Assembly: GCA_001775395.1 (NCBI GenBank) | Contig: MEWP01000159.1 | Span: forward strand, 36,590 to 78,454 | DNA length: 41,865 nt | Direction: 5' to 3' | DNA from: a candidate division Zixibacteria bacterium RBG_16_53_22 | GTDB lineage: Bacteria; Zixibacteria; MSB-5A5; UBA10806 | Shown: piece by piece, positions 1 through 41,865 of the stretch | Layout: each line of letters starts with the position of its first letter | Position numbering within the stretch: the first letter of the stretch is position 1 | Program-made: the position numbers and the translations under genes | Notes under the pieces: model-generated | What the model saw: the letters and a program-made list of their open reading frames with translations, nothing else | What the model was told of the DNA's origin: nothing | The model's database searches: none

Positions 1-969
1 GCCGATGAGAATTATATTTCGCCGGACCTTGGATATTATTTGTCCTCGTTGTATGCGACCCTTGATGGCGTGTTTGCCGATGTTTCGCCGGTTACCTCTT
101 ATCGTCTGGGCTTCATTTGCCGGCAGGCTCAGGAGGGCGCTGCTGGCCCCGATAGGACCGAACTTGATCTCGGAAGACTCGGTTCTGAATCGCCCTATTT
201 CAATAAGACCTTGCTTTCGGCGGTATATTCGCCGGCCAGGGCGTTGAATTTCTCCGGTGGTCTGAATTCCAGGGCCGATAAGAATGATATTACCAGGCCA
301 CGGTCGGTTTATCATTATCTAAGATGGCAGGCCAGCCAATTTGGATTCCGCGAGCGTCTCCTTGATATGAATAGCGGGCTTGTGGCCGCTCTGGTGCTGG
401 CGGTCCTGATTCTCCTGCCAATCGCGTCAAAGGCGGCTACGGGTCTGAAGCTGGCTCCGATTGCAGGCGTATATATCTTTGGCCTGCTCGGCATGGCGTT
501 CGAAATATCGATACTCTACCTTTTCCAGGTATTGCTCGGAGCGCTATTTATTCATCTCGGCCTGCTGCTGGCGGTCCTGATGGCGGGCTTGTCATGGGGC
601 GCCCTTAATCGTCTTAAGGTCACGTTTTTTCAAGTATTCGGGACCTTTATATTAGCCGCTGCTATTGTGGCCGGGGCTATACTGGCCGGAAATATGGGAA
701 TCGGCTTGCCGTTTATCGGAATCATGCTATATTCGGCTGCCGGGGCTTCGGGATTTGCCACCGGCGCCGGCTTCGCGCTGATCGCGAGACGTTTCGGCCA
801 GGAACGCTCCCCGGGTTCAACCTATTATGGAACCGACCTCTTTGGCGCCCTCATGGCGACCCTGGCTGCGCCCTGGGTTATTATGAGCTTGGGCGCAACT
901 TTTTTAATATCATCTATGATATTAATAAGTATAATATCATGGATGATTTTTAGGATGAGCAAAGAATGA
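1..969 (+). CDS. Membrane-associated spermidine synthase-like protein (5' truncated)
   Basis: The reading frame is open from the first base, so the N-terminus lies outside the window; 322 residues remain. The first residues (ENYISPDLGYY, then SLYATLDGVF) match the end of the aminopropyltransferase (spermidine synthase) fold seen in fused spermidine synthase/MFS-like membrane proteins. After about residue 125 the protein is hydrophobic, with roughly five to six membrane segments and a YGTDLFGALMATL stretch typical of these fusions. Family knowledge suggests a polyamine-synthase-like domain tethered to the inner membrane, but many such fusions have no proven activity and the substrate-binding part is not visible. 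The S41 protease follows after 49 nt on the same strand, suggesting one operon. The family call is fairly secure; the function is not. Confidence 0.7.
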   Translation, partial: ADENYISPDLGYYLSSLYATLDGVFADVSPVTSYRLGFICRQAQEGAAGPDRTELDLGRLGSESPYFNKTLLSAVYSPARALNFSGGLNSRADKNDITRPRSVYHYLRWQASQFGFRERLLDMNSGLVAALVLAVLILLPIASKAATGLKLAPIAGVYIFGLLGMAFEISILYLFQVLLGALFIHLGLLLAVLMAGLSWGALNRLKVTFFQVFGTFILAAAIVAGAILAGNMGIGLPFIGIMLYSAAGASGFATGAGFALIARRFGQERSPGSTYYGTDLFGALMATLAAPWVIMSLGATFLISSMILISIISWMIFRMSKE

Positions 970-1018
970 AACTGCAATTGTCGATAAATAGTTATATAGG
1001 GAAAGCAATGGAGGCCTT

Positions 1019-2701
1019 GTGAAATTCAAATACAGGATTGGGACGACGGTGACTGCGGCATTTGCAATTATTATCCTGTTCGCCTTCGCCCTCGCCCAAC
1101 GGCCCAGCGATTCCATCTATTCGCTGGTAAAACTCTCGTCGGATATCGCGTTCAAAATCAACGCCCGGTACGTAGACGATATCGATGTCCAGAAACTTGT
1201 CTATTCCGGCATCAGGGGGATGCTCGATACCCTCGACCCCTTCTCCGAATTCCTCGAGAAGACTGACTATGACAACCTGATGGAGATGACCTCGGGCAAG
1301 TACTCCGGCCTGGGGATGACCATTTTCTTGAAAGACAATTGGGTTACGGTCATGTCGCCGATGGAAGGCACCCCGGCCTACAGAATGGGCCTTCGATCCG
1401 GCGACCGCATCACCAGAATCGATGGGCAATCGACTAACGGCATGACCACGCAGGAGGCCTCCAAGCGCATGCGCGGCGAGGCTGGAACCAAGGTTAACCT
1501 GACCGTTCAACGCGAAGGGGCCGACGAGCCGCTCGAATATACTATCGAGCGAGCAGTCATAACCATCAAGACAGTGCCTTTCGCCGGAGTGATTGATGAC
1601 GATGGCAGGCGAATCGGATATATCAGGCTCTCTCGGTTCGGCGAGGAGGCTGACGCCGAGCTCGATGTCGCCATGAAGAATATGGCCAATGAGAAACTGG
1701 ACGGGCTGATTTTCGACCTCAGATCCAACGGCGGTGGCCTCTTGAGCCAGGCGGTAATGGTCTCGAACTATTTCCTGCCCAAAGGCTCCGACGTCGTCTA
1801 CACCAAAGGGCGCACGGCCGACCAGAATAACACCCATTATGCCAATCGCGATCCGATTCTTCCCGAGGTACCCCTGGTGGTCCTGGTTAATGAAATGTCG
1901 GCCTCGGCCTCAGAGATTGTGGCGGGGGCCATCCAGGATTCCGACAGGGGCGTGATTCTCGGCAATACGACATTCGGCAAGGGTCTGGTCCAACAGGTTT
2001 ATACCCTGCCCGAGGGAGCGGCTCTTAAACTCACCACCGCCAAGTGGTATGTGCCTTCCGGGAGATGCATACAAAAGGATATTCGCTCGACCCGGCACCC
2101 GGAGGACATGGCCGAGGCCGAGAATGATACCACGGCCGAGGCCGTCGATTCCACCAAGCTGGAGATTTTTCACACCAAGGGCGGCCGCATCGTTTATGGC
2201 GGCGGCGGAATCACCCCGGATATCGTTGTCGATCCCGAGAAACTGACCGCCCTGGAATTAAACCTCGAGCGCCTCTCCCTGTTCTTTGATTTTGCTTTGC
2301 GCTATACTGCCGCCCACCCCGGGATAAAGCCCGATTTCCAGGTTACCGATGCAATAGTGGCCGAGTTCAGGGATTTCCTCAAAGAGCGGAGTTTCACTTA
2401 TAAGAACGAGGTCGAGAACAAGCTCGAGGAATTGGAGAAAATCGCCAGGGAAAATGAGAATGACCAGTCGGTATTTGCGGAAATCGAGAAGATGAGGGGC
2501 GTGGTGGCCGCCCACAAAGATTCCGAATTTGCCGAGAGTCTCGATTATATCAAGCGTTCCATCAAGCGCGATATTCTCACCCGTTTATACGGCGAATCGG
2601 AGGTTTACAGGCACGTGGTGCTCGAAAGCGATCCGTATATTGAGAAAGCGGTGACGATCCTGTCATCGCCGACGGAATACGCCGGCATCCTCGGCAGCTA
2701 A
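1019..2701 (+). CDS. S41 family C-terminal processing peptidase with PDZ domain
   Basis: This is a CtpA/Prc-type serine protease of 560 residues. Residues 11-26 form a hydrophobic signal/anchor segment, placing the enzyme in the periplasm. A PDZ domain spans about 85-170 (SGLGM, GLRSGDRI). The catalytic S41 domain holds FDLRSNGGG at 232-240, the nucleophile Ser296 in SASASEI, and the general base Lys321 in TFGKG. The 25-residue Ser-to-Lys distance is the same as in E. coli Prc. The C-terminal ~150 residues are helical and charged, as in longer family members. The start is GTG, chosen because GGAGG at 1010-1014 lies 4 nt upstream and because the signal segment begins there. Likely role: processing or degradation of periplasmic proteins with exposed C-termini; the substrate is unknown. 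Confidence 0.93.
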   Translation: MKFKYRIGTTVTAAFAIIILFAFALAQRPSDSIYSLVKLSSDIAFKINARYVDDIDVQKLVYSGIRGMLDTLDPFSEFLEKTDYDNLMEMTSGKYSGLGMTIFLKDNWVTVMSPMEGTPAYRMGLRSGDRITRIDGQSTNGMTTQEASKRMRGEAGTKVNLTVQREGADEPLEYTIERAVITIKTVPFAGVIDDDGRRIGYIRLSRFGEEADAELDVAMKNMANEKLDGLIFDLRSNGGGLLSQAVMVSNYFLPKGSDVVYTKGRTADQNNTHYANRDPILPEVPLVVLVNEMSASASEIVAGAIQDSDRGVILGNTTFGKGLVQQVYTLPEGAALKLTTAKWYVPSGRCIQKDIRSTRHPEDMAEAENDTTAEAVDSTKLEIFHTKGGRIVYGGGGITPDIVVDPEKLTALELNLERLSLFFDFALRYTAAHPGIKPDFQVTDAIVAEFRDFLKERSFTYKNEVENKLEELEKIARENENDQSVFAEIEKMRGVVAAHKDSEFAESLDYIKRSIKRDILTRLYGESEVYRHVVLESDPYIEKAVTILSSPTEYAGILGS

Positions 2702-2721
2702 GCCACAGGGAAATGTAATTT

Positions 2722-2755
2722 GGGCCGGTCGCCAGCGCGCGTCCGGCCTATTATT
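2722..2755 (+). terminator. Possible terminator hairpin after the S41 gene
   Basis: GGCCGG at 2723-2728 pairs with CCGGCC at 2743-2748 around a GC-rich 14-nt loop. The sequence downstream is AT-rich (tattatta) but has no T-run, so this is a weak intrinsic terminator candidate. The rest of the 297-nt gap before moeA holds the moeA promoter and a ~113-nt leader with a small CCAGG/CCTGG hairpin (2936-2954). I recognise no riboswitch there; it does not look like the Moco motif. Confidence 0.3.
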
Positions 2756-2852
2756 ATGCTTGCATCCCGTTATAGTCGGCCGGGCAACATTGACCTCTTG
2801 ATTCGCCTTTTTTCAAACCTGTTTATGCGGGCCTTTCTTTCTATCATTTATC

Positions 2853-2879
2853 TTGACAAGGTTTTAGTTTTATTATAAG
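2853..2879 (+). promoter_or_regulatory. Candidate moeA promoter
   Basis: A perfect TTGACA (2853-2858) is followed after 15 nt by TATAAG (2874-2879). The spacer is shorter than the ideal 17 nt. It is the only good sigma70-like pair in the gap and sits about 120 nt before the moeA start. Confidence 0.45.
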
Positions 2880-2998
2880 GTATTTATGGCGAGGGGATCT
2901 GTTATCTGTTGATTTTGCCCCATTTACAATCACACCCAGGGTATTTATTCCTGGCGAGTTATTCATTCAGAATGCCTTCGAGCGGAGGGGAAGGTATC

Positions 2999-4225
2999 AT
3001 GATCTCAGTTGATAAGGCGCTCCAAATAGTCCTTGAAAACACGCCGGTTTTGGACCCTGTATCAATTCCCATAATCGGAGCAAGAAACATGGTCCTGGCA
3101 GAGGACTTTATTTCTTTCGATGATATGCCGCCATTTGACATGGCCATGATCGATGGTTTTGCGGTCGTCAGCGGCGATATCGCCCGGGCCTCTCACGATG
3201 CACCCGTGTCGCTCAAGCTCGATGGGGAAGTGAAAGTCGGTTGCCCGTGGCCGGAGCGGGTCCTATCGGGGCACGCTGTAAAAATCGTCAGCGGCGCCGC
3301 GCTTCCCGACGGCACCGATACTATTGTCTCCTCGGAATCCGCCGTGCGCGATTCCACCCAGCGAGTGAAAATATACCAGAGCGAAAGACCCGGCGAGAAT
3401 ATCTTCGCCAAAGGCGGTGACATAGCCTCCGGGACTATAGTTCTCCTTAAAGGCAAGATCCTGACCGCCGCCGATATCGGCGTTCTTGCCGCCCTGGGCA
3501 AACAGGAGGTGCTTTGTCACAGGAGACCCCGGGTCTCATTTTTCGCCTCCGGAAACGATCTCATCCCACCTGACCAGCCGCTGCAAAACGGCAAGATTAG
3601 AGCCGGAAATTCCTTCGTATTACAGTCCCAGCTCGACGAGTACGGGGCCGAGCCGATCAACCTGGGCATTATCGGGGCCGATTCCGATGAGCTTAAAGCT
3701 AATATCGAAAAAGCCATGGAAAGCGACATGTTCATCACTTCCACCGGGTCCTCGATGGACGATTTCGATATGATAAAAGGGATACTGCAACGGGCCGGGA
3801 TGGATCTGAAATTCTGGAAAGTCGCCATCCGGCCCGGCAAGCCCCTAATCTTCGGAACATTTAATGGTATCCCGGTATTCGGGCTTCCGGGGAATTACTT
3901 GTCGTCGATGGTTATCCTGGAGGAGTTCGTCAGGCCGGCGATATGCAAGATGCAGGGCAAACGCGATGTGCGCCGAACCGAGGTTTATGCCCGTCTCGAG
4001 AAGGATATCAGGGGTGGTGGAGGCATGACTCATTTTATCCGCGCCGAGGTCAGGATTACAGACGATGGTTTTCTGGCGCTGCCGACCGGCAGCCGCACGA
4101 CGCCGTCGGTCATGCCGCTTACTCTGGCCAACGGATTCATAGTCGTGCCGCAGGATATCAATCATATATCCGAGGGCGAGACTGTCAGGGTTCAAATAAT
4201 CGCCGACCCGACAAACATGTGTTGA
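2999..4225 (+). CDS. moeA: Molybdopterin molybdenumtransferase MoeA
   Basis: MoeA inserts molybdate into adenylylated molybdopterin in the last step of molybdenum-cofactor synthesis. The protein has 408 residues, normal for the family. Visible landmarks are PPFDMAMIDGFAV (44-56), GDIASGTIVL (140-149), the central MoCF-like domain with FFASGNDL (181-188) and IRPGKPLIFG (277-286), and the C-terminal beta-barrel domain (from about 330). An upstream in-frame ATG-like start at 2909 exists, but the ATG at 2999 is preferred because GGAGGGG lies just upstream and homology begins there. Oddities: the usual TSGGVS-type loop reads STGSSMDDFD (248-257), and the usual GLPGNP reads GLPGNY (295-300). No other molybdenum-cofactor gene is in the window. 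It faces the rhodanese/MauE pair tail to tail with a 30-nt gap. Confidence 0.92.
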   Translation: MISVDKALQIVLENTPVLDPVSIPIIGARNMVLAEDFISFDDMPPFDMAMIDGFAVVSGDIARASHDAPVSLKLDGEVKVGCPWPERVLSGHAVKIVSGAALPDGTDTIVSSESAVRDSTQRVKIYQSERPGENIFAKGGDIASGTIVLLKGKILTAADIGVLAALGKQEVLCHRRPRVSFFASGNDLIPPDQPLQNGKIRAGNSFVLQSQLDEYGAEPINLGIIGADSDELKANIEKAMESDMFITSTGSSMDDFDMIKGILQRAGMDLKFWKVAIRPGKPLIFGTFNGIPVFGLPGNYLSSMVILEEFVRPAICKMQGKRDVRRTEVYARLEKDIRGGGGMTHFIRAEVRITDDGFLALPTGSRTTPSVMPLTLANGFIVVPQDINHISEGETVRVQIIADPTNMC

Positions 4226-4255
4226 TTTTGCCCTCTTGATAGATGAAGCTGCTTG

Positions 4256-4702
4256 TTAGCCTATGGCCCGCGAGCGTTTGGGGGGCCGGTAAAATAGGAG
4301 GATATGCAGCGCAAAGATCAAGAACACAACATCGCGAATAGTATCTACGACCAAATTTGTTCTCACGCTGGCCGAGGTCGAGAAACAACCACAATTGATA
4401 TTAATGCCTCTGATAGCGGTAACCGAAAGCAAGGCTATATAAAATACCAATAGCCCTCCCAGGATTAGATTCGCACCCCTGACTCTGAGGCCGACAATAA
4501 TTAAAACCCCGGCCAAAAGCTCGATCCAGGGTAGAATAATAGCTGAGATATTTATAAGCGACGGCGGCATGATTCGGTAATTATGAATGATCTGGGCAAA
4601 GGCCAACGGATTTAGCGCTTTGTCGTAGCTGGCATAGATAAATACGATTCCAAGCACCAACCGCGAAACAAGAAGCAGCCGCCTGTCACTGAGAAATCTC
4701 AT
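4256..4702 (-). CDS. MauE/DoxX-like membrane protein
   Basis: This is a 148-residue protein with four predicted membrane helices (about 10-27, 53-72, 78-97 and 118-138). The short motif NCGCF (103-107) resembles the cysteine pair of MauE/DoxX-type redox membrane proteins, which supply reducing or oxidising power to periplasmic partners. The start is the ATG at 4702, which overlaps the end of the upstream rhodanese by 17 nt, so translation is probably coupled. The pairing suggests the two proteins form one thiol or sulfur relay: an anchored rhodanese domain and a quinone- or thiol-linked membrane partner. The motif and topology are visible; the redox role is inferred from the family. Confidence 0.8.
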   Translation of the reverse strand: MRFLSDRRLLLVSRLVLGIVFIYASYDKALNPLAFAQIIHNYRIMPPSLINISAIILPWIELLAGVLIIVGLRVRGANLILGGLLVFYIALLSVTAIRGININCGCFSTSASVRTNLVVDTIRDVVFLIFALHILLFYRPPKRSRAIG

Positions 4703-5210
4703 GGCTCCCCTCTGATTTTTCGACTGGCAGGCCGGCATCGTTCCACTTCTGCCACCCGCCAAAGAAGATATAGGAATGTTCATAACCCAACTGTTTGAGT
4801 TCCCGAGCCAGAAAAAGCGAAAGCTCGCAGTCGAGGCCGCCGCAGTATGCCACGATCTCTTTTCGGGGATCAAGCATCGGCCGGACCGATTCCCAATAAG
4901 TATCCCATTGCTCAAACGGCAGGTTGATCGCCCCTTTGATGTGGTCCTCCTCATATTCATACGGCTCGCGTGAGTCGATGAAAATGGCGTTGCCGCGAAG
5001 GTAGATGCCGTAAGCTTCCTCGAGCGAGAGCAGAGAATCACCCGGCTGGTAGGATGGCGGGAGTTCAAGCTCGCGTTTTTGGCGATTGTCTGGCCAGGGA
5101 GTATCCCAGGCCAGGCCTTTGGCCGACGTGGAATTTCTGACGGTGTTGACAGCAATTCCAATTAAGGCCCCGACGATTAATATCAGAATGGCATCCCTTA
5201 GACTTTTCAT
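4686..5210 (-). CDS. Membrane-anchored rhodanese-like protein
   Basis: This is a 174-residue single-domain rhodanese. Residues 6-22 form one membrane helix with positive residues (K2, R5) before it, predicting N-in/C-out topology and a periplasmic rhodanese domain. The domain runs from about 60 to 165, with FIDSREPYEYEEDHIKGAIN (77-96) and the active-site loop YCGGLDCELS, so Cys123 is the likely sulfur-accepting residue. The ATG at 5210 is chosen over an upstream ATG at 5270 because the membrane helix follows it directly and a promoter -10 element lies 7 nt upstream. There is no clear Shine-Dalgarno sequence. It is the first gene of a two-gene operon with the MauE/DoxX-like protein. The substrate is unknown. 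Confidence 0.85.
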   Translation of the reverse strand: MKSLRDAILILIVGALIGIAVNTVRNSTSAKGLAWDTPWPDNRQKRELELPPSYQPGDSLLSLEEAYGIYLRGNAIFIDSREPYEYEEDHIKGAINLPFEQWDTYWESVRPMLDPRKEIVAYCGGLDCELSLFLARELKQLGYEHSYIFFGGWQKWNDAGLPVEKSEGSHEISQ

Positions 5211-5217
5211 GGCGGAT

Positions 5218-5246
5218 AAAATAAATTCGAGACGGGAAAGAGTCAA
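5218..5246 (-). promoter_or_regulatory. Candidate rhodanese operon promoter (leaderless geometry)
   Basis: Read on the minus strand: TTGACT (5246-5241), a 17-nt spacer, then TATTTT (5223-5218). Only 7 nt separate the -10 box from the ATG at 5210, so transcription would start at or next to the start codon. This fits the lack of a Shine-Dalgarno sequence. Confidence 0.5.
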
Positions 5247-5298
5247 GCGAAACCGGCATGGTATTATCATGACAACAAATCAGTTATGTAGAATTTGG

Positions 5299-5326
5299 TT
5301 GACATTTGAACCGGGCGTGCTAATTT
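5299..5326 (+). promoter_or_regulatory. Candidate HNH gene promoter (near-leaderless geometry)
   Basis: TTGACA (5299-5304), a 16-nt spacer, then TAATTT (5321-5326). The predicted transcription start at about 5333 lies only a few bases before the ATG at 5337, and no Shine-Dalgarno sequence is present. The -35 box is perfect and the -10 box weak. Confidence 0.45.
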
Positions 5327-5336
5327 TCGCATAAGA

Positions 5337-5849
5337 ATGAGTATGCTTTACAGGCAAGTGCTTGTCTTAAATCAGAATTTCGAGCCTGTTTCCGTTTGCA
5401 GTGTCAGGCGCGCCGTGGTGATGCTATACCTGGGCAAGGCCGAAATAATAGAGACAGCCGATGGATTCGTGCTGCGTTCGCAATCTACTCAAATCCCGGT
5501 GCCATCGGTCATAAGGCTTGATTTTTATGTCAAGGTGCCGGCCAAGCGGATCATGCTGACTCGCAAAAACATCATCAAACGCGATGGCAGCCGGTGCCAA
5601 TACTGCGGCAGGAAGAAGTCTCAGATGACTGTCGATCATATCATACCCAAGATTTACGGTGGAAAGGATACCTGGGAAAACCTGGTTTGCGCCTGCCTCG
5701 AATGCAACAACCGCAAAGGCCACCAAACCCCCGAACACGCGGGTCTGCTCCTCGTTCGGCGGCCGAGGAGGCCCAATCATATCACGTTCATCCAGCAATT
5801 CGTGGGCGTCAGCGACCACCGTTGGCGTCAATACCTTTTTATGGATTGA
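5337..5849 (+). CDS. HNH endonuclease family protein
   Basis: This is a 170-residue protein of the widespread stand-alone bacterial HNH family. Residues 1-75 form the usual N-terminal segment (VLNQNFEPVSV, ending VKVPAKRIMLTRKNI). The nuclease module follows: zinc-type CQYC (87-90), the DH pair Asp100-His101 in TVDHIIP, Asn115 in WENLV, and CLEC-NN-RKG (120-127). These are the beta-beta-alpha metal-finger residues needed to bind and cut DNA. Such genes are common as single chromosomal copies without a methylase or phage context, as here, and their physiological role is poorly known. ATG at 5337 is used; a second ATG at 5343 is equally possible. The 114-nt gap to trpS holds nothing I recognise. 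Confidence 0.9.
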   Translation: MSMLYRQVLVLNQNFEPVSVCSVRRAVVMLYLGKAEIIETADGFVLRSQSTQIPVPSVIRLDFYVKVPAKRIMLTRKNIIKRDGSRCQYCGRKKSQMTVDHIIPKIYGGKDTWENLVCACLECNNRKGHQTPEHAGLLLVRRPRRPNHITFIQQFVGVSDHRWRQYLFMD

Positions 5850-5963
5850 CGAGACGGGGAGAGGCATCCGCGCGGCTTCCCTCTTTTACCCCGTCATGCG
5901 GAAATTTCGAGAATCAAGTGGGCCTTTGGGCGCATCTATCAATTTATTCGTAATGGAGGTCTG

Positions 5964-6950
5964 TTGACTCTAAAACCTGTCATACTATCCGGCATGCAGC
6001 CGACTGGCCAGTTGCATCTGGGCAATTACGAGGGGGCCCTGAAAAACTGGGTTTCGCTCCAGGACAATTATCGCATGTTTCTTTGCATCGTCGATTGGCA
6101 CGCGCTGACCTCGGATTTCAACGATACGGCCCCCATGCAGGAGAGGATATTCCAGACGGCGGTCGATTATCTGGCTGCCGGGCTCGACCCCGATAAGTGC
6201 TCCATATTCATTCAATCGGAGATAAAGGAGCATGCCGAATTGCATCTGCTTCTGTCCATGATCGTCCCAATTCCCTGGCTGGAAAGGGTGCCGGCATATA
6301 AAGAAAAAGCTGAAGCCCTCGACTTAGATAGTTATGGTTTCCTGGGTTACCCATTGTTGCAGGCGGCCGATATCTTGATTTACAAGGCTGATGCCGTTCC
6401 TGTCGGAAAAGATCAGGTACCCCATATCGAATTGACCCGGGAAGTGGCGCGAAGATTCAACTCATTATATGGCAAGGTCTTCCCGGAACCAGAGGCGCTG
6501 TTGACCCAGTTCCCGGCCATTCCCGGTACCGATGGGCGCAAGATGAGCAAATCATATGGCAACGATATCAGGCTGGCCGATACCGAGGAGGAGACGACCA
6601 AGAAAATCAAGAAAATGGTCACGGATCCCAAGAAGATATACAAAGGCGATCCCGGCCGCCCGGAAATTTGCCCGGTCTACGCCCTGCATCAGGTATACAG
6701 CACCAATAGCGAGGAAATCAGAATCGGCTGTTCCACGGGGGCTTTGGGCTGTGTCGATTGCAAGATGCAACTGGCCGCCAGTCTGAACGCCGCCCTCCGG
6801 CCTCTCCGGGAGAAAAGAAAAGAGCTTGTAAATAATAAAAAGTATGTTATAAATATATTGAAGAAAGGGGCGGACGAGGCCAGGCAGGTAGCCGGCGCCA
6901 CTATGGATGAGGTCCGCCGGGCAATGCATCTGATGAGAGAAGATGTCTGA
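5964..6950 (+). CDS. trpS: Tryptophanyl-tRNA synthetase (iron-sulfur type)
   Basis: This class Ic aminoacyl-tRNA synthetase charges tRNA-Trp. The 328-residue length is normal. The HIGH-equivalent is TGQLHLGN (14-21) and the KMSKS loop is intact (193-197). Near the anticodon-binding end are four cysteines, C236, C256, C263 and C266. This pattern (CPVY, then C-x6-C-x2-C) resembles the [4Fe-4S] site described for Thermotoga maritima TrpRS, although the first spacing here is 19 rather than the 22 residues I recall for that enzyme. The start is TTG at 5964, supported by GGAGG at 5955-5959. The 3' end overlaps scpA by 8 nt, so this is the head of the trpS-scpA-scpB-rluB-cmk-plsC run. Confidence 0.96.
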   Translation: MTLKPVILSGMQPTGQLHLGNYEGALKNWVSLQDNYRMFLCIVDWHALTSDFNDTAPMQERIFQTAVDYLAAGLDPDKCSIFIQSEIKEHAELHLLLSMIVPIPWLERVPAYKEKAEALDLDSYGFLGYPLLQAADILIYKADAVPVGKDQVPHIELTREVARRFNSLYGKVFPEPEALLTQFPAIPGTDGRKMSKSYGNDIRLADTEEETTKKIKKMVTDPKKIYKGDPGRPEICPVYALHQVYSTNSEEIRIGCSTGALGCVDCKMQLAASLNAALRPLREKRKELVNNKKYVINILKKGADEARQVAGATMDEVRRAMHLMREDV

Positions 6951-7701
6951 AGTCTCAGAACATCGCGCAGGCCAGCTTTTATTTGAGCTGGAGGCCTTCG
7001 ATGGCCCGCTCGATCTACTCCTGTATCTGATCAGGAAGGATGAAATCGATATCTATGATATCCCCATAGCAAACATTACCAGGCAATATCTCGGATATCT
7101 CGCGGCCTGCCGGGAGTTGAACCTCGAGGTGGCCGGCGAGTTCTTGTACATGGCATCGATGCTGATCCGAATAAAAGCGCAGATGCTCCTGCCGCGGCCC
7201 GAGGATGACGTAATCGAGGATCCAAGGACGGAGCTTGTCAATGCCATCCTGGAATATAAGAAGATCAAGCAGACCTCCGCTATACTGGAGCAGATGGCGG
7301 AGGAGCAGGCCATGCGCTACCCCCGGGGCGAGGCTGGCCCGGATAATCTCCCGGCGCCCGAGCCGGAAATGGTGCGGGTCGACCTGGCAACGCTGATGAT
7401 CGCTTTCGGCGATCTGCTTCGGCGGATGCCGCGAGAGACAATTTACGAGGTCAGGCCGCAGGAAATCACGGTGGAAATGCGCAAAGAGCATATCCTGGCC
7501 CTTTTCGAGGATAAGCGATCCATTGAATTCGATATATTATTTGAAGATGATCCGAGAAAAATCGTAATGGTGGTCACTTTTATTGCGATTTTGGAGTTAG
7601 TAAAGCAGGGGACTCTAAAATTAGAACAAGCAGCACGCTTTTCCCCGATCAGGCTGTTCAAGGGGGAAATGGAAAATCAGCTTCTCCTGGAGAGCGCATG
7701 A
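6943..7701 (+). CDS. scpA: Segregation and condensation protein A
   Basis: ScpA is the kleisin subunit that bridges the SMC heads in the condensin complex that compacts and segregates the chromosome. The 252-residue product shows the family hallmark FDGPLDLLLYLI near the N-terminus (about 19-30), then the KDEIDIYDIPIANIT segment, and a C-terminal winged-helix region ending LKLEQAARFSPIRLF. Both SMC-contact ends therefore look intact. The ATG at 6943 overlaps trpS by 8 nt. Its 3' end overlaps a secreted-protease gene by 4 nt, which separates it from its partner scpB. No smc gene is in the window. Confidence 0.95.
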   Translation: MSEVSEHRAGQLLFELEAFDGPLDLLLYLIRKDEIDIYDIPIANITRQYLGYLAACRELNLEVAGEFLYMASMLIRIKAQMLLPRPEDDVIEDPRTELVNAILEYKKIKQTSAILEQMAEEQAMRYPRGEAGPDNLPAPEPEMVRVDLATLMIAFGDLLRRMPRETIYEVRPQEITVEMRKEHILALFEDKRSIEFDILFEDDPRKIVMVVTFIAILELVKQGTLKLEQAARFSPIRLFKGEMENQLLLESA

Positions 7702-9302
7702 GAACATTGATCCTCTCATTAGCGATGGTGACCACTCTGGCCATACCGGGCTTTGGGTGTGAAACCGCCGAGCTCATCGAAAGTTGGTGCGGCAATGACA
7801 GCCCGCCCATTATCCTTGGCCGGCCCGTTATGCAGTTCGATTGGGCTACTCCCGACGAGCATTTCCGCATTCATTACGATATCATCGGGGATAGGGCCGT
7901 TTTCAGACCCGACGAAGATGTCGATCCGCCCGACGAGGTTCCGGATTATGTCAATCGCGCCGCCGATTATCTGGCACTGGCTTATGATTCGCTTGTCTTC
8001 GGCCTGGGATTCGATCCGCCTCCATTTGACGGTGATCTTGGGGGCGACTCGAAGTATGACATTTATCTGACGGAATACACCGGCCTGACGACACCCGAGT
8101 ACCCGACCGACCAATACCCGGGTCGGCCGGCTTATACCTCTTACATTCAACTCGGCCATGATCTTCGCACTTTTCGCTACCCTATCGATCCTTTGCCGCT
8201 CCTCAAGGTCATATCGGCGCACGAGTTATTTCATGCCATAGAATTTACATACCGGGCGTTCTCCTCGGATCAAACCGCCTGGTGGTTCGAATCGTGCGCC
8301 AGGTGGGCCGAGGAGAAGGTATTTGACGATGTCAACGACGTTTATTATGACATTCGGTTTTACCTGGCCAATTCCAATCGCTCCCTTTACAGGACAGCCG
8401 GCCATTTCATTTACGGCGCCTGGCTCGTGCCCCAGTATTTCGACCAGAATTACGGGTCCTCTTTCATTAAGGAATGCTGGGAGCATTTCGCCGATTTCGA
8501 TTTCTCGATGGATGCTCTTCGCTATGCTTTCTTCGACCGCCAGATCGATCCCGATTTGGCATACTGCCGGCATGTTGTCTGGAATTATTTCACCGGAGTC
8601 AATTACCGTTTCGGTTTCTATAACGAGGGGCAGGATTTCCCCGCGACTGTCACCGAGGCTCGGACCCATTCCACATATCCGGTCGATTGGATAAGCGAGC
8701 CGTTACCTTTGGAGAATGTGGCCGAGTCATATATCGCGTTTCGCCGAACCGGCACGGCTAAGGGAACCCTGGTGATCGAATATCTGAATATGACCGAGGA
8801 CCGTCACAAGGTCTGTATCGCTATCGAAAATCCGCAGAATGAAGTGGCATTCAGCATCTACGAGGTCGATACCGGGGTGCCGTCAAGATTCGTAATTAGT
8901 GACTTTACCGCCTCCGATAAGGTCATTATGATGCCGGTCTGGATTTATGAAGGAACCCCTCGCGCCCATCAGACCTCGTATTCGTATCAGGCCCAGCTCG
9001 ACACGGCCGTCACGCCTGTTTACGTCGAAGATAGGCCCGGCGATTTTGCGTTGCGGGCCGTATATCCCAATCCGTTCAATAATGCCGTTTCGATTTCGTA
9101 TCAGGCTCCTTATGACGGGAAATGCCTCCTCAACATATTCGATGTTGGCGGCAGGCATCTTTTCGGCGAGGAGATTTCCGCCAGGGCGGGGTTGAACAAT
9201 ATCGCCTGGAACGCGCCTGATGGATTGGCCAGCGGAATATTATTTTACACCATCGATTTCGGAGCCGGAAGAATCAGCGGAAAAATGTCATTGTTGAAAT
9301 AG
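7698..9302 (+). CDS. Secreted HExxH metalloprotease with C-terminal sorting domain (MXAN_6640-like)
   Basis: This is a 534-residue exported protein. Residues 1-20 form a signal peptide (hydrophobic 4-16, a GFGC end that might be a weak lipobox). The motif HELFHAIE puts zinc ligands at H175 and H179 with catalytic E176, and WWFESCARWAEE (195-206) offers E198 as a third, gluzincin-like ligand. The last ~90 residues (from about 445) are a beta-rich domain beginning YPNPFNNAV and ending SGKMSLLK, the pattern of type IX-like (Por/FlgD-like) sorting tails that are cleaved after export. This matches the MXAN_6640-type putative metalloproteases. It overlaps scpA by 4 nt and ends 9 nt before scpB, an odd place for a secreted enzyme. 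The substrate is unknown. Confidence 0.82.
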   Translation: MRTLILSLAMVTTLAIPGFGCETAELIESWCGNDSPPIILGRPVMQFDWATPDEHFRIHYDIIGDRAVFRPDEDVDPPDEVPDYVNRAADYLALAYDSLVFGLGFDPPPFDGDLGGDSKYDIYLTEYTGLTTPEYPTDQYPGRPAYTSYIQLGHDLRTFRYPIDPLPLLKVISAHELFHAIEFTYRAFSSDQTAWWFESCARWAEEKVFDDVNDVYYDIRFYLANSNRSLYRTAGHFIYGAWLVPQYFDQNYGSSFIKECWEHFADFDFSMDALRYAFFDRQIDPDLAYCRHVVWNYFTGVNYRFGFYNEGQDFPATVTEARTHSTYPVDWISEPLPLENVAESYIAFRRTGTAKGTLVIEYLNMTEDRHKVCIAIENPQNEVAFSIYEVDTGVPSRFVISDFTASDKVIMMPVWIYEGTPRAHQTSYSYQAQLDTAVTPVYVEDRPGDFALRAVYPNPFNNAVSISYQAPYDGKCLLNIFDVGGRHLFGEEISARAGLNNIAWNAPDGLASGILFYTIDFGAGRISGKMSLLK

Positions 9303-9311
9303 AGGCTGTAA

Positions 9312-9974
9312 TTGGATCACCGAGAAATTATCAACGAGCACTTTCAGGCGGAATCAACCCAGGAACGAATAAAAGATTATATCCGCGATGATATATCGGC
9401 GGCGGTCGAGGCTTTGCTGTTCGCCTCGCCGATGCCGCTTGGCGTCTCTCAACTGGCCAGGCTGGTGGGACGAGACAGGCTCCTCATTCCCGCCATCATC
9501 GATAGACTCAATCTCCATTATGCCGAGACGGGCAGGTCGTTCCGCATTGAGCGGTTCAATGATTCCTATCGTTTCTATACCATCCCTGAATTCGACAAGT
9601 TTATTAGTCGATTGGCCGAAATTCCTCGGCCGTCCAGGCTCTCGAGGGCCGCGCTCGAGGTCCTGTCGATAATCGCCTACAGGCAGCCGGTGGTAAAATC
9701 CGAAATCGAACGCATCAGGGGAATAGATTCCGACGGCGTAATCAGAACCCTGCTCGAAAGGGGCCTCATCGCCGTTTCGGGCAAATCCGATTCTCCAGGA
9801 AGGCCATTGCTCTACAAGACCACGGAGGAATTCCTGGAGTTCTTCGGCATCTCCGATATATCGCTTCTTCCCAGGCCTGATAACGATATCGGCGCCGGCG
9901 AACAACCCAGAACCATTTCCCTTGTCCGTCCCCCGGAGAATCTGCCCCCCGAAGATTCAGATGAGGCTGAATAA
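9312..9974 (+). CDS. scpB: Segregation and condensation protein B
   Basis: ScpB is the dimeric winged-helix partner (kite subunit) that binds ScpA in the SMC condensin. The 220-residue product has the N-terminal AAVEALLFASPMPL motif (about 29-42), the central LSRAALEVLSIIAYRQPV segment (about 115-132), then IRGIDSDGVIRTLLERGLI and the GRPLLYKTT signature, all diagnostic. The start is TTG at 9312, supported by AGAGG at 9301-9305. Its stop overlaps the rluB start by 14 nt. The last ~30 residues are acidic and proline-rich, as often seen. Confidence 0.95.
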   Translation: MDHREIINEHFQAESTQERIKDYIRDDISAAVEALLFASPMPLGVSQLARLVGRDRLLIPAIIDRLNLHYAETGRSFRIERFNDSYRFYTIPEFDKFISRLAEIPRPSRLSRAALEVLSIIAYRQPVVKSEIERIRGIDSDGVIRTLLERGLIAVSGKSDSPGRPLLYKTTEEFLEFFGISDISLLPRPDNDIGAGEQPRTISLVRPPENLPPEDSDEAE

Positions 9975-10677
9975 ATTTCTCGCCAAGGCCGGAGTCGCCT
10001 CCCGTCGAAACGCAGATATAATGATCGAAGCGCGGCGCGTCTCTATTAATGGCAAAACGGTTACCGAGCTTGGTACGCAGGTCGATGAGGCCAGAGATCG
10101 GGTGGCAGTGGACGGCAAACCCGTCAAGATTGTCAAAGAGTCTATTTACATACTTCTTCATAAGCCGGTCTCGTACCTTGTAACCTGCGTCGATAATTTC
10201 GGTCGACCTACGGTGCTCGATCTTGTTGGAGAGCATCGCCATGTCGTGCGGCCGGTCGGGCGGCTCGATTATAATTCATCGGGGCTCCTTCTTCTGACCA
10301 ATGACGGTGAGCTGGCTTTCCGGCTGACTCATCCGAGATATGAAATTGAAAAGACATATCAGGTAAAGTGCCAGGGGGCGATAAGCGACGAGACGATCAC
10401 CAGGTTGGAAAACGGTATTGACCTCGATATTGGCAGGACTGCTCCTGCTAAGATAGAGATTCTAAACCGCGCCGGAAATTTCACCCGCCTGAATATTACC
10501 ATTCATGAGGGGCGTAAACGTCAGGTGCGGCTGATGCTGCAGGCGGTAGGGCATAAAGTCATAACGCTCAAGCGAACCAGACTCGGGAATCTTGAACTGG
10601 GGGACTTGCGCGAGGGCAGATATCGTCATCTCACCGCAGTGGAGGCCAGGGGCCTGAAAAGGTCCGTCGGATTATGA
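9961..10677 (+). CDS. rluB: RluB/RsuA-family rRNA pseudouridine synthase
   Basis: This enzyme isomerises a uridine in rRNA to pseudouridine. In the 238-residue product an S4 RNA-binding domain occupies about 1-60 (MRLNKFLAKAGVASRR). The catalytic domain starts at HKPVSYLVT and has the active-site motif GRLDYNSSGLLLLTND, with catalytic Asp103. GRKRQVRLML near the C-terminus is also typical. The ATG at 9961 is preferred over a start 39 nt upstream because the S4 domain begins there. It overlaps scpB by 14 nt and cmk by 4 nt. RluB (23S) is favoured over RsuA by the scpB-cmk neighbourhood, but the target base cannot be read from sequence. Confidence 0.92.
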   Translation: MRLNKFLAKAGVASRRNADIMIEARRVSINGKTVTELGTQVDEARDRVAVDGKPVKIVKESIYILLHKPVSYLVTCVDNFGRPTVLDLVGEHRHVVRPVGRLDYNSSGLLLLTNDGELAFRLTHPRYEIEKTYQVKCQGAISDETITRLENGIDLDIGRTAPAKIEILNRAGNFTRLNITIHEGRKRQVRLMLQAVGHKVITLKRTRLGNLELGDLREGRYRHLTAVEARGLKRSVGL

Positions 10678-11354
10678 AGAAGCACAGGGTAATTGCTATC
10701 GACGGGCCGGCCGCGTCGGGCAAAAGCACGACCGCCAAACTGCTGGCCACGCGACTGGGATTCATCTATTTGGACACCGGGGCGATGTACAGGACCGTGA
10801 CACTGGCCGCGCTGGAACGAGGGATCGATATCCGGAATGAAATTGCCGTCGGTCGTCTGGCCGGTGAAATCAAGATAGACTTCATCCCGACCGAAGACGG
10901 CAACAGGGTGATCCTCGATGGCCGCGATATCACCAACGAAATTCGCACTCCGGCCGTTGACGCCGCCGTATCGCCGGTATCATCGTATAAAATTGTCAGG
11001 GAAAAAATGGTCGCTCTCCAGAAGGAGTTTGCGCGCAGGGGGGATGTCGTGGCCGAAGGGCGCGATATGGCCACCGTCGTTTTTCCTGACGCCGATCTCA
11101 AGATTTTCCTGGTTGCCGACCTGGAGACGCGGGCTATCAGGAGGTGTCGCCAGCTCGACAGCCCGGGCCTCAAGACCACGATCGAAGATCAGATGGCGTC
11201 GTTGTCGTCGAGAGATCTTTTCGACAGCGAAAGGGAGAACTCACCCCTGAAAAAAGATCCTGAGGCTGTCGTCCTCGACACGTCGGGCATGTCCATTAAC
11301 GAACAGGTCGAGAGGGCTCTGGAACTTGTATCCGAGAGGCTTGGGATAGAGTGA
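10674..11354 (+). CDS. cmk: Cytidylate kinase
   Basis: Cytidylate kinase phosphorylates CMP and dCMP using ATP. The 226-residue protein has the P-loop GPAASGKST (11-19), followed by YLDTGAMYRTVTLAAL, which binds the nucleotide monophosphate. Later come the family motifs VVAEGRDMATVVFPDA and a SRDLFDSERENSPL segment in the lid and CMP-contact region. All expected active-site elements are present. It overlaps rluB and plsC by 4 nt each. Confidence 0.96.
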   Translation: MKKHRVIAIDGPAASGKSTTAKLLATRLGFIYLDTGAMYRTVTLAALERGIDIRNEIAVGRLAGEIKIDFIPTEDGNRVILDGRDITNEIRTPAVDAAVSPVSSYKIVREKMVALQKEFARRGDVVAEGRDMATVVFPDADLKIFLVADLETRAIRRCRQLDSPGLKTTIEDQMASLSSRDLFDSERENSPLKKDPEAVVLDTSGMSINEQVERALELVSERLGIE

Positions 11355-11983
11355 GGATATATTATCGAATTTGCCATACCGCTCTGTTCATTTTTCTTAA
11401 AGTCTACTGCAAGATGAAAACATACGGGGTGGAAAATGTCCCCGCAAAGGGCGGTGTCATAATCGCCTCGAACCATGTCGCAGGTGGTGATCCGCCTTTT
11501 ATCGGGGGTGGCATAAAGAGAGAATCGTATTTCCTGGCGAAGAAGGAGCTTTTCAGGAATTTCTTCTTGCGCACCCTGATAGAAAGCCTCAATGCCATTC
11601 CGGTCGACAGGAGCGTGCTCGATCAGCGAGCCATCGAGGCGGCCGAGAGAGCCCTCCGAAACGGCAAAGCCCTCATCTTATTCCCGGAGGGCACGCGGAG
11701 CAAGACGGGCGAGATTGGCAAGGGCAAGCCCGGCATAGGATTATTGGCAAGAAGGGCGGTCGTTCCGATTGTGCCCGCTTATATACAGAATTCCGGAGCT
11801 TTCTTGAAGCTGCCGTTCACGGGCCGCAGGTTAATAATCAGTTATGGCTGTCCCATTGATTCGGCCTGGATAGCCTCTGTTCCCGACAGCAAGGAGGGGT
11901 ATCGTCAGATCGCGGAGGAGGTCATGACGCACATCAGAGCCCTCGGGCAGGCCCGGGGTCAGGCCGCGGAGCCCGGGCCTTAA
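11351..11983 (+). CDS. plsC: 1-acyl-sn-glycerol-3-phosphate acyltransferase
   Basis: PlsC adds the second acyl chain to lysophosphatidic acid at the inner membrane, giving phosphatidic acid. The 210-residue protein has an N-terminal hydrophobic segment (about 5-20), the catalytic NHVAGGD motif (H42, D47, the HX4D signature), FPEGTRS (111-117) for glycerol-3-phosphate binding, and a VPIVPAYI block. The start is GTG, in a GTGA overlap with cmk. The last ~15 residues are Ala/Gly/Pro-rich and probably disordered. The cmk-plsC-rpsA order is common in bacteria; no ispH lies between them here. Confidence 0.94.
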   Translation: MRIYYRICHTALFIFLKVYCKMKTYGVENVPAKGGVIIASNHVAGGDPPFIGGGIKRESYFLAKKELFRNFFLRTLIESLNAIPVDRSVLDQRAIEAAERALRNGKALILFPEGTRSKTGEIGKGKPGIGLLARRAVVPIVPAYIQNSGAFLKLPFTGRRLIISYGCPIDSAWIASVPDSKEGYRQIAEEVMTHIRALGQARGQAAEPGP

Positions 11984-12010
11984 ACGACTTCAAGCCCCAC
12001 GAAAAACCAT

Positions 12011-12038
12011 TTGCGTAAGGAAAAGAATTATTTATATT
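12011..12038 (+). promoter_or_regulatory. Candidate rpsA promoter
   Basis: TTGCGT (12011-12016), a 16-nt spacer, then TATATT (12033-12038), in an AT-rich tract between plsC and rpsA. The predicted start at about 12045 leaves a leader of about 70 nt. A second possible -10, TATAAG (12039-12044), is less well spaced. Confidence 0.5.
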
Positions 12039-12044
12039 TATAAG

Positions 12045-12114
12045 AATCCTCCCGATGCATTTCATGCGGGGGGCCCCTTAGGGGGATTATCAATCTTAAG
12101 GAGGACATAAAGGA
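12045..12114 (+). promoter_or_regulatory. Structured rpsA leader with anti-Shine-Dalgarno segment
   Basis: Two hairpins abut in this leader. Hairpin 1 spans 12048-12073: an outer 6-bp stem CCTCCC/GGGGGG with one G-U pair, a 3-nt bulge GAT, an inner 4-bp stem GCAT/ATGC and a TTC loop. Hairpin 2 spans 12074-12084: CCCC-TTA-GGGG. The rpsA Shine-Dalgarno sequence GGAGGA (12100-12105) is perfectly complementary to TCCTCC at 12047-12052, which hairpin 1 would otherwise occupy. Mutually exclusive folds, and so translational control, are therefore possible. S1 autoregulates through its leader in E. coli; any similar control here is inference. Confidence 0.5.
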
Positions 12115-14100
12115 ATGTCAGTAAGGAAATCCGAGGGAAAGAAAGAATCAACCAAAAAACCAAACGTGGGAGGTGGTTCCAAGAGCAAGGCCGCTAAGGC
12201 CAAGACCGAATCGCGTAAAACGGGCGGCAAAGGCGGACACAGTGGAGTCGGCGCCGCTGAAATCGAAATGAAGAAAACCCGCACTCGGGCGGCGCGGCAG
12301 AAAACGCGCCGGCTGGATATCGAACCCCTCATAACATCGGAGGAGATCGAGGACCAGGAATATTCGCCGGACGAAATGCAGAGAATGATGTCGATGTACG
12401 AAGGCACATTGCAGGATATTAAGGAAGGCGAGGTCATAAACGGGACCGTCCTTGGCGTCACGCGCGATGATGTGATAGTCGACGTTGGATTCAAGTCAGA
12501 GGGAATAATCCCGATAGCGGAGTTTCCCGAGCCGATCAATATCAAGGTCGGCGAGAAAATTCAGGTCTATCTCGATGCTATCGAGGATAGCGACGGCCAG
12601 CTCGTTTTATCGAAAATGAAAGCCGATTTCATGAGGGTCTGGGACAGGATCAAGGAATGTCATGATTCCGGCCAGACAGTCCAAGGCCGCATCGTCCGCC
12701 GCATCAAGGGCGGCATGGTGGTCGACCTGTTCAGTGTCGAGGCCTTTTTGCCCGGTTCGCAGATCGCCCTGCGCCAGGTGCCCGATTTCGACGCGCTCGT
12801 CAATCAGATGATGGATCTCAAGATAATCAAGTTGAACAAGAGCCGTCGCAATATTGTCGTCTCCAGGCGCGTAGTTCTCGAGGAGGAGCGCGAGAAGATG
12901 CGCGATACTCTTCTCAAGGAAATCCAGCCCGGCCAGGTAAAGGCTGGAATTGTCAAGAACATCACGGATTTCGGCGTATTCATCGATCTCGGCGGAGTCG
13001 ACGGTTTGCTTCATATCACCGACATGTCATGGGGTCGCGTCAATCATCCCTCGGAGTTGGTGCACCTCGGGCAGGAGATCAAAGTAAAGATTTTGGATTT
13101 CGACAAGAACAATAATCGTATCTCCCTCGGTTTGAAACAGCTGACACCTTATCCCTGGGAAAATGTCGAGGAGCGCTACCCGATCGGCACCAGGATGAAA
13201 GGCAGAGTCGTTTCGATTACGGATTATGGCGCTTTCGTGGAGCTTGAGAAAGGGATCGAGGGTTTGATTCACATCTCCGAGATGTCATGGACCCAGCATA
13301 TAAAACACCCTTCCAAGATCCTAAGTCCCAATATGGAAATCGAGGCCATCGTCCTCTCGGTCGATAAGGAAAACGAAAAGATCTCGCTCGGCCTGAAGCA
13401 ATTGGAGCCGGATCCGTGGTTGACTCTCGATCTGAAGTACCCGATCAGCACCAGGGTTAAGGGGAAGGTGAGGAACCTCACCACTTTCGGCGCTTTCGTC
13501 GAAATCGAGGATGGCATCGACGGCCTGGTGCACATATCCGATATGTCCTGGACCAGGCGCATCCAACACCCGTCCGAGGTCATGAAGCGCGGCGACCTGG
13601 TCGACGTGGTGATACTCGGAATCGACAAAGAAAATCGCCGCATCTCGCTTGGCCATAAGCAGGTGAAAAACGACCCCTGGCCGGATCTTCTTATGCAGTA
13701 TGCGGTCAACACCGAGACCATGGGCACAATCGCTCGTCTCCTTGACCGCGGCGTGATCGTGAATCTTCCCGGTGATGTCGAGGGATTTGTGCCGACCTAT
13801 CACCTCAACAAGTCCGATATTACCAAGCCGGCCGATGCCTTTTCCGAAGGCGACGAATTGCCGCTCAGGGTAATTGAGTTCGATTCGCACAATCGGCGGA
13901 TAGTCTTGTCGGTCAATGCCTATTTCTCCGGCAAGGAGCAGAAAGAGATCGAGGAATATCTTGCCAAGCATCCGACCCGCGCCGTCTCGGTGGCCGATAT
14001 GGTCGGGGCCGTCCCGGAGGAGGTCAGCGTGGCGGTGCCGGACAAGGGCGAGGAGACCCCCGGCCTCCAAGAGAGCGGGGAACTGCCAGGCGGTGACTGA
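12115..14100 (+). CDS. rpsA: 30S ribosomal protein S1 with basic N-terminal extension
   Basis: S1 helps the 30S subunit bind and unfold mRNA. The 661-residue product carries six S1 (OB-fold) repeats at about 103-168, 186-252, 271-341, 357-428, 442-515 and 530-602. Repeats 3-5 are the most alike (each with DFGVF-, DYGAF- or TFGAF-type cores and MSW). The first ~66 residues are an unusual low-complexity extension rich in Lys and Arg (21 of 66) that canonical S1 lacks; the acidic C-terminal tail (from about 610) is ordinary. The ATG at 12115 follows AAGGAGGA (12098-12105) by 9 nt. The gene has its own promoter, a structured leader and a terminator, so it is at least partly independent of cmk-plsC. 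Confidence 0.96.
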   Translation: MSVRKSEGKKESTKKPNVGGGSKSKAAKAKTESRKTGGKGGHSGVGAAEIEMKKTRTRAARQKTRRLDIEPLITSEEIEDQEYSPDEMQRMMSMYEGTLQDIKEGEVINGTVLGVTRDDVIVDVGFKSEGIIPIAEFPEPINIKVGEKIQVYLDAIEDSDGQLVLSKMKADFMRVWDRIKECHDSGQTVQGRIVRRIKGGMVVDLFSVEAFLPGSQIALRQVPDFDALVNQMMDLKIIKLNKSRRNIVVSRRVVLEEEREKMRDTLLKEIQPGQVKAGIVKNITDFGVFIDLGGVDGLLHITDMSWGRVNHPSELVHLGQEIKVKILDFDKNNNRISLGLKQLTPYPWENVEERYPIGTRMKGRVVSITDYGAFVELEKGIEGLIHISEMSWTQHIKHPSKILSPNMEIEAIVLSVDKENEKISLGLKQLEPDPWLTLDLKYPISTRVKGKVRNLTTFGAFVEIEDGIDGLVHISDMSWTRRIQHPSEVMKRGDLVDVVILGIDKENRRISLGHKQVKNDPWPDLLMQYAVNTETMGTIARLLDRGVIVNLPGDVEGFVPTYHLNKSDITKPADAFSEGDELPLRVIEFDSHNRRIVLSVNAYFSGKEQKEIEEYLAKHPTRAVSVADMVGAVPEEVSVAVPDKGEETPGLQESGELPGGD

Positions 14101-14122
14101 TACGCAGGTGGATATATGAATC

Positions 14123-14148
14123 AGCCCCCTGACAAAGGGGGCTTTTTT
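14123..14148 (+). terminator. Intrinsic terminator of rpsA
   Basis: The 7-bp stem AGCCCCC (14123-14129) pairs with GGGGGCT (14137-14143) around the loop TGACAAA. The last paired base begins a run of six T. This is the clearest rho-independent terminator in the window. Confidence 0.92.
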
Positions 14149-14149
14149 A

Positions 14150-14179
14150 TTGACATCAACAATCTTATATAAATAAATT
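14150..14179 (+). promoter_or_regulatory. Candidate promoter of the envelope-glycan operon
   Basis: A perfect TTGACA (14150-14155) starts inside the tail of the rpsA terminator. After 18 nt comes TAAATT (14174-14179), within a long AT-rich run that offers other -10 choices. Transcription would start near 14186, 20 nt before the preferred start codon at 14206. Confidence 0.5.
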
Positions 14180-14205
14180 TAATTATGCCTTATAGAGGCA
14201 AGAAA

Positions 14206-15210
14206 ATGCTCCTTCCCTCGATTCTAAAAGCCCTTGAAGGCGGCTCATCCGGCGCTCGTTCTCTTGATTCGCCAAGCAGAATACTACTGGTCAAGCAGTC
14301 CGAACGCATGGGGAATATTATTCTCATGAATGCCGGCATAGCCGGATTGCGCCAGGCCTTTCCCGAGGCTCGAATTGACCTCCTATTGCCGGCCGCGTAC
14401 GCCGACCTAATGCTGGCGAACAGGCATCTCGATTATGTCATACCGGCCGAGAAAAGAAAATATATAATAAGGCCATGGGCTCTGATAAATTTATTGTCTG
14501 AAATTAGAAAGAATGCCTACGATCTGGCGATCAACTGTTCCGACATCAACTCGCATTCGTCAACCGAGGCCTCATACACTATTCTGGCCGGGGCGAGAAT
14601 GACCGCCGGCTGGAAAGTCGGGAATGGCGGGCTTTTCGATATCGAAGTCGATCGGTACGCTGAAGTAATCCATGCAACGCAAATGTATGTGAGGCTGTTT
14701 TCAGGCATATTCGGACGACATATCGAGGGCGATCCCTATTTCGGGCAGCTCGATAGCCGATTGGCGGATGATCATCCAATAATTGGTGTCAACTGCGGCG
14801 GGCGCGGCTCGAAGAGAGTTCCGCTTGAGCATTTTCTGGCGATCGGGAATCGGCTTGCCCGGGAGGGTGTGCAAGTCGAATTCATTCTGGGGCCGGATGA
14901 AGCGGGCTTGCGCGCAAAACTCGCGCCTCGACTCGGGGAAGGATGCGCTCTATTGGCGCCGATGAGCCTTAAGGACCTAAAAGCCGTCTTCATGCGCTAC
15001 CGCGCCTTTGTTTCCTCGGATACCGGCCCGATGCATCTGGCCTGGATAATGGGTATCCCGACCGTGGCCATCTTCATCGATTCGGAACTGGAGAAGTTTC
15101 GGCCTCTTTCGCCGGGCTCGCTGGCTTTAGACGGGAGAAATGGAATCGATCTCGATCGCACTTGCCATCACCTGCTCGAGATCTTGAAAACGGCGGGGAT
15201 TTCACAATGA
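14206..15210 (+). CDS. Glycosyltransferase family 9 (heptosyltransferase-like)
   Basis: GT9 enzymes move heptose or similar sugars from ADP-sugars onto lipid A-core acceptors on the cytoplasmic face of the inner membrane. The 334-residue product has the N-terminal Rossmann start ILLVKQSERMGNIILMNAGI, the GVNCGGRGSKR donor-domain strand, and the GT9 signature SSDTGPMHLAWIMGIPTVAI. ATG at 14206 is chosen because AGAGG (14194-14198) precedes it by 7 nt; an upstream in-frame ATG at 14185 lacks a Shine-Dalgarno sequence. It is the first gene of a run with 4-nt overlaps and ends inside the start of the ABC exporter. The acceptor and donor are unknown. Confidence 0.88.
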   Translation: MLLPSILKALEGGSSGARSLDSPSRILLVKQSERMGNIILMNAGIAGLRQAFPEARIDLLLPAAYADLMLANRHLDYVIPAEKRKYIIRPWALINLLSEIRKNAYDLAINCSDINSHSSTEASYTILAGARMTAGWKVGNGGLFDIEVDRYAEVIHATQMYVRLFSGIFGRHIEGDPYFGQLDSRLADDHPIIGVNCGGRGSKRVPLEHFLAIGNRLAREGVQVEFILGPDEAGLRAKLAPRLGEGCALLAPMSLKDLKAVFMRYRAFVSSDTGPMHLAWIMGIPTVAIFIDSELEKFRPLSPGSLALDGRNGIDLDRTCHHLLEILKTAGISQ

Positions 15211-17036
15211 AATTATATTGGCGTCTGCTTGGCTATCTGAGACCGCATTTTAGGCACTACCTCGCGGCCATCGTTTTCGGGACTCTTTTTGCGGCCATGA
15301 GCGGCGTGTCGCTGACCATGATCGTCCCGTTCACGAAAATCATATTCGAGCAGGATGTCACGGTTGGCGCGGATCAAACCGGCCCAATCGATTATTCGAA
15401 GCTGCTCAAGCTCGACAAAGAAACATTCGCCAAGCTTATCGGCGGCGATGATAAGGTCGAGCGCCTCGGAAGATTTTGTATCATTCTCCTCATTGTTTTC
15501 CTGATCAAGAACATATTCTTATATTGCTGGAGCTATCTCATAATCAAAGTCGAGCAGGGTGTGGTGCGGGATCTTCGAAATGAGCTGTTCGAACATTACC
15601 AGCGGCTTCCGCTGGAGTTTTTCCACGGCCAGAAAGCCGGGGAATTAATATCGCGCATCACCAATGATATTACGCTCGTTCGTGGGGCGGTTGCCAATGG
15701 GCTCTCGGATCTGTTGAAAAACCTGCTTCTGGCTATCGTATTTCTCGCCCTTGTTTTTGCGGCCTCATGGAAAATGGCCCTGGCTACAATCATAATCATG
15801 CCCCCATCGATTTTACTTATTGGCATTTTCGGCAAGGCCCTTAAGGCCAATTCGCTTATCACCCAGCAGAGGATGGCCTCCATAACGACCGTGCTGCAGG
15901 AGACGGTTTCGGGTATCAGAGTAGTCAAGGCCTTTGCCATGGAGAAGTTCGAGCAAGGCCGATTCAAGAAGTTTACCAACGATTTCTACAAGACCATGAT
16001 CCGCTTGACCCGGATCGGCTCGATTGCCATACCCATGACCGAGATGCTGGGCGTTGCCGCCGGCACAGTCATTCTCTGGTACGGTGGTAAGCAAATACTC
16101 CAGGGTTCGGGCCTGACCGCCGATAGATTCTTCCTGTTTCTGGTCGCCATGTTCTCATTGATGCAGCCAATCAAGGTATTGAGCCGAGTCAATATCGATA
16201 TCCAGCAGGGGCTGGCCGCCGGTGAGAGGATTTTCCAGATTCTCGACACCAGGCCCAAAATCACCGAGGTCACTAATCCGGTCGCACTCAAACGCTTTGA
16301 TGACGCCGTACGTTTTGAGCAGGTGCATTTCCATTATGTCGAGGGCGCTTTTGAATTGGAGGATATTGATTTCGAGATCAAGAAGGGGCAGGTGGTCGCC
16401 CTGGCAGGACCATCGGGCGGAGGAAAATCAACCATCGTCGACCTCATTCCGAGATTTTATGATCCAACATCTGGCAGGGTTACCATCGATGGCAGCGACT
16501 TGAGACAGGTGGAAATCGGCTCGCTCAGAAACCTATTGGGGATTGTGACCCAGGAGACGATTTTATTCAACGATACCGTCTATAACAACGTGGCCTACGG
16601 GCGCACTGATATCGGCCGCGATGCCGTGGAGCGTGCGCTCGAGGCCGCCTGCGCGCTCGATTTCGTGCGGGAAATGCCGCAGGGTCTCGATACCGTTATC
16701 GGCGATAGGGGAGTGAAGCTCTCCGGCGGCCAACGTCAAAGGCTGGCTATTGCGCGCGCCCTCCTGAAAGACCCGCCGATCCTGATTTTCGATGAAGCCA
16801 CCTCCTCTCTCGATTCGGAGTCGGAGCAGTTAATCACCCAGGCGATATCGAATCTCCTGACAGGCCGGACCGTAATTATAATCGCCCATCGGCTTTCGAC
16901 AATAAGGCGGGCCGATCTGATTTTGGTGGTGGAGAACGGCCGCATTGTCGAAACCGGCGATCACAACGATCTTATTATCGAAGGCGGCCTATACAAGCGT
17001 CTCTACGACCTGCAATTCCAGGATATGGCAATATGA
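15207..17036 (+). CDS. MsbA-type lipid/lipopolysaccharide ABC exporter
   Basis: This is a half-size ABC exporter of 609 residues with the membrane domain fused to the ATPase, the arrangement of MsbA, which flips lipid A-core across the inner membrane. Membrane helices lie within about 15-320. The nucleotide-binding domain has Walker A GPSGGGKST (401-409), Q-loop near TQE (448-450), signature LSGGQ (505-509), Walker B ILIFDE (525-530) and H-loop His561, all intact. The ATG at 15207 overlaps the preceding GT9 by 4 nt; a start 45 nt upstream would extend into that gene. Flanking LPS-type glycosyltransferases support a lipid-linked glycan as substrate rather than a drug. Confidence 0.9.
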   Translation: MKLYWRLLGYLRPHFRHYLAAIVFGTLFAAMSGVSLTMIVPFTKIIFEQDVTVGADQTGPIDYSKLLKLDKETFAKLIGGDDKVERLGRFCIILLIVFLIKNIFLYCWSYLIIKVEQGVVRDLRNELFEHYQRLPLEFFHGQKAGELISRITNDITLVRGAVANGLSDLLKNLLLAIVFLALVFAASWKMALATIIIMPPSILLIGIFGKALKANSLITQQRMASITTVLQETVSGIRVVKAFAMEKFEQGRFKKFTNDFYKTMIRLTRIGSIAIPMTEMLGVAAGTVILWYGGKQILQGSGLTADRFFLFLVAMFSLMQPIKVLSRVNIDIQQGLAAGERIFQILDTRPKITEVTNPVALKRFDDAVRFEQVHFHYVEGAFELEDIDFEIKKGQVVALAGPSGGGKSTIVDLIPRFYDPTSGRVTIDGSDLRQVEIGSLRNLLGIVTQETILFNDTVYNNVAYGRTDIGRDAVERALEAACALDFVREMPQGLDTVIGDRGVKLSGGQRQRLAIARALLKDPPILIFDEATSSLDSESEQLITQAISNLLTGRTVIIIAHRLSTIRRADLILVVENGRIVETGDHNDLIIEGGLYKRLYDLQFQDMAI

Positions 17037-18058
17037 CGGAATACCGGCGCCCCCTCTTTATCCAGCTTCGAAGAATCGGCGATGTCCTTATGTGCACGCC
17101 GGCGGTCAGGGCATTCAAGAGCGCGCACCCGGACTGCAGTCTCGATTTTCTGACCGAGCTCCCGGATGTCTTGGATGGTAATCCCCACGTCGACCACGTC
17201 ATCAAAGTCGATCAGAAGGCTCAATATCACCCCATATACCAATTCGATTTAATAAGGCGAATCCGGGCCGCACGATATGATCTGATTGTTGATTTCCTTG
17301 CTAATCCTCGAAGCGCCTGGTACTCTTATCTCAGTGGCGCTCCAATCCGCTTAAGCTATGGATTTGGCCATAGGCGATGGGCATACAACCTGGTTCCCAC
17401 CAAGCCGGACGAGGCCTCCTATGCCGCGATCGACAGGTTGAATTTGCTCAAAGCCATAGGAATCACCGGCGCGGATCCGCGTCTCGAATTCTATTTTTCG
17501 AACGAGGACAAAGATTTCGCCGACCAACTCCGTCATATGGCCGGCGGCAGGGAGATAATTACTATCTCGCCAGTTTCACGTCGACAGTTCAATCGGTGGC
17601 CGATTGAGAATTATGCGAAAATAGCAGATTCCCTGGCCCATGAATTTGATGCTATTGTTCTCCTCCTGGCAGGGCCGGGCGAGGAGAAAATCGCCGAGCG
17701 AGTCGCGGAGTTGATGCAGACCGGATCAATCGTCCCCCGCGTAACCCGGCTGGGGCAGCTTGGGGCGATATTCGCCATGGCCTCGCTTCACATCGGCAAC
17801 GATAATGGCCCGAAACACATCGCCGTGGCCTGTGGCGCGCCAACTCTGACGATTTACGGCCCGCATAACCCTGTCAGTTGGACCTACCCCGATCCGAGCC
17901 GCCACGGCCAAATCTCGCCATCGGAATTTTGCCCCGACTGCGCCTCGGGCGGGCACCGCGATAAAACAAACTGTATCGAGCTGATTCCCGTGGAGTCCGT
18001 TCTGGCCAGGGCGCGGACTATGATCGAGGCTCTCAACAACGCCGCGTTGAAGCGATGA
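17033..18058 (+). CDS. Glycosyltransferase family 9 (second copy)
   Basis: This is a 341-residue GT9 enzyme, probably a heptosyltransferase-like step in core oligosaccharide assembly. It shows FIQLRRIGDVLMCTPAVRAF at the N-terminus (the RxGDxL motif is canonical), ITISPVSRRQFNRWP at the donor domain, and GNDNGPKHIAVACGAPTLTIYGP, the GT9 signature. A cysteine-containing segment near the C-terminus (FCPDCASGGHRDKTNC) resembles the C-rich ends of some family members. It has 4-nt overlaps on both sides, so expression is tightly coupled to the ABC exporter and the GT4 gene. Confidence 0.9.
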   Translation: MTEYRRPLFIQLRRIGDVLMCTPAVRAFKSAHPDCSLDFLTELPDVLDGNPHVDHVIKVDQKAQYHPIYQFDLIRRIRAARYDLIVDFLANPRSAWYSYLSGAPIRLSYGFGHRRWAYNLVPTKPDEASYAAIDRLNLLKAIGITGADPRLEFYFSNEDKDFADQLRHMAGGREIITISPVSRRQFNRWPIENYAKIADSLAHEFDAIVLLLAGPGEEKIAERVAELMQTGSIVPRVTRLGQLGAIFAMASLHIGNDNGPKHIAVACGAPTLTIYGPHNPVSWTYPDPSRHGQISPSEFCPDCASGGHRDKTNCIELIPVESVLARARTMIEALNNAALKR

Positions 18059-19155
18059 GGATAATTCAGATAATCGATGTTCGATGGTATAACGCCTGCG
18101 CCGATTTCGCAATCAAGCAGGCCCAAGGGCTGATCCTGGCGGGACACGATGTCCTCTTCATGGCCAACCCGGGCTCCCCCCCCGCGAAAAAGGCGAGGGA
18201 GATAGGGCTGGAGGTCGACGAGCGAATAAGTTTCGCCGGCGCCGATAAGGTATTTGGTGCCCCATCGAGATTAAGATCGACGGCCGAAAGATTTGGCGCC
18301 GATGTCATTTTTGCCCACCGCGGCGAGTCGCATCTCATAGCGGGGCTTGCGGCCAGGGGAATGAAATTCAAAGTTGCGCGATTTCGGGGGGACGTTCGAC
18401 CGCCGCGCGGCAATCTCCTCAGTCGCTGGCTGAACTTGAAGCTGACCGACGGCATTGCGGTCTCCACCGAACGCCTTAGGATCGACTATGAGAAGACATT
18501 TCGTTCAAATGGAATCCCATGCCGAGTCATCTACCCCGGGATCGACCGGGAATCGATCAAGGCTTTTGCGCCAAAGGCAGACCTCAAGCGCAGATTTGGG
18601 CTGAAACCCGATAAGCCGGTGGTGGGAATTGTGGGACGGTTTTCGCCGGTCAAGGGACATCGCTATTTTATCGAGGCCGCAAAGATGGTATCGCTGAAAT
18701 ATCCGGAAACCCAGTTTGTCATAGCCGGAGAGGATGCGCAGGTTTCAGCCGCCGAGCTTCAATTGACTGCGGCCACATTAAAGGTACCCAATGTGAGATT
18801 CTTCGGCGTTATTGAAAATATCGCCGAGTTGATGGCGGCATTCGATATCGGCGTGGTTGCCTCGATCGGTTCCGAGATGATATGCCGGGTCCTGCTCGAG
18901 TATTTCGCGGCCGGGCTGCCGGTGGTGGCGACATCCGTAAACCAGGTGGCGGAGCTGATGCTTCTTTCCGACGGCGGCGTGCTGGTCCCTACGGCCGATT
19001 CGCCGGCCATGGCCAATGCCATCAACGATCTGATCGCCGACACGCCTCTTAGAAATAAGCTGTCGGCCAGCGGCATGAGATGGATCGAGGGGAGGTCTTT
19101 GAAAACGCTCGGCGACGAAACGGCCAAATTTCTATCCGAGGTTATTGATGCATAA
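18055..19155 (+). CDS. Glycosyltransferase family 4
   Basis: This retaining GT-B glycosyltransferase has 366 residues. The N-terminal acceptor domain starts MRIIQIIDVRWYN and includes KQAQGLILAGHDVLF. The donor domain has VGIVGRFSPVKGHRYFIEA (190-208), QFVIAGE (220-226) and the EX7E pair E274...E282 (SEMICRVLLEYFAAGLPVVAT), which binds the nucleotide sugar. The family includes WaaG-type LPS core and O-antigen enzymes, consistent with its place between GT9 and the ligase-like gene. The sugar transferred cannot be assigned. It has a 4-nt overlap with the upstream GT9 and overlaps the next gene by 8 nt. Confidence 0.9.
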   Translation: MRIIQIIDVRWYNACADFAIKQAQGLILAGHDVLFMANPGSPPAKKAREIGLEVDERISFAGADKVFGAPSRLRSTAERFGADVIFAHRGESHLIAGLAARGMKFKVARFRGDVRPPRGNLLSRWLNLKLTDGIAVSTERLRIDYEKTFRSNGIPCRVIYPGIDRESIKAFAPKADLKRRFGLKPDKPVVGIVGRFSPVKGHRYFIEAAKMVSLKYPETQFVIAGEDAQVSAAELQLTAATLKVPNVRFFGVIENIAELMAAFDIGVVASIGSEMICRVLLEYFAAGLPVVATSVNQVAELMLLSDGGVLVPTADSPAMANAINDLIADTPLRNKLSASGMRWIEGRSLKTLGDETAKFLSEVIDA

Positions 19156-20248
19156 CAAGCATTTAATTAATTTCGGATTTTATCTTTTGCTCGTCTTCGC
19201 CTTTACGGCGGCGATCTATCCGCCTCTGGCATATTTCGCCGCAGCCGGCTTGCTGCTATTATGGCTTCTGGATTTGCTGATATTCAGGGAGCCTGAATTC
19301 GTGAACATGCCCCTGTTTTATCCCATGATGGCTCTGGTTGCGATCCTGGTTGTGGCCTGGATGGTGGCAAGGATTTACGGGGCCGGTAATAATTTTGTAT
19401 ATATCGCCTTCTTGTCGCTTTTCTACTTCATTGTTGGGGGATTCGTTGTCACTAACGAGCAGCGCCGCATGATCATGTGGACATTCGCCAGCGGTGTATT
19501 GCTGTACTCGGGAATCAGGCTCGCGGTCTGGTGGGGCGCCCTGTCCCAACCCGGCCACGAAATGATTCACGTCGATCAATCCCGGATTTTATTCATTTCA
19601 ATGGCTATTTGTATCCTGATCGCCTTTCTGGCCGAGGCCAAGGGCAAATACGAGCGGATTTTCTACTCCCTCGTTTGCCTGCCGCTGACTATCCTGGCGC
19701 TGATGATATCGGACAGGAGTGTCATTCTGGCGATCCTGGTTATAGTGGTGTTCGTTGCGATATTTCGCGATAAGAGGCTGATGATACCCGTGGCCGCGAT
19801 AATTCTTCTTGCAGCCCTGGGATTGGGCGGCATTCATTTTTATCTGGAAAGAAATCTCAACATAGCCGGTTGCGGTAAATTCATCATGGCGCCTCTGAAC
19901 TCCGCATTTTACGATCCTGATATCATTTCCGAGGCCTCATTCTTCGGCGCCAATATTACCGCGCCGGACTATAATATGAATCCGGGGTATATGTACTCCT
20001 TTTTTCTGGAGTTGATTCGAGGCGCGGGTCCGCCGGCTGTCCTGATTATGACATATATTTTCTTTGAACGGGCCCGGGAATCGTATTCCAAGAGGAAAAA
20101 GGTCGCTCTGTCAGAGGAAAAATCGTATCACCTCACTGTGCTTCTGGTGGTCGGAGTCTTAATTGTCCTTAATATTTATGGCACGGCATTTTTCTTCCCC
20201 AACGCCGTCCTGGCCGCCTGGATGATACTGGGAATCGGCGAGGTATGA
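19148..20248 (+). CDS. Polytopic membrane protein, O-antigen ligase-like
   Basis: This 366-residue protein has about ten hydrophobic segments and a larger loop around 240-285 (after LERNLNIAGCG, up to MNPGYMYSFFLEL), the general layout of WaaL/Wzy O-antigen ligase or polymerase proteins. No diagnostic motif is strong enough for a firm call. I prefer the ATG at 19148 to the TTG one codon earlier. It overlaps the GT4 gene by 8 nt and the GT2 gene by 4 nt, so it belongs to the glycan operon. If it is a ligase, it would attach a lipid-linked glycan to the core on the periplasmic side, after export by the MsbA-like protein. Confidence 0.6.
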   Translation: MHNKHLINFGFYLLLVFAFTAAIYPPLAYFAAAGLLLLWLLDLLIFREPEFVNMPLFYPMMALVAILVVAWMVARIYGAGNNFVYIAFLSLFYFIVGGFVVTNEQRRMIMWTFASGVLLYSGIRLAVWWGALSQPGHEMIHVDQSRILFISMAICILIAFLAEAKGKYERIFYSLVCLPLTILALMISDRSVILAILVIVVFVAIFRDKRLMIPVAAIILLAALGLGGIHFYLERNLNIAGCGKFIMAPLNSAFYDPDIISEASFFGANITAPDYNMNPGYMYSFFLELIRGAGPPAVLIMTYIFFERARESYSKRKKVALSEEKSYHLTVLLVVGVLIVLNIYGTAFFFPNAVLAAWMILGIGEV

Positions 20249-21006
20249 AAACGCCAGCCATTTCCGTTGTCATAATGGCCCGCAACGAGGAGGCCAATAT
20301 TGTCGATGCCATATCCTCGGTGCCGTTTGCCTCGCAGGTAGTGGTCGCCGATACCGGCAGCAGCGACCGGACAATGGAGCTCGCCCGTGTTGCCGGCGCC
20401 GAAGTGCATAGTATTGAATTCGATGGCTACGGTACAAGCAAGAACCGGGCATTGCAGTTTTGCCGGGGCCAATGGATTCTTTCAATCGATGCCGATGAAC
20501 GGGTTTCGCCGGATCTGGCCGACGCCATTACGACAGCGATATCCGACGATTCTACGTATGACGGCTTCCTGATTAATCGGCTGACCTATTTTCTGGGGAA
20601 ACCAGTCAGGCATTCGGGATGGTATCCCGATTACTTGCCTCGAATATTCAGGAATGGGAAGGGGAAGTTCTCCGAGCGCCTGGTTCACGAGAGTATCGAA
20701 ATTGACGGCAGAACCTCACGCCTCGATGGCTTGCTATACCACTACAGCTACGAAACGCTGGAAGACTATCTCGAAAAAATGAACGTCTATTCAGAATTAA
20801 ATGCCCGAGAAGCATTCGATTCGGGCAGAAAATATCATTCCCTGGACCTCATCGCCCGCCCAATTGCCACATTTGTAAAAATGTATTTTCTTAGGCTCGG
20901 GTTTCTTGACGGTTTCAACGGATTTCTCCTGGCGAGATTATCGTCATTTCACGTTTATGTAAAATATATCAAGCTGCGCGAGCTCTGTAAATCCGAGGGC
21001 AAATGA
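20245..21006 (+). CDS. Glycosyltransferase family 2 (WaaE/KdtX-like)
   Basis: This is an inverting GT-A glycosyltransferase of 253 residues. Residues 6-15 (ISVVIMARNE), the VVVADTGSSDRT loop (32-43) and the metal-binding DAD at 82-84 (LSIDADERV) are all canonical. The following RLTYFLGKPVRHSGWYPD stretch is characteristic of the WaaE/KdtX group, which adds glucose or a related sugar to the LPS inner core. It has 4-nt overlaps on both sides within the glycan operon. The donor sugar is uncertain. Confidence 0.9.
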   Translation: MKTPAISVVIMARNEEANIVDAISSVPFASQVVVADTGSSDRTMELARVAGAEVHSIEFDGYGTSKNRALQFCRGQWILSIDADERVSPDLADAITTAISDDSTYDGFLINRLTYFLGKPVRHSGWYPDYLPRIFRNGKGKFSERLVHESIEIDGRTSRLDGLLYHYSYETLEDYLEKMNVYSELNAREAFDSGRKYHSLDLIARPIATFVKMYFLRLGFLDGFNGFLLARLSSFHVYVKYIKLRELCKSEGK

Positions 21007-21983
21007 AAAAGCCCCGGCGAATCCTCATAGTGCGGCCCGACAGGCTCGGTGACCTGATTCTATCGCTTCCGGTGGCCGAGACGCTTAGGCAGCATTATCC
21101 GGAGTCGAGCGTCAGCTATCTCGCGGCCCCCGGTCCCGCCCAAATCAAACCGCTGGTGCCATATGTCGACCAGTGGTATCTCGACGGCGACGGGCGAAAC
21201 AGGCTTGGCCTTTCACAATTGATTCAAGCCATGAAATCGGCAAAGTTTGACTGTGTCATAGAGCTTAAGCCATCTCTGAGGACCGCCGCGGCCGCGCTCT
21301 TGGCGCGAATCGATGCTCGTATCGGTACGGCCAGGCGAGGATTCTCGCTTTTCTACAACGAGCGTGTCGACATCCATCGAAAAGGCTCGGGCAAACATCA
21401 AACAGACCTCGATTTGGAGCTTTTGGTCAGCCTCGGAATAGAGGTCAACGGTCTTCTTCCGAGATTGGAATTGACCGCGACTGCGATAGCCGGGGCAAAG
21501 ATGCTTGTCGGCGGCGATCCAAAACCTTATATTGTCATGCATCCGGGTTCAGGAGGTTCGGCGCCGAACTGGCCCATTGAATATTATCGAGAATTGGCAG
21601 TTATGGTTATGGAATCGGCCGGGTATGGAGTTGTAATAACCGGCAATAATGATCGCATCGGAGATTTCGACGAACGATGTGTCGACTTGAATGGTAAGAC
21701 CGACATGGAAGAACTGGCCGGGGTTATCGCCGGCGCCGCGCTATTCATATCCGGAAGCACCGGGCCGCTGCACCTGGCTGATTCATTAGGGGTCGGCTGC
21801 ATGGGATTCTTCATACGCCATCAGGTCGTCGGGCCGGAAAGATGGGGCCCGCGTCGAAATATGGCCGGTGTGATGGTGCCCGATAGGCGATGTCAGTGCC
21901 GTGACCTGTCACGATGCGATTGCCTCAGGCAGGTTACGCCGGAAAAGGCCTTGAATATGATTGAATCAATCCTGGGCTCATAA
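21003..21983 (+). CDS. Glycosyltransferase family 9 (third copy)
   Basis: This is a 326-residue GT9 enzyme, closest in layout to ADP-heptose:LPS heptosyltransferases. It has ILIVRPDRLGDLILSLPVAE at 7-26, the PYIVMHPGSGGSAPNWPIEYY donor region, and FISGSTGPLHLADSLGVGC with the GT9 signature. The C-terminus has a cysteine-rich stretch (RRCQCRDLSRCDC) that could bind a metal or form disulfides; I do not recognise it as a standard GT9 element. It has a 4-nt overlap with the GT2 gene and only 9 nt before the RelA/SpoT gene, which makes it the junction between the glycan genes and the stringent-response gene. Confidence 0.9.
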   Translation: MKKPRRILIVRPDRLGDLILSLPVAETLRQHYPESSVSYLAAPGPAQIKPLVPYVDQWYLDGDGRNRLGLSQLIQAMKSAKFDCVIELKPSLRTAAAALLARIDARIGTARRGFSLFYNERVDIHRKGSGKHQTDLDLELLVSLGIEVNGLLPRLELTATAIAGAKMLVGGDPKPYIVMHPGSGGSAPNWPIEYYRELAVMVMESAGYGVVITGNNDRIGDFDERCVDLNGKTDMEELAGVIAGAALFISGSTGPLHLADSLGVGCMGFFIRHQVVGPERWGPRRNMAGVMVPDRRCQCRDLSRCDCLRQVTPEKALNMIESILGS

Positions 21984-21992
21984 GGCGAAGAT

Positions 21993-24146
21993 ATGGCAAA
22001 GAAAATAATGAATCTCGCGGAATTTATAATCGCCGTCGAGTCGCATAACGCCAATATAGATATACCATTGATCAAGAAGGCCTACGAGTTTTCAAATCGC
22101 GTGCACCGGGGTCAATTCCGTGAATCGGGCGATCCCTTCGTCGAGCATTGCCTCAATGTCGGTTTTATCCTCGCTGAGCAACACATGGATTCGGCCACGA
22201 TCGCGGCCGGACTGCTGCATGATGCTATCGAGGATGCCGGCGCCACCGCCGAGCAAATCAAGGCCGAGTTTGGCGACGAGATCGCGGCGCTGGTCGACGG
22301 GCTTAGCAAGATGTCGGAGTTGAAATTCAAGAGTCTCGCCGAGCAACAGGTGGAGTATTTTAGAAAGATGCTCCTTTCCATGGCGAAAGACATCAGGATA
22401 ATCGTCATCAAGCTGGCCGACCGGTTGCATAATATGCGCACCCTGGCCCACCTGCCCGAGGACAAGAGAAAGCGGATAGCGCTCGAGACACGCGAGATTT
22501 ACGCGCCCCTGGCCCACAGGTTTGGCATGGCGCGAATCAAGTTCGAGCTTGAAGACCTGGCTTTCAAATACCTTAATCCGAAGGAATTCGCCGAAATCGA
22601 AAAAAAGATCGCTGAAAGCAGCGACGAACGCGAAGCTTACATAAAGGACCTGACCGGCCCCCTGCGCGAGGCTCTGGAGAAGGCCAGTATCAAGGCCGAA
22701 ATCACAGGCCGGGCCAAACACTTCTTCTCGGTATACAGGAAGACCATGACCCGGGGAGTGCCTTTCGAGCAGATTTTCGACCTCCTCGCCGTGCGCATCG
22801 TGGTCGACACCGTCACGGACTGCTATCACGCGCTTGGCATTATCCACACCATGTGGGCGCCCGTGCCTGACAGATTTCACGACTACATAGCGAATCCTAA
22901 ATCAAACATGTACCGCTCGCTCCACACAACCGTGGTCGGGCCGCGCGGCAAGATGGTCGAAATCCAGATCCGCACTCATGCCATGCACTACACCGCCGAA
23001 TACGGCATTGCGGCCCACTGGCTCTACAAGGAGGGTAAGAAAATCCATGGAGAGCTCGACCGTCAGATGACGTGGCTTCGCGAAATTCTCGAATGGCAGA
23101 GGGAAATGACCAATCCCGAGGAGTTCATGGAATACCTCAAGGTGGATCTTTTCCAGGAGGATATTTTCGTTTATACTCCCGCCGGAGAACTCAAGCAGCT
23201 GCCCCGGGATTCGACCGCGCTGGATTTCGCATTTGCCGTCCACTCCGACGTTGGTTTCCATTGTGTGGGCGCCAAGGTTAACGGTAAATTCGTGCCTCTT
23301 TCCACCAAAATAGAAAGCGGCGACGAAATCGAGATCAAGACATCGCCCCACCAGACTCCGAGCCAGGATTGGCTGAAAGTCGTCAAGACCACGCGGGCCA
23401 AAACCAAAATCAAGCACTGGTTGAAACAAAAAGGATTCGAACAATCGGTTACGCTTGGCAAGGAGATGGTCGAGCGCGAAATTAAGAAAAGGCGATTGAC
23501 CCACCCCACCGATAATGAGATGCTCGACCTGGCCTCGATGAACGGATTTACGAACCTGGAGCAGATGTACTCCGCGATCGGGTCGGGCAGCGCCTCGCTG
23601 CAAACGATTCTCAACAAAATCATGCCGCAACAGGAGAAAGGCGAGCCTTCGATCGTCAAGCGCTTTATCGATCAGGCCCGGGGAGCCTCGAAGGGTATCC
23701 GCGTTGCGGGAATGGGAAACCTCATGTATCGATTTGCCTCGTGTTGCCAGCCGGTTCCGGGGGAGAAAATCGTGGGATTCGTGACCCGCGGCCGGGGGCT
23801 GTCGATTCATCGCGCCGATTGCCAAAACGCCTCCGCCGTATATGAGGAACCGGAGCGGCGAGTCGATGTTGAATGGGACGTCGAAAAAGGGCAATCATTT
23901 CTGGTCAGGCTGTATGCTCTCGTCGAGGATAGAAAAAATCTGTTGAAAGATATTACGGAGGCCATCGCCGAGGTCGATGTTAATGTCAGAGGAGGTGAAA
24001 TTGCCGCAGGCCAGTCGCCGGCGGTCGGGCATTTCGTGATCGAGATACAAAATTACGGCCAGCTTACTCGCGCCGTATCGAGGATGAGGAAGGTGTCCGG
24101 TGTATTGTCTGTCGACCGTGAGGGAATAGGTGACCACAAGGCATGA
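21993..24146 (+). CDS. Bifunctional (p)ppGpp synthetase/hydrolase (RelA/SpoT)
   Basis: This long RSH enzyme of 717 residues makes and degrades (p)ppGpp. The hydrolase HD domain looks active: H52, H76-D77 (GLLHDAIED) and D143 (LADRLHNMRT) match the metal-binding set H53/H77/D78/D144 of the Streptococcus Rel. The synthetase domain retains D262 (IFDLLAVRI), Y306 (NMYRSLHTTV) and E322 (VEIQIRT). A TGS domain lies at about 389-449, a Cys-containing conserved region near 585-620 (FASCCQPVPGE, HRADC) and an ACT domain at the C-terminus. It is thus predicted to be bifunctional and probably the only long RSH. It starts 9 nt after a GT9 gene and overlaps pgeF by 4 nt. Confidence 0.95.
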   Translation: MAKKIMNLAEFIIAVESHNANIDIPLIKKAYEFSNRVHRGQFRESGDPFVEHCLNVGFILAEQHMDSATIAAGLLHDAIEDAGATAEQIKAEFGDEIAALVDGLSKMSELKFKSLAEQQVEYFRKMLLSMAKDIRIIVIKLADRLHNMRTLAHLPEDKRKRIALETREIYAPLAHRFGMARIKFELEDLAFKYLNPKEFAEIEKKIAESSDEREAYIKDLTGPLREALEKASIKAEITGRAKHFFSVYRKTMTRGVPFEQIFDLLAVRIVVDTVTDCYHALGIIHTMWAPVPDRFHDYIANPKSNMYRSLHTTVVGPRGKMVEIQIRTHAMHYTAEYGIAAHWLYKEGKKIHGELDRQMTWLREILEWQREMTNPEEFMEYLKVDLFQEDIFVYTPAGELKQLPRDSTALDFAFAVHSDVGFHCVGAKVNGKFVPLSTKIESGDEIEIKTSPHQTPSQDWLKVVKTTRAKTKIKHWLKQKGFEQSVTLGKEMVEREIKKRRLTHPTDNEMLDLASMNGFTNLEQMYSAIGSGSASLQTILNKIMPQQEKGEPSIVKRFIDQARGASKGIRVAGMGNLMYRFASCCQPVPGEKIVGFVTRGRGLSIHRADCQNASAVYEEPERRVDVEWDVEKGQSFLVRLYALVEDRKNLLKDITEAIAEVDVNVRGGEIAAGQSPAVGHFVIEIQNYGQLTRAVSRMRKVSGVLSVDREGIGDHKA

Positions 24147-24847
24147 TGATGAATATCGCTAATCACCAAACGCACATGATGTTCGATAAGCTGGGCCGGT
24201 TTCGGTTCATGGCAGGAATGACGCTCAGAGGCCCGTGGAGGGATGAGGTTGACGTTTATAAATTTGTCGAGCATGATGTCGCGCCTCCGAATACAAGAGT
24301 CATAATCCCCATCCAGGTGCACGGCTCGGTAATTTCACACTTGGGAGACGCTGGACTCCTTTCCAATTTCGATGCCGATGGCGTCATTACGCGGCGCGAA
24401 AATGTATGCCTGACTGTTACCACTGCCGATTGCATGCCAATCCTGGCCGCCGATCCGATTTCCGGATATTTCGCCGCGATTCATGTCGGCTGGCGAAGCT
24501 TCGTGGCGGGGATTATAGATAACTTCTTTCAGATCGGACGGGGGCTGGGAATGAGTTTCAGCCGGACCCGGGTCTTCTGGGGACCATCGATCGGTTCATG
24601 TTGTTTTGCGGTTGGCCCCGAGGTGGCCGCGCTATTCGACGAATCATGGGTTGAGAATCGCAACGGCGTCCTGTATGTCGACTTGAAGGGGGCAGTCCAA
24701 GATAGGCTGATTTCCCTTGGCTTGGTTGGGGAGAATATTGGCGGGATCTCTGACTGCACCTCGTGCAACCCCGATCGCTACTACTCTTATCGACGAGATA
24801 AGAATTCGCCGGTGCAGATGGTGACTTTTATTTACAGGACGGCCTGA
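24143..24847 (+). CDS. pgeF: Peptidoglycan editing factor PgeF (DUF152/YfiH family)
   Basis: This is a 234-residue multicopper-oxidase-like fold protein. The zinc site residues are in place: H60 in QVHGS, C97 in TADCMP and H114 in AAIHVGWR. The C-terminal CTSCNPDRYYSYRRDK segment is also diagnostic. In E. coli, PgeF removes mis-incorporated serine from peptidoglycan precursors; other members have been reported as purine nucleosidases/phosphorylases or polyphenol oxidases, so the substrate is not certain. Three ATGs in tandem (24143, 24146, 24149) are possible starts; the first gives an ATGA overlap with the RSH gene. Confidence 0.9.
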   Translation: MMMNIANHQTHMMFDKLGRFRFMAGMTLRGPWRDEVDVYKFVEHDVAPPNTRVIIPIQVHGSVISHLGDAGLLSNFDADGVITRRENVCLTVTTADCMPILAADPISGYFAAIHVGWRSFVAGIIDNFFQIGRGLGMSFSRTRVFWGPSIGSCCFAVGPEVAALFDESWVENRNGVLYVDLKGAVQDRLISLGLVGENIGGISDCTSCNPDRYYSYRRDKNSPVQMVTFIYRTA

Positions 24848-24898
24848 TTGGGAATTTCATATTTCGTCAAAATTACGCTGGAAATTGATGTATTTCCA

Positions 24899-24928
24899 TT
24901 GCGCCCGATCGTAGAATGAAGATATACT
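24899..24928 (+). promoter_or_regulatory. Candidate promoter for the beta-barrel gene
   Basis: TTGCGC (24899-24904), an 18-nt spacer, then TATACT (24923-24928). It lies in the 179-nt gap after pgeF and about 100 nt before the chosen start codon. I saw no terminator hairpin in this gap. Confidence 0.35.
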
Positions 24929-25026
24929 AATGCAAAAGCGGAGACGGTCCCGCGAAAATTGGTATTTTGTTGAGAATGCACAATTTGAGGATGCATCAAC
25001 GCTTACAATATTCAGGAGGAGGAGCC

Positions 25027-25647
25027 TTGAAACGCATAACTTATTCAATTCTGCTGAGTGTCCTTATTTGCGGCACGGCGTTTTCGCAATTCTCCGGTCA
25101 GCTATCAACTGCCAGGATAGTGGATAACGGAGCCTCGATGGCCGGTGTCTACGCCGGTGTTTATGAAGACGCAATCGGCCTTCTCGGTCAATATCGCTAC
25201 GGACTCGGCGGCTATACCGACCTGGGAATAAAGCTGGGGATGCTGGATCTTGACGATTGGCGCGGTAATGACGCCGCGATGGATTTTTCATTGGACGTTA
25301 AGTATCAGGTCATGGAAGTTGGAATGCGTGACCCCTTCGACTTATCTATCGGCGGCGGCCTCGAATTCATGTTTGCCGAGGATGTCAACATTATCTCTCT
25401 TGGTCTGGCGCCCATCGGCTCCTATCCCATCCGACTCAGAAACGGCAGGACCCTGGAACCGTACGGCCGGCTTCAAATGCGGGTAGAGAGACGAGATTGG
25501 GATTATTACAACGATGAGGACGCCGAATTCGAAATCGGACTTAACATGGGGACCGCTTTCGAGTTGTCCAATTCGACCCGAGTCCTGGCGGAGTTTCAAT
25601 TCGACAATCAATACGGATTCTTCCTCGGGGCGAATTTCGGACTTTAG
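25027..25647 (+). CDS. Small outer-membrane beta-barrel protein
   Basis: This is a 206-residue exported protein with no recognised enzymatic motif. The start is taken as TTG at 25027 because a strong AGGAGGAGGAG (25014-25024) lies directly upstream and a signal peptide begins there (MKRITYSILLSVLICGTAFSQ). A longer frame upstream would bury the signal peptide. The rest alternates polar and hydrophobic residues with Gly- and Tyr-rich strands (GQYRYGLGGYTDLGIKLGML) and ends in GFFLGANFGL, a terminal strand expected of an outer-membrane beta-barrel. Roughly eight to ten strands are possible. It ends 3 nt before uppP. The function is unknown; it may be a small structural or transport porin. Confidence 0.7.
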   Translation: MKRITYSILLSVLICGTAFSQFSGQLSTARIVDNGASMAGVYAGVYEDAIGLLGQYRYGLGGYTDLGIKLGMLDLDDWRGNDAAMDFSLDVKYQVMEVGMRDPFDLSIGGGLEFMFAEDVNIISLGLAPIGSYPIRLRNGRTLEPYGRLQMRVERRDWDYYNDEDAEFEIGLNMGTAFELSNSTRVLAEFQFDNQYGFFLGANFGL

Positions 25648-25650
25648 CAA

Positions 25651-26451
25651 TTGGGGATAATTCAGAGCCTAATCCTCGGGCTGGTTCAGGGGATAACGGA
25701 ATTTCTCCCCATTTCCTCGTCGGGCCACCTTGTCTTTGCCGAGCGCCTATTGCATGTCAGGGCCGGTGATCTAGTGTTCGAGGTCATGGTCCACCTGGGG
25801 ACTCTGGCGGCCGTCATAATTTATTTCAGGCGTCAACTCCTCGATATTTGCTCGGCCATGATGAGATCGCTAACAAGCGGGGAGAAGTCTGCGGCCGATA
25901 AGTCCAATCTGCAGCTGGCATGGTTTCTGGTAATTGGCACAATTCCAGCCGCCATATTCGGATATTTCATGGAGGATGTGGTCGAAGCCGCATTCGCCTC
26001 GCCGCGCTGGACCTCCGGCGAATTCATTGTCACCGGCCTGGTTTTGATATCTACCATATGGGCCCGGGATAGAGGCCGAGCTCTTGGCACCTGGAACACG
26101 ATCGGTATCGGCGTGGCGCAGGCAATTTCGATCATGCCGGCCATTTCCCGCTCCGGAAGCACTATCGCGGCGGGCATGTTTTCGGGGATTAATAGGGAAA
26201 AGGCAGCGGAATTTTCATTTCTCTTATCCATACCTGCCATTGTAATCGCCACCGTATTTAAGATGCCCGAGTTCCTTAGTCTTCTGCCGGATCAGCACCT
26301 CTTTCAAATATACTTGGGCGGGTCACTGGCATCAGGGATCGTCGGGTATCTATCGGTCAAATGGTTGCTGGATATTATCAAAAAGGGAAAATTCCATTAT
26401 TTCGGAATTTACTGCATATTGGTCGGCATTTTGGGATTGATCCTGTTTTGA
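25651..26451 (+). CDS. uppP: Undecaprenyl-diphosphatase UppP (BacA)
   Basis: UppP dephosphorylates undecaprenyl pyrophosphate at the membrane and so recycles the lipid carrier for peptidoglycan and O-antigen. The 266-residue polytopic protein contains both family signatures, GITEFLPISSSGHL (14-27) and MPAISRSGST, which together form the active site. The start codon is TTG with no clear Shine-Dalgarno sequence, 3 nt after the beta-barrel gene stop, so it probably relies on translational coupling. It overlaps a GT9 gene by 4 nt (TTGA), linking carrier recycling with glycan assembly. Confidence 0.95.
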   Translation: MGIIQSLILGLVQGITEFLPISSSGHLVFAERLLHVRAGDLVFEVMVHLGTLAAVIIYFRRQLLDICSAMMRSLTSGEKSAADKSNLQLAWFLVIGTIPAAIFGYFMEDVVEAAFASPRWTSGEFIVTGLVLISTIWARDRGRALGTWNTIGIGVAQAISIMPAISRSGSTIAAGMFSGINREKAAEFSFLLSIPAIVIATVFKMPEFLSLLPDQHLFQIYLGGSLASGIVGYLSVKWLLDIIKKGKFHYFGIYCILVGILGLILF

Positions 26452-27470
26452 AATCCCCGGACAAAATACTCGTTTTCAGGCAAAGCTCTCTGGGTGATGT
26501 CGTATTGACACTTCCGGTCTTGCAGAGGCTGAGGGAGGCTCTCCCCAATTGCCGCATTGATTATATCACCAAGACACAATATAGGCCCATACTTGAGCAG
26601 CACCCGGCGATCGCCAACGTCTATGCCTTTGGCACGGAAGATGAATTCAGGGTCCTTGTCCGAGAGGTTCGCAGTAATCGGTACGATCTATTCATCGACC
26701 TGCAGTCTAACTTCAGATCGCACTATATCAGGCTGAGAATTCCGCGCGCCGGAGTCATCCGGTATAAAAAGCGACGGCTTGCCCGTGAGCTGATCGTAAG
26801 GCGTCCCGGAGCGAAGCTCGCCGTGGAGCACACGATAAAGGCATATCTGGCGCCTCTCCGAAAGCTGGGTATCGAGGCCAAAGTCGATCCGCCGGTTCTT
26901 TACCTGTCATCGGAGGCTAAGGAATTCGCAGATGAATACATCAGAATAAATTCACTGAGTGATAAGACCATGATTGCGCTATGTCCGGGGGCCGGACATA
27001 AAGAGAAGATGTGGCCCCCCGAGAATTTCAGGGAGCTGGCGGACATGCTGCTTGAGAATCCGCAGATGGCAATGATAATCTTCCGCACTTCCTCGGACCA
27101 ATTTCCGCGAAATCTCGGAATTGCCGATTCAAGACTTATTGAAGCGAAAGATCTCGAATTATTGCCGGCGGCCGCGATTCTCTCGAAATGCCGCCTGGCA
27201 GTGACGAACGATTCCGGTCTGATGCATCTGGCAAATTCGGTCGGGACGCCGGTCGTGGCGATTTTCGGGCCGACCAATCCGCGCCTCGGATTCGCCCCCG
27301 CGCTGCCCGGTTCCCGGGTGATATGCGATGATGTGTCATGCTCCCCCTGCAGCCTTCACGGCCAGAAAAAATGCTATCAGCCGCGCAAGTTCTGTTTTGA
27401 AAATATCACACCCAAAAGGGTGCTCGGGGAATTGGAAGGAATTCTCACTGCAAAACGAAATACATTATAA
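26448..27470 (+). CDS. Glycosyltransferase family 9 (fourth copy)
   Basis: This is a 340-residue GT9/heptosyltransferase-like enzyme, outside the main glycan operon. It has KILVFRQSSLGDVVLTLPVL at the N-terminus (the SLGD motif is canonical), ALCPGAGHKEKMWPPENF in the donor domain, and VTNDSGLMHLANSVGTPVVAIFGPTNPR, a clear GT9 signature. Cysteines in CSPCSLHGQKKC near the C-terminus match those often seen in this family. The TTG at 26448 is chosen because it gives a 4-nt overlap with uppP and starts just before the first beta-strand; an upstream in-frame start would lie inside uppP. The 108 nt downstream hold the next promoter. Confidence 0.9.
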   Translation: MKSPDKILVFRQSSLGDVVLTLPVLQRLREALPNCRIDYITKTQYRPILEQHPAIANVYAFGTEDEFRVLVREVRSNRYDLFIDLQSNFRSHYIRLRIPRAGVIRYKKRRLARELIVRRPGAKLAVEHTIKAYLAPLRKLGIEAKVDPPVLYLSSEAKEFADEYIRINSLSDKTMIALCPGAGHKEKMWPPENFRELADMLLENPQMAMIIFRTSSDQFPRNLGIADSRLIEAKDLELLPAAAILSKCRLAVTNDSGLMHLANSVGTPVVAIFGPTNPRLGFAPALPGSRVICDDVSCSPCSLHGQKKCYQPRKFCFENITPKRVLGELEGILTAKRNTL

Positions 27471-27543
27471 CATATAAAGTTAGACAGGTTGCTTATTGTA
27501 GTGGTTTAATGTCGATGCGCCTTTTTTTCTTTGCCTTCCCAAT

Positions 27544-27572
27544 TTGCCTTTTGGTGAAGAAACTGCTATCTT
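27544..27572 (+). promoter_or_regulatory. Candidate promoter of the radical SAM operon (leaderless geometry)
   Basis: TTGCCT (27544-27549), an exact 17-nt spacer, then TATCTT (27567-27572). The ATG of the radical SAM gene is 6 nt downstream of the -10 box, so the mRNA would start at the initiation codon. There is no Shine-Dalgarno sequence before that ATG. Confidence 0.5.
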
Positions 27573-27578
27573 AATTCC

Positions 27579-28571
27579 ATGCATAAAATAGAAGCCCGAT
27601 ATTATGAAAGAATGGAAAATGACTACGTAAAATGCCATCTTTGCCCGGCCAACTGCAGAATCGGACCGTCCCGCCAGGGAATTTGCCTGATCCGCACTAA
27701 TGAGGGTGGTACCCTCATAGCATCTGAATATGGGAAGACAATCGCCGTCAATATCGATCCGATCGAAAAGAAACCGCTATATCATTATAAACCGGGTTCT
27801 CAAATCCTTTCCATCGGGCCTAACGGATGCAATTTTGCCTGCGCCTTCTGCCAGAATTGGAGCATCTCGCAAGTCAAGACCTCGACCCGCTATATCGCGC
27901 CGAAGAGCCTGGTTCAACTCGCCGGCGCCAACGGTTCGGTCGGAGTGGCATATACATACACAGAGCCCCTTATATGGTTTGAGTACCTTATGGATACCGC
28001 CCGGATATTGAAGGATTCCGGGTACGCCGTGGTCTTGGTTTCAAATGCCTATATCAATGAGGCCCCGGCAAGGGAGCTGTTCAGGCTTGTTGACGCCGCC
28101 AACTTCGATTTGAAATCGATAAGGCCCGATTTTTACAGGAAAATCTGCAAGGGGAAACTCCAGGACGTTCAACGGACCATCGGAATTGCCCTGGAATTGG
28201 GGGTTCATCTCGAGTTGACCAATCTCATAATCCCCGGGCTTAACGATACCGACGATGAAATCAAGGAGTTGGTCGATTGGGTTGCCGGGCTAAATCCCAG
28301 CATTCCGTTGCACTTTTCGCGCTATTTTCCCCACTATAAGATCGATCTTCCCCCGACCCCCGGCGAGAGGCTCCTTTTCGCATATGATACCGCCAAATTG
28401 AGGTTGAAATATGTCTATGTCGGGAATATCATAGGGCTGGGGGATACGGATACCAACTGCCAGAAATGCGGCAATGCCCTGGTGAAACGGAATGGGTACG
28501 AAACCGATATCAGCGGATTGAACGGACCCAATTGCGCAAAATGCGGAGAACTGAGTGATGTCAAGGTCTGA
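27579..28571 (+). CDS. amrS: AmrS-type radical SAM enzyme (AmmeMemoRadiSam family)
   Basis: This is a 330-residue radical SAM protein. The N-terminal zinc-like cluster CHLCPANC (19-26) plus C36 is typical of the AmmeMemoRadiSam radical SAM subfamily. The [4Fe-4S]/SAM motif is C84-x3-C88-x2-C91 (CNFACAFC), followed by GVAYTYTEPLIWFEY and FDLKSI, also characteristic. Two CxxC pairs in the last 40 residues (CQKC, CAKC) look like a zinc ribbon. The reaction of the family is not established. In many genomes it accompanies AMMECR1 and MEMO-like proteins; neither is in this window. Here it heads a tight operon with an aminotransferase (14-nt overlap), a ROK kinase and an exporter. Confidence 0.88.
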   Translation: MHKIEARYYERMENDYVKCHLCPANCRIGPSRQGICLIRTNEGGTLIASEYGKTIAVNIDPIEKKPLYHYKPGSQILSIGPNGCNFACAFCQNWSISQVKTSTRYIAPKSLVQLAGANGSVGVAYTYTEPLIWFEYLMDTARILKDSGYAVVLVSNAYINEAPARELFRLVDAANFDLKSIRPDFYRKICKGKLQDVQRTIGIALELGVHLELTNLIIPGLNDTDDEIKELVDWVAGLNPSIPLHFSRYFPHYKIDLPPTPGERLLFAYDTAKLRLKYVYVGNIIGLGDTDTNCQKCGNALVKRNGYETDISGLNGPNCAKCGELSDVKV

Positions 28572-29805
28572 TAAGGAAAGGGAAAGGGAAATGGGAGTTT
28601 TGCAGAATGCCCGGGTCTGGCGCCTGTCGCGACGGGCTACCGAGATTCAAGCATCGCCGATAAGAAAGCTCGTGCCATACGCGGAGGAGGCAAAAAAACG
28701 CGGCATTCATGTATATCACCTTAATATCGGGCAGCCCGATATCGAGACACCGCCGGAGTTCTGGGATGCTGTCAAGAGCTATTCCCAGAGAGTGCTCGCC
28801 TATGGCCATTCGCAGGGTCTGGCATCGTATCTCAACGCGCTTTCGGTTTACTACCACAGGTGCGGTCTAAATATCGCCCCGAATGAAATCGTGGTCACCA
28901 CCGGCGGCTCCGAGGCGATCGTTTTCGCATTCTCTCTCATATGCGAACCGGGCCAGAGAATTATCGTATTCGAGCCATTCTATACCAATTATAACGGCTT
29001 TGCCTCGATGGCCTCGATAGAGCTTGTGCCGCTCGAGACGCGCGCGGAAAACGGCTTCCATCTTCCATTGCGCGAGGCGATAGAATCGGCTATCGATGAT
29101 AAAGTGCGCGGTATCATAATCTGCAACCCCAACAATCCCACCGGCACCCTGTTTTCATACGATGAAATGGAGACCCTGGCCGAAATCGCCCGCGATCACG
29201 GCCTGTTTATTCTCTCCGATGAGGTTTATCGCGAATTCGTTTACGAGGGCGTTCACACCTCGATATTCGATATTCCCGGCGTCGAGGAATTCGCCATAAT
29301 GCTCGATTCCATCAGCAAGCGCTATTCGGCCTGCGGGGCGCGTATCGGAAGCCTGGTCACCAAGAATAAGAAGCTTCACCAGGCCGCGGTTAAGTTCGGC
29401 CAGGCCAGGCTCTGCTCGCCAACCCTCGAGCAAGTGGGGGCAGAGGCGGCATTAAAGCTGGGGCCGGCCTATTTTGAAAAGATCATGGGCGAGTATAAGC
29501 GCCGGCGCGATATTGTCTACGAGGGTTTGATGGCGATTCCCGGGGCTGTCTGTGTAAAGCCGGCCGGTGCATTTTACGCCATGGCCAAGCTGCCGATATC
29601 CGATTCCGAGGAATTCGCGAAATTCATGTTATCGGAATTTTCGCATGATAATAAGACGGTCATGGTTGCCCCGGGGCCGGGGTTCTACGCCAGCCCGAAC
29701 AGAGGCCTCGATGAATGCCGTATCGCATACGTGCTCAACACGGATGCGCTTAAAGATGCCATGGCAATCCTGAAACTTGGGGTGGAGGCTTTCCGCAAGA
29801 GATGA
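28558..29805 (+). CDS. Class I/II PLP-dependent aminotransferase
   Basis: This is a fold-type I aminotransferase (AspC/AAT-like group) of 415 residues. Visible cofactor contacts are TTGGSEA (114-120, phosphate region), NPNNPTG (190-196), Asp221 in SDEVYREF for the pyridine nitrogen, catalytic Lys254 in SISKRYSACGAR, and Arg262. The opening IQASPIRKLVPYAEEAKKRG is shared with archaeal and bacterial aspartate/alanine aminotransferases. The start is uncertain: ATG 28558 overlaps the radical SAM gene by 14 nt and has a GGAGA upstream, while ATG 28591 has a purine-rich AGGGAAAGGGAA directly before it. It overlaps the ROK kinase by 4 nt. The amino donor and acceptor are unknown. Confidence 0.9.
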   Translation: MSRSDKEREREMGVLQNARVWRLSRRATEIQASPIRKLVPYAEEAKKRGIHVYHLNIGQPDIETPPEFWDAVKSYSQRVLAYGHSQGLASYLNALSVYYHRCGLNIAPNEIVVTTGGSEAIVFAFSLICEPGQRIIVFEPFYTNYNGFASMASIELVPLETRAENGFHLPLREAIESAIDDKVRGIIICNPNNPTGTLFSYDEMETLAEIARDHGLFILSDEVYREFVYEGVHTSIFDIPGVEEFAIMLDSISKRYSACGARIGSLVTKNKKLHQAAVKFGQARLCSPTLEQVGAEAALKLGPAYFEKIMGEYKRRRDIVYEGLMAIPGAVCVKPAGAFYAMAKLPISDSEEFAKFMLSEFSHDNKTVMVAPGPGFYASPNRGLDECRIAYVLNTDALKDAMAILKLGVEAFRKR

Positions 29806-30749
29806 CAATCTGCTATGGAGGTATCGACCTCGGCGGGAGCTTCATCAAGGCCGGCCTCTTAACTGGAAGCGGCAAGGTCCTTCATCGCCTGATTGTACCG
29901 GCCGAGGTTGAAAGGGGGATCGCAGCCCTCAAAGATAATTTGAGAAGCGTTGCCCGAGGCCTGATCGAAGCCGCCCCGACGTACGATGCCAAAGTGGCCG
30001 GCATAGGAGTCGGGAGTCCGGGTACCATTAGATTCCCCGAGGGATTGGTGACCGGCGCTACGCCGAATATCCCCGGCTGGATAGGCACAAATATAAGCCG
30101 GATATTCTCCGATTTCGATTTACCTGTGGTAGGTGATAACGATGCCAACTGCATGGGCCTGGCCGAGGCCATGTTTGGCGCCGGAAAGGGCACGAAGCTT
30201 GGATTTTATCTCACGCTCGGCACCGGCATTGGCGGAGCGATCATCATAGATGGCAAACTCCTGAGGGGCGCCAGCTACTGTGCCGGCGAATTTGGCCACA
30301 TGGTGCTGATCTATAACGGGCTGGAATGCCGCACGGGGCGCCGCGGATGCCTGGAGCAATATGTCAATGCCGGCGGCCTGATCAGAGAAACAAGAAAGCG
30401 TCTGGAAAAATATCCCGATTCACCTTTGAATGATGGTGATCTCGATGTCGTCGGGATTCTCGAGGCTTTCCGCACGGGCGACCCGGCCGCTGTCGAGTCG
30501 GTGGAGGAAAACGCCGATATGATCGGCACCGCCATCGGCTCGGTGGTCAATCTGCTCAATCCCGAGGTGGTCGTTATCGGCGGAGGCATGTCGCAGGGCG
30601 GAGACCGGTACATCGATTTGATTCGACAAAGCGTTTTTGGTTATGCATTCGAATCGACAACCTCGGCCTTGAAGATTAAGGTTGCCGAATTTGGAAATGA
30701 AGCCGGATGGATTGGAGCCGCCTGCCTGAATATCGGGCAAATTAATTGA
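29802..30749 (+). CDS. ROK family sugar kinase (glucokinase-like)
   Basis: This is a 315-residue ROK-family protein, usually a kinase for glucose, N-acetylmannosamine or related sugars. It has the ATP-binding GIDLGGSFIKAGL (7-19), the catalytic Asp114 in GDNDAN, TLGTGIGGAII (138-148) and the zinc segment GEFGHM...C-R-T-G-R-R-G-C. Zinc ligands H166, C176 and C183 are present, but the middle cysteine of the usual CxCGxxGC is Thr178. There is no DNA-binding N-terminal domain, so it is a kinase type, not a repressor. It overlaps the aminotransferase by 4 nt and the exporter by 1 nt, placing it inside the radical SAM operon. Its sugar is unknown. Confidence 0.9.
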   Translation: MTICYGGIDLGGSFIKAGLLTGSGKVLHRLIVPAEVERGIAALKDNLRSVARGLIEAAPTYDAKVAGIGVGSPGTIRFPEGLVTGATPNIPGWIGTNISRIFSDFDLPVVGDNDANCMGLAEAMFGAGKGTKLGFYLTLGTGIGGAIIIDGKLLRGASYCAGEFGHMVLIYNGLECRTGRRGCLEQYVNAGGLIRETRKRLEKYPDSPLNDGDLDVVGILEAFRTGDPAAVESVEENADMIGTAIGSVVNLLNPEVVVIGGGMSQGGDRYIDLIRQSVFGYAFESTTSALKIKVAEFGNEAGWIGAACLNIGQIN

Positions 30750-32119
30750 TGAACGAGAATAGCCGCAAATGGTGGATCCTATCCGTCGCCGCCGCCGGTG
30801 TGCTCCTCTCGACAATCGACGCCTCTATTGTTAATATCGCTCTGCCAACCATAGGAAATTATTTTAAGGCCTCGGTTCAGAGCACCGCCTGGGCCACAAT
30901 CAGCTACCTGCTCGTGATTACGGCCCTCTTGCTGGTGTTTGGCAGGCTGTCCGATATCTACGGGCAGAAGTTGATTTTCACCGGCGGCCTCCTGGTATTT
31001 ACCGTTGGTTCTTCTCTTTGCGCGATGTCACAGAATATTACCCAGCTTGTCATTTTCAGATCGATCCAGGGGGTCGGTGCCGCCATGATCGTCTCCAACA
31101 CCTCGGCGATTGTGACCAATGCATTTCCACCCGAACAGCGCGGCCGAAGCCTGGGAATCATCGGCGCCGTCGTCTCTGTCGGCCTGATGACCGGGCCGCC
31201 GTTGGGCGGATTCATAATTCACTACCTCGGGTGGCAATATATTTTCCTGGTCAACTTGCCTATCGGCGTCGCCGCCATACTGTTCACCTTGAAAATTCTT
31301 CCGGAGCTTAAAGCCGACAGGAGCTCGGCTCTTTTTCATCCCCTCGATTCGATTCTCTGGATTGCCGGAGTGACAGTGCTGGTGCTGGCCTTCAGAATCT
31401 CCGGGCAGATAACGTCCCTGGCAGGAGATATGCTGATCAGTTTTGGTGTCTGCTTCATATTCTTGGCAACATTTTATGTCAGGCAAATCAAGTCCGAGTC
31501 CCCGCTCTTGAAGCCGTCTTTTTTCAAAAACAACATCGTCATGTTCGCCTCCGTGGCCGGCTTTTTCTCATATATGACCATGATATCTCTGACGTTCATG
31601 TTTCCATATCTTCTTCAGAATGCTTTTGGCATGACCCCCTTCCAGACAGGATTGGTCTTGGTCTGCATACCGGCCACCACCGCGTTCGCGTCTCCGATCT
31701 CCGGGTACCTGTCGGACAAATTCGGTCAGCGGCCGATTGCGACATCGGGGGCGGCACTATCTACTATTGCCATAATTTCCATGTATTTGATTACCGCAGA
31801 TTCGTCGACCTGGCGTATTATACTCAACCTCGTCATTTTCGGGCTTGGTTTGGGGATGTTTGGCTCTCCCAACAATTCAGCAATCATGGGATCTGTCGAT
31901 ATAAGAGATAGAGGCTCGGCCGGCGGCGTTATTGCCACCGTCAGGAACCTCGGCATGGTTTCCGGGCTCGGTATCATTAGCCTGGTTTATAATGCCGGTG
32001 TCAAGAGCCGGGGAGAAAGCATGCTGGCCTATCTGGGCGCATTCAAGGCGGCGATACCGATTATCGCGGTCCTCTCTTTGATGGTTCTGGTATTTTCGGC
32101 GCTCCGAAGGTCGGTCTGA
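30749..32119 (+). CDS. MFS exporter, DHA2 (EmrB/QacA) family
   Basis: This major facilitator has 456 residues and about 14 membrane helices, the count of the DHA2 drug:proton antiporter family. Helix 1 carries LLSTIDASIVNIALPTIG, the TMS1 motif D-x-S-I-V-N-x-A-L-P typical of the family. The first loop has GRLSDIYGQK (motif A), and GVGAAMIVSNTSAIV and VGLMTGPPLGGFI (motif C, antiporter) follow. It is therefore probably a proton-driven exporter. The ATG at 30749 overlaps the ROK kinase stop by 1 nt (TGATG). As last gene of the operon, it may export the product of the upstream enzymes or act in self-protection. Confidence 0.92.
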   Translation: MNENSRKWWILSVAAAGVLLSTIDASIVNIALPTIGNYFKASVQSTAWATISYLLVITALLLVFGRLSDIYGQKLIFTGGLLVFTVGSSLCAMSQNITQLVIFRSIQGVGAAMIVSNTSAIVTNAFPPEQRGRSLGIIGAVVSVGLMTGPPLGGFIIHYLGWQYIFLVNLPIGVAAILFTLKILPELKADRSSALFHPLDSILWIAGVTVLVLAFRISGQITSLAGDMLISFGVCFIFLATFYVRQIKSESPLLKPSFFKNNIVMFASVAGFFSYMTMISLTFMFPYLLQNAFGMTPFQTGLVLVCIPATTAFASPISGYLSDKFGQRPIATSGAALSTIAIISMYLITADSSTWRIILNLVIFGLGLGMFGSPNNSAIMGSVDIRDRGSAGGVIATVRNLGMVSGLGIISLVYNAGVKSRGESMLAYLGAFKAAIPIIAVLSLMVLVFSALRRSV

Positions 32120-32301
32120 CAGGTAACGAGGATCATGAAGAACAGTTGGATTTTTCAAAATTGTCGGATGTTTCAGGAAAACGCGCAAACAAGGCGAGCA
32201 ATGCCCATGTTGGCCGGCTTTTGGATTTTGCGGCCGAATCGAGGTTCGCATTTCGAACGCCGGCTGGATAGAGATTTTTTCGTGACGGATAATATTATCA
32301 A

Positions 32302-32329
32302 TTGCTTTTTACGGCTGTCCGCTTATTTT
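32302..32329 (+). promoter_or_regulatory. Candidate promoter for the archaemetzincin gene
   Basis: TTGCTT (32302-32307), a 16-nt spacer, then TATTTT (32324-32329), in the 284-nt gap after the exporter. A short open frame at 32135-32350 lies in this gap, but it has no Shine-Dalgarno sequence or recognisable content, so I do not call it a gene. Nothing else is visible there. Confidence 0.35.
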
Positions 32330-32403
32330 AAGGTAGCCGGGAACGATTGAAATTACGATGGCATCGAGCCGCGGTTCGAAAACCCGATTTGGAGACCCAG
32401 AGA

Positions 32404-32946
32404 ATGTACGAGAAACTTTACGTTGTGCCCCTCGATGAAAGCTGCCGTCACTACGCCGAATGGCTGGGACAGGTCCTTTCCAAGAAAATGGGATTTCGTC
32501 TCCAGACAGGAATCGTCTCCCGTCTCCCCGATGAGGCGTACAACGCCGCCTCCAACCAGTATTATGCGGTCCCCATCCTCGCCAAGCTGGAGTTATTGAA
32601 AGGCTCCGAGGAGGAAATTATCCTCGCAATCACCGATGAGGACCTGTATATCCCAAATCAGAATTTCGTATTCAGCCAGGCCAATTCCGTCGGCCGCACA
32701 GCCATCGTATCCATGTTCCGGCTGAAACCGGAATTTTACGGTCTTCCCGAGGATGATGAATTGCATAAGGCGCGGCTGCTCGGCGCTGCTCTCCACGAAC
32801 TGGGACACCTCCTCGGTCTGCGGAATTGCAGTAATGAATGCGTCATGCGATCCATCGGCAATGTCCATGAATTGGATCGCAGGGCGGAAGGGTACTGCCC
32901 GAGTTGCCTTTTGAATCTCACGCTGCCCACAAAGGTGAAAATTTAG
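32404..32946 (+). CDS. Archaemetzincin-like zinc metalloprotease
   Basis: This 180-residue protein matches the archaemetzincin layout: KLYVVPL at the N-terminus, then HELGHLLGLRNC (131-142), a second cysteine with CVM (C146, V147, M148) and C165-P-S-C168. Archaemetzincins normally read HExxHxxGxxHC-x4-CxM, then CxxC. Two departures are visible: the third zinc-ligand position is Asn141 instead of His, and the first two cysteines are 3 rather than 4 residues apart. Zinc binding may therefore be weaker or use another ligand. The start ATG 32404 is chosen for GGAGA at 32391-32395; a TTG at 32347 would add 19 residues without homology. There is no signal peptide, so it is cytoplasmic. Confidence 0.82.
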   Translation: MYEKLYVVPLDESCRHYAEWLGQVLSKKMGFRLQTGIVSRLPDEAYNAASNQYYAVPILAKLELLKGSEEEIILAITDEDLYIPNQNFVFSQANSVGRTAIVSMFRLKPEFYGLPEDDELHKARLLGAALHELGHLLGLRNCSNECVMRSIGNVHELDRRAEGYCPSCLLNLTLPTKVKI

Positions 32947-32989
32947 GCATCATTATTTGCTGAACATATACGGCAATTTGTTGTAGAAT

Positions 32990-33018
32990 AATCGCCCGGA
33001 GCGGGCGATTTTCATTTT
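32990..33018 (+). terminator. Intrinsic terminator after the archaemetzincin gene
   Basis: The stem AATCGCCCG (32990-32998) pairs with CGGGCGATT (33002-33010) around the loop GAG: 9 bp, followed by an imperfect T-run (ttcatttt). It separates this gene from the SRPBCC gene, for which I found no convincing promoter in the short remaining gap. Confidence 0.75.
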
Positions 33019-33046
33019 GGGGCATCCGGCTTAAATTGAGAAATCT

Positions 33047-33589
33047 ATGAGCGCCATCAAAATCAAAGATGAAATAATGATTGCAAAGGGCCGGGCCGCG
33101 ATCTGGAAGATCCTGACCGACATCAACAGTTGGCGGCTCTGGAGCGGCGTCATCGACCGAGCCGTTATCTATGGCCAGTTAAGATCGGGAACATCGTTCA
33201 AATGCCTGGCCGATAAGTGGGATTTCGACTGTGTTATCGAAGATGTGGTTTCCGAGGATAGATTCTATTGCCGGGGAAAAACGATCGGCCTTGAAGCTGC
33301 CTTTCAATGGGAATTGTCCCCAGCCGGAGAAGGTACAAGGGTTTCATTGGTAGCCGAGATCGATGGCTGGATGGCCAGATATTTCGGAAAGAGAATAAGG
33401 GCAGGATTTGAGGGCGCCATATTCACCTGGCTCTATTCTTTGAAAAATAACGCCGAAAGACGCGCTGTCAAGGCCGAGGCGGAAAAAAGGTCCAGGATTT
33501 CCGGGCGGTATCCAAAGAGAAAAATATCGCTGCTACGGCCGTTCCGCCTGCTTCAGCCAGACAGGCGAGACCAAGAATACGAAGACTGA
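33047..33589 (+). CDS. SRPBCC (START-like/polyketide cyclase) family protein
   Basis: This 180-residue protein has the N-terminal pattern of SRPBCC ligand-binding folds: IKIKDEIMIAKGRAAIWKILTD, then INSWRLWSGVID, with a Trp-rich first helix, and later WELSPAGEGTRVSLVAEIDGW and a long C-terminal helix (FEGAIFTWLYSLKNNAERRA). Such proteins bind hydrophobic ligands or act as cyclases; no catalytic signature is visible. The last ~45 residues after the helix are very basic (many Arg and Lys) and probably disordered. The Shine-Dalgarno sequence is weak. Its stop is only 2 nt from the stop of the convergent heme-protein gene. Confidence 0.75.
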   Translation: MSAIKIKDEIMIAKGRAAIWKILTDINSWRLWSGVIDRAVIYGQLRSGTSFKCLADKWDFDCVIEDVVSEDRFYCRGKTIGLEAAFQWELSPAGEGTRVSLVAEIDGWMARYFGKRIRAGFEGAIFTWLYSLKNNAERRAVKAEAEKRSRISGRYPKRKISLLRPFRLLQPDRRDQEYED

Positions 33590-33591
33590 TC

Positions 33592-34200
33592 CTACAAAGA
33601 ATGATTTATTGAATCGACGCCCGCTTTGCCCTGCGGCCAATTGATCTTGATCGAAAATGCGCCCCTGAAATCGCCGACCTCAAATCCGGTGGCATTATCG
33701 TTGGGATATTTGGTACTCAGGACCTGCCTCAATTCCGGGCTAAATGCAGCCGCATCACCATGGCAATTGACACACAATACAGCCATCCTAATTGTCCTCA
33801 GGTAGCGGAACGCCCTTTGCCCATCTTGAATGTCCCACGTGTAATACTCATCGTCCCCCTGCGCCTTGGCTGATAGGATTTCCAGGCCCTGGCTTTCAAA
33901 GCTATCGGGCGCATTGTGAGCATTTCGAAACTTGCGGCTGACTCTTCTCACCTCCCAGCCGTCGGCGGATGAATACTTGCGCGCCACTTCGGGAGCCAAC
34001 TCAGAGCAGACGTCTACCGCGCCGACCACCCCGCTCTGGCTTATTGCGGATGAAAGCGCCATCTTGAGTTCGCCCATATAACTATCGGTAACCTTGCGCG
34101 ATGCCGAGATCAATTGCTCTTGATCGGGGCCTTTCTGGCAGAAGAAAATAAATGCGGCTGCCAACGCCCCGAGAATGCCGCTGATCATTCCTCTATGCAT
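33592..34200 (-). CDS. Tll0287-like (DUF3365) heme-binding protein
   Basis: This is a 202-residue exported protein. Residues 5-21 form a hydrophobic signal segment ending FIFFC, which could be a poor lipobox. The domain carries VDVCSELAPEVA (62-73), RRVSRKFRNAHNAPD (85-99), the c-type heme motif C143-V-N-C146-H147, and the C-terminal YPNDNATGFEVGDFRGAFSI, all typical of the Tll0287/DUF3365 sensor-like domain. Attachment of one heme c in the periplasm is predicted. A role in redox or gas sensing is inferred from family members found in signalling proteins, but no kinase domain is fused here. GGAGG lies 4 nt before the ATG at 34200. Confidence 0.88.
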   Translation of the reverse strand: MHRGMISGILGALAAAFIFFCQKGPDQEQLISASRKVTDSYMGELKMALSSAISQSGVVGAVDVCSELAPEVARKYSSADGWEVRRVSRKFRNAHNAPDSFESQGLEILSAKAQGDDEYYTWDIQDGQRAFRYLRTIRMAVLCVNCHGDAAAFSPELRQVLSTKYPNDNATGFEVGDFRGAFSIKINWPQGKAGVDSINHSL

Positions 34201-34229
34201 AAGTCCTCCGAATTTTAAATCCCGGTTAT

Positions 34230-34258
34230 TATATAGAACCTCAACCCAACGTAATCAA
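34230..34258 (-). promoter_or_regulatory. Candidate promoter for the Tll0287-like gene
   Basis: Read on the minus strand: TTGATT (34258-34253), a 17-nt spacer, then TATATA (34235-34230). An overlapping TATAAT (34233-34228) is also present, with a 19-nt spacer. It lies 29 nt or more before the ATG at 34200. Confidence 0.5.
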
Positions 34259-34280
34259 TGATATTCGAAAATCTCTCCAC

Positions 34281-34309
34281 TTGCACAAAAGTGCATTATT
34301 TCTTATAAT
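34281..34309 (+). promoter_or_regulatory. Strong helicase promoter with an inverted repeat over the -35 box
   Basis: TTGCAC (34281-34286), an exact 17-nt spacer, then a consensus TATAAT (34304-34309), placing the start near 34316, about 32 nt before the helicase ATG. The inverted repeat TGCAC-AAAA-GTGCA (34282-34295) covers the -35 box and the first part of the spacer, a natural place for a repressor. It does not match the E. coli LexA box; the binding protein is unknown. Confidence 0.65.
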
Positions 34310-34347
34310 CGCCCAAAATCGAGAAATTCGTTCTTAGGATGACATGA

Positions 34348-36618
34348 ATGAATCTAATGCAATTGATGGAGAGATTTAAGGCGTGGCCTGAATTCGCATC
34401 TAATATCACCCATTGGGAGGTGCTTCCCAAGAGGGAGGGTAAATACTGTGAATTCCCTGCTTACATGGATACACGCCTGGCTGATGTCCTGAAAAAAATG
34501 GGGATCTCCAGGCTTTACAGCCATCAAGCCCAGTCTTTTGAAATGGCGCGCTCCGGCAAGGATTTCGTGGTTGTCACTCCGACCGCCTCGGGTAAGTCGC
34601 TCTGCTATAACCTGCCGGTCTTGAATACTCTGATGACATCCGATCCCGGCGCCAGGGCCCTTTACCTTTTCCCGACCAAGGCCCTTTCGGCTGATCAGGT
34701 CGATGAGTTGTATTCGATGGTCGAGGTTTCCGGCGCCGATATCAAAACCTACACCTTCGATGGTGATACCCCGGTCTCCGCCAGGAACGCTATCCGCAAG
34801 GCGGGGCATATCGTTGTCACCAATCCCGACATGCTGCACTCCGGAATTCTGCCGCATCACACAATCTGGATCAAGCTCTTCGAGAATCTCAAGTATATTG
34901 TCATCGACGAGCTTCATCATTATCGGGGTGTCTTCGGTTCTCATCTGGCCAATGTCTTGAGACGTCTGAAAAGGCTATGCGATTTTTACGGCTCGAATCC
35001 GCAATACATCTTATGTTCCGCCACCATCGGTAACCCCGGCGAACTCGCCGAGAAGATAATCGGCCGCCCGGTTGAGGTTATCGATAACAACGGAGCGCCG
35101 GCGGGGGAGAAGCACTTTATATTGTATAATCCGCCGGTTATCAATCATCAGCTCGGCATCAGAAAATCATCCGTAAACGAGACTGCGCGCCTGGCCGGGA
35201 CCTTCATTCGAAACGACATCCAGACTATCGCCTTCGCCCGCAGCCGCGTGCGGGTTGAAATCCTGACGACATATCTGAAGGAGCAACTTTCCGAACACAA
35301 AGTGCCGATAGAGAAGGTCCAGGGTTATCGCGGAGGATATCTTCCCAATGAACGGCGCTACATCGAGCGCGGTCTTCGCTCGGGAGAGATTCTGGGCGTC
35401 GTTTCCACCAACGCATTGGAGCTCGGCATAGACATCGGCGGCCTTGATGTGGCTATCCTCTGCGGCTACCCCGGCGGGATTGCCTCGGCCTGGCAGCAAG
35501 CCGGACGCGCCGGACGCAAGACCGACCTGTCGCTTGCCATTATGGTGGCCTCGTCCGCGCCGCTCGATCAGTTCATGGTCAACAATCCTAAGTATTTCCT
35601 GGGGCGCACGCCGGAGGCTGGCATCATCGACCCCGAGAACCTCGCTATATTGGTGAGCCATCTCAAATGCGCTCTCTTCGAATTGCCGGTGGGTGAGGGT
35701 GAGTCATTCGGCGCGGCCCCGGTTCCGCGTGTCATGGATTTCCTGGCGCAAGAGAAACTTGTCAAGAAATCGGGCGACAAGTATCATTACACATCCGATA
35801 TCTACCCCGCCAGCGAGGTTTCTCTGCGGTCTGCGGCCCCGGAGAATTTCGTCATCATGGATGAGACCGACAACGGGCGCGCGATAGGCGAAATAGATCA
35901 ATTTTCGGCTCCGGAGCTGGTCCATCCCGAGGCCATTTACCTTCATAGAAGCCAGCAATACCAGGTCCGCAGATTAGATTGGGATGGGAAACGGGCTTAT
36001 GTCATTCCCGTGAGCGTGGAGTATTTCACCGATGCCGAATCAAAGGCGACTATCAAGGTGCTTCATGCCGATTCCGAGGAGCCGATGTCGCGAGGAATTA
36101 CTAAAGGCATCGGCGATGTTTCAATCGCGCGGACCGTGGTTCGATTTAAGAAAGTGCGGTTTCATACACACGAGAACCTGGGCTGGGGCCGGGTGTCCCT
36201 TCCCGAGCAAGAGATGCACACAGCATCATTCTGGGTCACGTTTCCACAAGACTTGAATATCGTGATAGGAGTCGGTCATGAGAGACTGGCCGGGGCGCTG
36301 TATGGGGCCTCGCATATCCTTCGGGAAATTGTGCCGGTTTGGGCGCTTTCCGATCCGGCGGACATAAGAGCTTACGCGATGGTGCGCTCGCCATTTACCG
36401 ACCTGCCGACGATTTATATCTACGAAACCGTACCCGGCGGCGTGGGATTTTCGCGCCGAATATTTGATATGTTCGATGACATTGTCGAGGGCGCGATTTC
36501 ACTGGTCAAAAAATGCGCTTGTAAGGACGGGTGCCCGTCATGCGTTGGGCCGGCCCTGGAAATCGGCGAGGGCGGCAAATCGGCCGCCCGGCGCGTGCTT
36601 GAGGCTTTGCGCAAGTAG
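34348..36618 (+). CDS. MrfA/YprA-type DEAD/DEAH-box helicase with C-terminal DUF1998 domain
   Basis: This is a superfamily 2 helicase of 756 residues. Motif I is TPTASGKS (77-84), motif II is D187-E-L-H190, motif III is SATIG (224-228), and motif VI is QQAGRAGRK. The DUF1998-like C-terminal region ends in a four-cysteine cluster, C723-x-C725-x3-C729-x2-C732, as in MrfA. In Bacillus subtilis, MrfA repairs mitomycin-type crosslinks independently of UvrA, with the cysteines binding zinc; a similar repair role is inferred here. The start at 34348 is supported by AGGA at 34336-34339. It is a single-gene unit with a strong promoter. Confidence 0.93.
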   Translation: MNLMQLMERFKAWPEFASNITHWEVLPKREGKYCEFPAYMDTRLADVLKKMGISRLYSHQAQSFEMARSGKDFVVVTPTASGKSLCYNLPVLNTLMTSDPGARALYLFPTKALSADQVDELYSMVEVSGADIKTYTFDGDTPVSARNAIRKAGHIVVTNPDMLHSGILPHHTIWIKLFENLKYIVIDELHHYRGVFGSHLANVLRRLKRLCDFYGSNPQYILCSATIGNPGELAEKIIGRPVEVIDNNGAPAGEKHFILYNPPVINHQLGIRKSSVNETARLAGTFIRNDIQTIAFARSRVRVEILTTYLKEQLSEHKVPIEKVQGYRGGYLPNERRYIERGLRSGEILGVVSTNALELGIDIGGLDVAILCGYPGGIASAWQQAGRAGRKTDLSLAIMVASSAPLDQFMVNNPKYFLGRTPEAGIIDPENLAILVSHLKCALFELPVGEGESFGAAPVPRVMDFLAQEKLVKKSGDKYHYTSDIYPASEVSLRSAAPENFVIMDETDNGRAIGEIDQFSAPELVHPEAIYLHRSQQYQVRRLDWDGKRAYVIPVSVEYFTDAESKATIKVLHADSEEPMSRGITKGIGDVSIARTVVRFKKVRFHTHENLGWGRVSLPEQEMHTASFWVTFPQDLNIVIGVGHERLAGALYGASHILREIVPVWALSDPADIRAYAMVRSPFTDLPTIYIYETVPGGVGFSRRIFDMFDDIVEGAISLVKKCACKDGCPSCVGPALEIGEGGKSAARRVLEALRK

Positions 36619-36730
36619 AAGCCGACCCGCGCGCCCGATTCGGAAGGACGCACAGCATATTGATTCGACGATAGCTCTTCAGAATTATCACACATAAGGG
36701 CGCATCATGCCGAGCTTGGCCAAATAAAGC

Positions 36731-36769
36731 GCCTCAGGATATCGTCTAAATGGACTTCCAACCTGAGGC
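36731..36769. repeat. Perfect 8-bp inverted repeat between convergent genes
   Basis: GCCTCAGG (36731-36738) and CCTGAGGC (36762-36769) form a perfect 8-bp stem with a 23-nt loop, in the 179-nt gap between the helicase (plus) and proline dehydrogenase (minus). There is no T-run on either side, so a classical terminator is unlikely. It may stabilise or process the two 3' ends. The rest of the gap shows nothing recognisable. Confidence 0.5.
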
Positions 36770-36797
36770 ATCTGGGAACTTGTCTGAAAATGAATCT

Positions 36798-37646
36798 CTA
36801 ATCCCTTAGCAGATGCTTCGCGATAAACAGTATATTCTCTTTTCTCTCGCGCAGGCGACGGTAATAATAGGGGAACCAGTGAGTCCCGAACGGCACATAA
36901 ATCAACATGCCATATCCATCTTTCACCAACTCCGTCTGACCCGATCGGTTGATTCCGTACAGCATCTGAAATTCAAAATTGCTCTTGGGAATTCCCTTGA
37001 TGGTGGCGTAATCCCTGGTGGCCGATATCATGGCATCGTCATGAGTCGCTATTGAGTGGAATATGCCGCTGTCGAGCAAGATCTTCATCAATGCAATGTA
37101 GTTGGCATTGACATCGTCTTTGCGCTGGATCGCTACGGATGGCGGCTCTTTATATGCTCCCTTGCAGAGCCTGATCCTGATCCCGCGGCGGATAAGCTCC
37201 CCGATATCGGCCTCGGAGCGATGCAGCATCGCCTGAATCACGGTGCCGACATTGTCGTATTTCCCGGCCCAGCGATGGACCAGTTGAAGCGTTCTCTCGG
37301 TATAATCCGAACCCTCCATATCGATCCGTACAAACATGTTGCTGGCCCCGGCGGCCTCTATGATTCGACTGACATTCCTATAACAGAAATCGTCGGATAC
37401 ATCCAATCCCATCTGCGTTAATTTCACTGATACATTGGCGGTCAGCTTGTCTCTATCGATCGCCTCAACCAAATTGATATATAAATTGGCTAAATCCCGG
37501 GCCATTTTCTCGGATGTGACATTTTCACCGAGTATGTCCAGAGTCGTCCTCATGCCCATGCCATTCAGTCTCCGGACCGCTCGAAACGCCTCTTCTTTAG
37601 TCTCCCCGGCAATGAATCTCTTGGTCAAAAACGTAAATAACCCCAC
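36798..37646 (-). CDS. putA: Proline dehydrogenase (monofunctional)
   Basis: Proline dehydrogenase oxidises proline to pyrroline-5-carboxylate using FAD and passes electrons to quinone. The 282-residue protein is a single PRODH (beta-alpha) barrel with VSVKLTQMGLD, FVRIDMEGSDYT, RLCKGAYKEPP and, at the C-terminus, FEFQMLYGI and YVPFGTHWFPYYYRRLRER, which hold proline- and FAD-binding residues. It is much shorter than bifunctional PutA and has no aldehyde dehydrogenase domain; no P5C dehydrogenase gene is in the window. AAGGAGA lies about 7 nt before the ATG at 37646. It follows the DHp-domain gene on the same strand after 103 nt. The symbol follows the PutA PRODH domain; prodh or fadM is also used. 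Confidence 0.9.
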   Translation of the reverse strand: MGLFTFLTKRFIAGETKEEAFRAVRRLNGMGMRTTLDILGENVTSEKMARDLANLYINLVEAIDRDKLTANVSVKLTQMGLDVSDDFCYRNVSRIIEAAGASNMFVRIDMEGSDYTERTLQLVHRWAGKYDNVGTVIQAMLHRSEADIGELIRRGIRIRLCKGAYKEPPSVAIQRKDDVNANYIALMKILLDSGIFHSIATHDDAMISATRDYATIKGIPKSNFEFQMLYGINRSGQTELVKDGYGMLIYVPFGTHWFPYYYRRLRERKENILFIAKHLLRD

Positions 37647-37749
37647 GGCTGTCTCCTTTCGTGGGCAGAATCTAATACTCCGGGTATGTTACTTCAAGTG
37701 AAAAAATTCCCAGGTAGTCATGTTCCTGATGAAAAAGATAAAGCGGCTA

Positions 37750-38913
37750 TTATGGCTTTTTCTTCTTGCTCTTCTCGATATCGATCATCTCCAGGCCGGA
37801 AACATAGGGAGCCGTTACCGGCTCGATTATTGACATCAGCTTGGCGGTCGTCTCCCGAATCTTGACCGCGGAACGCTCGATTGTTTGAAGCTTGGATACT
37901 ATGTCGGCCGGAAGCTTGTCTTTCGACATAAGCAGAAGCTGTGTGTTTCCCAAAATGGCAGTGAGGGGATTATTAATCTCATGATTGATCGTGACCGTGG
38001 TCTCGGTGACGGCGGCAGCGCGCTCCGATTTGACCAGCTTGTCGAATTCGATTCTGAGCTTCTCGAACGATTTGATCAGGTATTCGTAATCGTTCCTGGC
38101 CGCCGATTCAATCTGATCCCGGATCTTGCCGATAATCTGCGGGCTGGGAATCTTCTTGTCCTCGAATCCCACCGCCAGGTAATACCCCGCCTCGCTCGAG
38201 ATCCATATACCCAGGGCAACCTCGAATTCTGACCAGAGATATTTCAGCGTGTTTTCGCCGATTATTTCGCCGTTATTGATGCCGGCCACCTGCTCTTGCG
38301 GAAGCCTCTCGATCTCCTTGGCAAATATTTTGCCCGACGCCCGATTGAGCGAAATCCACGGCTCACGGCCCGCCGCCGGCCCGATAGTCAGCGTCTTTAT
38401 GCCGCCATCACCAAGCGCCCGAAGAATCCTCCTGCCAAGTATTTCGACTGCCATGGGGCTGTTGGGCGAAAGAAGCGTGTGGACACGCAAAGATAATTGC
38501 GACGAACAAAGCCAGACCGCCTCGGCCAGCGTGATTCCTTCGGGACCCATGTCGTCGCCATACGCGCCCACATATCCCACATAATTGCCGAGGTGCTTGA
38601 CAACCCCGATTGTAATGGCATTGCCGTCGTCGAGTGAAATGGAAATGAAGCCTGGTAACGGCGCCTTTTTCGCGACTTTTGTTAAGCCATAATCGCTCAA
38701 CGCCTTATCGAGATTAGCCAGATCGCGTTCCTGGCCCGAAATTAAATCTTCGGAGTCTAAACCCGTCAGGCTTATCGATATCTTGGTCGCCACCGGTCGG
38801 GCAATAGCTTCGAGAGTTTCCGTGCAGATACCGGCCAGTTCGCCAATCCGCGCCTTGCCAATGGAGCGAAGAGTCGACATTATAAAATTTAGCCGGGGAT
38901 CTGGAACTTTCAT
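37750..38913 (-). CDS. DHp (HisKA)-only histidine kinase-like protein lacking an ATPase domain
   Basis: This is a 387-residue protein of unusual layout. Residues 1-290 form a sensory region with two parts that may be GAF-like (FISISLDDGNAITIGVVKHLG, and LGIWISSEAGYYLAVGF around 233-250), joined by a helix (about 262-300) to a histidine-kinase dimerisation domain. The phospho-acceptor H-box is H311-EINNPLT, in a helix of about 303-330, with the second helix at about 333-365. The protein stops 20 residues later in a Lys-rich tail, with no HATPase N, G1 or G2 boxes. It may be phosphorylated in trans, work as a phosphotransfer or dimerising partner, or be degenerate. No response regulator or kinase is adjacent. 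There is no membrane segment. Confidence 0.75.
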   Translation of the reverse strand: MKVPDPRLNFIMSTLRSIGKARIGELAGICTETLEAIARPVATKISISLTGLDSEDLISGQERDLANLDKALSDYGLTKVAKKAPLPGFISISLDDGNAITIGVVKHLGNYVGYVGAYGDDMGPEGITLAEAVWLCSSQLSLRVHTLLSPNSPMAVEILGRRILRALGDGGIKTLTIGPAAGREPWISLNRASGKIFAKEIERLPQEQVAGINNGEIIGENTLKYLWSEFEVALGIWISSEAGYYLAVGFEDKKIPSPQIIGKIRDQIESAARNDYEYLIKSFEKLRIEFDKLVKSERAAAVTETTVTINHEINNPLTAILGNTQLLLMSKDKLPADIVSKLQTIERSAVKIRETTAKLMSIIEPVTAPYVSGLEMIDIEKSKKKKP

Positions 38914-38943
38914 TCTCTCTGTCGCCTTTAATTATCTGCAGGT

Positions 38944-38973
38944 AATATACTTGACAATACCGAACAGGGTCAA
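38944..38973 (-). promoter_or_regulatory. Candidate promoter of the DHp-only gene, overlapping the purF promoter
   Basis: Read on the minus strand: TTGACC (38973-38968), an 18-nt spacer, then TATATT (38949-38944). The predicted start near 38937 gives a short leader of about 24 nt. It occupies almost the same DNA as the plus-strand purF promoter, so the two cannot easily be used at once. Confidence 0.55.
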
Positions 38974-38979
38974 TATGAT
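38951..38979 (+). promoter_or_regulatory. Strong purF promoter
   Basis: A perfect TTGACA (38951-38956), an exact 17-nt spacer, then TATGAT (38974-38979), 5 of 6 to consensus. The predicted start near 38986 leaves a ~117-nt leader. In that leader, CCTGCC (39040-39045) can pair with GGCAGG (39068-39073), and GGCA-AAT-TGCC (39031-39041) is a smaller alternative. It does not look like a purine riboswitch. Confidence 0.7.
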
Positions 38980-39102
38980 TCGATTTTCCGATAAAGGACG
39001 ATTGTTACCGCGCATTCGCCCCGGTCGGTCGGCAAATTGCCTGCCCTACCTCCAGTATCGGCGGAATGGCAGGAGTCATTAGTATAGGAAGGTTTAGCGA
39101 CT

Positions 39103-40497
39103 GTGATTAGAGATAAGTGCGGCGTCTTCGGCATTTTCGGCGCAAGAAATGCCGGCGCCCTCACATATTTGGGGCTTTACTCCCTTCAGCATCGAGGACA
39201 GGAATCGTGCGGCATAGTCTCGGCCAACGGCGGGGGATTTCACTCCCGCATGGGTATGGGGCTTGTCAATGAGGTCTTTTCCTCGCAGCATGATATCCAG
39301 TCTCTAAGGGGATTGGCGGCCATTGGCCATAATCGCTATTCGACCACGGGCTCGTCCTCTCCCGACAATATCCAGCCGCTTGTGACCAATTCCAGCCGGG
39401 GATATATAGCGCTGGGCCATAACGGGAATCTGACCAACTATCATCTTATCAAAAAGGACCTCGAAAAAAAGGGCTCCATTTTTAGAACAACCTCCGATAC
39501 TGAGGTGATCATGCATCTTCTGGCCAGATCGCGCCGGGACAAAATAGAGGATGCCCTTGCCGAAGCCCTCGGACAGGTAATTGGAGCTTACAGCCTGACC
39601 CTCTTGACACCTCGTCAGCTTGTGGCCGCCCGCGATCCGGCAGGGGTGAGGCCGCTGGCGCTGGGCAAGAGGCGAAAGGCCTGGGTGGTGGCCTCGGAAT
39701 CGTGCGCTTTCGACATTATCGGGGCAAAATATGTGCGCGATATCGAGCCAGGCGAGATAATTGTAATCGATAAGAACGGCGTCAAGAGCAGGCATCTCCC
39801 GAAAAAACCTCATTCCTATTGCATTTTCGAATTCATCTATTTCTCGCGGCCGGATTCGCGGATCTTCGGCGGCACCAATGTCGACAAGGTCCGTCGGCGC
39901 CTGGGGAGAGCGCTCGCCAAGGAACATCCCGTAGAGGCCGACATCATCATTTCCGTGCCCGACAGCTCCAACACTGCGGCTCTCGGGTATTCCGAGGAGT
40001 CCCGTATCCCTTACGATATTGGCCTGATAAGGAACCATTATGTCGGACGAACCTTTATCAGGCCGGAGCAGAAGATTCGAGACCTGGACGTTAAAATCAA
40101 ATTCAATGTTGTCAAGGGCGTGGTTAAGAACAAGCGGGTGGTACTGGTCGATGATTCGCTGGTGCGCGGAACCACCTCGAAAAAACTTGTCAAGATGCTT
40201 CGCGATGCCGGCGCCAGGGAGGTTCATCTAAGACTGTCATCGCCGCCCATCACTAATCCCTGTTTCTATGGCATCGACATGCCGACCAAGAAAGAGCTCA
40301 TTGCATCGCGCAAATCGGTCGAGGCTATCAGAAGATATCTCGGCGCCGATTCGGTCGGCTATCTCTCGCTTGAGAGGATGCTGCAGATGCCTTCGCTGCC
40401 CAGAGGCGAGGGTTTCTGCCATGCCTGCTTCTCCGGGCGATATCCGATAAGAATCCTGGATAAAAACCGAAATAATCATAAGAACCGCTGTGATTAA
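39103..40497 (+). CDS. purF: Amidophosphoribosyltransferase PurF (iron-sulfur type)
   Basis: PurF makes phosphoribosylamine from PRPP and glutamine, the first committed step of purine synthesis. The 464-residue product is normal in length. The glutaminase nucleophile is Cys6 after a 5-residue propeptide, exposed by self-cleavage. HNRYSTTGSS and GHNGNL are glutaminase motifs. The PRPP loop is VLVDDSLVRGTTS (347-359). Four cysteines, C240, C387, C439 and C442 (FCHAC), match the [4Fe-4S] ligands of the Bacillus subtilis type, so an oxygen-sensitive cluster is expected. The start is GTG at 39103, supported by AGGAAGG (39086-39092). It has its own strong promoter and no other purine gene beside it. 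Confidence 0.96.
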   Translation: MIRDKCGVFGIFGARNAGALTYLGLYSLQHRGQESCGIVSANGGGFHSRMGMGLVNEVFSSQHDIQSLRGLAAIGHNRYSTTGSSSPDNIQPLVTNSSRGYIALGHNGNLTNYHLIKKDLEKKGSIFRTTSDTEVIMHLLARSRRDKIEDALAEALGQVIGAYSLTLLTPRQLVAARDPAGVRPLALGKRRKAWVVASESCAFDIIGAKYVRDIEPGEIIVIDKNGVKSRHLPKKPHSYCIFEFIYFSRPDSRIFGGTNVDKVRRRLGRALAKEHPVEADIIISVPDSSNTAALGYSEESRIPYDIGLIRNHYVGRTFIRPEQKIRDLDVKIKFNVVKGVVKNKRVVLVDDSLVRGTTSKKLVKMLRDAGAREVHLRLSSPPITNPCFYGIDMPTKKELIASRKSVEAIRRYLGADSVGYLSLERMLQMPSLPRGEGFCHACFSGRYPIRILDKNRNNHKNRCD

Positions 40498-40595
40498 AAT
40501 CTCATTGCGCCAGTCTACGCTTATTCCGAACAGAACCTGGCAACGAAGAAATTCTTAAGTCGGCGATTGGTTTCTTAATTCGGCCAACTTTTCAA

Positions 40596-40625
40596 TTGTC
40601 AATTCAACCCGCCTCACGCTATTAT
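40596..40625 (+). promoter_or_regulatory. Candidate promoter of the aspartase/fumarase gene
   Basis: TTGTCA (40596-40601), an 18-nt spacer, then TATTAT (40620-40625); each hexamer is 5 of 6 to consensus. It lies in the 229-nt gap after purF, leaving a ~95-nt leader. The gap shows no clear purF terminator and no RNA gene. Confidence 0.5.
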
Positions 40626-40726
40626 TTCATGCAGTATCCGAATTTGTGCTATAGCGGAACGTATCGAGCAGTCGGGTAGTTCGATATCAAGGCTATTAAA
40701 TCGTTTTGCCCAGGAGGTTATTGCGC

Positions 40727-41865
40727 ATGGATTTTCGAGTTGAGAAAGATTCGCTGGGCGAGGTCAAAGTCCCGTCGAATGCGTATTGGGGAGCTCAGAC
40801 ACAAAGGGCACTCGAGAATTTCCCGATTTCCGGGCAGAAGGCTCATCCGGCGTTTGTCTGGGCCTCGGCTGTAGTCAAGAAAGCGGCCTGCATCACAAAT
40901 CGCGATTTGGCCCTGCTGGCCATCGACCAGGCTGGAGCGATCATCACCGCCTGCGACGAGATAATCGCCGGCGGCCTGCGCGACCAGTTTATGATCGATA
41001 TCTTCCAGGCCGGCGCCGGGACCTCGCATAACATGAATTGCAACGAGGTTATTGCCAATCGCGCCAATGAAATCCTCGGCCATCCCAGAGGCAGCTATCG
41101 ATCCATTCATCCCAATGACACGGTCAATATGTCGCAATCGACAAACGATTTTATTCCGACCGCGATTCGGATCGCGTCTCTGAAACTATCATATGAACTG
41201 GTATTCAAGTTGGAGGCTTTCCACGCGGCTCTGAATGAGAAGGGTGTCGAATTCGATCCCGTCGTTAAATCGGCGCGAACTCACTTGCAGGACGCCGTGC
41301 CGATCCGTCTGGGGCAAGAGTTCTCGGGATATGCGCAGTCGGTTCTGCGGCATATCGAATGGATCAAGGCGGCGGCAGGCGAGTTGACCGAGATCGGCCT
41401 CGGTGGCTCAGCGGCCGGCACCGGGCTGAATTGCCATCCCGATTATCGGGCCGGTGTCGTCAACAACCTGTCCAAGCTGACCGGGTTTGAGATCCGACCG
41501 GCGCGCAATTATTTCGAGGCCATGCAATCGATGGCGCCATTTCTCAAACTTTCAGGGGCGCTTCGCAATTTTGCGCAGGACCTCTCCCGAATCGCCAACG
41601 ATTTTCGCCTCATGGCCTCAGGCCCCAAGACCGGTCTGGCCGAGCTGCTTTTGCCGCCACGTCAGCCGGGGTCATCGATCATGCCGGGCAAGGTCAATCC
41701 CGTCATTCCGGAGATGACCAACATGGTCTGTTTCGCCGTATTCGGCAACGACGATGCCATCCTGTGGGCGGCGCAGGCGGGGCAACTCGACCTCAATGTC
41801 ATGATGCCGTTGATTGCCGCCAGGTTGCCGGAATCGCTTACCATTTTGACAAACACCCTCGATGT
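40727..41865 (+). CDS. aspA: Class II fumarase/aspartase family lyase, aspartase-like (3' truncated)
   Basis: The frame is open from ATG 40727 to the window end (379 residues visible of about 460-470). It belongs to the fumarase/aspartase superfamily, with AYWGAQTQRALENFPISG, AGAGTSHNMNCNEVIANR, NMSQSTNDFIPTA, the HLQDAVPIRLGQEF block and the catalytic loop GSSIMPGKVNPVIPE. The NPVIPE and AGQLDLNVMMP stretches are more typical of aspartate ammonia-lyase than of FumC, which usually has NPTQ; but YWGAQTQR is fumarase-like, so fumarate hydratase cannot be excluded. AGGAGGT (40712-40718) lies 8 nt before the ATG. The enzyme either deaminates aspartate to fumarate or interconverts fumarate and malate in the cytoplasm. 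Confidence 0.85.
   Translation, partial: MDFRVEKDSLGEVKVPSNAYWGAQTQRALENFPISGQKAHPAFVWASAVVKKAACITNRDLALLAIDQAGAIITACDEIIAGGLRDQFMIDIFQAGAGTSHNMNCNEVIANRANEILGHPRGSYRSIHPNDTVNMSQSTNDFIPTAIRIASLKLSYELVFKLEAFHAALNEKGVEFDPVVKSARTHLQDAVPIRLGQEFSGYAQSVLRHIEWIKAAAGELTEIGLGGSAAGTGLNCHPDYRAGVVNNLSKLTGFEIRPARNYFEAMQSMAPFLKLSGALRNFAQDLSRIANDFRLMASGPKTGLAELLLPPRQPGSSIMPGKVNPVIPEMTNMVCFAVFGNDDAILWAAQAGQLDLNVMMPLIAARLPESLTILTNTLD

Follow-up and report, generated by a model that had tools for sequence, protein, structure and literature searches.

The rpsA gene of a candidate division Zixibacteria bacterium is preceded by a conserved and covarying leader RNA that accompanies rpsA only. On balance, positions 12045-12114 of the window (the whole stretch of 41,865 nucleotides that was analysed) are best read as a dedicated, single-copy rpsA leader that acts in cis on the synthesis of ribosomal protein S1, by a route other than the pairing of TCCTCC with the Shine-Dalgarno (SD) sequence. 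The element would presumably be an autogenous translational operator with S1 as its ligand, S1 being the obvious candidate as it is rpsA alone that the element accompanies.

The features of the locus are collected in Table 1. The rpsA product, of 661 amino acids, was identified as ribosomal protein S1 by the models NF004953 (779 bits, cut-off 720) and TIGR00717 (590.6 bits, cut-off 577), and its closest named relatives are proteins of Candidatus Zixiibacteriota MAGs, the nearest with 84% identity. Upstream, 131 nt separate the end of the plsC-like gene from the rpsA start. Downstream of rpsA, a good terminator-like hairpin with a T run (14123-14179) is followed by a promoter-like TTGACA-18-TAAATT and then by a heptosyltransferase-like gene. 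The zixibacterial S1 proteins, in the window (12115-12400) and in its relatives, carry at the N-terminus, ahead of their first S1 domain, a poorly conserved, Lys/Ala/Thr-rich extension, the NCBIfam match beginning near residue 77; this extension could possibly be an RNA-binding tail.

Table 1. Features of the rpsA locus, in positions of the window.
Feature	Position	Strand	Basis
plsC-like acyltransferase gene, 5' of rpsA	11351..11983	+	TIGR00530 95.3 bits, slightly below cut-off 102.95
Predicted sigma-70-type promoter TTGCGT-N16-TATATT	12011..12038	+	TTGCNT-N16-TATATT 5' of hairpin 1 in 9/9 genomes of the order
TCCTCC, exact SD complement, proposed switch strand (not supported)	12047..12052	+	in 1/9 leaders of the order
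Hairpin 1, probable 5'-terminal stem-loop	12048..12073	+	CCUCCCGAUGCAUUUCAUGCGGGGGG; predicted P 0.90-0.98 per pair; adjoins hairpin 2
Hairpin 2, conserved core hairpin CCCC(UUAG)GGGG	12074..12085	+	closing pair covaries in relatives
Single-stranded A/U-rich tail AUUAUCAAUCU, at the position of the relatives' AAUNC-type tail	12086..12096	+	tails compared across leaders
Strong canonical Shine-Dalgarno UAAGGAGG	12097..12104	+	sequence; GGAGGA at 12100-12105
rpsA, ribosomal protein S1	12115..14100	+	S1 models above cut-off; ATG at 12115
In-frame internal SD-like GGAGGTG, rpsA codons 19-21	12169..12175	+	58/117 rpsA genes

For comparison, S1 was searched in the class at E<=1e-100 and found in 117 of 132 genomes, a phylum-level search covering the same 132 genomes. 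The DNA upstream of all 117 rpsA genes was compared, the genomes falling into families labelled f1-f19; the window (genome G000) belongs to f1, and its order, nine genomes, comprises f1 and f2. All 117 leaders entered the analyses of folding z, fold competition, anti-SD complementarity, hairpin plus tail (the census below) and internal sites.

Within the order, all nine leaders had the same layout: TTGCNT-N16-TATATT, a hairpin, 0-2 nt, an NCCC-UUNG-GGGN hairpin and a short A/U-rich tail that leads to the SD. The direct abutment of two hairpins at 12073/12074 described in the earlier note was borne out by the sequence, as was the presence of the second, although its extent was not: instead of ending at 12084 it is better drawn as 12074-12085, because its four-nucleotide UUAG loop then aligns with the relatives. 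Conservation and covariation of the stems in relatives, which the same note had advised looking for, were both found. The f1 and f2 sequences of hairpin 1 are wholly different, but its fold was kept in 9/9 members, and it was more stable than dinucleotide shuffles at p<=0.05 in seven of them (p=0.37 in G006 and p=0.08 in G008), these p values not being independent as the leaders are related. Hairpin 2 was also present in 9/9, with CCCUU and three CG pairs invariant and with a closing pair that was always paired, as UA (3), CG (2), GC (2), GU (1) or AU (1). When the order was aligned with f13, f15 and f16 (14 leaders, five families), hairpin 2 was 100% paired, its closing pair being CG, GC, UA, AU or GU, and 10 two-sided changes were counted vs. 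3.0 in shuffles. Covariation in the window's own group is that of one pair, the closing pair of hairpin 2. The folding energy of four segments of the window gave z values of -1.10, -0.36, -1.94 and -0.66 against shuffles, so that by predicted thermodynamics alone the window's hairpins would be barely beyond chance, whereas comparison with relatives places them, but not the anti-SD hexamer, clearly beyond it.

Two models were made from leaders selected for a common register, R2 with 14 leaders and R3 with nine leaders of f2, f13, f15 and f16 only, without f1. Despite having been built without its family, R3 found the window element as the best match in the window genome (28.3 bits, E 0.0032; next match E 1.7), and the leader was the best match in four of five f1 genomes and the third in G002 (E 0.53). 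Among 20 test genomes outside f1, R3 matched the rpsA leader in seven (G050, G054, G016, G011, G030, G041 and G129), and missed it in the tested f3, f6, f7 and f12 genomes. With R2, of which the window is a seed, the window genome gave no match at E<=0.5 other than the window element. At gathering score, Rfam 15 gave no match in the window or in 20 further rpsA loci, in agreement with the suggestion of the earlier note that this would be a new leader element; the only weak match, to a plant-virus pseudoknot family (15.7 bits vs. a gathering score of 39, E 1.6), was taken as chance.

Across the phylum, a census was made of leaders with a hairpin of four pairs or more, AAU or AAC no more than 3 nt after it, and a position 6-33 nt 5' of the SD. 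It was passed by 81/117 rpsA leaders, compared to 23.2 in shuffles (sd 3.9, max 35 over 100 rounds), 23/117 control windows further upstream and 11/117 coding windows. The window is among the 36 leaders that failed, because its tail begins AUU, off the AAU/AAC consensus. The mean folding z of the 117 leaders was -1.69, against -0.65 and -0.77 in controls. No clear form of the element was seen in three of the four f5 leaders, in all four of f17 and in L116.

The largest family, f9, has a form of its own, in which another stem surrounds the core hairpin and bears a one-sided bulge of ~8 nt that is conserved and A-rich, AAAAUCCA or AAAAUUCA. In an alignment built blind to structure, its 12 pairs were formed in 86.8% of cells, against no more than 52.3% after a shift of 1-3 columns, and two-sided changes were found in 11/12 pairs, with 77 two-sided cells vs. 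30.1. A third model, R1, was trained on 32 of this family's 47 leaders; L028 and L107 were never in alignment A1 (45 rows), 10 rows of A1 were excluded as misaligned or variant, and L088, L111 and L078 were omitted from A4. Over the 132 genomes R1 gave 69 matches at E<=0.1, including 48 strong ones (E<=0.0012), one per genome, which comprise the 32 seeds. All 48 lie before rpsA: 43 directly 5' of a gene already found and five before an rpsA truncated by the contig end, for four of which tblastn found S1 just downstream, the fifth being followed by 47 codons resembling the start of an f9 S1. R1 matched none of the 39 non-f9 leaders tested, and kinship between the f1 and f9 forms is suggested by the short hairpin plus tail pattern that they share.

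The R1 and R2 matches away from rpsA that were inspected (nine loci, L147-L151 and L157-L160) are located in or ahead of unrelated sequence and revealed no second regulon member. One of them, L147 (G014, contig C60 1571-1602, minus strand), has the hairpin GCCC-UUCG-GGGC followed by a comparable tail (E 5.7e-4); it precedes an unrelated ORF of 381 aa, possibly asparagine synthetase A, and may be a product of chance.

The element also stays with rpsA when the neighbourhood changes. The gene 5' of rpsA is plsC-like in 91/117 genomes, and in f10, f14 and f16 it is one that we take, from its motif, to be ispH-like; its stop lies 26-62 nt from rpsA in 7/9 of these genomes, all but G129 (187 nt) and G054. 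As the leader is kept with either neighbour, it goes with rpsA and not with the neighbour or the promoter.

Regarding the mechanism, the window rpsA transcript would start at ~12044-12046, as judged from the conserved promoter, that is, a few bases 5' of hairpin 1, which as the 5'-terminal stem would stack immediately onto hairpin 2 and protect the 5' end. Hairpin 2 and the A/U-rich tail would then offer a single-stranded platform shortly 5' of the strong SD. Free S1 in excess, being an OB-fold protein with affinity for A/U-rich single strands, could occupy this platform in competition with 30S docking, giving autogenous control.

A simpler explanation, which we consider unlikely though it is the best placed of the alternatives, is that the hairpins merely stabilise the 5' end of the mRNA and keep the SD open, with neither regulation nor ligand. 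The position of the predicted start fits it: assuming initiation ~7 nt after the -10 box, which ends 9 nt 5' of hairpin 1 in the window, the start falls near the point where hairpin 1 begins to pair in 8/9 members of the order (-10 box ending 6-14 nt upstream), the exception being G005, in which the arm of hairpin 1 starts where the -10 box ends and such a start would cut the hairpin. So does the strength of the SD before a single gene in high demand. However, the core hairpin is also found in the short gaps after the ispH-like stop (f10, f14 and f16), with little room for a promoter of their own, simple end protection would need neither the bulge of f9 nor the nucleotides conserved in the tail, and R1 gave strong matches of the f9 form at no other gene.

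Two further proposals keep a regulatory role. In the first, which appears quite improbable, the switching is done by hairpin 2, whose 5' arm CCCCUUA masks UAAGGAGG in one state and closes the hairpin in the other. In a short window RNA the arm:SD helix was indeed predicted at P ~0.96, with an advantage of 2.7 kcal/mol over hairpin 2, and the invariance of CCCUU in the order would suit such a role, but its probability dropped to 0.09-0.15 when coding sequence was included, hairpin 2 beat the helix in 8/9 members of the order with the short construct, and the loop sequence was not retained in other families. In the second, to which we give slightly less credit, the ligand is another protein, e.g. 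CsrA, whose motif is GGA, acting at the GGA of the SD and of the internal GGAGGTG. The window has two GGA sites ~70 nt apart and CsrA is encoded in 124/132 genomes, a frequency that makes its presence uninformative as a discriminating partner, yet f9 has CsrA and lacks the internal site.

The switch proposed in the earlier note, in which TCCTCC alternates between hairpin 1 and the rpsA SD as its pairing partner, is the least credible reading and was rejected as the leader mechanism: the six nucleotides are, as claimed, an exact complement of GGAGGA and the SD complementarity of the window leader exceeded shuffles at p ~0.04 (one of 12/117 leaders at p<=0.05), but the hexamer is present in 1/9 leaders of the order, the remainder having at most 3-5 nt of exact complement, its helix with the SD had a predicted pair probability <=0.0017 and was less stable by 5-8 kcal/mol than the fold that keeps hairpin 1, and no enrichment of such complementarity was detected over the 117 leaders (mean z -0.15). 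What stands of that proposal is the structured rpsA leader, with its conserved hairpins and promoter. As for individual families, f18 was the only one with several members to show anti-SD complementarity (mean z -2.02), in the form of CCUCC-type arms, the single f8 leader having z -2.28. In the f18 leaders (L118, L079, L087, L115, L084 and L105) one hairpin arm, mostly GCCUCC, complements both the SD and the internal GGAGGTG, and from these sequences an SD-masking switch may operate in f18.

The preferred reading, a leader acting in cis through S1, has to be reconciled with the strength of the SD, which is TAAGGAGG in 47/117 leaders and at least AGGAGG in 103/117, values possibly biased upward since start codons and SDs were picked by a script that looked for the best SD match. 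According to a review, autorepression by S1 in E. coli is abolished when the rpsA SD is made canonical (PMC10931766). Given this discrepancy, either the zixibacterial platform would bind S1 more tightly, or the leader would mainly promote initiation and stability.

A second conserved signal was detected inside the coding sequence. An in-frame GGAGGTG lies 39-96 nt after the start in 58/117 rpsA genes, which are all the members of 14 families; it is missing from f3, f8, f9, f13 (which has GGAGGC) and f17. Its seven bases are invariant, whereas conservation is 29-81% in the columns on either side and Gly-Gly is followed by a variable residue (G, E, D, V or A). With GGA and GGT representing 291 and 352 of the 1334 glycine codons of rpsA, Gly-Gly would be expected as GGA-GGT in ~6% of cases. 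In the bodies of the gene (57,018 bp, 30 loci) GGAGGTG was found three times, never in the in-frame register of the internal site, and the window genome has two places with the AGGAGG-ATG-GGAGGTG layout, one of them at rpsA. The in-frame site is also present in 4/4 genomes of a neighbouring phylum (the group with L039-L041). Pairing of the leader with the internal site was tried and found not to be general (mean z -0.43 over 58, only f18 being consistently negative). The motif complements what we take to be the anti-SD core of the 16S tail, and our guess is that it serves as a ribosome pause or decoy. A tentative and rather doubtful extension is that rpsA control in Zixibacteria and the neighbouring phylum has two parts, unlike in E. 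coli: the hairpin plus tail leader before a strong SD, and a nucleotide-conserved in-frame GGAGGTG that would pause or decoy ribosomes and tie S1 output to free 30S or S1. The internal site would have been lost in f9, as in f3 and f17, and f9 would have gained the covarying bulged stem instead. Such a conserved site would allow early SD-like pauses to be tested as regulation and not as noise.

S1 is the largest ribosomal protein and is essential in many bacteria, and to our knowledge little has been described on how its amount is balanced outside the gamma-proteobacteria. Among the titles and the beginnings of abstracts of the open-access papers listed, no rpsA leader in Zixibacteria and no internal SD in rpsA were found. 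In an Eisenbacteria-type outgroup, rpsA was detected in 17/20 genomes and a different conserved leader was seen around GGAAAGCCGCCC (L165-L179, among the loci listed), perhaps another class of S1 leader; these 15 loci, one of only 17 nt and some with starts placed wrongly far upstream, were not used here.

Compared with known systems, the element resembles the r-leaders of PMC7247131, as far as the main text of that source goes, in being a conserved, covarying structure confined to the 5' side of one r-protein gene, and a term search of the same text did not find rpsA, bS1 or uS1. Conserved structure lies directly upstream of rpsA (81/117 leaders in the census, 9/9 in the order), its stems covary (11/12 pairs in f9, one pair in the window's group), and it is restricted to its own gene (48/48 strong matches for f9; R2 and R3 for the window type). 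The 5'-terminal stabilising stem-loops of the ompA type are alike in having a hairpin within a few nucleotides of the predicted 5' end, whereas the zixibacterial core element is also found in short ispH-rpsA gaps and has a single-stranded tail that is conserved. Internal SD pause sites share with GGAGGTG the complementarity to the anti-SD core; they are depleted in coding regions in an expression-dependent manner, according to the part of PMC5100845 that was consulted, whereas here one is kept at a single early in-frame place of rpsA. A further parallel is the rpsA translation initiation region (TIR) of gamma-proteobacteria such as E. coli, as both are folded, single-copy leaders just before rpsA with A/U-rich single strands near the start, although the layout of the hairpins differs. 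The E. coli region has no canonical SD and requires a weak one, in the consulted sections of PMC10931766, in contrast to the canonical UAAGGAGG of the window. With an SD this strong the E. coli mechanism would fail, and the conservation of an rpsA-only leader across an uncultured phylum suggests that S1 control has been solved in a second way.
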